Source: Planctomycetia bacterium (GTDB lineage: Bacteria; Planctomycetota; UBA8108; SXIK01). From it: a stretch of DNA of 56,406 nt. The DNA lies in assembly GCA_005772855.1 (NCBI GenBank), contig SXIK01000169.1, positions 1-56,406 of the forward strand, read 5' to 3'. The notes under the pieces are model-generated. The model was not told where the DNA came from. It saw only the letters and a program-made list of their open reading frames with translations, and did no database searches. Below, piece by piece: positions 1 to 56,406 of the stretch. Position numbers and translations under genes: made by a program. Positions within the stretch are counted from its first letter, which is position 1; every line of letters starts with the position of its first letter.

Positions 1-2905
1 CAGCCTCGGCAGGGACCCGTGCTGCCGTGACTTGCACACTCGGCTCCACGGAGAGCAGAGTACCCTCGCGCCGTGGCACCGGGGAGTCTCCCGGCATCAC
101 AACGCCCCGCGGAGGGATGCGCGGGTCCGCCGCGTCGAGCGAACCAGCGTGCGCCGCCAATGGCACCGTGGCGATCAGGGGCGATGCTGTGGGATCCCGC
201 GCGAATTGTGGGCGATCCGGCACCGAGACCTCATGAGGTCTCGGAGGCCTGGAGAGCGTCTGCTGGAGCCCGACCCCCTCCGTCCTCGAAACCGTGAAGT
301 GCGCGGAGGGCTCCCTGCGAGAGTAAGCCAGTGGAGGTTTCTCGTCGGAGGCGATCCTGGGGCCAGCCTCCCCACCCGGGGCACTCGACCCGGGCCGCGG
401 CGCTCCCGTGCCGAGCTCAGCCTGGCTTCCCGGCAAAGTCTCTGCCTCGACCGTGGATTCACGGGCCTCCATCAAGAGAGGTGGCGCCGGCGCCTCGAAC
501 GCCGTCGAGGCAGACTCCGCAATGGCGCCGGTGGTCGCCAGCGCGAGGAGGCCTTCGATTCCAACCTGGGTGCCCACGCCTTCGAGCACTTTCGGAACAG
601 GAGCCACCTCGAGTATGTTCGCCTGGTCCGGGGAGACCGAGGCCTCGGCCACGGTCGCGAGGCCCCGAGGCGTTGGCGAAATCGGCACGACCTCATCGTT
701 CGCAACGACCGACGGCAGCAATGGCTTCGTTTCGGGGCGCTCCGCGAAGTCTCGAGTCGGAATCCCTCCCGGGGCCGTTGCCGAGTTTGGCGACACGGAA
801 GACTCACGGACGGGTCGAGACGGGTCCTGAAAGAGTGCCCTCGGCGCCTCGAGGAGCACCTCCTCGGCCGGTACCCCTCGTTCCACAGGCATCACAGCTT
901 CACGGAACGTCCTGGGAGGTTGCGGAGTCGGCAAGCCACGGCTCTCCGCGATCACGGAAGCCAGCTCCCGCTCCTCGATCTCGAGGTGCACCTTGGGACT
1001 GGAAACCTCCAACCTGTCGCTTGAGCCGAGCTCGGGCGGAAGCTCGGGCAAAGATGGACGGGTCAAGTCATCCTGGAAGTTGAGCGACTCCGGAGTCACG
1101 TCGGCCCTGAGTGCGATTGCCACTCGACCTGGTTCCGCCCGGGTCGGGGTCGCCACCAAAACGCGGTCTGCGAACTCGGTCCGCGGCGCGCGAACAGGGG
1201 TCACCTCTGGAGCGTTCAGTTCTTTGGGAAAAATGCCAAACGATGGATCCGGTGGACGTTCGCCCTCCTGGAGGTCGCGAGCCTCGACGGTGTCCGGGGC
1301 AGCCGACGCGGATAATCGCATTTCCGCAGGCCGAGCCACCACGGGTGCGGGAATCGAGGCGCCCATGTTGATGCGAGCTGGCGCTACCGCCGAAAGATCG
1401 GCCAACCGTGGCACCAGCTTGCTTTCTTGAGGCATGACCGCCGTGGACAGGAGCACGGCCGGCGAGATGGGCGTTCCTAGCTCAAGAGTTGGGGCCGAGT
1501 CCCCGCCAGTAGTGGCCGTTTGCGCCCGGATCGCGAAGCTGACATCCTCCTCGGCGGCGCTGTCGACGGTTACCTCGAACGACTCGGTCCCCGTTTCTCC
1601 TCCAAGAGTGGTCATGAGTACGCGGTGCACCTTGCTCGAGCTCATCCACAATGCGGCGACGAAGTGGACGATGAGAGCGAGCAGGAGGCATCGTGTGAGC
1701 ATCGCCAGCCGCGACATGCGCCTGCCGAATATCGCGGCGCAGACGAGGCACAGGAGGGTGCTCAGGAGCAGTGCGAGGATCGCCGGGTCCGTGCCCCGCA
1801 GGGCACCGCGCAGGAATGTAAGCACCGCCGACGCGCTCCAGTAGGGCTCGCCCGAATCCGACCTCAGAAAGACCTCTCGCGATCGGGTGAGGAAGATGTC
1901 TTCGCTCGTGCCGCCCTCGGGCCGCCTCGCGAAGTAAAGCTCAAAGCCCCCCGGGGCCAGAGTCGGATCGAGCTCGTGGCCTCTCGTGTTGATTCGGGGG
2001 CCCAGGTTCTCGGGGGGCTCGAGCGCTCCGTTCAAGAGGCGCGAACGATAAAGGTCAAATCCGCCGGTCCCACCGGCGCGGTTACTTGCAAAGTAGACGA
2101 AGTCCGCCTGCGGCGCGACCGCCATGAAGGCCTCGGTCGAATTCGGCAGGGCCAATCCGTGAGCGATGGTGGCCTCGCCAAACTCCACCCGGTGACCTTC
2201 CAGGCGAGGCGCGCTGAGGATGCTGTAACTTGGCACGTCGAGGATTTCGCGCACGGTTGAGGTCCACCGCGGGCGTTTGGGTGGGCTTCCCGACTGGCGA
2301 AGCTTCGAGAAAAATAGCAGCTTCGAATCCGCTGTGGCCGAGGGTCGAAGCTCGCTCGAGCTTGAGTTCACCTGCGGTCCGAGATTCCACGGTACACCCC
2401 AGCCACCCTGTCCATCGGAGAGGCTTGCCCAGAGGTCGTGGCCGCCCGCACCACCGGGTCGATTCGATGAGAAATAGAGGACTAGCCGATCCGACCCCTC
2501 GTGCTCGGTGGCAAAGGCCGCGCCCATCTCGTCAAGGGATGTGTTGAGCATCTCCAGCGGGCGGGCGGTGCTCCACCCACGGGCAGACCACTCCGAGAGC
2601 CACAGGTCCGCCTGTCCACCCGGCCGGCCTCGCGTGAAGGCCAGGTAGCGTGCGTCGGGGCTCACCGCAGGCTCATATTCGTCCTCCTCCGGGCTGTTCA
2701 CGGCAGGCCCGAGCTGGCGCACGGGTTCCCAGAGGACCTGGCGGAGCAAAGGGCGAGCGAAACGCACGTCCTCCCGGAGCGTGTCGTCATCGGTGTAAAA
2801 GCGCAACGTCGGACGCAGAACAAAGGGCGCGACGAGGCAAACCAGCACCACCAGAGCCCCCAGCGTCTTCAGGACATTCGTGTGGCTGCCAGAGGGACCC
2901 TTCAC
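1..2905 (-). CDS. PD40 beta-propeller membrane protein, 3' end outside window
   Basis: The frame is open from a GTG at 2905 to the left edge (about 968 codons, no stop), so the C-terminus is missing. The GTG overlaps the exbD stop (GTGA), which indicates translational coupling. Visible parts: an N-terminal membrane anchor (about residues 11-31); a PD40/TolB-like propeller (about 70-345) with repeats such as EPAVSPDARYLAFTRGR, LVLYFSSNRPGGAGGHDLW and FVYFASNRAGGTGGFDLYRS; two hydrophobic segments (about 376-393 and 402-421); then more than 500 residues rich in Pro, Ala, Val and Glu without a recognised fold. Last gene of the TPR-ExbB-ExbD operon, so it probably acts at the envelope, perhaps coupled to the proton-driven ExbB/D motor as TolB is to TolQR. 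The function of the long tail is unknown. The start and propeller call are firm; the role is inference. Confidence 0.85.
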   Translation of the reverse strand, partial: MKGPSGSHTNVLKTLGALVVLVCLVAPFVLRPTLRFYTDDDTLREDVRFARPLLRQVLWEPVRQLGPAVNSPEEDEYEPAVSPDARYLAFTRGRPGGQADLWLSEWSARGWSTARPLEMLNTSLDEMGAAFATEHEGSDRLVLYFSSNRPGGAGGHDLWASLSDGQGGWGVPWNLGPQVNSSSSELRPSATADSKLLFFSKLRQSGSPPKRPRWTSTVREILDVPSYSILSAPRLEGHRVEFGEATIAHGLALPNSTEAFMAVAPQADFVYFASNRAGGTGGFDLYRSRLLNGALEPPENLGPRINTRGHELDPTLAPGGFELYFARRPEGGTSEDIFLTRSREVFLRSDSGEPYWSASAVLTFLRGALRGTDPAILALLLSTLLCLVCAAIFGRRMSRLAMLTRCLLLALIVHFVAALWMSSSKVHRVLMTTLGGETGTESFEVTVDSAAEEDVSFAIRAQTATTGGDSAPTLELGTPISPAVLLSTAVMPQESKLVPRLADLSAVAPARINMGASIPAPVVARPAEMRLSASAAPDTVEARDLQEGERPPDPSFGIFPKELNAPEVTPVRAPRTEFADRVLVATPTRAEPGRVAIALRADVTPESLNFQDDLTRPSLPELPPELGSSDRLEVSSPKVHLEIEERELASVIAESRGLPTPQPPRTFREAVMPVERGVPAEEVLLEAPRALFQDPSRPVRESSVSPNSATAPGGIPTRDFAERPETKPLLPSVVANDEVVPISPTPRGLATVAEASVSPDQANILEVAPVPKVLEGVGTQVGIEGLLALATTGAIAESASTAFEAPAPPLLMEARESTVEAETLPGSQAELGTGAPRPGSSAPGGEAGPRIASDEKPPLAYSRREPSAHFTVSRTEGVGLQQTLSRPPRPHEVSVPDRPQFARDPTASPLIATVPLAAHAGSLDAADPRIPPRGVVMPGDSPVPRREGTLLSVEPSVQVTAARVPAEA

Positions 2906-3330
2906 GGCTGGAGGTCCACGGCCTTCTTGTCGATATGCGGACGTGCGACACCACCCCCCTCGACGGCGTCAAGAGCCCTGGAGACATGCTCGAACAGGGC
3001 GCGGCGGTCAACTCGCAGCTTCACCTTGAGCGCATGGTTAGCCCGAGAGTTCCGATCTGCGACCAGGGCCTTCAGCTCGGATGTCCCACAGCGCTTCTGA
3101 TCGACGATGATCTGGCCATCCTGGAGCACGTTGACCACAAGGTGCCTGTCGAGTGCCTTGGAAAGGCTGCCCACGCCATGAGACGAGGGAAGCTGAACTT
3201 CCTGCTCCCTTTCCTTCTCCGCAAACGTCGTCGCCGTGAGGAAGAAGATGATCAGGAGAAAGATCATATCGATCATCGGGGTCATGTTGAGCTGAAGGTC
3301 GTCATCGGCCCTCGGGTCGGACTTGATCAC
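2902..3330 (-). CDS. exbD: ExbD/TolR family biopolymer transport protein
   Basis: Small inner-membrane protein of about 142 residues that pairs with ExbB/TolQ to turn proton flow into mechanical work at the envelope. A single N-terminal membrane helix follows the motif LNMTPMIDMIFLLIIFFL, which contains the family's conserved Asp in PMID. The rest is a periplasmic domain. I chose GTG at 3330 because AAGGAGG lies just upstream and it begins 13 bases after the exbB stop; a longer frame from 3393 would overlap exbB by about 50 bases. The stop overlaps the GTG of the PD40 gene. Family certain; the energised partner is inferred from the operon. Confidence 0.9.
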   Translation of the reverse strand: MIKSDPRADDDLQLNMTPMIDMIFLLIIFFLTATTFAEKEREQEVQLPSSHGVGSLSKALDRHLVVNVLQDGQIIVDQKRCGTSELKALVADRNSRANHALKVKLRVDRRALFEHVSRALDAVEGGGVARPHIDKKAVDLQP

Positions 3331-3343
3331 TGAACCTCCTTCC

Positions 3344-4216
3344 TCAGCGAGACTGAGCTGGAATGTGCTGCCCATCGACGAAATCGATGACAAGGCCGTC
3401 CATTTCGTGCACGAAGTGATCGACGCGGGCCATGAGCCAGTAATAGGTGAGCAAGGCGGGGATTGCGACCACGAGACCGCCCACCGTGGTAATCAGGGCC
3501 TGGTAAATCCCGGGCGCCAGGGCTGCGCCAGAGCCGAGGCCGCTGATTGCGACCTCTCGAAAAGCCTGCACAAGCCCAGTCACCGTGCCGAGAAGGCCCA
3601 GGAGCGGCGCAACGCTCGAGATGATCGCGAAGACGCGAAGGTTCCTTCGGAGGAGGTAGATCTCCCGCTGCGCGGCGTTGTTGACGCCCTTTTCAATTTC
3701 GTCACGGGTTAGCTCGAGTCGGTCCAGTGCGGCGCGCACGACAACAGCCGCTGCCGACGGGTACGCATCCAGCTTTGCACGCAAACTCGCGCGATCGAGA
3801 GGTCGCTGAGCGCTTGCCTCCTTCACCATGCGCACGAGCTCCTGCGGCACTGCTTTCTTGCGTTGAAGGGCGTTGAGGCGCTCCACGAGAAACATGAGCC
3901 AGACGAGGCTGCAAAGTGTTATTGGAATCATGAGCGCCCCACCGGCGATCGCAAACTCAAGAACGGTCTCGGGCTGCTTTTGCCTGGGCAGTCTCTCGGG
4001 CTCGGGAGGCTCCGGCTCAAGCTCGCTGGCTCCAGCGACAGCAGGCGAGGTTGGCTCGGCATTGCCGGCCAGGGGGGGCGCCGAGAGCTTCTTCTCCGCA
4101 GTCGTCGTTGCCGCCACGGGCTCCTTCCCCGCCTGGGCTCGAGCGCTGGAGGCGCCGGCGACAAGAAGGAGCATGACCGCCAGGGAAAGGGATCCGTTTC
4201 TCACTACAGTCCTCAT
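3344..4216 (-). CDS. exbB: MotA/TolQ/ExbB proton channel family protein
   Basis: Inner-membrane channel partner of ExbD, 290 residues. It has a cleavable-looking signal sequence (1-28, ending SSARAQA), a Pro/Glu-rich periplasmic linker (about 35-85), then three membrane helices (about 91-112, 195-218, 243-264). The region APLLGLLGTVTGLVQAF is the typical TolQ/ExbB core. An N-terminal signal plus linker before the first helix is an extension relative to E. coli ExbB. The ATG overlaps the stop of the upstream TPR gene (ATGA at 4213-4216), so the genes are likely co-translated. Together with exbD and the TPR and PD40 genes it looks like a Tol-like envelope energising system; its substrate cannot be told from sequence. 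Confidence 0.93.
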   Translation of the reverse strand: MRTVVRNGSLSLAVMLLLVAGASSARAQAGKEPVAATTTAEKKLSAPPLAGNAEPTSPAVAGASELEPEPPEPERLPRQKQPETVLEFAIAGGALMIPITLCSLVWLMFLVERLNALQRKKAVPQELVRMVKEASAQRPLDRASLRAKLDAYPSAAAVVVRAALDRLELTRDEIEKGVNNAAQREIYLLRRNLRVFAIISSVAPLLGLLGTVTGLVQAFREVAISGLGSGAALAPGIYQALITTVGGLVVAIPALLTYYWLMARVDHFVHEMDGLVIDFVDGQHIPAQSR

Positions 4217-7200
4217 TTCGAGCTCAAGGCCTTGAGGCGATCCGCGGCCGCCTTGCCCTCGTCCGATTCAGGAAAACGCTCCAGCAGCTCACGAAACTGG
4301 AGAGACGAGGCTGCGGCGTCGCCAGCCGCCTGGAAGGCGATACCTGCGGCGAGGAGTGAACGTCTCACCCATTCGCGGTAAGGCCCATCGAGGTCAAAGT
4401 TGGCAACTGTTGCGCTGAATTCCTTGGCCGCATCGCGATGACGACCCTGCTCTACCCTGCACTCGCCGATGTGGTACTGCGCACGGGCTGCGACGCTCTG
4501 GCGCGTTGCGTTCACAACTCCACGGTAAGCCTCGACCGCGCCGTCGAAGTCCCCCGAGAACTGGAGCGCGAAGCCCTTCGCGAACCTCACCTCGTGGCGC
4601 AACTCGCCCTCCGGGTGCTCCTTGAGTGCACGGTCGAGCGTCTGGATAGCCTCGGGGTATCTCTGGAGCTGGTGGTAGGACTCGCCCAGGCGCAAGAGCC
4701 CCTCCTCGTGGAGATCCTCTGCCCGAGCCTCGAACTCATTGACTACGCGGTCAAATCGGGCCGCCGACTCGGCGAAGGCTTCCTGTTTCATGTAGGCTCG
4801 CCCCGCCTGGAATCCGGCCCGCGGTGCAAGCGGGGCCGCGGGATTTTCAATCACGAGATCAAAGAGCTTCGAGGCTCTCCGAAAATCCCCCTCCTCAAAG
4901 GCAATGAACCCGAGCCCGAAAAGGCTCCGCTCGAGCAGGTCCCTTGGGCGGGACGCCGCGCCGGCCGGGGGAGGCGTCGCGGCTTGATCAAGAATTTCGC
5001 GAACTTGCTCGAGCCACTTTCTGGACTCCGCGTAGGCCTTTCGGTTAAAGAGGTTTTGCCCCAGCTCGAGCATCGAGTCAACGGCGAGCGGGCTTTGCGG
5101 GTGCTCCCCGATGAGCTTTCGATAAGCGGCCTCCATCTCCTCCTTCTGCTTCGCAGCATCGGTTGCGCCCTTTACCTCCGAGAGAGACGAGTGGCACCAT
5201 GCGGCCAGGTAAAGCGCCTGGTCGCGGCCTGCCTGCGCCACCCCTGCTTGAAGTAGCGGCTCGAGCACCTCCAGGGCCTCCGTCGGTTCGGCTGCGTCAA
5301 GCAGGGAACGCGCAAGCTGATTGCGAGCTTCCGCCTCCTGGGGAGAGCCAGCATGGCTCGAGAGGAAGAGCATGAGCTCCCGGCGCCCGTCGTCTCCCTT
5401 TCCCGACTCGAGAAGAGCAATGGAGCGCTGGTAGGTTGCGTCGCGGAGCAGCTTCTGACCCTGATCCTCTGCTTTCAGGGCGTCCTCGTGTCTTGTGATG
5501 AGGCCTGTGAGCGTCTCTGCGGCCAGGCTTGACTTGCCCATACGGCGCTCGAGCAGGGCCTTTTGATAGAGCGCTTTCCCCGGCAAGATGGCCCCCTGGG
5601 CCCCTTCGGACTCGGCGGCGGAGGAGTAGGCCAGGGCGGCAGCCTCGAGATCTCCCGAGACGAGACGGGTGTTGCCGAGCTCGAAGCGCACCTGGCTTGC
5701 AAGCGCGTGGCTTGAGAACTGGGTGAGGAACCGCTCGAACGTCTTCTGAGCGCCTGTGTGGTCCTCCAGCCATTCCTGGGCAAGTCCAAGGTTGACAAGT
5801 GCGTTTGGAATATGCGTTCCGTCCTTCGACGCGTTGAGGTATTCCGTGTAGAGCTGCACAGCCCTCTGCCACCGTGCTCGATCCTCGGCCGTGGCCTTCT
5901 CGCGGCGGGGCTCCTGTGCGAGCGAGTCAGCGAGGTAGAAGCTCAATTCCGGCAAGGCGGCTCTGGCAGCTGGATCCTTCGACGCCTCCGCCAGGACCTC
6001 CTCCAAAGTTTGCGCCGCCTGCTTGTAATCCGCCAGGAAGTAGAGCGAAACGCCCGACATGTACTTTGCCCGCCGGGCCTCCGCCGCATTCTTCAAGGCA
6101 GCCGAGGCTTCGCGATAAAAGCGCGGGGCTTCGCGACGAAGAGCGTCCGGCACCGACCCCGCCGGGCCGTGGAAGCCGCACTCGGCCGAGAGGAGCAGGG
6201 TCTCGGCGAAGAAGAGGCCTTGCTCTTGCTTGTAGGAGCGTCGGTACAGGTCGCAAGCTTCAGCCGACTCAGCGTGCTTGCCTGCCAAATAGAGGGCTCG
6301 AGCTCTCTGGTAAAGCCCCTTCTCGGCCAGCTCCGGAGCCTCCTTCGCGAATCTCGAATGCACCTGGCCAAAGGCTTGCGCCGCTTCGGCGAGTTTCCCG
6401 CTCTGGCTGAGGAGCGCCTCGCCCTGCCAGTAGAGCGCCTCGGCCGCACGCTCGAGGAGGATCGCATCCTTCGGGCTCCTTGCCGCTTCTTGCTCGAGCG
6501 CCTCCACTGCCCTCGAAAGCTCCGCGGCGGCGAGGGCCGCGTTCGGGTCCGCCCTCAACAGAAGGGCCTGCCCACGGCGCAGGAGGGCACGGCCAGCAAG
6601 ATCGGGGCTTTCGCTCACGACTGCCTGGAAGGCCGCTTCAGAGCCCACAAAATCCTTCAGGTCGAAGGCGGAGAGGGCCTCGTAGAATCGAGCCTTTCCG
6701 GCAAGGGCGTGCTTCGGATGCTCGCGCAGGAGGCGCCCGAGCTCCTCCCTCGCCCTGGCGAGGGATTCAGGCTTTTGGGTCTCGTAGAGCGCCAGGGCCC
6801 GGTAGTAGGCCGCTTCGGGGGCGCGGCCCCCACCCTTTTTCACTACGGGCCCATAGCATTCTATCGCCTTCTCGAGGTCGTTCTCCTGGTGAGTGAGTCG
6901 CGCGAGCAGGTAAGCCGCCTCTTCCCACAAGGCCTCCTTCTCGAAGCGCGGCTGCGAAGCTGCGCGGAGCGCAACCATGGCTTCCGCCAGGCTCGTGTGT
7001 TGGTTTTTCGCGAGCGCTTGCCGGGCGAGCCCAAGAACGTAGACGCCCCGCTGGTAGTGGGGTGAGTCCTGGAGCGCCTCCCCTTCGTCCAGAAACCGCT
7101 TGAGGGCCTCCGACGCCTCCGCAAGCTTTGAAGCTTGATAGAGAGCTTCGCCTTGCGCACTCATCGCGAGCACTCGAAAGTCTCTCAGCTTGTCCTTCGA

Positions 7201-7731
7201 CCGCTCGCCGTCCGCCTCGCCGCCAGGCAAGGACTTGGCCTTCTCCCCTGGCACGCTGGAGCCACTGTCCTTCGCGTAAAGCTCCGCGGCCCTGCCGTAG
7301 CTTTCGGAAGCAGCTACCAGGCGGCGTACGCGCTCCTCGGCATCATTCTTCGCATCCTGGGCCAGCGCCTCGAGCGAGCGGCCAAGATAGAAGTGGCTAT
7401 CGGCCGACCATGCGGCGCTCTCGTCTCGTACGGCAAGGCGAAGGAGCTCCACAGCCTCGGCGTGCTTGCCTCGACGATTCAGGCAATAGCCGGCCGCAAA
7501 GCGCGCCTCGGCCGCATCTCGGTGAGCCGGAAATTTCTTCAGAAACTCCGAGAACGCGTTGGCGGCGTCGTCCCAGTTCTTCTGCCGATAGAATCGGCTT
7601 GCGGTGTTGAAAAGTAACGTTGCTTCGCGATCCTCTGCGTCATCGCACCGTAGAGTCGGTGACCAGCAGGGTAGAAGCACCAGCAGCACGAGGAACAAGG
7701 GTGAGTCGAGACGGTTTTGAGGTCTCTCCAT
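4213..7731 (-). CDS. Giant secreted tetratricopeptide repeat protein
   Basis: 1172-residue protein with an N-terminal signal sequence (about 1-29), then TPR-like helical repeats almost throughout. Examples are FYRQKNWDDAANAFSEFLKK, AFQAVVSESPDLAGRALLRR and YQAGVAQAGRDQALYLAAW-like segments with the usual Ala/Gly/Tyr spacing. Repeats of the YbgF/BamD type are common near Tol-Pal genes. First gene of the operon with exbB (ATGA overlap), exbD and the PD40 gene. The ATG at 7731 has AGGAG seven bases upstream. It is probably a periplasmic scaffold holding partners of the ExbB/D complex. No catalytic motif was seen. The coding call is certain; the scaffold role is inference. Confidence 0.9.
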   Translation of the reverse strand: MERPQNRLDSPLFLVLLVLLPCWSPTLRCDDAEDREATLLFNTASRFYRQKNWDDAANAFSEFLKKFPAHRDAAEARFAAGYCLNRRGKHAEAVELLRLAVRDESAAWSADSHFYLGRSLEALAQDAKNDAEERVRRLVAASESYGRAAELYAKDSGSSVPGEKAKSLPGGEADGERSKDKLRDFRVLAMSAQGEALYQASKLAEASEALKRFLDEGEALQDSPHYQRGVYVLGLARQALAKNQHTSLAEAMVALRAASQPRFEKEALWEEAAYLLARLTHQENDLEKAIECYGPVVKKGGGRAPEAAYYRALALYETQKPESLARAREELGRLLREHPKHALAGKARFYEALSAFDLKDFVGSEAAFQAVVSESPDLAGRALLRRGQALLLRADPNAALAAAELSRAVEALEQEAARSPKDAILLERAAEALYWQGEALLSQSGKLAEAAQAFGQVHSRFAKEAPELAEKGLYQRARALYLAGKHAESAEACDLYRRSYKQEQGLFFAETLLLSAECGFHGPAGSVPDALRREAPRFYREASAALKNAAEARRAKYMSGVSLYFLADYKQAAQTLEEVLAEASKDPAARAALPELSFYLADSLAQEPRREKATAEDRARWQRAVQLYTEYLNASKDGTHIPNALVNLGLAQEWLEDHTGAQKTFERFLTQFSSHALASQVRFELGNTRLVSGDLEAAALAYSSAAESEGAQGAILPGKALYQKALLERRMGKSSLAAETLTGLITRHEDALKAEDQGQKLLRDATYQRSIALLESGKGDDGRRELMLFLSSHAGSPQEAEARNQLARSLLDAAEPTEALEVLEPLLQAGVAQAGRDQALYLAAWCHSSLSEVKGATDAAKQKEEMEAAYRKLIGEHPQSPLAVDSMLELGQNLFNRKAYAESRKWLEQVREILDQAATPPPAGAASRPRDLLERSLFGLGFIAFEEGDFRRASKLFDLVIENPAAPLAPRAGFQAGRAYMKQEAFAESAARFDRVVNEFEARAEDLHEEGLLRLGESYHQLQRYPEAIQTLDRALKEHPEGELRHEVRFAKGFALQFSGDFDGAVEAYRGVVNATRQSVAARAQYHIGECRVEQGRHRDAAKEFSATVANFDLDGPYREWVRRSLLAAGIAFQAAGDAAASSLQFRELLERFPESDEGKAAADRLKALSSK

Positions 7732-7837
7732 GAACGACTCCTGGGCGAAATGTACAGTTCGTGAGGGGTAAGTGTTTCGAAGGCACGTAGGATAACCGAG
7801 GAAGCTGGAGCACCCAAAATCCTATCAATCCAAATCG

Positions 7838-7866
7838 AAAAAAATCGGCCACACACGGACTGACCG
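7838..7866 (-). terminator. Rho-independent terminator after the HIT gene
   Basis: On the minus strand a six-pair stem CGGTCA/TGGCCG (one G-U pair) with a nine-base loop is followed by ATTTTTTT. It lies about 25 bases after the HIT stop and before the TPR gene, separating the two transcription units. Confidence 0.65.
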
Positions 7867-7889
7867 TTCCGGGTCTTGGGGGCTGGAAT

Positions 7890-8225
7890 TCAGCCCGGCG
7901 GCCAGCCCATGACACGTCCCCCGAGCAGGTGGATGTGCAGGTGAAAAACGCTCTGACCCGCGCCCGCGCCGTTGTTGGTCACGAGCCTGAAGTCCGTGAG
8001 GTTTTCCTGCGCCGCCAGAAGTTTTGCCACGAAGAAGAGGTGGCCGATCAGCTCCTTGTCTTCCGCCAGCATGGCCGAGACGCCGGGGATCGGTTTCTTC
8101 GGGATCACCAGGATGTGAGTCGGCGCCTGCGGGGAGATGTCGCGAAAAGCAAGAGCCTTTTCGTCTTCGTAGACGATCGTGGCAGGGATCTGACGATCGA
8201 TGATCTTCTGGAAAATGGTGCTCAT
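7890..8225 (-). CDS. HIT family protein (HINT-like nucleotide hydrolase/transferase)
   Basis: 111-residue histidine triad protein. The triad is visible near the C-terminus as HLHIHLLGG, in the usual HINT context (GQSVFHLHIHLLGGRVMGWPPG is complete and typical of the branch). The N-terminal IFQKIIDRQIPATIVYEDE and HILVIPKKPI blocks are also standard. HINT proteins hydrolyse purine nucleoside phosphoramidates. The ATG at 8225 is served by GAGGAG (8235-8240), which is the edge of the dispersed repeat, so the repeat supplies the ribosome-binding site. Monocistronic, with its own terminator. Confidence 0.95.
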   Translation of the reverse strand: MSTIFQKIIDRQIPATIVYEDEKALAFRDISPQAPTHILVIPKKPIPGVSAMLAEDKELIGHLFFVAKLLAAQENLTDFRLVTNNGAGAGQSVFHLHIHLLGGRVMGWPPG

Positions 8226-8234
8226 GAAATTATG

Positions 8235-8368
8235 CTCCTCGCGGGGGAGGAAGACCTCCCCCGCACCGGCCGCCTGGCGGCGTCCTCCCCCTCCTCGGCG
8301 CTCGATAAGCGCCGGGCGCCTCCGGTGCCGATGGTGAAGGGGCGTTGGTCAAGATGTCCCAATCATGG
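8235..8368. repeat. Structured dispersed repeat, copy 1
   Basis: About 134 bases matching 37919-38052 with roughly nine substitutions and no gaps. It contains four successive hairpins: GCGGGGGAGG/CCTCCCCCGC with loop AAGA (10 pairs), GCCGC/GCGGC, CGGCGCT/AGCGCCG with loop CGATA, and GGCGCC/GGTGCC. Copy 1 lies between the HIT start and the 3' end of the Asp-box lipoprotein gene. Bases 8369-8493 after it hold nothing recognisable. Confidence 0.85.
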
Positions 8369-8493
8369 CTGCAAGCAGCACATGGTAAGCACTGCGTATT
8401 CGGAGCGCCTGCCCAAAATTCCCGCGGGACGTCGGTCGCTTACAAGGCCCCCCTGGGCGTGTTGCCGGGCCTGCCCATGGGCCGAAGGAACGA

Positions 8494-9846
8494 TTACTTG
8501 CGCTGGGCGGTACTCAACGTACGGATGGAGGCTTGCAATTGCACCCGGCGAAGACGCCCCTCAAGTTTCGGGGGACTTCCGTCCGGTGCCTCCCTCCAGC
8601 GGCTCTCCACCCAGATCATGCTGAAACCTTTGGCCGAGGCGACCACTTGCGGCGAATGAGCCGACGATCCCTCGGACGACTCCACCGGCACAGCCTCTGC
8701 CCGCGCGTCGTTTCCGAGGGTGCTGTAGACGTTCCCATCGCTTGACTCCCAGGCCAGCGCGAAGCTTCCTTGCGGGTCCACGGCCAGGGAGGCGCGTCCT
8801 GGCTGAGACTGCGGACCACCCAGGCGGCAGCATGGAAGTCCACTCTCTCGTGTGCCCGAGAAGGCGGTGGATCCCGGAGCAGAACCCGTGCCTCGGGCCG
8901 CCACGAGAGGCGCAGGCTTCGTGAAAGTCCGGCCGCCGTCCTGTGAGTCCGCGCGCCATAGGCAAGGTTCCCCGGCCGTTCCGTCCATCCATGCGATGTG
9001 GATCGAGCCCGAGGGTCCCAGGGCGATCGACGGCGCGTCCGTGGGACATGCGAGGTACCTCCAGCCGCCGGCGGAAATCGTAACCTGTGGGCCGAAGTCT
9101 TCGTTGCCGGGGAGTAGACTCATGCCGCGAAGAAAGAGCTCCTCGCCAACGCGATCTCGATAGACGACGTGGAGAGCACCATCCCTTCTCGAGGCCAGAG
9201 CGGGCCTGCAGCATGTGCAGACGCCGTCCTTGGACGCCGTGAGTGCCCTGCTTCGCTCGAAAGTTCTGCAGCCGTCCTTCGAGGTCGAGAAATAGATCTG
9301 CTTTCGGTTTTGATACCCGGCATCAGAGTCCCGCTCGTCAAGCCAGGCAAGAGCGACCTGGCCATCCGGGAGCACGGCGATGTCCTGGTACTCCTGCCCG
9401 GCTTCACCGCGATCGTCGTTGACCCTCACGGGTGGGTGGAACGTCCGCCCTCCGTCGTCGCTTGCAGCCACAACGATGTCCCCTGCCGGGTCAAGGGCTC
9501 GATCGACCCACGAAACAAGGATGCGGCCCGAGGGTAGCCTCGCCATGCGCGGCCCGACCTGACGGCCCGCCACGGCTGAATTTCGGACGGGATTGACACG
9601 GACCGGAGTCTCACCCCAGCGAGAAAAGAGGATGTCCGCGCCGCCATCGTCAGCCACAAGGCCCCATGTGACGATCATGGATCCGTCCGGCTCCCCAAGT
9701 GCGTGTGGGCATTCAGATCTACCCTCATCCACTGGAGCGCGGGCGGTGAGCTCCTCCTGCGGGGCCGAAACGCAGCCCACGAGCACCCACGCAAACCCCA
9801 GAAAAATGCCGCAGCGGGTCCATGAACAAGTGGTGAAGGCCGTCAT
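8494..9846 (-). CDS. Asp-box (BNR/sialidase-like) lipoprotein
   Basis: 450-residue predicted lipoprotein: hydrophobic leader with lipobox LVGC (Cys25). It has at least three Asp-box turns (SDDGGRTF, SKDGCRTF, SQDGGRTF) characteristic of six-bladed sialidase-like propellers. Two cysteine clusters, CTCC and CC, are unusual for sialidases and might bind metal or form disulfides. I did not find the arginine triad or Asp/Tyr-Glu set needed to claim sialidase activity. The ATG at 9846 overlaps the stop of the ApbE-like gene (ATGA); a TTG at 9858 is an alternative start. Third gene of the porin / FMN-binding-ApbE / lipoprotein operon. Fold likely, substrate unknown. Confidence 0.85.
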   Translation of the reverse strand: MTAFTTCSWTRCGIFLGFAWVLVGCVSAPQEELTARAPVDEGRSECPHALGEPDGSMIVTWGLVADDGGADILFSRWGETPVRVNPVRNSAVAGRQVGPRMARLPSGRILVSWVDRALDPAGDIVVAASDDGGRTFHPPVRVNDDRGEAGQEYQDIAVLPDGQVALAWLDERDSDAGYQNRKQIYFSTSKDGCRTFERSRALTASKDGVCTCCRPALASRRDGALHVVYRDRVGEELFLRGMSLLPGNEDFGPQVTISAGGWRYLACPTDAPSIALGPSGSIHIAWMDGTAGEPCLWRADSQDGGRTFTKPAPLVAARGTGSAPGSTAFSGTRESGLPCCRLGGPQSQPGRASLAVDPQGSFALAWESSDGNVYSTLGNDARAEAVPVESSEGSSAHSPQVVASAKGFSMIWVESRWREAPDGSPPKLEGRLRRVQLQASIRTLSTAQRK

Positions 9847-11438
9847 TCGAGTCGCCAACCTTTCGTGCTGAAGAATCTCGATCCGTCCGTCTCCTCGATC
9901 GCCACCAGGCCTTCAACGCCCGGGCGTCCTTCCAGAAACGCTGTCCCCTCGCGCCCGAGGACGAAGGCTGCGGTCGAGTAGCCGTCGGCGAGGCCCGCCG
10001 TGGGAGCAGTGACGCTGGTTCCATGGACGCCATCGACGGGCTGGAGAGTGAGTGGGGAAACTATGTGCGAGCGTGGGCGCCCGCCGACCTCCGCATGCCG
10101 CTCGTAGTTTCCGCTCGAGGAGATCGCAGCATCTCGCAAGCGCAAAATGCCGAGTATCCGGGTCGGCTCCACGGGGTCACGGACAGCGATCGGCCAGGCC
10201 TCAAGGCCCGGCGGCGACCCCACCGCGTACATGTTTCCCGAGAAGTCAATCAGCGCCGACTGGACGCCATCTTCGCGCAGGCTCCTCGCCGCCAGGTCGA
10301 CGGCGAAGCCCTTGCCCAGGGCACCCGGGTCGAGCGCCATGCCGTGCCGCTTCAGCCGGGCACGGAAGGCTCCGGAAGCGTCCCGTTCGAGCACAACCCC
10401 CTGCGGTCCCACGAGAGGCCGCAGTTGGGCAAGATCCTCGGCGGTCGGCTCGGAAGCCACTGGCCCCTGTACACCCCAGGCCCGAACCAGCGGTCCCACG
10501 GTCATGTCGAAGGCGCCTTGCGACTCCTCTGCTATCCGTGCGGAGAGTTCAAGGAACTCGCCAGTGAGGCGAGAGACCTGGATCAACTCCTCACCGGCCT
10601 TGCGGCTGAGCTCGCTGAGCTCGCTCGTGGGCCTGTAGTTGCTCAGTGCATGGTCGGCGGCCTCGATCCTTGAAAATGCACGGGCAACGACCCCCCGAAG
10701 CCAGGCGCGATCCGGACCAAAGGCCCGGATCTCACACAGAGCGCCCATCACAAGTCGAGTTTCCGACACAAGGACGTCGCCGCTTGCTGGCTCCGGGTGG
10801 TCCGGCATCGGTTCCAGGGCGGCACCAGGGGACTTGAGGAGCTGCTCGATCCTCATCGGCTGCCCAAGATATGCAGAGGAGACCACCGCAAGCACCTTCT
10901 TCACACCCGCATTCAGAGAGTTCACACTCATCGTTGCGCCGCTGATGCCCAGGATGTCGCGGTTCAAGCGAATGGGGTCGCTCGCACGCTTGCCGGGATA
11001 CTGTGAAAGGAACCTGCGGCGCGCAATCTCGCCTCCGCGACTCTCACGGTAGCTCAGGATGGCGACGCGGCGCACGGCACCATTGGGCTCGAGTCCAACG
11101 ATGAACTTGAAGGGCTTGAACTTGCCGATTTCCTCGTGGATGACCGCGAACCCGTCCAGAGATCCGTCCGCCTTGACGCCTGCGTGCACCGTGAAACCGG
11201 GCTCCAGAATCCGGGCTTCGAGCCTCGACTCTGCTCTCTCGCGCTCCTCGCCCCTCAGCACAAGGCACTCGGAGACAAGTCTTCTTGAGCCCGGAAACAC
11301 CAGCCGCAACGCCTCGTCCTCCGTCATGTAATCGGTTGTCGCCGGATCTCGGCCAGAGGATCCGCCCCCGGGCGCACGGCAGGAGACCAGCGCGAGAGCG
11401 ACGATCGCAGAGAGAGATTGGGGTACAACTTGACGCAT
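9843..11438 (-). CDS. Fused FMN-binding domain and ApbE-like FAD:protein FMN transferase lipoprotein
   Basis: 531 residues beginning with a lipoprotein-type leader (LALVSC). First domain (about 60-185) is an FMN_bind domain like those of NqrC, RnfG and NosR; it carries SGAT with the Thr (about 169) that accepts FMN through a phosphoester. Second domain (about 225-531) is ApbE/Ftp, which transfers FMN from FAD to such Thr residues: DPGALGKGFAVDLA, SSSGNYERH, HIVSPLTLQP and TAGLADGYSTAAFVLG. Donor enzyme and acceptor thus sit in one chain. The ATG at 11438 begins 11 bases after the porin stop. Operon with the porin and the Asp-box lipoprotein suggests an extracytoplasmic flavin redox function. 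Family calls strong, role inferred. Confidence 0.9.
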   Translation of the reverse strand: MRQVVPQSLSAIVALALVSCRAPGGGSSGRDPATTDYMTEDEALRLVFPGSRRLVSECLVLRGEERERAESRLEARILEPGFTVHAGVKADGSLDGFAVIHEEIGKFKPFKFIVGLEPNGAVRRVAILSYRESRGGEIARRRFLSQYPGKRASDPIRLNRDILGISGATMSVNSLNAGVKKVLAVVSSAYLGQPMRIEQLLKSPGAALEPMPDHPEPASGDVLVSETRLVMGALCEIRAFGPDRAWLRGVVARAFSRIEAADHALSNYRPTSELSELSRKAGEELIQVSRLTGEFLELSARIAEESQGAFDMTVGPLVRAWGVQGPVASEPTAEDLAQLRPLVGPQGVVLERDASGAFRARLKRHGMALDPGALGKGFAVDLAARSLREDGVQSALIDFSGNMYAVGSPPGLEAWPIAVRDPVEPTRILGILRLRDAAISSSGNYERHAEVGGRPRSHIVSPLTLQPVDGVHGTSVTAPTAGLADGYSTAAFVLGREGTAFLEGRPGVEGLVAIEETDGSRFFSTKGWRLE

Positions 11439-11449
11439 GGAGAGGAATC

Positions 11450-12808
11450 TCAGAAATAGGAGGCCAGGCTGACGAGGAAGGCGTCGAGGTCTGCCGTCTC
11501 CGAGGCTCTTGCGACGCCGCGGTTGAACTGGTAGTCGAGCTTGATGACAGTGGATTCGACCGGCCGGAAATTGAGGCCAACCGTCCAGCGGTAGCGTCGG
11601 TCTCCGTCCAGGTTTACCTGGTTCCACTGTCCAACCAACGTGAAGATGGACTCGGGGAAAAGTGCGGTAGTAACTCGTGTGCCCCTTGGGAGGAAGTACT
11701 CGGGCAGGAAGTGGTAGTTCACCTGGGTGTAGTAGCCCCAGAAGTCATCGGGAACACCTTCCGACCTCGCGAAAGTGTTTCGCTCGATTGCAGCGTAGGC
11801 ACCTTCGCCGAGGATCTCCATCGGGCCCACGGGGAGATCTCCGATCTCGAACTGCGGGATTGTGAAGAGCGCGTCCACGGCCGCGATCGTGAGGTCGTTC
11901 TCGCCCGACTCATCGTAGGTTCCGTGGTGGGCGCTCACGCCGAGCTCGGAAGCAAGGAGTGGGCTAAAGCTCACGCGTCCGACACCGGCGAAACCGTTGT
12001 TGTTGTCGCCGAAGTGCCGCGTTCCGAACGCAGGCTCGTGGGCTCTGGCCTCCCTGAGACCAGCACTGCGCGTGATGGCGGGGTCAGCGGCAGGATCATC
12101 GCTGAGCCCCTTGAAGCCGCTGGTCAAGTAGGCCTCATACTTGACGTCGAGGTCCAGGGTGCCGGTCGGAATGACACCAAAAATCCCGGCACCCGGCTCC
12201 CTGAGAGTCGTGGGAATCACGAGCTGGTTTACGAGGGGCCGATCGACGAGATCGTAGTACGGCGAGTCATGGTAGAGGTTGAAGCGGCCCAAGGGATCCA
12301 GGATCACGCCTCCGCGGAAGTTCAAGGCCTCGAAGAGAAGGAGATCGAGAGCGGCGAACTCAACCTCGACCGTCGAGCCATCCTCGATCTCGATCTCGGT
12401 TGCGAACCGTACGCGCTCGTGAAGATCGGCCACGAAGAAGGGCACCAGGCGGTGAAGCCGAAAATCGTGGTCGCGGGACTCACGGTCCATGAACTCGACG
12501 TCGAAGTAGCCGCCCACGTGCGTCTGGATGCCGCCTGCCTGGCGCAAGAACGGCTTGTCGTAAAGGCTGCCACCCGGGCCCGAACCCACGCCAAGGACAG
12601 GACTGCCCCCGCCGGGCAGGTCCCCCTCGCTTGCGGGGCCCTGCTGGGCCATCGCGGAAGGCTCGCCACGCCGGAGCGCCTCCAGCTCCCCGCGGAGTTT
12701 TTCGAACTCCTCCCGCGACACGGGAGCGTCGTCGGATCGGACCTTGCTGCCAGAGCCCCAGACACAGACGAGCGACAAGACGAGCAGCGGTGCAAAGAAG
12801 AATTTCAT
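11450..12808 (-). CDS. Porin-like outer-membrane beta-barrel protein
   Basis: 452 residues with a signal peptide (MKFFFAPLLVLSLVCVWGSG), a short coiled-coil-like stretch (VSREEFEKLRGELEALRRG), then alternating amphipathic strands ending in Phe (LVSLASYF), as expected for an outer-membrane barrel. Segments such as YFDVEFMDRESRDHDFRLHR and the closing YQFNRG strand recall phosphate-selective porin O/P-like proteins. The ATG at 12808 has AGGAAG upstream; the longer frame to 12862 is unlikely. First gene of the operon with the FMN-binding/ApbE fusion and Asp-box lipoprotein, and it has a good sigma-70 promoter. Substrate unknown. Confidence 0.8.
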   Translation of the reverse strand: MKFFFAPLLVLSLVCVWGSGSKVRSDDAPVSREEFEKLRGELEALRRGEPSAMAQQGPASEGDLPGGGSPVLGVGSGPGGSLYDKPFLRQAGGIQTHVGGYFDVEFMDRESRDHDFRLHRLVPFFVADLHERVRFATEIEIEDGSTVEVEFAALDLLLFEALNFRGGVILDPLGRFNLYHDSPYYDLVDRPLVNQLVIPTTLREPGAGIFGVIPTGTLDLDVKYEAYLTSGFKGLSDDPAADPAITRSAGLREARAHEPAFGTRHFGDNNNGFAGVGRVSFSPLLASELGVSAHHGTYDESGENDLTIAAVDALFTIPQFEIGDLPVGPMEILGEGAYAAIERNTFARSEGVPDDFWGYYTQVNYHFLPEYFLPRGTRVTTALFPESIFTLVGQWNQVNLDGDRRYRWTVGLNFRPVESTVIKLDYQFNRGVARASETADLDAFLVSLASYF

Positions 12809-12896
12809 TTGCTTCCTACAGGTGTGGCTGGGTTGCTCCCTGACGAAGTTGGGCAATCCCACTTTGGGTTTGTTGTAGCCAATTTAAGTTTGGGCT

Positions 12897-12925
12897 ATCT
12901 AACAAATGTCGGCCTGCCCGGTCAA
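12897..12925 (-). promoter_or_regulatory. Predicted sigma-70 promoter of the porin operon
   Basis: Minus strand: -35 TTGACC (12920-12925), 17-base spacer, -10 TTAGAT (12897-12902), in an AT-rich pocket about 85 bases before the porin ATG. Expected start of transcription near 12890. Confidence 0.5.
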
Positions 12926-12987
12926 GAGTTAATGTTGCAAAACTTCCTGGCGGTGAGGAGCCGATTCCCCGCGGGGTGCTGCCCCCC

Positions 12988-15900
12988 TCACTCCCTGCCG
13001 AGTCGCCTGAGAAACTCGAGGGCCCCGCGGTGATCCGGGTGGAGCGTCAGCAGTGAGCGCAAGACCTCCCTCGCCCTGGCTTCATCCCCTGCGCTCAAAT
13101 GACTCCGGGCCAGATGGAGGTACGGAGGTGATAGATGGGGGGCAAGGGCCACGGCCCTCTGGAAGTGTTCGATCGCTTCGACATCCCTACCCAGGCCTTG
13201 CAGCAGAAGACCCGCATTGTTGTGGGCAGAAGCGTACCCGGGGTCGACCTCAATGGCCTTTTCGAGAGCTTTCAACGCCTCACTGGGCCGGCCCGACTCA
13301 GCCGCGAGCACGCCCAAATTGCTCCAGGCCTCTGCGTCCCGGGGAGCAAGCTTCACCACCCTCTCATAGGCCTTCAGGGCCTGCTTCAGGTTCCCCACCT
13401 TGCGGTGGGCGTCACCTATCTTTTTTTGGATTTGCGGCAGCTCGGGCTCGAGGTCCTGCGCCCTTGCGAATGATCCAATGGCGTCCTCTGGCCGTCCGCG
13501 GGCCAGCTCAACATTGCCCAGGTTGATCCACGCCTCCGCGTGGTCTCCACGGAGCTCGAGAACCCGCCGAAAGGAACGCTCCGCCTCGTCCAGGGCGCCT
13601 GTCCGGGCGAGCAGCACGCCCAGGTTGACGTGCGCATCGGCAAAGTCAGGCTCGAGCTCGAGCGCCTCCGAGTAGCGTCGAGAAGCCTTTTCGCTCTCGC
13701 CTCGCCTCTGATGCAGGACACCTGCGTTGTACAGCACATCGGGCTGATCACGGCGCCTCGAGAGGCTCCGTTCAAATGCCGCGAGGGCTTGCGTCTCGAG
13801 CCCGGCCTCCAGATAGGAGACACCCAGCTGGAAATCGTTTCGATGAAACTCGCTCGAGTAATGGCGTCCAGGAAACGGCAGCGCAGCCGCAAGTCTCGAC
13901 TCGACAGATCCTGGAATGGAGGCCGCATCCTTGTGGATCTCCTGCCACCCGACTGCTCCTCGGTAGATCTTGACAATCCGCCCTTCGCCATCGATCAAGA
14001 GCGAGGCCGGCACTGGAATTTCCCGGGGCCACTCCCCCACCTCCTCGAGAAGCACCCCCAGGGAAAGTGCGCTCTCCTCGCCGAGGATCAGTCCGATCAC
14101 TCCAGATGCCGTCCCAAGGGCGGAAACTTCACCCATTCTGGCATTTTCAGCCTGCAGGAGCGCGATCACCGGAAGCTCCGGTTCGGACCGGGGCAAGATG
14201 CGCTCCCGAGCCCAGTCTTCCCACTGCGCCTGGCAGCGCGGGCAGTCGAGAGACCCAAGCGCAAGAAGGAAGGGGTGTCCACGGAGGCTCGACAGCTCGA
14301 ACTTCTGGGCACCTGGGCCGGAAAGCTCGAGTGGCGGGAGTGGGCGAGGGTCGAGGAGCCAGAAGGCCGTGGTGCTCGGACCCGGAGCGGGAATCTGCGA
14401 GGGGACTCGAGGGGATGTGGCTCCACGGGCTGGGGCATCGAAGGCCATGGCCTCGACCTTTTCGGAGCCCTCGACGATTCGGTAGCGGCGATTCACGGCG
14501 AGTGCTCGAAAGGTTTGCGTCTTTCCGCTGGGCCATCGGACTTCCAGGCGCTCGACGGACCTCGCGTCTCCCAGGCCAAAGTGGAGGAGCGAAGTATTTT
14601 GCGACACAAAGCCGCTCCCGGCACAGACCTCCTTTACTCTCGGGCGACCGCCTGCATTCAAGGTGACCCGGGCACCGATGGCCTGTCGATTCGAGGTGAC
14701 GCCCACCAGATGAATCTGGACTCGAGTTCCGGGGCTCGGAAAATCGTTGCGCCAGATCCGCACTTGCGGCGCGTTCCGGCTCTTGAGGACCAGATCGAGG
14801 TCTCCATCGCGGTCAAAGTCCCAGACCGCAAGCCCGCGGCCGTCCTCCGGCACGTCGAGGCCCATCACGGCGGACACATTCTCGAACCTCCCGTTCGCCC
14901 CCTGCACGAAAAAACAGTTTCGTTCGTGGCCGGACCAGGATCCACCGCGACGGATGAGCCGATTGATCGCCTCCCAGGCCTCCTCGTAGCGGGCGAGCTG
15001 CCTCGTCACCCCGGTGGCCCGCGGCACGACCTGCCGCCAGAAAAAGCTTCAGAGGTCCTCGACGCCTTCGTTCGTGACGAAACCGTTGGAAACGTAGAGG
15101 TCCTCGCGGCCATCGGAGTCGTAGTCGATGAACTGGCTCGACCAGGACCAGCGGCCGAAATAGGTGTTCGATTCAAGGCTTTGATCCTCGAACCGGCCAT
15201 TGCCCAGGTTACGAAAGAGCGAGTTGCCTCGAGCCATCCGTCGGTAGGTAGCCCGCAAGTCGACACTGGCACTGCCTCCAAATCCCGACTGCTCCGCAAG
15301 GCGGTTTCCGGCGGCTGACCACATGTTTCCCACGTAAAGATCGATGCGGCCGTCCCCGTCGTAGTCCTCCCACGTCACGCTCATGCCATTGCCGATATCC
15401 TCGACACCCGCTTCGGTGGCGACGTCCCTGAAGGTGCCGTCACCTTGATTCTGGTAGAGGTTGTTCTTGCCAAAATCGTTGGCGACGTAGATGTCGGGGT
15501 CCCCATCCGCGTCGTAGTCGGCCCACGAAGCCGCCAGGCTAAAGCGCCGATTGTTGACATCGAGGCGTGAGGCTCCTGTCACGTCCGAAAACTTGAAGTT
15601 CCCCTCGTTTCGAAGGAGCATATTCGGCGCTCCGTTGTTGGCGTCATGATAGGGGTACGGATAGGAGCTGTGGGGTCTGGCGCCGGCTCCCGCCCAGAAG
15701 ACATAGCTCACACAGTAGAGGTCAAGATCGTTGTCGCTGTCGTAGTCGGCAGCCGCGCAGGCAATGCTTGCGCCGCCCTCCCGGTGCCTGACCTCAAGCC
15801 CCGTGTTCTGGCGACGCTCGAAACGACCCTTGCCATTGTTCTCGAAGATCAAGATCTCCTGGGAAGTCACGACGACAAGATCCAGGTCTCCATCGTTGTC

Positions 15901-16857
15901 GGCGTCGAGAAATAGTGAGCCACCGGTAGTGTCAAGAACGCCCAGACCGGACCACTCCGTAGAGTCAACAAAGGTGCCATCGCGCTGGTTGCGGTAGAGA
16001 CGGTTGGGTAGGCCTGCCGGTTGCGCGATGTAGAGATCCTCCCAGCCATCACCGTCGAAGTCTCCCACGCTGACTCCCTGGTGTCCGTAAACATCCATGC
16101 CGCTTGCCGAGTCGAGGCGCCTCCGCCACTGGTCGAGCCCAACCTGGAGCTGCAAGAAATAGGAGGCGTTGCCGCCGAGCGCATCCTGGCTCACCTCCAC
16201 GAAGGGCCGGGCCTTGAGGCGAGACCGCTCGAAGCGAATTGGCAGCAACTCCCCGAGGCGCCAGGAGCTTGATTCCTGAATCCACACGCAGTCCCACACG
16301 GACCGTATCTGGAGGAGCTCTCCGGAAGCGAGAAGGCCATCCGCCTCGAGCAGGACTCGAGTCGAGACGCTCGGGGGCATGCTCTCCCGGCGCTGGATGC
16401 GGAAGACCTTGAACTTTGCCTTCTCCATTCGGGAGGCTCCGCCAAGAGACCTCTTGAGCTCGCGCGAAAGCTCGAGCGGAGTCATCGGATGGGTCGGCTC
16501 GCTCTCCGGGACCTCCGACCGCTCCACCTCAAGATGGCTCTCCGAAAGGATCGTATCGAGTTGCTCGGATGCCCTCGTGTGCGAGCGAAAGCCCGAGGCC
16601 AGGAGAGGTCCGAGCGAGTCCTCGCCCAAATCAAGTGTCGAGATGCGCTCGGATAGCTCCTTTAGTCGATCGTTCAACTCGTCGTTGAGCTTCTCTACTG
16701 GCCACTCATCGCGGCCGCTTGCCACTTTCTCGAACACCCAGTCGAGCAGCCCGGCGCGCGAGGAGGTACGCTCGGGCCGAAGCATACGATCCTCACCAGG
16801 AGCCTCGACGCACATCACGAGGGCGCAAGCAACGGGTACAAGGAGGCAAGATCGCAT
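12988..16857 (-). CDS. CRTAC1-like FG-GAP/ASPIC-UnbV - redoxin - TPR protein, predicted selenoprotein (Sec603)
   Basis: Read through the in-frame TGA at 15049-15051, this is a 1289-residue secreted protein starting at ATG 16857 (MRSCLLVPVACALV leader). Order: family N-terminal region (about 20-250); FG-GAP/VCBS Ca-binding repeats (about 260-590, e.g. SVGDFDGDGWEDLYIAQP); Sec603 in EDL-U-SFFWRQVV; a further FG-GAP repeat; ASPIC/UnbV domain (about 705-785); thioredoxin-fold domain with DCPRCQAQW (about 850-990); seven or so TPRs (1000-1289). Both halves are in the same frame with no other lesion. The seven codons after TGA read SFFWRQV, which I recall as conserved in this family, so a second start at GTG 15027 would be wrong. 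A SECIS-like hairpin follows. The alternative is a single nonsense mutation. Role unknown; many Planctomycetota encode such extracellular proteins. Confidence 0.8.
15021..15051 (-). promoter_or_regulatory. Bacterial SECIS-like element in the CRTAC1-like gene
   Basis: Begins at the TGA. Nucleotides 12-17 after TGA (GCGGCA) pair with 23-28 (TGCCGC); the five-base loop is GGTCG, starting at nucleotide 18. The bacterial consensus is a short stem with a G among the first two loop bases, about 16-37 bases from UGA. The loop region GCAGGTC also resembles E. coli fdhF. Confidence 0.72.
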
Positions 16858-16945
16858 GTCTGGGCTATTATCTGCGACAGAGGCAATCGGCCGCAATCAG
16901 CTGGAAGATTCCCTCAACAGGCTGTGAAGGGACTGGAAGGCACTT

Positions 16946-19324
16946 CTAGCAACCGAGCGAATCCGGGGTCGGGTCCGGCCCCGGGCTATCCAGAGAGGGC
17001 GGCAGCGGCGCAGCGGCACCGGTGAAAAGGAAGTTGAGGAGCGAGATCCCGTCCGAGATTTCGAGCCGACCGTCGTCGTTGACATCCGAGGCGGAGTCAC
17101 AAGGGTCTTGCGCTCCGCTGAAGATTCTTCGAAAGATCAGGACGGCGTCTGTGAGCAAGAGACGTCCATCTCGCTCGACATCGCCGCGAGCGAACCAGCC
17201 CTGCGGCGAATCGCCCCCCACGACCTGCGTGAAGAAGTTATCACCAAAGGCTCCTTCGTCCGATCCTTCCGCTTCGAACGAGAACCTGAGCTTTTCGGCA
17301 CGAATTGGAATCGGGGTTAGCCATTCCCGGCGCCGCCATTCAGCCTCGTGAAATGGACCTCTCGAGTCCTCGAGAAGCACTCGATCTCCAACATCCAGGA
17401 AGAGCAGCCGCAGCGTGACCCTCATCCGGCTTCCCCACGTGCGCGCCTCACCGCCCCAGCGGAGATAATCGAGCGGTCCGTGCGCCGAAAGCGCCACCGT
17501 TTGAGCCAGGCGCGAGCCGGATCGGCTCGTCCTGGCCAGGGCCATCGCTTCGCCGCTCGCTGCGACCGCCTGCGAGCCAGAAATGTAAGAGTAGTTGGCA
17601 AGGGGAACGACGCCCGGTGTCGCCTCCCAGCCCCCGACTGAGGAAGCTTCCAGGTCGCCATTGTGGAGCAGATTCGGGCCACGCACGAAGTGAGGTTGAG
17701 GGTCGAGGCGTACTGAAGCGGTTACGTCGTCCACGACAGCGTTGTTTTGCCCGAGCATCTTTCGATGCGCAAGGATCGTCACGCGCAGCGAGCGAGCACC
17801 CGGCGGGAGCGGCAGCTCCGAGCGCCAGTGTCTCCAGTAGAGGCTGTCCACCTTGCCGGAGGAAGCCTTCGTGAGAACAGCCCCGCTCGCCGAGAGCGCC
17901 TCTGCGATCACCTCGGAGTCATCGTAGGGCATGGGCTGGCTAATTTTGCCCAGAAACGTGGGCGCCGCCGTGCCGAGGTAGGCTCCCACGAGCGCCGTCG
18001 CTCGCCGGTCATCAATCTCCTTCGCAAAGTCATCAAGGCTGACAGTCTGCGCGGCTGTGGAGCGGGAGCCATTCACGGCGCCAGCGAAAAAACGCCCCCC
18101 CGAGTGAGGCCGCACGAGCCGTAGCTCGCTCAGGCTCGCCATGGATCTCGTAACCTGCCAGCCCGAGGTGCCGTCCTCGGCGCCCGGGTTCACGAGGAGG
18201 TTGATGAGGGGCAGGTATCGCGCCTTCAAGGGGCCGCCAGACCGAACACCGGCCCTTGCCGGCACGCCTCCAACGCTGATTTCGTACTGAAAGCCAGGCT
18301 GGTGAAGGCCCGTGCGGAGGCGCACGCTCCGCAGGTCTCTTTCAACCGTGGCTTCCTCGACGTCGGGGCCCGGTTCGCCGGAGACTGCCTGGATGGTGTA
18401 ACGCTCGGTTTCCTTTGCCAGGCGGACGTCGATCTCCCGGTCAAAGCGCACGATCAGTGTTCGCAAGTCGAAGGGGGTGTCCACGTGGATGCGGCTCGGC
18501 GGCGCCACGTCCACTGGATCCGAGAGCTCGAGGTCGAAGACGACGGGCCGGTGGTCCGAGAGAACAGGGCTCAAGTGAAGAATGTCGCCCCACAGGGTCC
18601 TCATCCCGCCGCGAGGATCGTAGAGGAGGAGGTCGATGAGCTGCTGGCCCTTGACGCCGGCAAACCCGGTGGCGGGCCACGAGGTGCGTTCGCCTGGTCG
18701 AATTCCGAGATCCCCAAAAGCATCCGTGAGGGTCAATTCGAGCGTGGCGTTTTGGGTTGAGAAATGCTCGTCGTTGAAGTCGCCGAGGAGGATCTTGCGC
18801 GAATTGGAGTCCCTCGGGAGAACAGATTCAACGATCTGCTTCGCCTGTAAGTTTCCATCCACATCCCAGGCGAGATGCACCCCGTAAATGCTGAGCTTGA
18901 TGCCGTGAACAACTGTCGTCACGTGGATGAGGCTTCGCTCAACCTCGAGCTCGATCACCTCGTCCAGGTCCAGGGGCGTCCGCGACAGGATGGCCTTGCC
19001 GCGATCGAGACGTGAGACATACGAGTAGCCTCCCGCCCGGGCTGTTTCGTCGAGATAGCTGGCGCTGGGCACTTCCTGGAGAGAGACGATGTCGGCCCTG
19101 TGAAGTTCCAGCAGCTTTCCAGTGACCCTGGCGGTCGACGAACCGCCTCCCTCGATGTTGAATGAGAATAGCCTCAAGGGAATCCGAACCGTGGGGTCAG
19201 GTTCGACGGCGAGGGTCGCGGCGCAGGCCATGAGAACGAATGGAGTGATGGCTGCATGCGCAGTCATTCGCCAGTGCCGCCGGAAGCTCGGTACGGTGCA
19301 CCCTGAATTGGATCTTGAATTCAT
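16946..19324 (-). CDS. Secreted endonuclease/exonuclease/phosphatase-family protein with dockerin-like C-terminus
   Basis: 792 residues. After a leader (MTAHAAITPFVLMACAATLA, about 20-40) comes an EEP-fold domain with the classical motifs SFNIEGG, DIVSLQEVP (metal Glu), LGDFNDEH and LSDHRPVVFD. Two regions beginning NLLVNPGAEDGTSGW and NLLHNGDLEASSVGGW look like carbohydrate-binding-type beta sandwiches. The C-terminus (about 725-792) holds a pair of EF-hand loops typical of dockerin-like domains: GDVERDGRLLLTD and DVNDDGRLEISD. EEP enzymes cleave phosphodiesters or phosphomonoesters; here the substrate is outside the cell and unknown. Start uncertain: ATG 19324 was chosen, ATG 19267 is possible; neither has a clear ribosome-binding site. 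Confidence 0.88.
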   Translation of the reverse strand: MNSRSNSGCTVPSFRRHWRMTAHAAITPFVLMACAATLAVEPDPTVRIPLRLFSFNIEGGGSSTARVTGKLLELHRADIVSLQEVPSASYLDETARAGGYSYVSRLDRGKAILSRTPLDLDEVIELEVERSLIHVTTVVHGIKLSIYGVHLAWDVDGNLQAKQIVESVLPRDSNSRKILLGDFNDEHFSTQNATLELTLTDAFGDLGIRPGERTSWPATGFAGVKGQQLIDLLLYDPRGGMRTLWGDILHLSPVLSDHRPVVFDLELSDPVDVAPPSRIHVDTPFDLRTLIVRFDREIDVRLAKETERYTIQAVSGEPGPDVEEATVERDLRSVRLRTGLHQPGFQYEISVGGVPARAGVRSGGPLKARYLPLINLLVNPGAEDGTSGWQVTRSMASLSELRLVRPHSGGRFFAGAVNGSRSTAAQTVSLDDFAKEIDDRRATALVGAYLGTAAPTFLGKISQPMPYDDSEVIAEALSASGAVLTKASSGKVDSLYWRHWRSELPLPPGARSLRVTILAHRKMLGQNNAVVDDVTASVRLDPQPHFVRGPNLLHNGDLEASSVGGWEATPGVVPLANYSYISGSQAVAASGEAMALARTSRSGSRLAQTVALSAHGPLDYLRWGGEARTWGSRMRVTLRLLFLDVGDRVLLEDSRGPFHEAEWRRREWLTPIPIRAEKLRFSFEAEGSDEGAFGDNFFTQVVGGDSPQGWFARGDVERDGRLLLTDAVLIFRRIFSGAQDPCDSASDVNDDGRLEISDGISLLNFLFTGAAAPLPPSLDSPGPDPTPDSLGC

Positions 19325-19525
19325 GTCTTTGCGCAATGTGCTCTTGAGGGGCCACACTTCCCCTCTCACCCTCCCCTTGAGTGTACTGCCCCGAAGCTGT
19401 GTCTTGAGGAACAGACTTGCTCCGGGCGGTACTCGGCGGGTTCATCGAGACCTGCCCACGCGGCCTGAAGATCCGTCCAGAATTCGCAAGCAGGAGCTCT
19501 CGTCAATTTGGTTCCCGGCGGATGC

Positions 19526-19560
19526 AAAAAAAACGGGACCTGATCGCTCAGATCCCGTTT
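19526..19560 (-). terminator. Strong rho-independent terminator after the TRL-like gene
   Basis: Minus strand: AACGGGA...TCCCGTT with an inner CTGA/TCAG stem and GCGA loop, followed directly by a run of T. It isolates the TRL-like gene from the EEP gene downstream. Confidence 0.9.
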
Positions 19561-19602
19561 CGCGTTTGGTTCTCTCGATGGGGGGCTTGCGGCCCCCGGT
19601 CA

Positions 19603-19917
19603 TTACTTGCCGTAGACCGTCGTGGTGGTCGTCCCGTAAATACCCATGATCCCCCAGGAGTGGTAGTCCACGTGAGAGATCTCCTTGATATTGCCCTTGG
19701 CCGCCGCCGCGCTGATGCTGCAGTCGCCGGTCGTGATTCCGATGATGGTCCTCGCCTCCGCCGACCCACTCAATGTGCCGATCGGCCCGTTGTTCACTGC
19801 GAGGCCGTCCTTCACGTCAGTATAGAGCCCGCCTTGAAAAGGAGACCTCGGCATTGAACAACCAACACCAACTGTCACCAAAGCCGTAGCCAAAAGGGCA
19901 AACCTGAATCTATTCAT
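19603..19917 (-). CDS. TRL-like family lipoprotein
   Basis: 104 residues. Lipoprotein leader MNRFRFALLATALVTVGVGC, then the short beta-rich TRL-like domain: SPFQGGLYTDVKDGLAV, GSAEARTIIGITTGDCSISAAAAKGNIKEISHVDYHSWGIMGIYGTTTTTVYGK is the recognisable core (blocks quoted only in part by position 60-104). The family was named after a gene found near tRNA-Leu loci, and its function is unknown. The ATG at 19917 is preceded by GAGAGGTGA; a GTG at 19926 is less likely because it sits inside the ribosome-binding site. Own terminator. Bases 19918-20162 hold no gene and no convincing promoter. Confidence 0.88.
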   Translation of the reverse strand: MNRFRFALLATALVTVGVGCSMPRSPFQGGLYTDVKDGLAVNNGPIGTLSGSAEARTIIGITTGDCSISAAAAKGNIKEISHVDYHSWGIMGIYGTTTTTVYGK

Positions 19918-20162
19918 GACGGTCACCTCTCAAAAAGACCATTTCAACAATGTCACAAGACACTGCCCCGATAATCGGCAGATACTGTCCAGATCCTTAA
20001 CAATGTTTCCTCGAACCCAGGATTTCCTTCCCTGAAGAACATTATCAGGGCGCTAAATGTGGGCTGGGACACCTTGAACCTCACGACTCGCCTCCTCCTG
20101 CCCCCTCACATCCGCCTTCCAGTGGGCTCTCGCTCTGTCTTTGTCCCGGGCTTGTGACCCGC

Positions 20163-20945
20163 TCACGCCTGGACGTCGAGAAACGAGCTCTTGAGCCGCT
20201 GGCCGCCGTCGATGACGATCGACGTGCCGGTAATCCAGGCGCCGGCATCGCTGGCGAGGTAGACCACCATGCTGGCGATATCGTCCCGCCTGCCGAGCCG
20301 GCGGAGAGGGATCGATTCAGCTATTGCCGCTTCGCGTCCTCCGCCCAGTCGGCGCATGCCCTCCGTGTCACCGACAGGACCGGGGGCAATTGCCACGACC
20401 CGGATTCCGCGGGGTCCCCACTCGCTGGCGAGGTGGCGCGTCATGGCATCAATGCCGGCCTTGGCGCTGCCAGCATGGACCTGCATTGGAACTCCCTGAT
20501 AGTCGAGCGTCGAAGTGATGTTGATGATCGATCCGCCCCGGACCGAAAGGAGCGGGAACACCGCGCGTGAGCACTGAAACGTTCCCACAAGGTCGATCTC
20601 GATCACGCTTCTGAAGCCATTGGGACTCAATTTCTCGGCTGGACAAAGGAAGTTGCCTGCAGCGTTGTTGACCAGGACGTCGAGGCGGTTCCACTCTCCC
20701 GCGACTCGAGCCACCAGAGCGTCAACCAGGGCGGCGTCACGGACGTCACAAGCCATGGCGATCGAGCGCCTGCCGAGGGTCTCCACCAGAGCACGCGTCT
20801 CATCCAGGTGTGCTGGATCACGACTGGCCAGGGCCACGTCGCATCCAGCACGGGCAAGAGCCAGAGAGATCGCCTGGCCAATGCCCGTACCGCCTCCGGT
20901 CACTAGCGCCGTCTTCCCCTCGAGGATGCCTTCCTTGAAGATCAA
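20163..20945 (-). CDS. Short-chain dehydrogenase, DECR2-like 2,4-dienoyl-CoA reductase
   Basis: 260-residue SDR. NADP(H) binding: TGGGTGIG near the N-terminus, NNAAGNF in the middle. Most SDRs have YxxxK as catalytic pair, but here the segment is HAGSAKAGIDAMTRHLA, in which Tyr is absent and Lys kept, and the Ser of NITST remains. This arrangement and the phrase FLCPAEKLSPNGFRSVIEIDL match peroxisomal-type 2,4-dienoyl-CoA reductases, which reduce dienoyl-CoA during unsaturated fatty acid oxidation. Ten bases separate its ATG from the end of the upstream secreted TPR-like gene, so they may be co-transcribed, though no functional link is apparent. Confidence 0.85.
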   Translation of the reverse strand: MIFKEGILEGKTALVTGGGTGIGQAISLALARAGCDVALASRDPAHLDETRALVETLGRRSIAMACDVRDAALVDALVARVAGEWNRLDVLVNNAAGNFLCPAEKLSPNGFRSVIEIDLVGTFQCSRAVFPLLSVRGGSIINITSTLDYQGVPMQVHAGSAKAGIDAMTRHLASEWGPRGIRVVAIAPGPVGDTEGMRRLGGGREAAIAESIPLRRLGRRDDIASMVVYLASDAGAWITGTSIVIDGGQRLKSSFLDVQA

Positions 20946-20955
20946 GCGAGTCGCC

Positions 20956-21945
20956 TTACTTCAGGGCCTTTGCGAGGTAGCGTTTCCACAGGAGCGCCGA
21001 GTGCTTGTCCTCCCCCGAGCGATCCTCGAGGGCCTGAAGGCCCGCTTCCCAGCTCTTCGAGTGCACCTTCAAGTACGAGTTGAGGAGCCCGTAATCCCCG
21101 CTCGACTCGAGGTCTTGCAACTTCATTTCGAACTCCTCGGGGGACGGGAAGTGGCTCGCCACATCGTCCGCAAGAGCCTCCACAACGCCGTCTGTCTCGA
21201 GCGCAGCCTCAAGGACGGCCCGGGCGGTGCTGAACTTCCCGAGGCCGAAGAACGCCTCAACGAGGACGAGCGCATCATACGCTGACTGCGTCTCCTGAAA
21301 CCGCGCGGCAGCGATCCGGCCCGCTTCCCTGTACTTCCCTGACTTCATGAGCTTCAAGGCCTCGTCCTCCGAGGGGTCGACGAACGTCCCTGGCGCAACG
21401 TCCCTGGCCACCCCCCCCTTCCTCTCAGCGGCCTTCTGTGCGGCCGCGAGCTCCGCCTTCGCCGAGCCAACCACACCCTCGAACTGACCAAGACTTGGAG
21501 GGACGTCGAGGGGGTCTCTGTCCAGCGGCGGAAGGATACCCATGTGGCCCGCACTCTGGTAGATCGACTCAAGCCCGAGCCTCGGCGTGTGCTCGATCGA
21601 CGGACCGTATTGCTCTCTTGCGTGCTCATCGGTGGTCTGAGGTAGCCCGTACCAGGGGTACCAGGAGCCAGGGGGGTAGCCGCCCACCACGAAGGGGGAG
21701 GCGAGGCGCCGCTTCGCGGTCCAGCGATCGCCTTTTCTGGCCCTGGCCTCCAGATTCTTCAGCGTCTTCTCGATCCTCGCCATTCGCGCAGAGATTCCCA
21801 CGGAGTCGCCCCCGGCGTCCCCTGACTGCGCTGGACGATCCCCCTCCGGCTGGACCGCTGGCAAATCACCTTTCCTGTCCTCTGCGGACAGGAGTTCCGG
21901 GAAGACGGCAAGCCAAAGAACAGCGTACGATCGGACGAGTCGCAT
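20956..21945 (-). CDS. Secreted protein with C-terminal TPR-like repeats
   Basis: 329 residues. ATG 21945 is well supported by AGGAGG at 21952-21957. Signal peptide MRLVRSYAVLWLAVFPELLSA; a Glu/Asp-rich linker; a short predicted coiled coil (ARMARIEKTLKNLEARARKG); a Gly/Pro/Tyr/Trp-rich segment (GGYPPGSWYPWYGLP); then helical repeats (about 205-329) such as EALKLMKSGKYREAGRIAAA that resemble TPRs. I do not recognise a named family. Divergent from the PKS gene, with a 310-base intergenic region between them. Confidence 0.75.
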   Translation of the reverse strand: MRLVRSYAVLWLAVFPELLSAEDRKGDLPAVQPEGDRPAQSGDAGGDSVGISARMARIEKTLKNLEARARKGDRWTAKRRLASPFVVGGYPPGSWYPWYGLPQTTDEHAREQYGPSIEHTPRLGLESIYQSAGHMGILPPLDRDPLDVPPSLGQFEGVVGSAKAELAAAQKAAERKGGVARDVAPGTFVDPSEDEALKLMKSGKYREAGRIAAARFQETQSAYDALVLVEAFFGLGKFSTARAVLEAALETDGVVEALADDVASHFPSPEEFEMKLQDLESSGDYGLLNSYLKVHSKSWEAGLQALEDRSGEDKHSALLWKRYLAKALK

Positions 21946-22255
21946 CGAAAACCTCCTGGGGTCCTGCCTGCGGAGTCTTCCTTCGCAGCATCCTTTTTCT
22001 CTTCCAGCTATCGACGCCAACGATTGTAGAGCGTTGTGCCCTGGCTGTAGAGGAGAAACTACCCCCTTCCGCGTCAACTTCTTCGGCGAGGAGCGGAAGG
22101 CAAGCAGCGGGAACGGAATTCCCCAAGTCTTGGATCTCCTCGTCCCGAACTGTGTATACTGCCCTGCGTCTTTTTGTGGCAGATGCTTGGATAACGATGG
22201 GGCCAACCCATGCACTGGAAAGCCTGAACTTTCACCGAGAAGCTCTGGACTTGCG
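21946..22255. other. Divergent intergenic region upstream of the PKS
   Basis: 310 bases without a gene. Apart from the ribosome-binding site of the secreted TPR-like gene at its left end and the promoter-like pair at 22130-22160, I see nothing recognisable. Confidence 0.6.
22130..22160 (+). promoter_or_regulatory. Possible promoter of the PKS gene
   Basis: TTGGAT (22130-22135) and TATACT (22155-22160) with a long 19-base spacer, about 95 bases before the chosen ATG. The -10 is good, the -35 and spacing weak. Confidence 0.3.
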
Positions 22256-25200
22256 ATGACCCAACGGGACCATGCCACCGGACTTGAATCCGACATTGCC
22301 GTTATCGGAATGGCGGGACGTTTTCCTGGAGCACGCAGCCCTTCGGAGCTCTGGCTCAACGTGCAAGGCGGTGTGGAATCGATTCGCCGGCTGACTGACG
22401 CCGAGCTGAGAGATGCGGGCGTCGACGAGGAGACGCTCAGAAATCCACACTACGTCAAGGCGGCCGCGATCCTCGAGGACATGGAGCTTTTCGACGCAGG
22501 GTTCTTTGGCTTCAGCCCCCGCGAGGCGGCCATCATGGACCCTCAGCATCGCCACTTCCTCGAGTGCTCGTGGGAGGCCCTCGAGGATGCCGGCCACGTG
22601 CCCAACAACTTCGACGGCTCGATTGGTGTTTTCGGCGGGTGCGGGATGAACGCGTACTTCATGTACAACATCCTCACAAACCCCGAGATCTTGCGCTCGG
22701 TCGGGCTTTTTCTGGCCCGTCACACCGGCAACGACAAGGACTTTCTCACGACGCGAGCCTCGTACTGTTTCAACCTGACCGGGCCCAGTATCAGCGTTCA
22801 GACCGCTTGCTCCACCTCCCTCGTGGCGATCCACCTGGCCTCACAGCATCTCCTCGCTGGGGAATGCGACATGGCACTTGCAGGGGGCGTCACGATCGAG
22901 CTGCCCCACCGCCGTGGCTACCTTTACGAGGAGGGTGAGATCCTGTCGCCGGACGGTCACTGCCGTTCCTTCGACGCCGCCAGCAAGGGAACCGTCTTCG
23001 GTAGCGGCGTGGGGGTGGTTGTCCTGCGCCGTATGCAGGACGCCCTCCACGATGGAGACTCCATTCGCGCCGTGATCAAGGGCTCCGCAGTCAACAATGA
23101 CGGCGCTTCGAAGGTCGGGTACCTTGCGCCCAGCGTCGACGGACAGGCCAGGGCGATCCTCGAGGCACTTGCGGTCGCCAACGTCAGGGCCGACACGATC
23201 ACCTACGTCGAAGCTCACGGCACCGGAACGCCGGTCGGTGATCCGATCGAGGTCGCCGCTCTCACCCAGGCCTTCAGGACGCACACGCAGAAGCGGGGTT
23301 ACTGCGGTATTGGCAGCTTGAAGTCGAACATCGGACACATTGACACGGCGGCCGGCGTCGCAAGCTTCATCAAGTGCGTGGAGGCCCTGCGCCACAAGCA
23401 ACTTCCCCCTTCGCTCCATTTCGAGTCACCGAATCCGGCGATCTCGTTTTCGCAAACGCCCTTCCAAGTCAACAAGACGTTGAAGGAATGGAAGACCGAC
23501 GGCGGACCGCGCCGCGCTGGCGTGAGCTCCCTGGGCGTCGGAGGCACCAACGCGCACGTGATTCTGGAGGAAGCGCCGGAACCTCCGCCCTCGAGTCCCG
23601 GGAAGCCCTGGAAGCTCTTCACACTCTCTGCCCGCAGCGAGGCCGCCCTGGACTCTGCCGCTCAAAGGCTGCGAGAGCACCTGGAGAGAAACCCGGGCTT
23701 GAACCTGGCCGATGTCGCCTGGACTCTCCAGAGAGGACGCAAGGGCTTTCAGCATCGCCGGGTCTTCACGGCGATGGATTCCTCCGAGGCTTGCGCGCTG
23801 CTGGCGAACCCCGACAAAAAGCGCGTTTTCTCCGGGCAGAGTGCGGACAGTGATCCTACCGTGACCTTTCTCTTTCCCGGCGGCGGTGCCCAGTATCCCG
23901 ACATGGGTCTTGAGCTCTACCGCGAGGAGCCTGCCTACCGGTCCGAGGTGGACCGCTGTCTAGATATCATTCTGAGGTGCCATTCCATCGACCTGCGGTC
24001 GCTCCTGTTTCCCCGTCCGGGCAGTGGGGAGGCAGCCGCCCAGGAGCTCGAGAAACCCTCGCGGTCGATCCTGAGTGTCTTCACCGTCGAGTACGCGCTC
24101 GCGAAGCTCTGGATGTCGTGGGGAATCGAGCCCGCGGCCATGACGGGGCACTCTCTCGGCGAGTACACGGCGGCTTGCCTGGCAGGGGTCTTCTCTCTCG
24201 AAGACGCCCTCTACATCGTGGCGTTGCGGGGGGAGATCTTCGATCGGGTGCCCGCAGGCACGATGTTGAGCGTGCCGCTTGCCGAGGCCGAGCTGCGGCC
24301 ACTCCTCGGAGAGGAACTGTCGATCGCGGCTGTCAACGCGCCGTCCCTCTGCGTAGCGTCAGGCTCCGTTGATGCCATCGCGGCGTTGGCGAAGCTTCTC
24401 GAGGGAAAAAGAATCGAAGCACGGAGAGTCCACATCGCGATCGCGGCCCATTCGCACTTGCTCGATCCGTTTCTCACCGAGTTCGCATCACGCCTGAATC
24501 GCGTCCGCTTCAAGACGCCGGAGCGGCCATTCATTTCCAACTTGACGGGCACGTGGGCGCGAGCTGAAGACGTCGCAAGCGCTCAGTACTGGGTACGCCA
24601 TCTTCGCAGTACCGTACGGTTCTCGAACGGCCTCGAAGAGCTGCTGAAAAAACCGAACCGCATCTTCCTCGAGGTCGGACCCGGCACGACGCTCAGCTCG
24701 CTGACGCGCCTGAACCTGCCCCCCGGGACTCCCAACGTGGTGCTCTCCTCACTGCGGCATCCGCAGGAGGCTGTCTCGGATCTATCTTTCGCCTACACGG
24801 CACTCGGAAGGCTTTGGCTCACCGGGCACGACATCGACTGGAGCAAGCTTCACGGCGGCGAAATGAGGCAGCGCGTGTCGCTGCCAACGTACCCCTTCGA
24901 GCATCAGCGTTACTGGCTCGACGCGGGTGAGCTGAAGGCCGTGGCGCCCTCGCGGCCCGCCCAGCGCGAGCCGAAGAAGCTTGCGAACTTGAAGGATTGG
25001 TTCTCGGTGCCTCTCTGGCGGAAGAGCGGCCAACGCGCCCTTTCCGATGCAAGCTGGAAAACAAAGTCGCTGTGGCTCGTCTTCGCCTGCCGCTCCGCCC
25101 TCGGCGAGGAGGTCTTGTCCACCCTGTCCGCTTCGGGCCAGGACGTCGTGATCGTTGAGCCGGGCGCGAGGTTCAGCCGCCAGAGTGAACGCTCGTACAC

Positions 25201-28200
25201 GGTGAACGTTCGGGATCCTGCGAGCTACCAGGCGCTTGTGGAGGCCCTCGCAAGGAGCGACAAGTTCCCCGAACGGGTGCTGCACTTGTGGCTCACGGGG
25301 GATCAGGACAACTTGCCGGCGGGGCTGAATCGTCTGGAGGAGGCCCTCCACCTCGGGTTCTGGAGTCTCTTCTTCCTTGCGCAGGCTCTTGGCGCCGAGG
25401 ATGTCAGCTCCCACATGACAGTGGACGTCGTGGTGACTGGAGCGGTGCAGGTAAATCAGGGAACCGTTACTCACCCCGAGCATGCGACCATCATCGGGCC
25501 CGTGCGCGTGATTCCTCGAGAAATGCCGGGGGTCTCCTGCCGTCTGATCGATGTAGGAGAATCGGCTCAACGGCAAGTCGCCGCCAGTGTCCTCGCGGAG
25601 GCCCTCACCGATTCACGCGATGCCGTCGTCGCGATCCGCGAAGCGGAGGCCTGGACGCAGTCATTCGAGCCTGCGTCCATTGGAGAGGCGCCAGAGAAGC
25701 CACTGCGCCTACGTTCCAGGGGCGTCTACTTGATCACCGGCGGCTTCGGCGGCATCGGTTGGAAGATCGCCGAGGACCTGGCAAAGTCCCTTGAGGCAAG
25801 GCTGATCCTAGTCGGAAGGAATGCACCGCCCGAAGACGATCGCCGGATCCTGGCTCTCAAGGCACTGGGCGCCGAGGTGCTTGGTATTGCGGCAGACGTC
25901 ACTGACCTCGAGTCCATGCATCGTGTGGTCGCCAGTGCGCTCAAGCGCTTCGGTGTCATTCACGGAGTGTTTCACGCCGCAGGGTGCATCGAGGATGCGC
26001 CTGTGCAGCTGAAGACCGTGGAGTCGGCGGAGCGAGTGCTCCGCCCCAAGGTACGCGGCACGCTCGTCCTCGATCTTGCGCTCGAGAAGGCGCGACCGGA
26101 GCTTTTCGTGTTGTTCTCCTCGACCAGCGCCACCCTGGGTCTCCCGGGTCAAATCGACTACGCTGCAGCCAACGCGTTCTTGAACGCCTTTGCGCGCTCG
26201 CGAAATAGCCGCGGCGTCGGGCTCACCGTTGCCGTTCAGTGGGGCCTCTGGCAGCAGGTCGGCATGGCCGCCCGCGCCCTTGGGGCGTCCGACGCCGCCG
26301 AGACGTCCGAGCCTGTACTTGTTGACGGTGGCTCCGCTCATCCACTCCTCGGCACTGGCGTTGTTGCTCCCGGGGGCGAGTCGGTCTTTCACGTCCAGTA
26401 CGACCCTCGCACCCACTGGATTCTCGATGAGCATCGGCTCAAGACCGGAACCGCGATCGTTCCCGGTACGGGATACATCGAGATCTGCCGGGCCGCCGCA
26501 GAGTGCGTGCTGGGTTCCGGGCCCATCGAGATCCGGGACCTGGTCTTTCTCGCTCCACTGGAGGTCGCCGACGGCGAGCGGAAGGACGTGCGGATTTCTC
26601 TTCGCGCCGGGGCGGGTGCGCACGCCTTCAGCGTGTCCACCGCTCAGGGGGAGCACGTGAATGCCTCGGCGGTCACGCTCGAGAAGCCCGCGCCGCGAGC
26701 TGTGAAAATCGCGGAGATCGAGGGGCGTCTGGACGACCGCATCGAGCATTTCGGGGAGCGGAAGGAGACCCGCCAGGAGCGCCACCTCCGCTTCGGTGCC
26801 CGCTGGAAGAACCTTGAGTGCGTTCAGTACGGCCGTGGCGAGGCGCTGGGCCGGCTGAAGTTGAGTGAATCCTTCCACGACGATCTGGGCATCTTCAAGG
26901 CGCACCCGGCCATTCTCGATCTTGCCACCGCGTGCGGATTGCCTCTGCTCGAGGGATACTCGAGCTCGGAAGGCCTCTACGTGCCTTTTTCGTACAAGAA
27001 GATCCGCATCTTTCGGCCTCTGACGGCGAACCTGCTCGCTCACGTTCGCTGCGCGGGAGAGGCCAACACATCCGGCGATTTCGCCCTCTTCGACATCACG
27101 ATCCTCGACGAGGAGGGCACGGTGCTCCAGGAAATCGAGGAGTTCATGCTGCGCAAGGTCTCACCGGCAGCCCTCGAAAAAGTAAGCTCCAGCACCTCGA
27201 GGGCTGCCGGCCCCCGAAGCCAGGGGCCACTGGATTCCTGGCTGCGCGAAGGCATTCTCCCCGGGGAGGGTGTCCGGGCGCTCCAGCGGGTGCTGGAGGC
27301 GGGCATCGCGCCTGAGGTTGTCATTTCGTCGATGCCAGTGGATGACCTTGCCGCCGCAGTCGAGCGGCTCTTTGGCAAGCGCGAGGCTCGGGGCGGCTCC
27401 TCCGGGTCAGCGCCTGCCGGAGCGAAGGGCAAGGAGGAGCCTGCTGACGACACCGAGCGGGCCATCGCGAAGATGTGGGAGGAGCTTCTGGGCGTCAGCT
27501 CTGTCGGTGTGAATGACGACTTTTTCGAGCTCGGAGGCCACTCGCTGATCGCGGTGAGGCTCGTGGCGAGGATGGAAAAGGTCTTCAAGGTGAAATTGCC
27601 GCTGGCAACCCTCTTTGAAACGCGCACGATTCGTAACCTCTCCGGGCTGGTTCGTGGTAGCTCTCCCCCAGCCGCGACAGGCTCGTCGCTCGTCCTCGCT
27701 CGCCCGAAGGGGTCGAAGCCTCCTTTTTTCTGTGTGCACGGAATTGGCGGGGAGGTCCTCGGCTTCGCCGAACTTCTGGCGGGGCTGGATCCCGGGCAGC
27801 CGTTCCTTGCCTTCCGGGCGCAAGGGCATGACGGCACGAAGGCACCGCTCGCGACCGTCGAGGAGCAGGCCGCTCTGTACCTGAAGGAGATGCGGGCCTT
27901 CCAGCCGGAGGGCCCTTACGCGGTCGGCGGCTACTCCCTTGGCGGCTGGGTGGCATTCGAGATGGCGCGCCAGCTGGAAGCTGCCGGCCAAAAAGTGAGT
28001 CTGCTGGCGCTCATTGACTCCTGGCCTCGCCAAGTCACCGTGAGTCCCGTCAGCGGGATCGGAAAGTGGCTGCGAAATGCTCCGCGTTGGTTCGCGGAGG
28101 ACGTCAGGAACGTGGGGCCCACGAACTCCCCTGGGCGCGGCCTCAGGCGCATGGCCGGGGTGCTATCGAAGGAGTGGCGCCATTGGGTCGCGACGAAAAA

Positions 28201-28612
28201 GGGCGTGACCTCCTGGCGGGACATGCCCGGGCTGCCGCCAGACCTTCACCCCGAGGAGCTATCTGAGTCGATCCTGAGGACGTACGAGGCCAACTTCGCG
28301 GCTTTCATCAAGTATCAGCCAAGGCCGTGGCCGGGCTCGGCGACGCTCTTTCGCGCTCAAGCACAGCCGCTTTTTGGCTGCCAGGAGCCGGATCTCGGGT
28401 GGAGGCAATGGGCACAGGCGGGCGTCACAGTGGAGGAAGTACCGGGTAATCACTCAAGCGCGATGCGGGAGCCCAACGTCCGTACCCTGGCCCGGAAGCT
28501 TCAGGCAGCCCTCGACAAGGCCCACGCGGAGAGCTCGCGGCCTGCTCCCGAGCTCAGCCCGGTGTCTCGCGAATCGTACCGGGTGCGGCAATCATCGCTG
28601 CTAAGAGGTTGA
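22256..28612 (+). CDS. Single-module type I polyketide synthase (KS-AT-KR-DH-ACP-TE)
   Basis: 2118 residues. KS (10-440): active Cys185 in TACSTS, His321 in EAHGTG, His361 in SNIGH. AT (540-840): Ser633 in GHSLGE, followed by IAAHSH where specificity is read; probably malonyl. A structural KR half (about 920-1130) precedes a catalytic KR with GGFGGIG (about 1161) and Tyr1302 in QIDYAAAN. DH-like fold (about 1365-1640): HRLKTGTAIVP fits HxxxGxxxxP (His1393), while the second motif is HPAILDLATA, with Asp but no Gln/His. ACP Ser1763 in GGHSL; TE Ser1894 in GYSLGG. KR before DH is an unusual order. The start at MTQRDH is chosen because KS homology begins there; the ribosome-binding site is poor. 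Complete and intact, it probably releases a hydroxy or unsaturated short acyl product, or loads the neighbouring NRPS. Confidence 0.92.
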   Translation: MTQRDHATGLESDIAVIGMAGRFPGARSPSELWLNVQGGVESIRRLTDAELRDAGVDEETLRNPHYVKAAAILEDMELFDAGFFGFSPREAAIMDPQHRHFLECSWEALEDAGHVPNNFDGSIGVFGGCGMNAYFMYNILTNPEILRSVGLFLARHTGNDKDFLTTRASYCFNLTGPSISVQTACSTSLVAIHLASQHLLAGECDMALAGGVTIELPHRRGYLYEEGEILSPDGHCRSFDAASKGTVFGSGVGVVVLRRMQDALHDGDSIRAVIKGSAVNNDGASKVGYLAPSVDGQARAILEALAVANVRADTITYVEAHGTGTPVGDPIEVAALTQAFRTHTQKRGYCGIGSLKSNIGHIDTAAGVASFIKCVEALRHKQLPPSLHFESPNPAISFSQTPFQVNKTLKEWKTDGGPRRAGVSSLGVGGTNAHVILEEAPEPPPSSPGKPWKLFTLSARSEAALDSAAQRLREHLERNPGLNLADVAWTLQRGRKGFQHRRVFTAMDSSEACALLANPDKKRVFSGQSADSDPTVTFLFPGGGAQYPDMGLELYREEPAYRSEVDRCLDIILRCHSIDLRSLLFPRPGSGEAAAQELEKPSRSILSVFTVEYALAKLWMSWGIEPAAMTGHSLGEYTAACLAGVFSLEDALYIVALRGEIFDRVPAGTMLSVPLAEAELRPLLGEELSIAAVNAPSLCVASGSVDAIAALAKLLEGKRIEARRVHIAIAAHSHLLDPFLTEFASRLNRVRFKTPERPFISNLTGTWARAEDVASAQYWVRHLRSTVRFSNGLEELLKKPNRIFLEVGPGTTLSSLTRLNLPPGTPNVVLSSLRHPQEAVSDLSFAYTALGRLWLTGHDIDWSKLHGGEMRQRVSLPTYPFEHQRYWLDAGELKAVAPSRPAQREPKKLANLKDWFSVPLWRKSGQRALSDASWKTKSLWLVFACRSALGEEVLSTLSASGQDVVIVEPGARFSRQSERSYTVNVRDPASYQALVEALARSDKFPERVLHLWLTGDQDNLPAGLNRLEEALHLGFWSLFFLAQALGAEDVSSHMTVDVVVTGAVQVNQGTVTHPEHATIIGPVRVIPREMPGVSCRLIDVGESAQRQVAASVLAEALTDSRDAVVAIREAEAWTQSFEPASIGEAPEKPLRLRSRGVYLITGGFGGIGWKIAEDLAKSLEARLILVGRNAPPEDDRRILALKALGAEVLGIAADVTDLESMHRVVASALKRFGVIHGVFHAAGCIEDAPVQLKTVESAERVLRPKVRGTLVLDLALEKARPELFVLFSSTSATLGLPGQIDYAAANAFLNAFARSRNSRGVGLTVAVQWGLWQQVGMAARALGASDAAETSEPVLVDGGSAHPLLGTGVVAPGGESVFHVQYDPRTHWILDEHRLKTGTAIVPGTGYIEICRAAAECVLGSGPIEIRDLVFLAPLEVADGERKDVRISLRAGAGAHAFSVSTAQGEHVNASAVTLEKPAPRAVKIAEIEGRLDDRIEHFGERKETRQERHLRFGARWKNLECVQYGRGEALGRLKLSESFHDDLGIFKAHPAILDLATACGLPLLEGYSSSEGLYVPFSYKKIRIFRPLTANLLAHVRCAGEANTSGDFALFDITILDEEGTVLQEIEEFMLRKVSPAALEKVSSSTSRAAGPRSQGPLDSWLREGILPGEGVRALQRVLEAGIAPEVVISSMPVDDLAAAVERLFGKREARGGSSGSAPAGAKGKEEPADDTERAIAKMWEELLGVSSVGVNDDFFELGGHSLIAVRLVARMEKVFKVKLPLATLFETRTIRNLSGLVRGSSPPAATGSSLVLARPKGSKPPFFCVHGIGGEVLGFAELLAGLDPGQPFLAFRAQGHDGTKAPLATVEEQAALYLKEMRAFQPEGPYAVGGYSLGGWVAFEMARQLEAAGQKVSLLALIDSWPRQVTVSPVSGIGKWLRNAPRWFAEDVRNVGPTNSPGRGLRRMAGVLSKEWRHWVATKKGVTSWRDMPGLPPDLHPEELSESILRTYEANFAAFIKYQPRPWPGSATLFRAQAQPLFGCQEPDLGWRQWAQAGVTVEEVPGNHSSAMREPNVRTLARKLQAALDKAHAESSRPAPELSPVSRESYRVRQSSLLRG

Positions 28613-28666
28613 GTAGCTTCTCCCCGTGTTGCACTGAATACAGCCGGCCGGCAGGGCAATCGTGCG

Positions 28667-31600
28667 TCAGCCGAGGCGCTCCAGAAGGACCCTGGCCACG
28701 TCAGCCGAGCCCGCATCATTGATGATCCCGTAGTGTGAGCCCTTGACTTCCACGATCTCAATTTCGCCGGCAACATATTTCCGCCAACCGAGAGAGGGAT
28801 CCGTCTCAAAGCGCTTTTTGCTTGCCCGGAAGATCGTCAGCTTACCGGGGTATGGTTTCATCTCGTAGCGCTTCAACGCCTCGAAGTAGGTCAGCGCCAG
28901 GTAATGTGCCCGCAGGAACCGAGGGAGGCGTCGGTGAAGCTTCCTGTGGAGCTGCACGAGCTTGGTTCTCAACCGCTGTTGCACATTCAGGTAGAGCCAG
29001 CTGAGGGTTGTTGTAGTGAAGGCCCAGAATCCCTTCCTGCGAAGCTCGTGCATCGGCACAGCCATGCCAGAGGCCACGCCGTAGTAGTCCGGATGGATGC
29101 TATCGAAGACCGCAAGGAGGGCGATTGTTTCACCCGCTGCCATGAGCAGTTGCGCTACCTCGAAAGCAATAATGCCTCCCGACGAGTAGCCACTGATGGC
29201 GTAGGGCCCCTTGGGTTGAGCTTGCCGAATCTCCCGGACGTAACTCGCCGCCATTCCCTGGATCGTCGATTCGGCGATCAAGCGGCCATCCACGCCCCTT
29301 GCCTGGATGCCGTAAAATGGCTGATCCGCGCCGAGTGCCTTGGCGAGGGCGTGGAAGAGCAATACGTTGCCGCCAACGCCGTGCACGCAATAGAGGGGAA
29401 GACGGCCCTGCTTCCCGCGCGTCAAGGCCACCAGGCAATCGAAGGATTCCGCGGAAGACATCCCGGAAGCGTGAGGCGATGAGCTCGAATCCCTTGCGCC
29501 CTGACGATCCCGCACGACTCTCGCCAGGCTCTCGACGTTCGGAGCCTTGAACAGCGTGGCCAGCGGAATTTCGACGCCGAAGATTTTCGCGATTCTCGCG
29601 AAGATCTTCACGGCCCGGATGGAGGTCCCACCAACCTCAAAGAAGTTGTCGGTGACTCCGATGGGTTTCCACTTGAGCACGTCCTCCCAGATCTCGACAA
29701 GGGAGCGCTCGATCGCATCGCGCGCGGCGACGAGCTGAGCCCGGCCTTCAAGGCGCCTCGCGTCCGGAAGAGCTGCCACCGCCCTTCGATCGACCTTGCC
29801 GCTCGGGGTCAACGGAAGGCGAGGAATGGTGAAGTAAGCGGATGGCACCATGTAATCCGGAAGACATCCACGGAGCGACTCGCGGATCTCCCCCAGGCCT
29901 GGCTCCCGGCCCGGATCGAGAAGCAGGTAGGCCTCGAGGTGCCGCTCCGCGGAGTTCTCGCCCTTCGGAAGGACGACGGCCTCGCGAACTCCTGAAACTT
30001 TCTTGAGCGCTTCCTCGATCTCGCCGGGTTCGATGCGGTAACCACGGATCTTCACCTGCTGGTCATTGCGGCCGATGTAATGGATCGTTCCATCCGCGAG
30101 AAATCGCGCAACGTCTCCCGTCCGGTACATGCGGGCTTGAGGTGCTCGAGAGAAGGGGTCGGGGATAAAACGCTCTCGCGTGAGCTCGTCCCGATTCAGA
30201 TAGCCGTTGGCCAGCACACACCCGCCGATCATGAGCTCGCCGGGGACGCCAATGGGCACCGGCTCAAGCCTCGAGTCCACAAGGTAGATCCTCGCGTTCG
30301 CAATCGGACGGCCAATCGGCGGCAGGCCCGGCCACTCTTCCACCGGGCCTGACAGCTCGTGAGAGGTCACCACGTGGCTCTCCGTGGGGCCGTAATGGTT
30401 GTAGAGTCGGCACCCTGGCATCTGTGCGAAGAAGGTGCGGATTTCGGGCGTCACCTGAAGCTGCTCTCCGGCCGTGACCACCTCTCGAAGCCCGGGCGGA
30501 GGTAGCCTTGATTCCAGCACGGCCTCGGCGAGCTGCTGAAGCGCGATGTAAGGCAGGAAGATCCGTTCGACCTTCTGGACGCTCAAGTGGCGCAGCAGTT
30601 CCAGAGGATTCCTGCGAGTGGCTTCGTCGATGAGGACGAGCGTCCCGCCGGCGGCCAGCGTTGCGAAGATCTCCTGGAAAGAGACGTCGAAGCTGATGGA
30701 CGAGAATTGAAGCGTGCGCGCTCCCTGCCCCACGGTGGCGTTCCTCAGTTGCCAGTGAATCAGGTTCGCCAGCGGGGCATGCGGCATGGCGACACCCTTC
30801 GGAATGCCCGTGGATCCGGACGTGTAGATCACATAGGCGAGCTCTGACGCTCCCGCGAGAGGTTTCGTGCCCACCTCCGGAAATTCTTCCGTCCAAATTT
30901 TCGGATCGTCGAGGTTCACGATCCGGATTGGGGCGGCGGGAAGCATCGAAACAGTCTCGTTCTGGACCAGAACGATTTCGATCTCTGCATCAGTGACCAT
31001 GTGCTGGAGCCGGTCGCGCGGATATTCGGGATCCATGGGCACGTACGCGCAGCCCGCCTTCAAGATTCCGAGCACGCCGGTGATCATCTCCAGGGATCTT
31101 CGGCACGCGAGCCCCACGCGGTCGCCCGGCTGCGCGCCAAGCTTCTCCAGGAGGCTCGCCAGCTTGTCGGAGCGGCTCTTCAACTCCTCGTACGTGAGCG
31201 ATAATTCGCCGTGAAGGACAGCGATCGCCCCGGTATGTTTTCCTGCGGCCTGGTCGAAAAACTCCACGACGCTGGAGGTCTTGGGGTACTCGACCTGTGT
31301 CTCGTTCCAGGTCTCGAGGATCGTCATTCGCTCAGCCGCATCGAGCCCGCTGAGCGCCGAGATTGGCGAGCGTGGCGCGCGCGCGGCTGCCGTGAGGATG
31401 GTCAGGAAGTTCTGGGTGAGCCGCCGAATCGTTCCCTCGAGGAACATCTGGGAGTCATACTCGATATAGCCTTTCCAGCGACGCGGGGACTCCTGCACTT
31501 CCATCAAGAGATCGAACTTGGCCGTTCCGTTGTCGACATCCAGTGTTTCCACCGCCAGATCCGGGAGCGCAAACTCCGCCTCCGGCGACTTTTGCATCGC

Positions 31601-32689
31601 AAACATCACCTGGAAGAGAGGATTGTGGCCCAGCTCGCGCGGTGGGTTGACGGCCTCGACGATCCGCTCGTAGGGGGCGTCCTGGTTCCCGAGCGCATTG
31701 AGCGAAAACCTTCGTACTTGCCTGAGTACTTCACGAAACTCGGGATCGCCAGAGAGATCGGTCCTGATGGGTACTGTGCTGGTGTAAAAGCCCACGGAGC
31801 TCTCGAGCTCGGGGCGACTACGGTTCGCGAAAGGACAGCCAACCGTCACGTCCTCTTGCCCCGAGTACCGTGCAAGCAAGACCTGAAATGCTGACAGGAG
31901 AAACATGAAGGGGGTGGCACTTTCCTCGAGACACACATCTTGGATTTCCGAGACAACCCCGGACGGAATCTCGAAGGCCACCTTGCCGCCTTGCGATCGT
32001 CGGGTTTCCGGCCGAGCCCTGTCTCTGGGCAGATCGAGAGCCCGAGAACCATCGGAGAAGATACCCTTCCAAAACGCGATCTGGGCTTCGCAGGCCGGAG
32101 TACCGACCCATTCGCGCTGCCAGATCGCGTAGTCGGCATACTGAAGAGCAGGGGGTGGAAGGTCCGGGGGCAAGGAGTCCTTGAGGCATGTGTAGAAATG
32201 CTTCAACTCCCGGTAGAGGACGCCCAGTGACCAGCCATCGGCCACGATGTGGTGGACGTTCAGGACGAGGACGTGTTCGACGTCGTCCAGCTTCAGGAGC
32301 ATGAAGCGAACGAGGGGGCTTTGCTCGAGGTCAAAGGCGTGCCTGCCCTCGGCGGTCATGAGGCGCCTCGCCTCGGCCTCCCGGTCCTCCGCCGGAAGGC
32401 TCGAGAGGTCTACCTGGCATAGGGGAGCTTCGGCTTCCGGGTGAACGACCTGGAGGATCTCGCCATCCTTACCGGAGGCGAAGGAAGTGCGCAGAGACTC
32501 ATGACGCGCTACCAGGGATTGGAGCGCCCCACGCAGCGCGTCCCCGTCAAGCTTTCCCCGCAGACGCAGGGCGACGGGGATATTGTAAACAGGGCTCCCG
32601 GGCTCGATGGCGTTCAGGAACCAGAGGCGCTCCTGTGCAAAGGATGCAGGAAAAGCGAAGACGTCAATGTCGCCTGCGGGAGTAGTCAT
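28667..32689 (-). CDS. Single-module non-ribosomal peptide synthetase (C-A-PCP-TE), predicted proline activating
   Basis: 1340 residues. Condensation domain (12-440) with HHIVADG (His146, His147, Asp151), LCL-like. Adenylation domain (about 470-960): YTSGSTGIPKG near 620, FDVSFQEIF near 667, NHYGPTE near 775. Reading the specificity code by hand against GrsA gives D-V-Q-F-V-A-H-V, close to proline codes (DVQ..AHV). PCP Ser1023 in VGGTSI. Thioesterase Ser1169 in GYSSGG. The TTG/ATG choice is MTTPAGD at 32689. Convergent with the PKS, 54 bases apart. A C domain with no upstream NRPS module needs an acyl donor, and the PKS is the obvious candidate, giving an N-acyl-proline-like or cyclic product. 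Domains certain, product inferred. Confidence 0.92.
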   Translation of the reverse strand: MTTPAGDIDVFAFPASFAQERLWFLNAIEPGSPVYNIPVALRLRGKLDGDALRGALQSLVARHESLRTSFASGKDGEILQVVHPEAEAPLCQVDLSSLPAEDREAEARRLMTAEGRHAFDLEQSPLVRFMLLKLDDVEHVLVLNVHHIVADGWSLGVLYRELKHFYTCLKDSLPPDLPPPALQYADYAIWQREWVGTPACEAQIAFWKGIFSDGSRALDLPRDRARPETRRSQGGKVAFEIPSGVVSEIQDVCLEESATPFMFLLSAFQVLLARYSGQEDVTVGCPFANRSRPELESSVGFYTSTVPIRTDLSGDPEFREVLRQVRRFSLNALGNQDAPYERIVEAVNPPRELGHNPLFQVMFAMQKSPEAEFALPDLAVETLDVDNGTAKFDLLMEVQESPRRWKGYIEYDSQMFLEGTIRRLTQNFLTILTAAARAPRSPISALSGLDAAERMTILETWNETQVEYPKTSSVVEFFDQAAGKHTGAIAVLHGELSLTYEELKSRSDKLASLLEKLGAQPGDRVGLACRRSLEMITGVLGILKAGCAYVPMDPEYPRDRLQHMVTDAEIEIVLVQNETVSMLPAAPIRIVNLDDPKIWTEEFPEVGTKPLAGASELAYVIYTSGSTGIPKGVAMPHAPLANLIHWQLRNATVGQGARTLQFSSISFDVSFQEIFATLAAGGTLVLIDEATRRNPLELLRHLSVQKVERIFLPYIALQQLAEAVLESRLPPPGLREVVTAGEQLQVTPEIRTFFAQMPGCRLYNHYGPTESHVVTSHELSGPVEEWPGLPPIGRPIANARIYLVDSRLEPVPIGVPGELMIGGCVLANGYLNRDELTRERFIPDPFSRAPQARMYRTGDVARFLADGTIHYIGRNDQQVKIRGYRIEPGEIEEALKKVSGVREAVVLPKGENSAERHLEAYLLLDPGREPGLGEIRESLRGCLPDYMVPSAYFTIPRLPLTPSGKVDRRAVAALPDARRLEGRAQLVAARDAIERSLVEIWEDVLKWKPIGVTDNFFEVGGTSIRAVKIFARIAKIFGVEIPLATLFKAPNVESLARVVRDRQGARDSSSSPHASGMSSAESFDCLVALTRGKQGRLPLYCVHGVGGNVLLFHALAKALGADQPFYGIQARGVDGRLIAESTIQGMAASYVREIRQAQPKGPYAISGYSSGGIIAFEVAQLLMAAGETIALLAVFDSIHPDYYGVASGMAVPMHELRRKGFWAFTTTTLSWLYLNVQQRLRTKLVQLHRKLHRRLPRFLRAHYLALTYFEALKRYEMKPYPGKLTIFRASKKRFETDPSLGWRKYVAGEIEIVEVKGSHYGIINDAGSADVARVLLERLG

Positions 32690-32813
32690 GTCACGAACCA
32701 AGCCGGGTTTCCATTTGGTGGCAGCTTATCCTACGAAATGGACTCGATGCTGGAACTCCAACAAACCGCGAACAAGAAACACTTGTATCCCAAGTCAATA
32801 GCTGTGAGTATTT

Positions 32814-34043
32814 TCAGCGAACGTAGGCCTGGAAGTCCTGAAAATTTCTCTCCCAGGGCTTGCGGATGCTCTCCGGCAGGCGGGAGACATCCATGTCGCC
32901 CTCTATCTCGGCCTTGAATGCTCCGGGGGGAGCCGATCCCGAGCACCCTCCTCAACCTCTTGAACGCCACCCGCCCACCACGGCGGAGTCGGTCCAGATT
33001 CTCCTTCCGGCTGCTCATTTTCGCGTCCTCCACGAGCCACCGCGGAAAGTTTTCGAGCCACCGGGCCCAGTAGCGCGGCCCCATCGACCAGCCCTCGCAT
33101 GGCCACGTGTCAATGATCCCGACAAAGCCAACCTCCTCGCCGCTCGCCTTGAGTTGCTGCGCCATCTCGAGAACGACGCGCCCGCCATGGGAGTAGCCCC
33201 CAATGTAGTACGGTCCTCGTGGATGCAGAGCCCGCATCTCTCCTTGATGTAGAGCGCAGCCTGGTCCTCGATGCGCTCCAGAGGTTCCCTGGAGCCATCA
33301 TGGCCTGGCGCACGGAACGCGTAAGAAGGATGTTGCGGGGCAAGCAGCCGCGCGAGCTCGGAGTAGGTAAGGACCTCGCCGCCGACGCCGTGAACGCAGA
33401 AAAAAGGGGGGCGAGCGCCCTGGGTCTGAATGGGAACCAGTGAGACCCAGCTCTGGGCCGGCTTGCCGCTGCGCACCAGCTCCGATAGCTGCCGCACTGT
33501 GCGGGCCTCGAAGAGCGAGGCGAGGGGTAGTCTTGCCTTGAAGCTCTTCTCGATTGTCGCCACAAGGCGGACCGCCATCAGCGAGTGGCCACCCAGCTCG
33601 AAGAAATCATCGTGTAAGCCGACGCCCTTGACTCCGAGGAGGTCCTCCCAGACAAGCGCAATGGCCCCTGGGAATCCCTCCGGCACGTGACCAGCGTTCT
33701 CCAGAGCCTCCCAGGCGCACTCAAGAACATGGCGGTGTTGAGGGTCCATGATGGCGGCCTCTCGCGGGCTGAGGCCGAAGAATCCGGCATCGAACATCTC
33801 AAGGTCGTCGAAAACGGCGCAGGCCTTGACGTAGCTCGGGTCCGCCAGAGTGGCTTCGTCCACCCCCTCCGCACGGAGCTGCGCATCGCTCAAGCGCCGA
33901 ATGGACTCGGCGCCGTTGCGGACGTTCTGCCAAAGCTGATCCGGAGTCGAGGCTCCCGGAAACCGTCCCGCCATCCCCACGACGGCAATATCGGAAGCAC
34001 CGCACAACGGCACGGGTTCCTCGTTCCTGTAAGGGTTTGACAT
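32814..34043 (-). pseudogene. Decayed PKS paralogue: KS fragment fused to ACP and broken TE
   Basis: Starts at ATG 34043 (MSNPYRNEEP, AAGAGG upstream). About 120 residues of KS N-terminus closely match the intact PKS (DIAVVGMAGRFPGA, LSPREAAIMDPQHRH), then the frame jumps at GFPGAIALVWEDLLGV directly into an ACP (FFELGGHSLMAVRLVATIEK) and TE. All of AT, KR, DH and the KS catalytic residues are gone. The TE is further broken: a frame change near 33240 (AAGGAGAGATGCGG where AAGGAGATGCGG is expected) separates it from GPYYIGGYSHGG; a second lies at the six-base homopolymer 32925-32930; after IEGDMDVSRLPESIRKPW the reading ends at AYVR-stop, short of the paralogue's C-terminus. A duplicated PKS with internal deletion. 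Sequencing error could explain the homopolymer change but not the deletion. Confidence 0.85.
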
Positions 34044-34332
34044 GGCCTCTTGAACCTGGCGCACACACCCTGTTACGGGGGGTATTGGAACCACACGCCG
34101 AACAGTGTCGAAGTCTAACCCGCCCCATCTTCTTGAGCAAAAAGGCGGCGTACTCGGAATGTTCGACTCGGACTGTCGGAGTGAACCCTGGTAGGTATCG
34201 GTTAGCAGTTCAACAGTGGACGGGTGCGGAAACGTTGATTACCGTACTCATCCGATGCCTGTCTCGAAGGAGGCACCTCTCGTTTTGCGGTTCGTGTCTT
34301 GATCAGAACGGAAGTAACCAAGGGACCCTTCA

Positions 34333-35094
34333 ATGGAAGCTGCAAGAATTCTTGGGCAAAAGGTCAAGAGCAGAGCGTTGACCACCGGCATCCTGGCCAC
34401 CCATCACCTCTGGCCGGAGTTGGTGGAGATCAGCAAGAACTCAGGCCTCGACTACATCATTGTCGACACGGAGCATGGGGCCTTCTCACCGGAGCTGATC
34501 TGTGAAGTGTGCGCCCTTGGCCGGTTACTGAATTTTGCGATCTTGATCCGCCCCATCTCTCACGACATCAGCACAATTCGCAAGACACTGGACATGGGAC
34601 CCTGCGGGTTGCTTCTACCGAGCGTGGACAATCCTGAGATCCTGGATGAAGTTCGCGACGGCATCTACATGCCCCCCCGTGGACAACGAAGGCCCGGAGG
34701 ACCGGGCACCCGATGGGTCGGGAGCTATTCGTATGCCACCTGGAAATCCGAGGTCGAGGACGACCTGATCATCTTGCCGCAGATCGAGACGCGTCAGGGG
34801 CTAAAAAACTTGCCAGAGATCGCTCGCCACGAAATTGTCACTGCACTCGCCATTGGCCCCTATGATCTTTCTGCCGACCTGGGGGTCTGTGGCGAAACTA
34901 CCAGCCAGCCCATGCAGCAGGCGATCGAGGAAATTCGCCAGGCTGCCAGGGCGGTTGGGAAAACCATGTGGATCATTGGGGATGCACCTTCGCTGGCGAA
35001 GCAGGGCTTTACTTTTCTGTGCCTTGGCGAACCCATGGGGCTCCTCGAGGCCACGATGAAGAGGATCGTGCAACAAGTCCATTCCGGCTCCTGA
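34333..35094 (+). CDS. HpcH/HpaI family aldolase (class II, 2-keto-3-deoxy acid type)
   Basis: 253 residues. Pyruvate-dependent metal aldolase family: catalytic His in VDTEHGAFSPEL, substrate-binding Arg in LIRPISHD, metal Glu in LPQIETRQGL and Asp in IGPYDLSADLG. Family members cleave 4-hydroxy-2-keto acids such as 2-keto-3-deoxy-L-rhamnonate or 4-hydroxy-2-oxoheptanedioate into pyruvate and an aldehyde. The exact substrate cannot be told. AAGGGA precedes the ATG. It is divergent from the PKS remnant; the 289 bases between (34044-34332) contain no recognised element. A role with the PKS/NRPS genes is possible but unsupported. Confidence 0.9.
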   Translation: MEAARILGQKVKSRALTTGILATHHLWPELVEISKNSGLDYIIVDTEHGAFSPELICEVCALGRLLNFAILIRPISHDISTIRKTLDMGPCGLLLPSVDNPEILDEVRDGIYMPPRGQRRPGGPGTRWVGSYSYATWKSEVEDDLIILPQIETRQGLKNLPEIARHEIVTALAIGPYDLSADLGVCGETTSQPMQQAIEEIRQAARAVGKTMWIIGDAPSLAKQGFTFLCLGEPMGLLEATMKRIVQQVHSGS

Positions 35095-35283
35095 CCACAA
35101 GAATATAGAAAAGCTGGGGCTTCTCAAAGCCACCCCCTGGACAGTAAAATGCCTGAGTTTAAGTGGTGCAGGCGTTTTCTGTGCCCCTTGTCGAAATCAG
35201 AGTTGGGTCTTCTCGGCGATGTTAGTTACCTCGCGCTCTGAAGCTGCTTGTCTGTCTTGTTCTAATTTGAAGGTCACTGGAAT

Positions 35284-36972
35284 ATGCGACACAAGAGAGC
35301 CTCCGAGCTATTGCTGAGTCTTTTTTTCACTGGAGCGGTCTTTAGCGACATGGCCATGGGGAACACGGGATTCATCCGAGGCGATGCCGACCGAAGCGGC
35401 CAGGTCGACATCACCGACCCGATCCGGATCTTCGGGTTCCTCTTCTTCGGCGACCTGAGACCGCCCTGTAATGATGCGCTCGACTCCAACGACTCGGGCA
35501 AGATCGACCTGGCAGACGGCATCTACCTCCTCAACTTTCTATTTCGAGGCGCCACCCCGCCGCCGGCCCCATTTCCGAGAAGCGGAGATGACCTCACGGC
35601 CGATTCGCTCGATTGCGGGGAAGGCGCCGAGTGGCTCAGCCGCTGGAACCGAATTGCGCTCGACGCGAGTGGACTCGACCACACGCCCGTCCACCCCCCC
35701 GAAAACAGGGTCTTCGGCGAGCAACTGGGGCCTTGCCGTGCCAGCCGGGCCATGGCCATCGTGCACATCGCGATGTTTGAGTCGGTGAATGCCATCTCGG
35801 GAGGATTCAAGAGCTACCTGGGCCTGTCTCCGGTGCCAGGAGGGACCTCCATGAAGGCCGCCATGGTAAGGGCAGCGCACGACACGCTCGTGCAGCTCTT
35901 TCCCTCCCAGGTGCCCACCTTCGACGAGAGGCTATCCGAAGACCTCGCGGCGATTCCTGAGGGCGCTGCGAAATCAGACGGGGTGGCCCTGGGCGCGGAG
36001 GTCGCAAGGAGAGTGCTCCAGTTGCGCTCCAGCGACGGATCGCAACACAAAGAGCCGGTCCTGGGCCTTGAGTACGTGCCTGGCCCGGATCCGGGCATCT
36101 GGCGGAAGGACCCAATGAGCGAGATTCGCATCGCGATGGGAGCTCGCTGGGCCGAGGTGGCACCATTTGCGATGTCCAGCGCCTCGCAGTTTCGTGCGCC
36201 CGTGCCTCCGTCCATCAGCAGCGAGGCCTACGCTGTTGCCCATGACGAGGTGAAGCGGCTGGGCGGCGACGGCGTCAACACCCCGACGGAGCGACCCGCG
36301 GAACAAACGATAATCGGGCTTTACTGGGCCTACGACGGCACGCCAAGTCTCTGCGCTCCACCGCGGCTTTATAACCAGATCGCGGTCCACATCGCCAGAC
36401 AGATGGGAACTGACATCGTCCCCATGGCTCGCCTGCTGGCCCTCGTCAACGTGGCCATGGCCGATGCCGCGATCGCGGTCTGGGATTCGAAGTATCACTA
36501 CAAGTACTGGCGTCCAGTCACCGGCATCCGGGAGGCCGATGCGGGCACGGGACCGACCGGCGGCGGCGACGGTAACCCGGCGACTGTTGCCGATCCGGCC
36601 TACCGGCCTCTCGGCGCTCCGGCCAGCAACTCGAACGACCCCAACTTCACACCGCCATTTCCAGCTTACCCCTCCGGGCATGCTGGCTTCGGCGGCGCCG
36701 TTTTTCAGACGCTGCGGAACTTCTACGGCACCGACGGAATTGCCTTCTCTTTCATCTCCGACGAGTACAATGGCCTCACGCGGGACCGCGCCGGTGAGAC
36801 GAGACCGCTCCTCTCGAGGCACTTCTCTTCCCTGTCGGAGGCCGAGGAGGAAAATGGCCAGAGCCGCATCTATCTTGGAATCCACTGGGCCTTTGACAAG
36901 ACAGAGGGAATTGTCCAGGGCTGGCGGGTGGCCAATCACGTTTTCCAGAACGTCTTCACGCCAAATCCCTGA
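35284..36972 (+). CDS. Vanadium-dependent haloperoxidase-like enzyme with N-terminal dockerin-like domain
   Basis: 562 residues. Signal sequence (about 1-26), two EF-hand-like loops (GDADRSGQVDITD, DSNDSGKIDLAD; about 32-105), then a PAP2/vanadium haloperoxidase domain (110-562). All vanadate-site residues expected from fungal chloroperoxidase are visible with matching spacing: Lys403 and Arg410 (KYHYKYWR), Ser464-Gly465-His466 (PSGH), Arg528 and His534 (RIYLGIH). Such enzymes oxidise halides with peroxide; some family members are phosphatases instead. The exported dockerin-like arrangement suggests extracellular action rather than tailoring of the nearby PKS/NRPS product. Flanking gap 35095-35283 has no clear promoter or terminator. 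Confidence 0.9.
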   Translation: MRHKRASELLLSLFFTGAVFSDMAMGNTGFIRGDADRSGQVDITDPIRIFGFLFFGDLRPPCNDALDSNDSGKIDLADGIYLLNFLFRGATPPPAPFPRSGDDLTADSLDCGEGAEWLSRWNRIALDASGLDHTPVHPPENRVFGEQLGPCRASRAMAIVHIAMFESVNAISGGFKSYLGLSPVPGGTSMKAAMVRAAHDTLVQLFPSQVPTFDERLSEDLAAIPEGAAKSDGVALGAEVARRVLQLRSSDGSQHKEPVLGLEYVPGPDPGIWRKDPMSEIRIAMGARWAEVAPFAMSSASQFRAPVPPSISSEAYAVAHDEVKRLGGDGVNTPTERPAEQTIIGLYWAYDGTPSLCAPPRLYNQIAVHIARQMGTDIVPMARLLALVNVAMADAAIAVWDSKYHYKYWRPVTGIREADAGTGPTGGGDGNPATVADPAYRPLGAPASNSNDPNFTPPFPAYPSGHAGFGGAVFQTLRNFYGTDGIAFSFISDEYNGLTRDRAGETRPLLSRHFSSLSEAEEENGQSRIYLGIHWAFDKTEGIVQGWRVANHVFQNVFTPNP

Positions 36973-37025
36973 GCCGCCCACAGCTCCCACACGCCGGATT
37001 CCCCCCCAACAAACCGGTTGAGTAA

Positions 37026-37802
37026 TTAAACAAGCATCATCCCGCCATCGACGACCAGCACCTGGCCTGTGACGTAACGGGAGGCCTCCGAGGCAAGAAA
37101 CAGCGCAGCGCCGACGACGTCTTCGGGCTCGGCAATGCGGCTCAGGGGTAGCCGCTTGGCGGTGTCTTCCTCGGTTTTCGGGTTCTTCCAGAGGGCCTCA
37201 CTGAAACGTGTTCGAACCACACCGGGCGCGATGGCATTCACACGGATTCCGTCCCGACCCAGCTCTATAGCAAGGACCTGAGTCATCGAGTTGACGGCTG
37301 CCTTCGAGACGCTGTAGGCTCCAAGGCCTGGCCAGGGGCGGAGCGAGGCGACCGTTGAGACGTTGACGATACTGCCTGCCACGCTCGCTTCGCGCATTCG
37401 TCGAACTCCCTCGCGAGCCACGAGCAGGTAGCCGCGCAGATTCGTCTCCAGGATCTTGTCGAAAACCTCCAGCTCGACCTCATGAAGTGGCGCCATGGAC
37501 GGATTCGTTGCAGCGTTATTGACCACGACATGAATGGCTCCGAAAGCCTTGACGGCTTCGTCAAAGAGCCTCGTGACGTCTTCCGGGCGGGCGCTGTGTG
37601 CCGCGACGCCAACCACTCGATCGCCCCCCACATGCCGGAGTCGTTCGATCGCCAGCTTCACACCATCAGACTTGCGTCCGCTCACCGCTACCCTGGCGCC
37701 CATTTGCAGCATCGCCTCCGCGATGGCGAAACCAATCCCTCGAGTACCACCGGTGACGATGGCGTTCTTCGATCGAAGGTCCGTATAGAGATGGGTCGAC
37801 AT
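37026..37802 (-). CDS. Short-chain dehydrogenase/reductase (DHRS4-like)
   Basis: 258-residue classical SDR: cofactor motif TGGTRGIG, NNAATNP, Ser in NVSTVAS, YSVSK catalytic pair, and the C-terminal VTGQVLVVDGG. The NNAATNPSMAPL phrase is characteristic of the DHRS4/carbonyl reductase-like branch acting on ketones or 3-hydroxyacyl compounds; the substrate is not defined. ATG 37802 has GGAG six bases before it. Upstream lie a hairpin (37831-37854) and copy 2 of the dispersed repeat. Monocistronic. Confidence 0.9.
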   Translation of the reverse strand: MSTHLYTDLRSKNAIVTGGTRGIGFAIAEAMLQMGARVAVSGRKSDGVKLAIERLRHVGGDRVVGVAAHSARPEDVTRLFDEAVKAFGAIHVVVNNAATNPSMAPLHEVELEVFDKILETNLRGYLLVAREGVRRMREASVAGSIVNVSTVASLRPWPGLGAYSVSKAAVNSMTQVLAIELGRDGIRVNAIAPGVVRTRFSEALWKNPKTEEDTAKRLPLSRIAEPEDVVGAALFLASEASRYVTGQVLVVDGGMMLV

Positions 37803-37830
37803 CTTTTCTCTCCGCTCAACGGGTGGATCT

Positions 37831-37854
37831 CCGCCCCTGAATTCCGGGGCGGAA
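37831..37854. repeat. Inverted repeat upstream of the SDR gene
   Basis: TCCGCCCC / GGGGCGGA, eight perfect pairs around an eight-base loop, about 30 bases before the SDR start. Could be an mRNA leader hairpin or an operator. No T-run, so not a standard terminator. Confidence 0.5.
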
Positions 37855-37918
37855 GAAGTCTATGTTCCCGGGGGTTCCTGCCATAGAATCGCCCCGAAAT
37901 GAACGGTGACACTTCATA

Positions 37919-38052
37919 CTCCTTGCGGGGGAGGAAGACCTCCCCCCCACCGGCCGCCTGGCGGCGTCCTCCCCCTCCTCGGCGCTCGATAAGCGCCGGG
38001 CGCCTCCGGCGCCGATGGTGAGGGAGCGTTGGCCAGGATGTCCAAATCACGG
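37919..38052. repeat. Structured dispersed repeat, copy 2
   Basis: Same orientation as copy 1 (8235-8368) and about 93 percent identical by hand alignment. The last hairpin reads GGCGCC/GGCGCC here and GGCGCC/GGTGCC in copy 1, so pairing survives the change. The first stem has one disrupted pair. Sits between the SDR and TlpA-like starts. Confidence 0.85.
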
Positions 38053-38089
38053 CCGCGCGGAGTATATCACCCTTTTTCTGGAGAAACTC

Positions 38090-39463
38090 ATGCGTTTCAG
38101 CGTCTTGTTGGCGGCGGGAAGCCTTGTTGCCTCTCCCGCGGCGTTCACGCAAGGTCTCACCGAGGCATTTGGGGGACACGCGGCGGCCTACGAGGGTACG
38201 GTTGAGATCAAGCAATCCATCGGTGATACCACGGCCAACGTGGGCAAGTTCGTGGCACGACTCACTTGCCGGGTGAGCGAGCCCACCCCGGGCAAGCTCG
38301 AGGTTCTCCTTGTGCGGTTTCTCAACTCCCTGGAGGAAGGCCAGCAACCGATGGTGGGGTTCGACGTGGCATCTCTCTCCCGGGGGCCGGAAGGCTTCAA
38401 GCTCGAACCAGGGGGCGGGACCACAGCCGAGCTCGAGGAAGGCTCGCTGGCTCTGAAGGCGCTCTTTCCGCTGATGTTGCTGCCGGAGTTTGCGGCTCCC
38501 CCCTCCGGCTCGGAGCCAAGGACCGACGTGGAGCTCACGCTGCTTGGCTCCGTGGTAGTGAAGGTTCCACTGGTTGCCTCACGGCAGGAGGCTGGCGAGT
38601 CCCTCACGCTTCTGCGCAGGCTCGCCGAGGGCGCCACGCCAACGTTTCAGTTCCGGGACGAGACCTCAAAACTCCTCCGCTGGTCCGAATCCTACAAGCT
38701 CGACTCCGGGAAGGGATTGCCCTCCCGCCTCGAAAGCGCCCTTGTATTCGAGGGGTCGCTTGCGGACTCCACGGTCCGCTTTGAGCAGACCTTGATACTC
38801 AACAAGAAAAAAAGCTCCGATGGTCTGGGCGACGAAGGGGCGAAGCTTGCTTCGATAGAGAAGGACCTGCGGTCGCTCGGAGTTGAGTTCGCCGCCTTCA
38901 AGTCGCCGGAAGAGATCGCGAAACAAATTGGATCATTTCAAGCGAAGGCGAGGGGGACGCTGTTCGAGTCGGTGAACGATGCGCTGGACCAAAGGCTCGC
39001 GGTGTACAAGGCGAGCGGACTGGGCAAGTTGGCGGCGGACTTCACACTCGAGAGCCTTGACGGAAAGAAGGTGAGCTTCCGAGAGGCCACAAGGGGCAAG
39101 GTTGTGCTCCTGAGCTTCTGGGGGGTTGGCTGAGGACCGTGTCGTAGGGAGGCTCCCTACCTCACCAAGCTTCATGAGAAGTACTCGCAGAAGGGCTTCA
39201 CCGTAATGGCCGTCAACGGCTTCGACGAGCCAAGGGAGGAAGTCGAGGAGTTTGCGAAGAAATCCAGCCTGAGACACCCCATCCTGCTCATGGGTGGCCA
39301 GACGGCGCTCGACCTCTACGACGTGGAAGGCTTCCCAACCTCGTTCTGGATCGACCCCGAGGGCCGAATCATTGGGAAGGAAGTGGGCTTCGACCCCGCC
39401 CTGGCAGCTGCCATGGAAAAACGAATTGAGAAGCTCCTCGCGGCCCGCGAAAAGAAGAGATAG
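38090..39463 (+). CDS. TlpA-like thioredoxin-fold selenoprotein (Sec348-Gly-Pro-Cys)
   Basis: 457 residues if TGA at 39131-39133 is read through. Signal peptide (MRFSVLLAAGSLVASPAAFT), a long N-terminal region of unknown fold (20-315) rich in beta and Lys/Glu segments, then a TlpA/ResA-type thioredoxin domain (320-457): AADFTLESLDGKKVSF, VVLLSFWGVG-U-GPCRREAPYL, GFTVMAVNGFDEP, GFPTSFWIDPEGRI (cis-Pro loop). TGA stands exactly where the first Cys of CGPC belongs, and the frame continues 110 residues to a normal TAG. The SECIS-like hairpin sits right after it. Family role: periplasmic thiol-disulfide exchange. ATG 38090 has GGAG upstream. A C-type cytochrome gene converges three bases downstream. 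The alternative, a nonsense mutation precisely at the catalytic Cys, is unlikely. Confidence 0.92.
39131..39164 (+). promoter_or_regulatory. Bacterial SECIS-like element in the TlpA-like gene
   Basis: After TGA, nucleotides 11-17 (GTAGGGA) pair perfectly with 21-27 (TCCCTAC) around loop GGC, which begins at nucleotide 18. TGAGG itself can pair with CCTCA (39160-39164), so the UGA may lie at the stem base, as in known bacterial SECIS elements. Confidence 0.85.
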
Positions 39464-39466
39464 CAC

Positions 39467-39934
39467 CTACTTGTGCGCCTTGTGGCAACCCTCACACATC
39501 TTGGAGAGCTTGCCAACTTCGGTCTTGATGTCCTCGGAACCTTTTGCGACTGCGGCTTTGGCCAGGGCCAAGGCGACCTTCTGGTACTCGCCCACCTTGG
39601 ACTTCCAGGAAGCGGCGTCGCCCTTCTCTGGCTTCGCCCTGGCGAGGACCAGATCGGCGAGGTAAACGATGGTGGTCGCCCGGGCCTTGAGCGCCTTCCA
39701 TGCCTTGTCGTCAGCGGGCCCGCTCCCGGTGACGGCCTCCTTGATCTGTGAGTGGAGGCCCTTGGGCCCGTGTACTACGAGCATGTAGTCGCTGACGGAC
39801 AGGGTGGATGCAACCGCGGGTGCGGCTGCCACGGGCGGGGAGCGCGAAGTGCTGTCCGCGACGAAGAGTACCGTGGTTGCGATTGCGAAGGTTGCGATCA
39901 CATGAGCGATGGAACGTAATGACCAGTTCTGCAT
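39467..39934 (-). CDS. C-type cytochrome, cytochrome c'-like
   Basis: 155 residues: N-terminal export sequence (about 10-30), four-helix-like body, and a single haem motif CEGCH at the extreme C-terminus (KMCEGCHKAHK), the usual place in class II cytochromes c. It should be exported and bind one haem covalently. It converges with the TlpA-like selenoprotein gene with three bases between them. TlpA/ResA proteins reduce apocytochrome cysteines, so the pairing is suggestive, but the genes are not in one operon. No axial ligand or function can be assigned. Confidence 0.8.
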   Translation of the reverse strand: MQNWSLRSIAHVIATFAIATTVLFVADSTSRSPPVAAAPAVASTLSVSDYMLVVHGPKGLHSQIKEAVTGSGPADDKAWKALKARATTIVYLADLVLARAKPEKGDAASWKSKVGEYQKVALALAKAAVAKGSEDIKTEVGKLSKMCEGCHKAHK

Positions 39935-39961
39935 TCTTTTTGCGTGGCCGGTTTCCTGGCT

Positions 39962-40240
39962 TCAGGGCAAGAACCTTTCGGCCACCTCCTTGCCCTTTTC
40001 CAGGGCCTCTTCGGGATCTGCCGCGTGGCCAACTTGCACCTGGCCATCGGCGAACTGGACCTCCCAGGTCCAGGCCCGAGGACCGTCTTGGCCCGTGGGG
40101 CACACAAGAACCTTCGTGCCGCACAGGTGCGCCACACATTTGCCATCGGACTCCTGAGTCTCTTGCCAGTCGTACACGGGGAGTGATTCCTCTACTTGTT
40201 TTGCAAAACCGTCGTAACTCTTGCGAGGGCGAGCAGGCAT
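39962..40240 (-). CDS. Small hypothetical protein
   Basis: 92 residues, not recognised. It looks like a compact soluble domain: WTWEVQFADGQVQVGHA followed by a charged helix DPEEALEKGKEVAERF. Three cysteines (GKCVAHLCGTKVLVC) lie in the middle. No signal peptide. It lies 27 bases upstream of the cytochrome gene on the same strand, so co-expression is likely. Overlapping longer frames on the other strand lack protein-like character. Confidence 0.6.
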   Translation of the reverse strand: MPARPRKSYDGFAKQVEESLPVYDWQETQESDGKCVAHLCGTKVLVCPTGQDGPRAWTWEVQFADGQVQVGHAADPEEALEKGKEVAERFLP

Positions 40241-40304
40241 GGAGGCGAGAAGCTACGATTGCGGATCTTCTCGAGACCAGCTGGGGCGCCTCCTCCCGAG
40301 GCGT

Positions 40305-41642
40305 TCAACTCTTCTCCTGAATCATCAGGTCTCGGAACTCAACCTTCAAGGGGCCACCGGAGTGAACTTGCACGGCGACGTGTCCATCGGGGCGGCTCAG
40401 AGAGTCCTCGTACTCTGCAGTGACAGTTCCGTTGAGCGTGATCCGGATTTTATTCTTTACGACTTCGATCTCGTATTCGTTCCAGTCATTCTTCTTCGCG
40501 ACTCTCGAGCCTTTCTCTGCATAACTCGAGACGAGCATGTTGCGTCCAGTCGACTCATCGTAGAGGCTACCCCACCAGCCCCTTCCGATGTCTGCCTGAT
40601 ACCCGTGCATTTCGCCGTCCGGGAGCCACTCGCTGCGAAACTGTACACCGGAGTTCCCCTCATCGGGCACCAGGCGCACGCCAACCTTGAGCGTGAAGTC
40701 CGCATATCGCCTCTCGGTGCGCAGGAAGGCGTTGCGCTTGAGCCCTTGCGTCTCGCCGGTGATGACGCCGTTCGCGAGCCGCCACACGCCGGGATCTCCT
40801 ACCCACCCGGAAAGGTCTTTCCCGTTTGTGAGCGGTTGCCACGCGACGAAGGCTGGTGGAATGGTCACCTCGCCCGTGGCTGCCCATTCGCCCCCACGCT
40901 GGAGAAGTGATTTGAAGCCGTCCGACTCCATGCTGCTCGCAGCGTGCCCCAGTGTTGTGTGGAAGACGCGGCCTCTACCATGGTGAAGAACCCAGACCAC
41001 GGGCTCATAGTGATCGGTGCCGCGCGATTTGGCCTTACTCGAGAAGGCAACAGCGAGCAGCCTCACACCAGGCTGCAGGGTCAGCCCATGGTAGAGCTCG
41101 TCGGCCGCGTGCACGAAGGCCTTCGGAAAACCATGGGTGATCGGGTGCTCCCTGTCGAGGAGATCGACCTGAAACGAATGAAAGCTACCGTGCCCCCCGC
41201 TCGAGCGCCAGGCGCCCCCAAGCACCGTCTCGTACTCCTTCCAGGCAGGAAAGGCGTTGTTGGCGGCGTGGATCACAAGGAGGCCCTTGCCCTGCATGCC
41301 CACGGCGTCGAGAAAGGCTGCTCTCTGAGCGTCGGTCCAATTTCGGTCCGAGGTGGGGTTGAAGTTGAGGACGAGCACGCCGTAAGGGGCGAAGCGCGCG
41401 CTTGTAATCTCACCCCAGGGATTCTCGAGCACGTCGACCTCGAAGCGGCCAGACGATTCGAGAATGGTTTTCAAGACCGGCGTCGTCGCCCTCCAGTCGT
41501 GGTTGTTCTCGCCGGTAATAATGAGTGCCTTCAGGGGTTCAGCAGCGCGCGGCGCGGCTCCCCAGACCGAGGCAAGAAGGGCAAAACCGAGGCGGATCTG
41601 TCGTACGAAAAGGGCCTGGAGTTGGTGCTGGTTCAGGATCAA
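40305..41642 (-). CDS. ThuA-like and DUF1080 (3-keto-disaccharide hydrolase-like) fusion, secreted
   Basis: 445 residues from TTG 41642, which overlaps the TMEM14 stop (TTGA) and gives a credible export sequence (LGFALLASVWGAAPRAAEP). First domain (about 38-265) is ThuA-like/glutamine amidotransferase fold: ALIITGENNHDW, LLVIHAANNAFPAW, VWVLHHGRGRVFHTTLGH. Second (about 275-445) is DUF1080, a concanavalin-like fold: WQPLTNGKDLSGW, YADFTLKVGVRLV, GNSGVQFRS, GYQADIG. Both families are greatly expanded in Planctomycetota and linked to 3-keto-sugar metabolism and extracellular saccharide hydrolysis. Substrate unknown. Confidence 0.9.
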   Translation of the reverse strand: MILNQHQLQALFVRQIRLGFALLASVWGAAPRAAEPLKALIITGENNHDWRATTPVLKTILESSGRFEVDVLENPWGEITSARFAPYGVLVLNFNPTSDRNWTDAQRAAFLDAVGMQGKGLLVIHAANNAFPAWKEYETVLGGAWRSSGGHGSFHSFQVDLLDREHPITHGFPKAFVHAADELYHGLTLQPGVRLLAVAFSSKAKSRGTDHYEPVVWVLHHGRGRVFHTTLGHAASSMESDGFKSLLQRGGEWAATGEVTIPPAFVAWQPLTNGKDLSGWVGDPGVWRLANGVITGETQGLKRNAFLRTERRYADFTLKVGVRLVPDEGNSGVQFRSEWLPDGEMHGYQADIGRGWWGSLYDESTGRNMLVSSYAEKGSRVAKKNDWNEYEIEVVKNKIRITLNGTVTAEYEDSLSRPDGHVAVQVHSGGPLKVEFRDLMIQEKS

Positions 41643-41974
41643 TTTCCCAGCGCAAGCCCCAGGGCGGTCAAGACCGCCGTGACGGCGCTCAGGACCACGA
41701 TCAAGATGGTCGACTGTGGCTTCTTTGCCTTCTTGATCCGCGGGAGCATCATGACTGCGATGCCTGCGGACACCACCAGTCCAATGGCTAGCCCTGCCGT
41801 GGGAGAGGACTCCGCGCCAGCGATCAGGAAAGCCACGATGGCGAGTACGCCGGAGGCACACCCGGCGATCAGAGAGATCTTGCTGGGAGTCTTGGGGATC
41901 ACGTAGCCAAGAATTCCTCCCACGATCATGAGGACTCCGTAAACGAGGAGCGAATATCGGGCGGCTTCAACCAA
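41639..41974 (-). CDS. TMEM14 family membrane protein
   Basis: 111 residues with four hydrophobic segments and the Gly-rich pattern of TMEM14/UPF0136 proteins (VYGVLMIVGGILGYV, SLIAGCASGVLAI). Starts at TTG 41974 behind GGAGG. Function in bacteria unknown; the human relatives act in haem precursor and lipid handling. Coupled to the ThuA-DUF1080 gene through a TTGA overlap. Confidence 0.85.
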   Translation of the reverse strand: MVEAARYSLLVYGVLMIVGGILGYVIPKTPSKISLIAGCASGVLAIVAFLIAGAESSPTAGLAIGLVVSAGIAVMMLPRIKKAKKPQSTILIVVLSAVTAVLTALGLALGN

Positions 41975-42071
41975 GCGGTACCTCCAGGGTTAACAGTTTT
42001 TCGAACACCTTGGGCGCATGATATCGGGTCCCTCGGCGATTGGAAAGCAAGGGGTCGCTGCCCGGACACTA

Positions 42072-42100
42072 TTGACACGCATCAAATTCCTGGTGAGATT
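42072..42100 (+). promoter_or_regulatory. Possible promoter of the POT transporter gene
   Basis: TTGACA (42072-42077), 17-base spacer, GAGATT (42095-42100), about 45 bases before the start. The -35 is perfect and the -10 weak. Confidence 0.35.
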
Positions 42101-42145
42101 CCCAGCTCGAAACACAAGAGCTTCAAAGGCCATGGAGTACTGTTG

Positions 42146-44212
42146 ATGAGCCCCTCACCAGAATTGAAGATCCATCAGGAGGGCGCGATAACTCCCGTGA
42201 GCATCCCCCCTCGCCATCCGGCAGGCCTCGCGTCCATCTTCATGACAGAGATGTGGGAGCGCTTCTCCTACTACGGCATGCGGGCGCTTCTCATCGGGTA
42301 CCTGGTCCAGTACCACGGCTGGCTGCCGGGGGAGGCGTCCAAGGTCTACAAGTGGTACACGAGTCTCGTGTACTTGACGCCGCTCCTCGGTGGCTTCCTG
42401 GCCGACCGATACCTGGGGCTTCGTGCCTCGATCATCGCCGGCGCTTCACTCATGGCTCTGGGCCACTTTCTCATGGCATTCGAGCCCATGCCCGTCTTTT
42501 ACTTGGCCCTCGGCTGCCTGATCGCAGGCAATGGGTTCTTCAAGCCAAACATGTCGACCCTGCTCGGGCACATGTATTTCAAGAACGACCCGCGGCGCGA
42601 CGGAGCCTTCACGATCTTCTACATGGGTATCAATCTGGGCGCTTTCCTCTCACCCATCGTCTGCGGCAACCTGAGGGAAAACTTCGGGTATCACTGGGGT
42701 TTCTCCGCAGCCGGGGTGGGTATGGTGTTGGGGCTCCTCTGGTTTCTCCTGCGGCAAACTCAAATTCGCAGTGACGTCGAGGCCGCGGGGAACAGCATGG
42801 ACCTCGACCGGAGAGGTGAGAGGAGCGTCGAGACGCAGGAGGGGAAGTCGGACGAGGAGGAGCCAGGAGCGAGTGGCATTCCCGGCCTGATCACGAGGGT
42901 ATTCCCCATCCTCTTCAGCTCCCTTGGGGCTGCGCTCCCCGGTTACTACGTCTACCTTTACTTTTGCGGGATGGCTCAGGGGGTCGACGTCATCATGCCG
43001 CTGGCCTATGGCGCCGTGTTCATCTGGATGAGCCTCACCTTGGTCTCCATCCGGGGGGCCGCTCGCGACAAGAGCACGTGCATCTTCCTTCTTTTCATCT
43101 TTTCAGTGCTCTTCTGGATGGCTTTCGAGCAGGCTGGAAGCGCCCTCAACATCTGGGCCATCTACAACACTCGGCTCACCTTCCTGGGCATTTCCTACCC
43201 AGCGGAGTTGTGGCAATCGGCAAACGCGGTGATGATTGTCGCCATCGCGCCCCTGGCGTCCAGGCTCTGGAGCACCCTGGGCCGCTGGGAGCCCTCAACG
43301 CCCATGAAGATGCTGCTCGCCATGGGGTTCATGGCCGCAGCTTACGCGGTCATGGTGGTTGCCGCATGCGTTGAGGACAAGACAAAGACAACGGTCGAAT
43401 GCGCCTCGATTCCAACCCACTACCGGGTCGAGGAGGACGGAGACCTGCGCCTCATGAAGCCTGGCATGGAAGCGGTTCAGCCCCCGATCGACGCGAGCCG
43501 GCTCCGCTGGGATTCTGGCACGAAGCAGCTCGAGAAGCGGGGAGTTCTCGGCGAGTATCTCGCGCTCAACATGCTCTTTGACACGCTTTCAGAAGCCTGG
43601 GAGGACGAGGTCCTCGGGGCAAAGCAATCGGACGGTTCTCGCAAGGACGGTCTTGAAGATCTTGCCCTGAAGGCCTCGAAAGAGAATCCGGTCCGCAAGA
43701 CGTTTTCCTACTTGCCTCCGGGGTTCAGGCTCCTCCTTACGGACGAGGAGGCCGAAGCGGCTGGCCTCGCCTGGGACTCGTCGACCCGGACGATGACTTT
43801 CCTGGACCAACCGAACGTCCCCACCCTCAACCGAATCCGTGCCTCGGGAGGTGATGCCACCCTGCGTGACGCGTTGTGGGAGCTGAAGGAAAAGTCCCTC
43901 GTGGCCAGGGTCGGTTGGATCTGGCTCTTTCTCCTCAACTTGCTGGCAACGCTCGGCGAACTCTGCCTCTCGCCCGTCGGCCTCTCGATGGTGACGAAGC
44001 TTGCGCCGCTACGCTTCGCCTCCCTCTTCATGGGCGTCTGGCTGCTGTCGAGCTCGGTGGCACAGTACGTGGGCGGCTCGATCGGTGAGACCTGGGGCAT
44101 TATCTCACCGACGGCTTATTTCGAGCTCTTCGTGCTGACCTCTCTTGCCGGCTTCGTCGCACTGCTTGTGCTGATCAGCCCCATCCGGAAGCTGATGCAC
44201 GATGTGAGGTGA
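42146..44212 (+). CDS. POT/PTR family proton-coupled peptide transporter
   Basis: 688 residues. The family signature is clear: FMTEMWERFSYYGMRALL (ExxERFxYYG, H+ coupling) in the first helix, GGFLADRYLG, and FYMGINLGAFLSP. Twelve or more membrane helices are visible. Between the tenth and eleventh hydrophobic regions lies an extramembrane insertion of about 160 residues (about 415-580: CVEDKTKTTVECASIP ... LWELKEKSL), much larger than in E. coli DtpA. The start is ATG 42146 (a TTG precedes it). Likely imports di- and tripeptides; the insertion's role is unknown. Confidence 0.92.
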   Translation: MSPSPELKIHQEGAITPVSIPPRHPAGLASIFMTEMWERFSYYGMRALLIGYLVQYHGWLPGEASKVYKWYTSLVYLTPLLGGFLADRYLGLRASIIAGASLMALGHFLMAFEPMPVFYLALGCLIAGNGFFKPNMSTLLGHMYFKNDPRRDGAFTIFYMGINLGAFLSPIVCGNLRENFGYHWGFSAAGVGMVLGLLWFLLRQTQIRSDVEAAGNSMDLDRRGERSVETQEGKSDEEEPGASGIPGLITRVFPILFSSLGAALPGYYVYLYFCGMAQGVDVIMPLAYGAVFIWMSLTLVSIRGAARDKSTCIFLLFIFSVLFWMAFEQAGSALNIWAIYNTRLTFLGISYPAELWQSANAVMIVAIAPLASRLWSTLGRWEPSTPMKMLLAMGFMAAAYAVMVVAACVEDKTKTTVECASIPTHYRVEEDGDLRLMKPGMEAVQPPIDASRLRWDSGTKQLEKRGVLGEYLALNMLFDTLSEAWEDEVLGAKQSDGSRKDGLEDLALKASKENPVRKTFSYLPPGFRLLLTDEEAEAAGLAWDSSTRTMTFLDQPNVPTLNRIRASGGDATLRDALWELKEKSLVARVGWIWLFLLNLLATLGELCLSPVGLSMVTKLAPLRFASLFMGVWLLSSSVAQYVGGSIGETWGIISPTAYFELFVLTSLAGFVALLVLISPIRKLMHDVR

Positions 44213-44340
44213 CAGGTCGGTGCGCCTGGCGCCGCCAACAGCTTGTTGAACGAGTCCGCGCGGCAGCGCACCACGGGAGCGAGCAGCCTTTCGACCAGGG
44301 CACCCTGGGTCTTTTTCTCCCCGACGGATCCGTACTCGGT
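44213..44340 (-). other. Possible remnant of a spermidine-synthase-like C-terminus
   Basis: On the minus strand this stretch reads ALVERLLAPVVRCRADS, resembling the last residues of the membrane/spermidine-synthase protein encoded at 46876-48612 (PVENLLAPVVRRRSLQ). A 21-base exact match (44266-44286 with 46903-46923) underlies it. No intact gene surrounds it. It looks like a short duplicated or deletion-left fragment. The gap 44213-44470 holds nothing else. Confidence 0.45.
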
Positions 44341-44470
44341 CGTGTGCTGAATCCAGGGAATTCGAGGCAGGCTGCCTTCACAACGTCGCTTGTGTGCTTG
44401 ACCCGGGAAGCGGCAATGGCCGCAAGAACCGGGCAGCAACCCCGACAAGCACCCAACCAAGGAGCTTTTC

Positions 44471-46724
44471 ATGTCTCGTACCCCCACGATCCTCGCCCTT
44501 CTCCTCGCCCTCGCTTACTCCGCCCGGGTGCCTGCTCAAGTCCGGCCAGACGATCTGGCCCTGGTGGTCAGGACTCCTTCCTTTCTGCGGGGCGACTCCA
44601 ACGGTGACGGCAAAATCGATATGGGTGATCCCATTTCCCTCCTCGGCTGCCTGTTCGCCGGCGGCGCCTGCCCGAGCTGCGAGGACGGCGCCGACGCCAA
44701 CGACGACGGCCGCCTGGACATGAGCGATTCGATTTTTCTCCTCGCCTGGCTCTTCCTGGGCGGCCCGGCGCCCGCCGACCCCGGCCCGCAGGAGTGCGGC
44801 CCCGATCCGACGGCCGACAAGCTGGCAGCGTGCGTTTACCGCCGAACCGGCTGCGACCCGGTCGAGGAGGTCGATCCTGCCCGGGCCGACGTGCTGTCGC
44901 GGCTGCACTGGGCCGCCGTGGCGGCACCGGAGCGTTTTGTCGAGCCTGACGATGACGCCGAGTACCGCCGCCCGTCAGGCTCTCACGGTCCGCGTGAGGT
45001 GCCCTATGTGCCACGCGAAGGCAAGGGCTTCTCCTGGAGCTCGCCGCTCGGCCGCCGCATCCTCATGGAGTACGGTTCGGCCGACCCGGACACGGAAGGC
45101 TCCGCCTTCCACTCCACCATCAATTCCCTCGAGCACCAGGTCGAGACAGTTGCCGAGGAGCACGTCTGCATCGAGCCGCAACACTACGTCGAGGCCTCCG
45201 ATCGCGTCTTCCAGGGCTGGGACACGCAGGTTTTCAAGGCGCCCAAGAACGCCTTCGCGAGCGATTCCGAAGCCACCGAGTTCCTGCTCTCGGTCCACGC
45301 CGAGCAGCCGTTCTTCCTGCCATTCAGCGACTCGAGCGTCAAGCTTGGCCACGGCTGGTTCTACAACTCGGGTGGGCTGCACCGGGCCTGCGATTACTCG
45401 CGCTCCGGGGTCGAGGAGAACGAGGATCCAACTTTCGAGGTGCGCTCGAGCAGTTGGGGAGTGGTCGCGGCCGTCACCTGGGACGATAACGGCGGCAACC
45501 TTGTCGCCGTCGAGCACACCGCCGCTGGCGGCCAAAAGGTCATGATCTGCTACCTCCACCTGCGCAACGGCCGGGTCCACGACGTCGCCGAAGCCAAGGA
45601 CAGCACGTCCGACTCCGAGAAGTACGTCAAGTACCGCGCCTTTGCCCGTGACTATCCCAATCACCTCTCCTGGGGCACCGAGTCCCACAAGATCAAGGTC
45701 ACCGTGGGTCAGCACGTCGCACCCGGAACCTTGCTCGGCTACGCCGGCAACACCGGCGCGGGCGGCGCCGGCTCGGGACTCAACGCGGATGGCTCGCCCA
45801 AGAACTGGAAGGGCAATATCCACCTGCACGTTTACTTCGCCGTGCCGCACCCGGACACGGAGAACACCTGGGTGTGGGTCGATCCCTACGGCGTCTACGA
45901 CGAGGTCGAACACGGCTGCTACGACCTCTTGAAGTCGACCAAGTTCTCCCGCCTTTACGCGCCGTTCTATCCAACTTTCCACGGCGTTCCGTACGAGATC
46001 TACAAGTTCTACTTCGGCTACTACCCGAACATGGGCTACAAGCTCCAGACCTTGAACGTACACCGCAAGGATTCGAAGCTGCTCGTATCTGGCTCGTTTC
46101 AGGGGGGCCTCTCGGGCAGTTGGTACGTGCACAGCTACATGAGCGCCGACCGCTTTCAAACCAAGGCCAACGAGTACTGGGCCAAGGGCTACATTCCGCG
46201 CGAAACCACCGTGGCCAAGACCCTCGGCGGCGAGCCGCGCTGGACGGCGATCTGGCGCAAGGTCAAGGGGGGCGAGCACGTCGAGCACCGCGGTGCCCTC
46301 ACCGTCAGCGAGTGGCCTGACAAGTGGCAAGAGCGGGTCGTCGAGGACGAAGTGGCGCGTGGAGGACTACTCTGGCTACACGATCGGCACCAAGGAGTAC
46401 ATTTCCGCGCTGTACACCGACGACGATCCGCGGCCCTTCCTCCTCCACCGCAACAGAACTTCGGCCGAGCTGGATGCGATTGTGGAGGAGAACACCGAGA
46501 AGGGCATGCTGCCGGTCAACTTCAACGTCGCCGAGCTGTCCGGTGGCCGCCGCTACACCGGGATCTTCCGCAACGTCCCGGGTTTCTGGAAGGTCTTCTG
46601 GGGCCGCTCGCCTTCGGTTTACCAGGACCTCGTCGAGCAGCAAGTTGCCCTCGGCTACCGCGTTCACAAGATCCAGGGCTATGCCAACTCGTCCAAGTAC
46701 GCGGTGATCTTCACCAGGAATTGA
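44471..46724 (+). pseudogene. M23 metallopeptidase with dockerin-like domain, frameshifted near 46350
   Basis: AGGAG precedes ATG 44471. Signal peptide (1-22); EF-hand pair GDSNGDGKIDMGD and DANDDGRLDMSD (about 36-105); M23/LytM-like domain with HRACD (His304, Asp308) and HLH (451-453), the usual zinc set; then Trp/Tyr-rich repeats (WYVHSYMSADRF, FWKVFWGRSPSVYQDL) resembling those of polyglycine-hydrolase-like proteins. The frame changes near 46350: GERVVED continues as KWRVEDYSGYTIG one base later, so one extra base (likely the G in GAGGACGAAGTGG) breaks it, and the last 125 residues are in another frame. About 750 residues if restored. A recent mutation or assembly error is equally possible; the domain itself is intact. 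Murein or peptide cleavage outside the cell is inferred. Confidence 0.82.
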
Positions 46725-46760
46725 TGGCCGACACCGCCCGCAACCGGCACCAACGACGAC

Positions 46761-46790
46761 AGCCCTCCCGCTTGCGGGGGGGCTTTTTTT
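46761..46790 (+). terminator. Strong rho-independent terminator after the M23 gene
   Basis: AGCCCTCCCGC / GCGGGGGGGCT hairpin with a tight loop followed by seven T, 36 bases after the stop. Confidence 0.92.
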
Positions 46791-46875
46791 GTGTTCATGG
46801 GCGCCGGCCTGGCAGCGCTGCCCGCGGAGACCTGTCCAACAGGCTGCCAACCCTGGCGGGCCGGGCCCATGGCGA

Positions 46876-48612
46876 TTACTTGACTTCTTGCAGGGAGCGG
46901 CGGCGCACCACGGGAGCGAGCAGATTTTCGACCGGTGCATAGTCGTCCGTGAGAACCAGCCGACCCGAGCGTCGGATGAGGGTCTGAATGTGCTCCGGCG
47001 TGAGCACGGTCCCCTGAAAATCCTTCTCCCCTTGCCGCTGGCCGAGATCAGCGAGGTCAAGCTCTCGGAGCGACGCCGCAAGAATCCAGGTTTCCCGGGC
47101 AGCGGGGTCGGCGCTGGGTCCATCGGGACGATCGGTGAAGATGTAAACTCTCGGGAAAACCTTCGCCAGCGTGTTGTAAATCGCCCCGAGAAAGAGTCCC
47201 GATTCATAAATGTCGATCACATTCATGAGGTAGATCCCCCGACCCGGAACCAGGAGATCGCGCAACTTCACCATGAACTCCTCGGTGACAAGGTGCTGAG
47301 GGACGCAATAGTCGTTGAATGCGTCGCCATAGATGAAATCGAAGGGCTTGAAGCCCTTCCCCTCGCTCTTTTGGCGCACCAGGTCATCAACGTGATTTCG
47401 CGCGTCGAGGTGGAAGATTTCGATCCTCTTCACTGGCGCCTGAGTCTCGGGTGTGGCTGAGGAAGCGGACGCAGACTGCGCCATGGCCACCCCTGACTCG
47501 CGCACGAGGACCTCGTCCGGACTCAGGCCGAAGGCCTCGAAGTTGGCCTCGGTAACCACCGGGTCGATCTCGGCCACTTGCACCTCGCAGCCTGGCCAGA
47601 TGTTTCGGACATGTCGGGGAAACACATAGCCACCACCGCCAATAAAAAAAAAGTTCAGCCGCAAGGGATCGTCGACATGTCGCGTTGTGAGCATGTGGTA
47701 AAGGCGCTCGTAGTCGTATAGCAACTTCTGTGGTTGTTTCGGGGCGTAGATCGCATGGAGAAGATTGTCCATGATCAGGAGCCGTGTTGTCATGGGACCG
47801 CGCTCCTCGGCGACGCGCACGAAGCTGTACTGGCTTTCCTTTGCGAAGATCCACTGCCGGGGGCTCTGACTGCCTGTCTCATAGATGCGTGGGCCGTCAG
47901 CCGTCCACATCCACTTGCCCCGGCCCCGACCACCGACGACGCCCGAGGCGGCAAGGAGCCCGAGAAGGAGGGGCCAGGAGACTGCCAGGAGACGCAGGCT
48001 GAAGCCTGGCAATAGCAGCAACGCCTGGAGACCCAGGAGCGCGGCGACACTCAGGGCGACCCCCGAGGTTCCGATGAGTCCGATCAGATAATAGCCAGAG
48101 AGAAACGTGCCAACGATGCTTCCGAACGCTCCCGACGCGTAGACTCTGCCAATCGTGCGTCCCGTTCCGCCGCCGCCGCCTTCAAGCGCCAGCTTGACCA
48201 CGACGGGCCCCATCATCCCGAGCACCGTGGCAGGCAAGAGGAACGCGCCGCTGACGTGAAGAAAGATACGGATCGGGAAGCTCAGCTCGGAGTACTGGTT
48301 CCAGCCGATCAGTCGTCCGACCCAGTAGTTTGCAAGGGGGAGGAGAAGGCAGACGCCCATCCCGCCGAAGAAGAGCGCACCGAGGGCCTCCCTCGCCGGG
48401 AATCGATCGGCAAGTCGGCCGCCGATGAAGTTGCCCGCGGTGATTCCCCCCAGGACAACGCCGATCACCGAGGTCCACGTATAGAGTCCAGCCCCCGCGT
48501 AAATCGACATCAGGCGCCCAGCCACCATTTCGATGGACATGACTCCCGCGCTTGCGAGGAAGGCGAGAACGCAGGGAAGCATGACCGATCGAGGGCCCGC
48601 GCTGGGATTCAT
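46876..48612 (-). CDS. Fused membrane domain / spermidine-synthase-like protein
   Basis: 578 residues. N-terminal half: six or seven membrane helices of a transporter-like half (LASAGVMSIEMVAGRL, GVVLGGITAGNFIGGRLAD). C-terminal half (about 270-560): class I methyltransferase-like fold as in polyamine synthases: FFFIGGGGYVFPRH (cofactor loop), VAEIDPVV (acidic residue), DARNHVDD, FIYGDAFNDY. Such fused spermidine/spermine synthases are widespread but aminopropyl transfer has rarely been shown, so polyamine product is uncertain. Divergent from the TMTC-like gene. Confidence 0.88.
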   Translation of the reverse strand: MNPSAGPRSVMLPCVLAFLASAGVMSIEMVAGRLMSIYAGAGLYTWTSVIGVVLGGITAGNFIGGRLADRFPAREALGALFFGGMGVCLLLPLANYWVGRLIGWNQYSELSFPIRIFLHVSGAFLLPATVLGMMGPVVVKLALEGGGGGTGRTIGRVYASGAFGSIVGTFLSGYYLIGLIGTSGVALSVAALLGLQALLLLPGFSLRLLAVSWPLLLGLLAASGVVGGRGRGKWMWTADGPRIYETGSQSPRQWIFAKESQYSFVRVAEERGPMTTRLLIMDNLLHAIYAPKQPQKLLYDYERLYHMLTTRHVDDPLRLNFFFIGGGGYVFPRHVRNIWPGCEVQVAEIDPVVTEANFEAFGLSPDEVLVRESGVAMAQSASASSATPETQAPVKRIEIFHLDARNHVDDLVRQKSEGKGFKPFDFIYGDAFNDYCVPQHLVTEEFMVKLRDLLVPGRGIYLMNVIDIYESGLFLGAIYNTLAKVFPRVYIFTDRPDGPSADPAARETWILAASLRELDLADLGQRQGEKDFQGTVLTPEHIQTLIRRSGRLVLTDDYAPVENLLAPVVRRRSLQEVK

Positions 48613-48724
48613 GGGGACCGAGGATAGCGCAGAGCGCGGCCCGGCACCAGCGCCCTGTGCCCCAAGCAGGGGGGCACACCTGGACCGTCAAAGCGCTCTG
48701 TCGCTTGAGACCTGCATTCCTCTG

Positions 48725-48730
48725 TACAAT
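48725..48730 (+). promoter_or_regulatory. Possible -10 box of a leaderless transcript
   Basis: TACAAT lies eight bases before ATG 48739, and no ribosome-binding site is visible. Transcription would begin at or next to the start codon. No good -35 at 17 bases. Confidence 0.3.
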
Positions 48731-48738
48731 CTCCGCCC

Positions 48739-50775
48739 ATGCTTCCCAATTCCAGCGAATCTTCCGGCAAGGCAGCCCGTTGGCTCTGGATCCTCCCCTT
48801 CGGGGCCGCCTTGGTTGTGCATCTGGGCGTGCTGCGCTCTCCGCTCATGCTGGACGACAAGGTAATGGTGGAGCGCTTGAAGGAGATCCCGAGTCTCTCG
48901 CCCGCCCCCCTCTTTTTCGAGAACTACGTCCGTGTGGACCGAGTCGATCAAGGCTACCGCCCCCTCACCTTCGCGACCCACGTCTCTCTTGCGAAGCTCG
49001 GCCCACACGAGAGCTCCACCCTCGTGCAACGAGCGGCGAACCAGCTCCTCCACGCCATGGTCGCGGCGGCTGTCTTTTATCTCCTTGTGCAGCTGGGCGC
49101 GGTGCCGCCCATCGCGGCTCTGGGCTCGACAATTTTCGCTGTATCGCCGATCGCTACGGACGCTGTGGCCCGAATCGCGGGACGCGCCGAAATTCTCGCC
49201 ACTCTTTGCGCCCTGGGCGCGTGGATGCTGGCTCTGAGAAATGCAAGCAGCCTCAAGAGCTCCCGCAGCGAGAGCCCCTTTGGGGTTGCGCTGGTTGGAG
49301 GGCTCACGCTGGCTGCTCTCCTCTCGAAGGAAAACGAGGCGATGCTGCTTCCGGCGGCCCTGCTTCTGAGTGCCTGGATGCTGGGGCGTGAACTGCCCTG
49401 GCGGTCCATTGGAAGCTCCCTCGCGGCGGTCCTGGGATACCTCGTTTTCCGGAGTGTCGTTCTGGAAGATCGAGCAGGCTTCTCCACACTGCTCATGAAC
49501 CCCCTGCGCGATGCAGGCCTCTTCCAGTCGATCACCCACGCCTCCCGTCACCTCTTCCTCCATGCTTTCCAGACGATCTGTCCTGTTCGTCTCTCCGCCG
49601 AGTACACGTTTCTCGATGTACCCACCTCGGGAATCGCGCGCCTCGTGCCCTCGCTCCTGGGGCTCCTCACCGTGCTGGGCACCGGCGTGATCGTCGTGGC
49701 GCGAAGGAAGCGGTTTTCGCTCCCCGGACTCGGCCTGGCATCGTTTTTTCTCCTTGCTCTCCCTGCGGCCATGATCCTGACGCCACAGAGGAGCACCTTT
49801 GCGGAACGAAACGCCTACCTGCCGAGCGTGGGGCTGGGAATCATGGTCTCGGGGATGGCCATGTACTTCGTCCTTCGCCACCGCAAGAGGACCCTCGGTG
49901 CGCTGTCTGTAATTATCCTGCTTTTCTCGGCGCGGACCGCGGCGCGCAACGAGGACTGGGCGAGTGGCGACATCACCAGGCTGGCTCCAGCCCGGGGCGA
50001 CTTGAACTGGCCCCAGGACCTCCTTCTGGCGTACACCCAGCTCTCCAACCTGGCGAAGGGACCGCTCGAGGTGCGAGAGCTCAGAACTTACATGCACGAG
50101 GAGGCCGATCGAATCCTGAAGGAGTCACCCCAGAACGGCTGGGGGCATGCGATCCTGGGCCAGGAGCTCCTGGATCTGGGGAAATCCGAGGAAGCTTTCG
50201 AGCGCATGAACCAGGCGATCTCATGGCTCGAGTCGCAGCGGCCCCCGATACTGGAGCCGGAGGTCTATCGGCTTCGTGGCGAGGCGCTCGCCTTCCTTGG
50301 TCGCGATGCGGAGGCCTTTGAAGACCTTGACAGGCACATCCGGCTGATGAAGAGTGCGCAGCGCAAGGTGGAGGCAATCGTCTACAGCCGACACGGCCTC
50401 TGTCTTGGCCGGATGGGCCATCTCCAGAAGGCACTTGAGAGCTTCAACATTGCGATTTCAATTCGCAAGGATCTGCCCGAGATTTGGAACAATCGAGGCT
50501 TCGCCAGGTTCAAGCTGGACGATTACCAGGGAGCCTCCACGGACTATCAAGCGGGCCTTGATCTGTGCAGGAAGAGCAACACCATCACCAAGCCCGACGG
50601 CCATAGCGTCCACTCCTTTCTCCTGAAGATCGCAGACCTCTATCGCTCGTGGGGAGAACGGTTACTTGCCGCGGGCGACCCGGAAAACGCAAAAAAGGCG
50701 GAGGCGGAAGCTCACCGATTCAGGAGCGAAGCCGAAACACTGGTTCCCCCGGCGGGAGCCCAGAAAACCAAGTAG
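48739..50775 (+). CDS. TMTC-like membrane protein with C-terminal TPRs
   Basis: 678 residues. First 420 residues are a multi-helix membrane part with the signatures of TMTC/GT-C O-mannosyltransferase-like proteins: an acidic pair near the first loop (PLMLDDKVMV), GYRPLTFATHVSLAKLG, SPIATDAVARIAGRAEILA, LLSKENEAML. The last 250 residues are TPRs (GWGHAILGQELLDLGKSEEAFERMNQAIS, EIWNNRGFARFKLDDYQGASTDY are examples by region). Probably a lipid-linked-sugar-dependent glycosyltransferase of the envelope; donor and acceptor unknown. Lacks an evident ribosome-binding site. Confidence 0.85.
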   Translation: MLPNSSESSGKAARWLWILPFGAALVVHLGVLRSPLMLDDKVMVERLKEIPSLSPAPLFFENYVRVDRVDQGYRPLTFATHVSLAKLGPHESSTLVQRAANQLLHAMVAAAVFYLLVQLGAVPPIAALGSTIFAVSPIATDAVARIAGRAEILATLCALGAWMLALRNASSLKSSRSESPFGVALVGGLTLAALLSKENEAMLLPAALLLSAWMLGRELPWRSIGSSLAAVLGYLVFRSVVLEDRAGFSTLLMNPLRDAGLFQSITHASRHLFLHAFQTICPVRLSAEYTFLDVPTSGIARLVPSLLGLLTVLGTGVIVVARRKRFSLPGLGLASFFLLALPAAMILTPQRSTFAERNAYLPSVGLGIMVSGMAMYFVLRHRKRTLGALSVIILLFSARTAARNEDWASGDITRLAPARGDLNWPQDLLLAYTQLSNLAKGPLEVRELRTYMHEEADRILKESPQNGWGHAILGQELLDLGKSEEAFERMNQAISWLESQRPPILEPEVYRLRGEALAFLGRDAEAFEDLDRHIRLMKSAQRKVEAIVYSRHGLCLGRMGHLQKALESFNIAISIRKDLPEIWNNRGFARFKLDDYQGASTDYQAGLDLCRKSNTITKPDGHSVHSFLLKIADLYRSWGERLLAAGDPENAKKAEAEAHRFRSEAETLVPPAGAQKTK

Positions 50776-50815
50776 CGGCCTCCCCGGGAGCCGCTCTCCG
50801 GCTATCAACTGGCTG

Positions 50816-52417
50816 CTAGGCGCGTCGAAGCACCTGTCCCGTGCGTTTGCCAGTGATCCTGCCGTCCCGCATCCCGATTTCGCCGTTGACGATGACGTGC
50901 TTCATCCCGATGGCCAGCTGGTTCGGCTCAAAGGTGGTGCCGGTTTCTCCAAACGTCTTCGGATCGAAGATGGCCAGATCCGCCCACGCGCCGGCCCGAA
51001 TGACACCGCGATCCTTGAGGCCGAGTACCGCAGCAGGCATACCGGTGATCTTGTGAATTGCCTCTTCAGCAGTGAACGTCCCGGTCTCCCGCACCATGCG
51101 GCGGTAAAACCAGGACGCCCAGGTGTAAGAACCATGGAAGGTGGCCTGGGCGAGCGGTCCGTCGGGACACAGCGCGGTTGCGTCCGAGCCCACCATGCAG
51201 TGCGGATGCTGGTAGGTTCGGCTGAGTAGTTCCTCACTGTAGGACAGCAGGATCACCATCGGGCGTGATTCGATGTGCTCAATTTCGGCGAGCAGAAGGT
51301 CGTAGGCGACATCGAGAGGCTCCTCTCCCGATTGCGCCGCAATGTCGCCGAGGCTGCGGCGCGAAAACTCCGGCCTCGACTTGCACTCAAGCAGCACTAC
51401 ACGATCCCAGTCGGCGAGCGAGGAGATGAGGTTCCGGTGCGATTTCATCCGCTGGCGCACGGACGGATCCTTGAGGCGCGCTGCCAGGGCTGCCTTGCCG
51501 CCCTCGAACGCCCATTGCGGCAGGAGGACCTTGAGGGCGACCGTGCCGAAGAGGCGCGTATGCATGTCGAAGGAGACGTCCTGGCCTTCGCGCCGCGCGG
51601 CATCGACCAGATCCATGCTCTTTTCCAGGTCGTCGCGACCGCGCCGTGGTGTCAGATGGGAGATTTGCAACCGCACGTTGCCGACGCGCGCGGTGCGAAT
51701 CGCCTCGGCGATTGCCTCGACGGCCGCTTCGTCGCGGTTGCGTGTGTGGGTCGCGTAAAGGCCACCGGACTTGGCGCACACCCGGCACAGCTCCGCCACC
51801 TCGGCCTCGGAGGCGTTGCGCTCGGTTGCGTATTCGAGGCCGGTTGAATACCCGAAAGCCCCGGCCTCCAGCCCCTCGGCCAGCAAGGTCGACATGCGCG
51901 ACTGCTCGTCGGTGGTGGCCGGCCGATCCGCGACGCCCACCGTCGCCATGCGCAGCTGGCCGTTGGGAACCAGCGTGGCCACATTGACGGCCGGCTTTGA
52001 CTCGGCCAGGCGGTTGAGGTAGTCGTCCGTCGTGCGCCAGCTCAGATCGACCGACTTGTCGAATCCGTAAATGATCTCCTGCGACAAGGCGACGTTGCTG
52101 ATCGGCTGACAGCCCCAGCCGCAATTGCCGATCACCTCGAGGGTCACACCCTGACTGATTTGACTCAGCGCCCGCGGGTCGACGAGCAGCGTGTAGTCCG
52201 AATGACTGTGAATGTCAATGAACCCCGGTGTCACCAGCAAGCCGGCGGCGTCGATTTCGTGGCTGGCGCGAAGGTCGGCGCCCGGCATGTCCGCTGGAGA
52301 GACCATCGCTGCGACGCGTCCATCCTTGATGAGCAGTTCACAGCGCCTCGCTGGCGAACCGGTTCCGTCGATGAGCGTGGCGTTTCGGACGATGATGTCG
52401 GCGGCGGCGGCCGTCAT
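50816..52417 (-). CDS. D-aminoacylase / N-acyl-D-amino-acid deacylase family amidohydrolase
   Basis: 533 residues. Metal and catalytic motifs of D-aminoacylases: GFIDIHSHSD (HxH), NCGWGC (metal Cys), YATHTRNRD and QISHLTPR (metal His), MVGSDATAL (catalytic Asp). These enzymes hydrolyse N-acyl-D-amino acids or related amides. The ATG overlaps the hydantoinase B stop (ATGA at 52414-52417), so the three genes form one operon. With HyuA and HyuB this suggests catabolism of cyclic imides/hydantoins or oxoproline-like compounds to amino acids; the actual substrate is not known. Confidence 0.9.
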   Translation of the reverse strand: MTAAAADIIVRNATLIDGTGSPARRCELLIKDGRVAAMVSPADMPGADLRASHEIDAAGLLVTPGFIDIHSHSDYTLLVDPRALSQISQGVTLEVIGNCGWGCQPISNVALSQEIIYGFDKSVDLSWRTTDDYLNRLAESKPAVNVATLVPNGQLRMATVGVADRPATTDEQSRMSTLLAEGLEAGAFGYSTGLEYATERNASEAEVAELCRVCAKSGGLYATHTRNRDEAAVEAIAEAIRTARVGNVRLQISHLTPRRGRDDLEKSMDLVDAARREGQDVSFDMHTRLFGTVALKVLLPQWAFEGGKAALAARLKDPSVRQRMKSHRNLISSLADWDRVVLLECKSRPEFSRRSLGDIAAQSGEEPLDVAYDLLLAEIEHIESRPMVILLSYSEELLSRTYQHPHCMVGSDATALCPDGPLAQATFHGSYTWASWFYRRMVRETGTFTAEEAIHKITGMPAAVLGLKDRGVIRAGAWADLAIFDPKTFGETGTTFEPNQLAIGMKHVIVNGEIGMRDGRITGKRTGQVLRRA

Positions 52418-54156
52418 GTTGGTTTCCTCCCGGAGCGGGTTTCGCGAGCACGCAGTGCCTTCGTGGCGTCCTGGTCAATGCGTGGCGGCTCGCCTTCGAT
52501 GACAACACCGTAGTCGCGTCGCGCGCCCTCACGGGTTACAAATTCGAGAATCACATCCTCCAGCACCATCTCTGGATCGCGTTCGCGCGGATCGCCCAAC
52601 CCTCCTCCGCCGGCCAGCTCGTGCCGGAAGACATCGTCGCGATACATTATTTCGGGCTCGAGCAGGAGCACCGGCAAGACGCGCCGCTCGCCGTCGGGGT
52701 TGATGATGTTCCACGACGGAGTCCCCGGTGATCCGCCCGCGAGTCCGTAGGGCGGGTTCTTGCGCTTGTCGGACCTTATGGTCAGTACCGCCATGTCCGC
52801 CACAAGCCGGAGGTCGCGACGCATGGATACGCCGCCGCGACAGCGGCCTGGCCCGCCGCTGTCGGGCACGAATTCATAGCGATCGACGATGATGGGATGC
52901 TGCGCCTCGACCATCTCGACCGGAATGTTCGACTGGTTGGCACCGACATGGGACACTCCCGACTGCCCGTCGTGCCTTGGCATGCCGCCGGTATTGCCCA
53001 TCACCGTCTCGACGTACACGAACGGAGCGCCATCGTGCCGGCCACCCAGCGCGGTGATGGTCGCGCCGCCAAAGCCGTCAGCCGGAACGCGCTCGGGCAG
53101 CGCCTGCGCCAGCGCGCCCATCAGGCAGTCGATCATGCGGAACCCGGTGATCCCGCGCGCCCCGCAGGCCCCGGGATCGTTGGGATTGACAATGCTGCCG
53201 GAAGGCGCGCGCACCACGATGGGTATCGTGAAGCTCTGGCTGTTCGGCACCTCGCTCGACATGACCGAACGGATGGCCGCATAGGTCGCCGCCTTGGTAA
53301 ACGGCATCGGACTGTTGATCCCGGCGTGCACCTGCGGGTGCGACCCCGCCCAGTCGACGGTGATACTGTCGCCGTGGACGTGAAGGGCGACGCGGATCGG
53401 GATTTCCTCCGGCTTGGTTCCAAGGCCGTCGATGCAGTTTTCAAAACGGTAGACTCCATCGGGAATCTCGGCGATTTCAGCGCGCGCCAGGCGTTCGGCG
53501 TAGCGGTGGATCTCGGCAAAATAAGCGTCCGTCACGGCCTCGCCATAGCGCTTGTAGAGGTCGAGGAAGCTGCGTTCGGCGACCGTGCAGGCTGCAATCT
53601 GGGCGCGGATGTCGCCGAGAACCTTGACGGGCACCCGGACGTTGAGCTCCAGGATGTCCCAGATCGGCTGCACGTCGACCCCACGCTCCTTGAGCTTGAG
53701 GGCCGGCAGGCGCAACCCCTCGCCGTAGATGTCCCGAGCGCCGATTGCGTTGCTGCCCGGCACAATCCCTCCGACATCGTTGTGATGTGCAACCGTGGTC
53801 GCCCAGCCCTTGATGGTTCTTCCAAGGAAGATCGGTTTGACAATGTAAATGTCGGGCAGGTGTTGTCCGCCGGCCACGTACGGATCGTTGAAAATGAACA
53901 GGTCTTCCGGGTCGACCTTGCCGCGAAAGCGGGCGGTAAGGGCTTGCATGGCGTCGAAGAAGCTGCCCAGATGTAACGGCGTGGTCAGGCCCTGCGCCAG
54001 CGTCCGTCCCTCGGCGTCGCAGATCGCGGTGGAGTAATCCATGGCGTCACGGACGATGCCAGAGTACGCGCTGCGCATGACGATGAGCGCCATCTCGTCG
54101 GCGACGGAATCGAGCGCGTTCTTGATCACCTCGAGCTGGATCTGGTTGATTTCCAT
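52414..54156 (-). CDS. Hydantoinase B/oxoprolinase family protein
   Basis: 580 residues from ATG 54156, which has GTGAGGA upstream; a GTG at 54168 immediately after the previous stop is less likely. Family blocks: QLEVIKNALDSVADEMALI at the N-terminus, DPYVAGGQHLPDIYIVKPIF, VGANQSNIPVEMVEAQHPI and the C-terminal GGGGLGDPRERD. HyuB proteins work with HyuA in ATP-dependent hydrolysis of hydantoins, 5-oxoproline or in carboxylation of ketones (acetone/acetophenone carboxylase-like complexes). Here a D-aminoacylase partner favours hydrolysis. Middle gene of the operon. Confidence 0.9.
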   Translation of the reverse strand: MEINQIQLEVIKNALDSVADEMALIVMRSAYSGIVRDAMDYSTAICDAEGRTLAQGLTTPLHLGSFFDAMQALTARFRGKVDPEDLFIFNDPYVAGGQHLPDIYIVKPIFLGRTIKGWATTVAHHNDVGGIVPGSNAIGARDIYGEGLRLPALKLKERGVDVQPIWDILELNVRVPVKVLGDIRAQIAACTVAERSFLDLYKRYGEAVTDAYFAEIHRYAERLARAEIAEIPDGVYRFENCIDGLGTKPEEIPIRVALHVHGDSITVDWAGSHPQVHAGINSPMPFTKAATYAAIRSVMSSEVPNSQSFTIPIVVRAPSGSIVNPNDPGACGARGITGFRMIDCLMGALAQALPERVPADGFGGATITALGGRHDGAPFVYVETVMGNTGGMPRHDGQSGVSHVGANQSNIPVEMVEAQHPIIVDRYEFVPDSGGPGRCRGGVSMRRDLRLVADMAVLTIRSDKRKNPPYGLAGGSPGTPSWNIINPDGERRVLPVLLLEPEIMYRDDVFRHELAGGGGLGDPRERDPEMVLEDVILEFVTREGARRDYGVVIEGEPPRIDQDATKALRARETRSGRKPT

Positions 54157-54168
54157 TCTGTTCCTCAC

Positions 54169-56301
54169 CTACTTGTGATCATTCTCGAGCGGCTCGACGA
54201 CGATGTTGGCGTGTCGGTCAAGGCTCGCGCTCCAGCCCGGCGGCACCAGCGACGTGCCCTCATACTCCTCGATGATCAGTGGACCGCGGCGTGGGCTGCC
54301 CGCGAGTGCCAGGCGATCGATGACCGGCGTTTCGAGACTGCCATGCGTCACGCCGAAGTAGGCAGCGCGCCTGGCGGCCCGGGAGCCCGAGTGCCCGCCG
54401 CCGATTGTCTCGGCGCTGAGCTTCGGCTTGTCTGCGGGCGTGAGCGCGCCGGTCACCGCGACGCTGACGAACTCGGTCTCGGCGTCGCCGGAGAACCGAT
54501 GGCCGTAAACGCGCTCGTGCTCGACCTCGAAGCGCTCGGAAATCGCCAGCACACCGTCCTTTGTCATTGTCGCACCGGAAGTCTCGACCGATAACTCGAA
54601 CGCCTGTCCCGCGTAGCGCAGCATCGCGCTGTAGGTAAATTTGAGGCCGGAACCACGGCCGGCGAGGCGGGCGCGAACCTCGGCGGCGAGACGATCGAAA
54701 CGCTCGGCGATTTCGGCCGGAACGGCCATGCGCGTGCGGCGCAGGTAAGTGTTGGAGATGGTGAGTTCCATGTCACTGGCGAGGAGCCCGATGGCGCTGA
54801 AGACGCCGGCCGCGGGCGGGATGATAACGCGGCGCATCTGCAGTGCCTCGGCCAGCTGAGTGGCAAAGATGCCGCCGTTGCCGCCGAATGCAAGCAGTGC
54901 GAAGTCGCGCGGATCGCGACCGCGATAGGTCGAGATCGCCTTGACCGCTCGCACCATGTTGACGCTGGCGATGGTGAAGACGCCGTAGGCAGCATCGCGG
55001 ACGTTGCCACCCAGGCGGCTGGCAACCCTTTCAGCGATGATCTCGTGCGCACGGCTGCTGGACATCGGGACGCCGCCACCGGCGAGCGCCACCGGATTGA
55101 CATAACCGAGGACAACGTTGGCGTCGGTCACCGTGGCCTCGGTACCGCCGGTCTGGTAGCAGGCGGGGCCGGGCACGGCGCCCATGCTGTGCGGGCCGAC
55201 CTTCATCACACCAACCTTGTCGAACCAGACGACGCTGCCGCCGCCGGCACCAACCTCCGAGATGTCGATGACCGGAGTCTTGAGGGCGTAGCCTCCGCCC
55301 TTTACCAGCCGGCTGCTGAGAGAGATGCCGCCGCCCACCTCGTACTCATCGGTGCGTGTGATGCGGCCGTTCTCGATAATGGAGGCTTTTGCCGTCGTAC
55401 CTCCCATGTCGAAAGTGATCAGGTTGGGCTCGTCCTGAGCGCGCGAAATGTGTAGCCCGCCGATCACCCCGGCCGCTGGCCCGCATTCGACTATTAGCGC
55501 CGGTTTTTCCATCACCAGCTCGGCCTCCAGCACGCCGCCGCCCGACTGCATGACAAGAAGCGGGGCGTTGATCCGCGCCGCCGTGAGCTTGCTCATCAGC
55601 GATCCAATGTAGCGCCGCACGGGGGGGCCGACATAGGCGTTGATGACCGTGGTGCTGGTCCGCTCGTATTCGCGGATCTCGGGCAGGAGCTCGCTTGAGA
55701 GGGTAACGAAGACCCCTGACAACGAACGGCGGAGCGCCGCGCCCACGATCTGCTCGTGGCTCGGGTTCGCATAGGAATGGAGAAAGCATACGGCGACGGC
55801 CTCGACGTCGGCTGTGGCGATCCGTTCGGTGAGACTTGAGATTTCGTCTTCAGCCAGCGGGATGCGGACTTCGCCGCGCGGACCAAGCCGCTCGGTGATC
55901 TCGAAGCGGAGGTTACGGGGCGCCAGCGGTGGCGGTTTGACGTAAAGAGGATCATAGAGACGCGGTACGCGAATGCGTCGAATCTCAAGTACGTCGCGAA
56001 ACCCACGCGTTGTCACCAGCGCGGTGCGCGCCCCGCGCCCTTCAAGGATGGCGTTGGTCGCCACTGTGCAGCCGTGCAAAACCTCGGCGATGTCTCCCGG
56101 CCGGATGCCGGTTTCGGCAAGCAACGCGAGGATGCCCTTGACCACACCGTCGGCATAGTCGTCGGGCGTCGAGGGCAGCTTCTTTGTTGTCAGCTGTCCG
56201 TCCATCCCAAGAACCGTGATGTCGGTGAATGTTCCGCCTATGTCGGCGGCAATTCGGACACGCGGCTTGGGGGAAGATAGGCCTGCTCCGCCGTTGCTCA
56301 T
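54169..56301 (-). CDS. Hydantoinase A/oxoprolinase family protein
   Basis: 710 residues from ATG 56301 with AAGGG six bases upstream (ATG 56307 possible). Acetate/sugar-kinase-like nucleotide binding: IAADIGGTFTDITV at the N-terminus and ITFDMGGTTAKASII in the second half. Also VLHGCTVATNAILEGRGA and CGPAAGVIGG. ATP-dependent subunit partnering HyuB downstream (13 bases between). First gene of the operon; the 105 bases to the window edge contain no convincing promoter. Confidence 0.92.
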   Translation of the reverse strand: MSNGGAGLSSPKPRVRIAADIGGTFTDITVLGMDGQLTTKKLPSTPDDYADGVVKGILALLAETGIRPGDIAEVLHGCTVATNAILEGRGARTALVTTRGFRDVLEIRRIRVPRLYDPLYVKPPPLAPRNLRFEITERLGPRGEVRIPLAEDEISSLTERIATADVEAVAVCFLHSYANPSHEQIVGAALRRSLSGVFVTLSSELLPEIREYERTSTTVINAYVGPPVRRYIGSLMSKLTAARINAPLLVMQSGGGVLEAELVMEKPALIVECGPAAGVIGGLHISRAQDEPNLITFDMGGTTAKASIIENGRITRTDEYEVGGGISLSSRLVKGGGYALKTPVIDISEVGAGGGSVVWFDKVGVMKVGPHSMGAVPGPACYQTGGTEATVTDANVVLGYVNPVALAGGGVPMSSSRAHEIIAERVASRLGGNVRDAAYGVFTIASVNMVRAVKAISTYRGRDPRDFALLAFGGNGGIFATQLAEALQMRRVIIPPAAGVFSAIGLLASDMELTISNTYLRRTRMAVPAEIAERFDRLAAEVRARLAGRGSGLKFTYSAMLRYAGQAFELSVETSGATMTKDGVLAISERFEVEHERVYGHRFSGDAETEFVSVAVTGALTPADKPKLSAETIGGGHSGSRAARRAAYFGVTHGSLETPVIDRLALAGSPRRGPLIIEEYEGTSLVPPGWSASLDRHANIVVEPLENDHK

Positions 56302-56406
56302 GCGCATCCCTTAATCTGGTCTTGGCAATGAATCAACAATTTTTTGCGGTGGAGCCCGCGTCCGCTCAACCCTCCCCGGGGCGAACCATTGCCCAACATT
56401 TCACCC

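Follow-up and report, generated by a model that had tools for sequence, protein, structure and literature searches.

CRTAC1 and the bacterial ASPIC/UnbV proteins carry an FG-GAP beta-propeller followed by an ASPIC/UnbV domain, and no selenocysteine (Sec) form of them is described in the sources that we searched. A May 2026 review catalogues 119 prokaryotic selenoprotein families or subfamilies, and none of these is an FG-GAP, ASPIC/UnbV or CRTAC1 selenoprotein; the TlpA-type selenoprotein in the catalogue has its Sec within its own motif, UGC (PMC13188914). A CRTAC1-like selenoprotein is likewise absent from the nine new families of deep-Sep. NCBIfam 20.0 has no model for one and gave only TPR or sub-cut-off matches in the window, by which we mean the whole stretch of planctomycete DNA analyzed here (56,406 nucleotides). 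Rfam gave no match in the window beyond a chance, below-threshold match to MEG3 at the TGA described below. A literature search, with preprints and most subscription papers outside its reach, returned nothing that joins selenoprotein or selenocysteine with UnbV and only unrelated work that joins them with CRTAC1 or ASPIC/FG-GAP. The first-pass annotation of this DNA knew of no CRTAC1-type selenoprotein, and by the catalogue, NCBIfam and the papers searched, the CRTAC1-like selenoprotein is a new family of a known kind, with a prior description elsewhere being possible.

The window protein has the same order of FG-GAP propeller and ASPIC/UnbV domain as CRTAC1 and the bacterial ASPIC/UnbV proteins but adds a thioredoxin domain and TPRs in the same chain, and murine CRTAC1 has no aligned counterpart of its Sec-bearing insertion. 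With known bacterial selenoproteins it shares an in-frame UGA, a SECIS element directly downstream in the coding region, Cys homologues and the Sec machinery, and most long members of the family also have the thioredoxin-type partner motif. Unlike in known bacterial selenoproteins, the Sec of this family is on the propeller and not in a thioredoxin fold, and many of the sense homologues do not have Cys. The C-terminal domain of most relatives carries a motif of the WASWCxPC type (SLDCPRC in the window), as in the TlpA and ResA thiol-disulfide oxidoreductases, but in this family the domain is fused behind the Sec-bearing propeller.

One TGA alone (15049-15051, codon 603) interrupts the minus-strand frame that runs from 16857 to 12988. 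Seven codons reading SFFWRQV follow it, and then GTG 15027, which starts a second apparent ORF (15027-12988). The earlier description of two apparent genes in one frame, separated by a single TGA and SFFWRQV, is exact. Pfam matches lie on either side of the TGA, with FG-GAP repeats before it and one further FG-GAP repeat, ASPIC/UnbV and TPRs after it, and the two parts rebuild the FG-GAP then ASPIC/UnbV order in one chain, as had been proposed. We conclude from the sequence that the locus is very probably a single gene for a multidomain selenoprotein with Sec at UGA603. Its features are as follows.

12988..16857, minus strand: whole selenoprotein gene, 1289 residues with Sec at 603; the full-length architecture is kept in relatives.
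16896, minus strand: alternative TTG start of the selenoprotein gene.
14788..16074, minus strand: FG-GAP repeats forming the CRTAC1-like beta-propeller, interrupted by the Sec-bearing insertion (Pfam, family profile, fold).
15049..15051, minus strand: in-frame UGA, proposed selenocysteine codon 603; TGA in four phyla, Cys in two homologue groups.
15021..15037, minus strand: SECIS hairpin core, nt +12 to +28 past the UGA, with a 6-bp stem GCGGCA/UGCCGC and the apical loop GGUCG at 15027-15031.
14482..14682, minus strand: ASPIC/UnbV domain (PF07593; Pfam, E 2.3e-22).
13960..14433, minus strand: TlpA/ResA-type thioredoxin domain (family profile and fold).
14233..14244, minus strand: CPRC, residues 872-875, proposed resolving pair for Sec603.
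13030..13749, minus strand: tetratricopeptide repeats (Pfam).

The encoded protein is a CRTAC1-like FG-GAP propeller with an ASPIC/UnbV domain, a TlpA/ResA-type thioredoxin domain (CPRC) and TPRs. The FG-GAP propeller plus ASPIC/UnbV domain that mark a CRTAC1-like protein are both present. An AlphaFold2 (AF2) model built with 43 sequences (pLDDT 88, pTM 0.90) had murine CRTAC1 as its best PDB match (9etn, E 9e-31), and its C-terminal domain matched TlpA and ResA. The window's own thioredoxin domain falls below the Pfam cut-off for AhpC-TSA or Redoxin (E 0.002, 18 bits versus cut-offs near 26), so its placement rests on the family profile and the fold; these and the AF2 model give a thioredoxin fold with a CxxC. 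The FG-GAP/ASPIC, redoxin and TPR architecture had thus been read correctly, the "redoxin" being this TlpA/ResA-type domain. Sec603 (model residue 385) is predicted to form the N terminus of a short helix inserted between propeller blades. This position is roughly the rim, where the first-pass annotation had put it. Reactive residues at the N terminus of a helix often have a lowered pKa. Export of the protein is suggested by its hydrophobic stretch near the N terminus and by its TlpA-like domain.

No conserved operon was found around the selenoprotein gene: within the 4-kb flanks the one recurring neighbor is a porin-like gene, shared with the nearest relative alone. In the window this porin-like ORF (11450-12862, minus strand) has no Pfam match and overlaps the next gene; its counterpart beside the selenoprotein gene of L087, the nearest relative, is 60% identical. 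The gene two positions downstream of the selenoprotein gene (9843-11627, minus strand) encodes an FMN-binding domain fused with ApbE (flavin transferase), which suggests an extracytosolic flavoprotein.

We searched 148 relatives with the 386 residues around the TGA and matched 111 of them. The best matches, from 75% down to about 45% identity, nearly all had exactly one TGA, at the codon 603 position. Chance does not explain the TGA, since homologues ranging from a relative with 75% identity to others with about 40% have a single in-frame TGA at this place. A scan of GTDB species genomes added members from Acidobacteriota, Verrucomicrobiota and Myxococcota, and all 66 of the stops that it found at this site were TGA, never TAA or TAG. 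We separately sampled 297 genomes from the phylum to which an acidobacterial member belongs, and one TGA was present in roughly half of the matches listed. Removal of near-copies left 89 UGA forms from Planctomycetota, Acidobacteriota, Verrucomicrobiota and Myxococcota. The seven codons between the TGA and the GTG vary mainly synonymously among homologues, which indicates that they are translated. The matched stretch of one UGA form (L042, G041:C17:80622-81713) also holds one in-frame TAG.

The first-pass annotation had proposed an alignment at EDL-x-SFFWRQ, where Cys or UGA would support Sec and only unrelated residues would speak against it. Both TGA and Cys are present at the position, Cys in L153 (Phycisphaerales, DLCSFFWRQVV) and in a distant homologue group (DYCTxFWxHD), and the aligned sense homologues include Cys but not Trp. 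Yet most sense forms have other residues: an Acidobacteriota clade has Ser, Gly, Ala, Met or Glu, and single rows outside it have Ala, Ser, Gln or Asn. This predominance of Ser, Gly, Ala, Met or Glu over Cys is unusual for a catalytic Sec and counts against it. On a tree built with the site masked, UGA versus other residues required 7 changes, and both the Acidobacteriota sense clade and L153 were placed among UGA forms; because the tree is unrooted, the direction of change is not fixed everywhere.

Published constraints on bacterial SECIS elements are a loop of 3 to 9 nt, a stem of 4 to 16 bp, a G in the first two loop positions, a distance of 16 to 37 nt from the UGA and a free energy of at most -7.5 kcal/mol (PMC13188914). 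We coded these by hand for scoring. The window hairpin (GCGGCA-GGUCG-UGCCGC), which lies within the coding frame, satisfies all of them, with a loop starting 17 nt past the TGA, a 6-bp stem and -10.0 kcal/mol. The SECIS of E. coli fdhF also has the apical loop GGUC, spaced almost identically from its UGA; its stem sequence and its protein differ. Among the 89 UGA forms, 58 passed the -7.5 kcal/mol limit and 30 more were at -6.5 to -7.4, the exception being L118 with a weak hairpin (-1.9 kcal/mol). The constraints were passed by 3 of 32 sense homologues. A SECIS-like hairpin (-9.5 kcal/mol) persists in L153, a Cys form, which fits a replacement of Sec by Cys not long ago.

We then scored UGA forms with Trp at +4 for a 5-bp stem (nt 13-17 with 23-27) against synonymous recodings that used each gene's own codon use. 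A perfect stem was present in 71/85 of them versus 3.4 +/- 1.8 expected (z = 38.6), with no excess in non-Cys sense homologues carrying the S[FY]FW motif (1/19 perfect versus 0.9 expected). In several stem pairs both bases had changed, and nt 15, the wobble base of the Arg codon, tracked the first base of codon 9 (nt 25), so the stem covaries beyond what protein coding explains. For the window gene by itself, the hairpin was not significant (27% of recodings were as good) because its codons are GC rich; the SECIS signal is that of the family. The SECIS-like hairpin noted past the TGA in the earlier annotation therefore meets the published constraints and is held by compensatory change across the family. 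In some genomes the family is highly duplicated, with at least ten UGA-form copies in G138. Five of its UGA-form paralogues form a tandem array (L168, G138:C253:27000-46000), and in each of the five the UGA is followed by a hairpin-forming sequence, the stems differing.

A search of the source genome for selA, selB, selC and selD, which the first-pass annotation had recommended, found all four, selC as a tRNA-Sec with anticodon UCA. An in-frame TGA also interrupts the SelD frame of this genome (L171, G000:C36:17289-18212), where it falls in a UxxK motif, the one listed for Sec-containing SelD (PMC13188914); this is independent support for Sec decoding in the source organism. In the window's phylum, sel genes were present in 41/42 tested UGA-form genomes, and the 8 tested genomes without sel genes, G087 apart, had no UGA form among the matches listed (Fisher p 0.012). 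G087 (90% complete) has a UGA form, with a strong hairpin after its UGA, and no clear selA, selB or selC. From the wider scan we sampled 30 genomes with UGA forms, and every one had selA or selC. Edaphobacter, Granulicella, acidobacterium KBS 89 and a Terriglobus MAG, which have Gly or Ser forms, showed no selA above the cut-off and no convincing tRNA-Sec, with one marginal match in Granulicella (47.6 bits). Other sense-form genomes retain sel genes, so the sel genes and the Sec codon were not lost in step. The conserved UGA in a continuous frame, the Sec/Cys pairs, the SECIS covariation and the genome's Sec machinery together support selenocysteine insertion at UGA603.

We propose that SelB and tRNA-Sec, directed by the hairpin 12-28 nt past the codon, would insert selenocysteine at UGA603 and that, in the exported protein, Sec603 on the CRTAC1-like propeller would act as the catalytic nucleophile on an oxidized or peroxide-type substrate. 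The tethered TlpA-type CxxC domain would then reduce Sec603 again, and the TPRs may dock partners. Of the long UGA forms 70/73 keep the thioredoxin CxxC, as against 1/20 of the non-Cys sense forms, and many of those sense forms that retain the domain have Ala/Ser-type residues instead. The Cys form L153 retains both domain and CxxC. The exceptions are L031 and L032, which keep UGA without the CxxC, and L124 (Ser), which keeps the CxxC. By raw counts the co-loss of Sec and CxxC is strong (Fisher 1e-15); on the tree it amounts to 3/4 independent events and is not significant, so the co-loss is suggestive. We somewhat favor an extracytoplasmic Sec-to-CxxC redox relay, and we hold it evenly balanced whether exported selenoenzymes of this kind, with a propeller Sec reduced by a thioredoxin domain of the same chain, make up a large and so far undescribed class.

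The Acidobacteriota clade (L091, L098, L101, L104, L105, L108, L111, L112, L123, L131, L135, L142, L147, L148, L150, L157 and L159) has lost Sec and the thioredoxin CxxC with the overall protein kept, and at its old Sec site the residue has drifted between Ser, Gly, Ala, Met and Glu. The UGA-form subfamilies L082, L083-L086, L042 and L046 mostly have no C-terminal thioredoxin domain. In these subfamilies a Cys lies near the Sec instead, as CU (L082), UxC (L083-L086) or U-x4-C.

Sec may instead be incorporated with the fused CxxC not serving as its reductant, the residue binding metal or being served by a separate reductase. We consider this a plausible but less probable arrangement, favored by the short UGA forms without a thioredoxin domain, some with Cys beside Sec, and by the persistence of UGA in L031 and L032 after loss of the CxxC; the strong overall association of UGA and CxxC in long forms argues against it. 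Insertion of Sec at UGA603 is common to this arrangement and the relay.

Read-through of a leaky stop can be promoted by a downstream hairpin, and the inserted residue cannot be named from sequence alone, so an ordinary tRNA (e.g., for Trp) might read the UGA to give long and short products with the hairpin as stimulator. We think this very unlikely, given a hairpin with bacterial SECIS geometry and loop G, Sec machinery in UGA-form genomes and aligned sense homologues that include Cys and not Trp. Marginally less likely still are two separate genes, the first terminated by the TGA and the second, for an ASPIC/thioredoxin/TPR protein, initiated at GTG 15027. The GTG seven codons past the TGA would lead standard annotation to call two ORFs, but such a split would fall inside the propeller, the intervening codons are conserved as protein, the sense-codon and Cys homologues are continuous single chains and no TAA or TAG replaces the TGA in the 66 stops at the site.

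A genetic code in which TGA specifies an amino acid throughout the genome, to which a conserved gene with an in-frame TGA might point, is rejected with near certainty, since TGA is the ordinary stop of neighboring genes in the window, the selA and selB frames have no internal TGA and a tRNA-Sec with anticodon UCA is present. Although the genome assembly is fragmented (244 contigs), a pseudogene or a sequencing or assembly error is refuted, again with practically no doubt, by TGA at the same codon in dozens of independent assemblies from four phyla and by selection on the codons and RNA structure around it.

With the single-gene reading and Sec at UGA603, four phyla gain a large selenoprotein family whose genes standard annotation would each split in two, which suggests that estimates of selenium use by Planctomycetota, Acidobacteriota and Verrucomicrobiota are too low. 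Work on the mechanism can draw on the variants that nature supplies in the Sec-to-Ser/Gly/Ala/Met series, most of them without the CxxC. For the CRTAC1/UnbV architecture, whose function is obscure, the family offers a redox role that can be tested, and if it does form the class of exported selenoenzymes set out above, the ASPIC/UnbV-propeller fold would gain a catalytic role.
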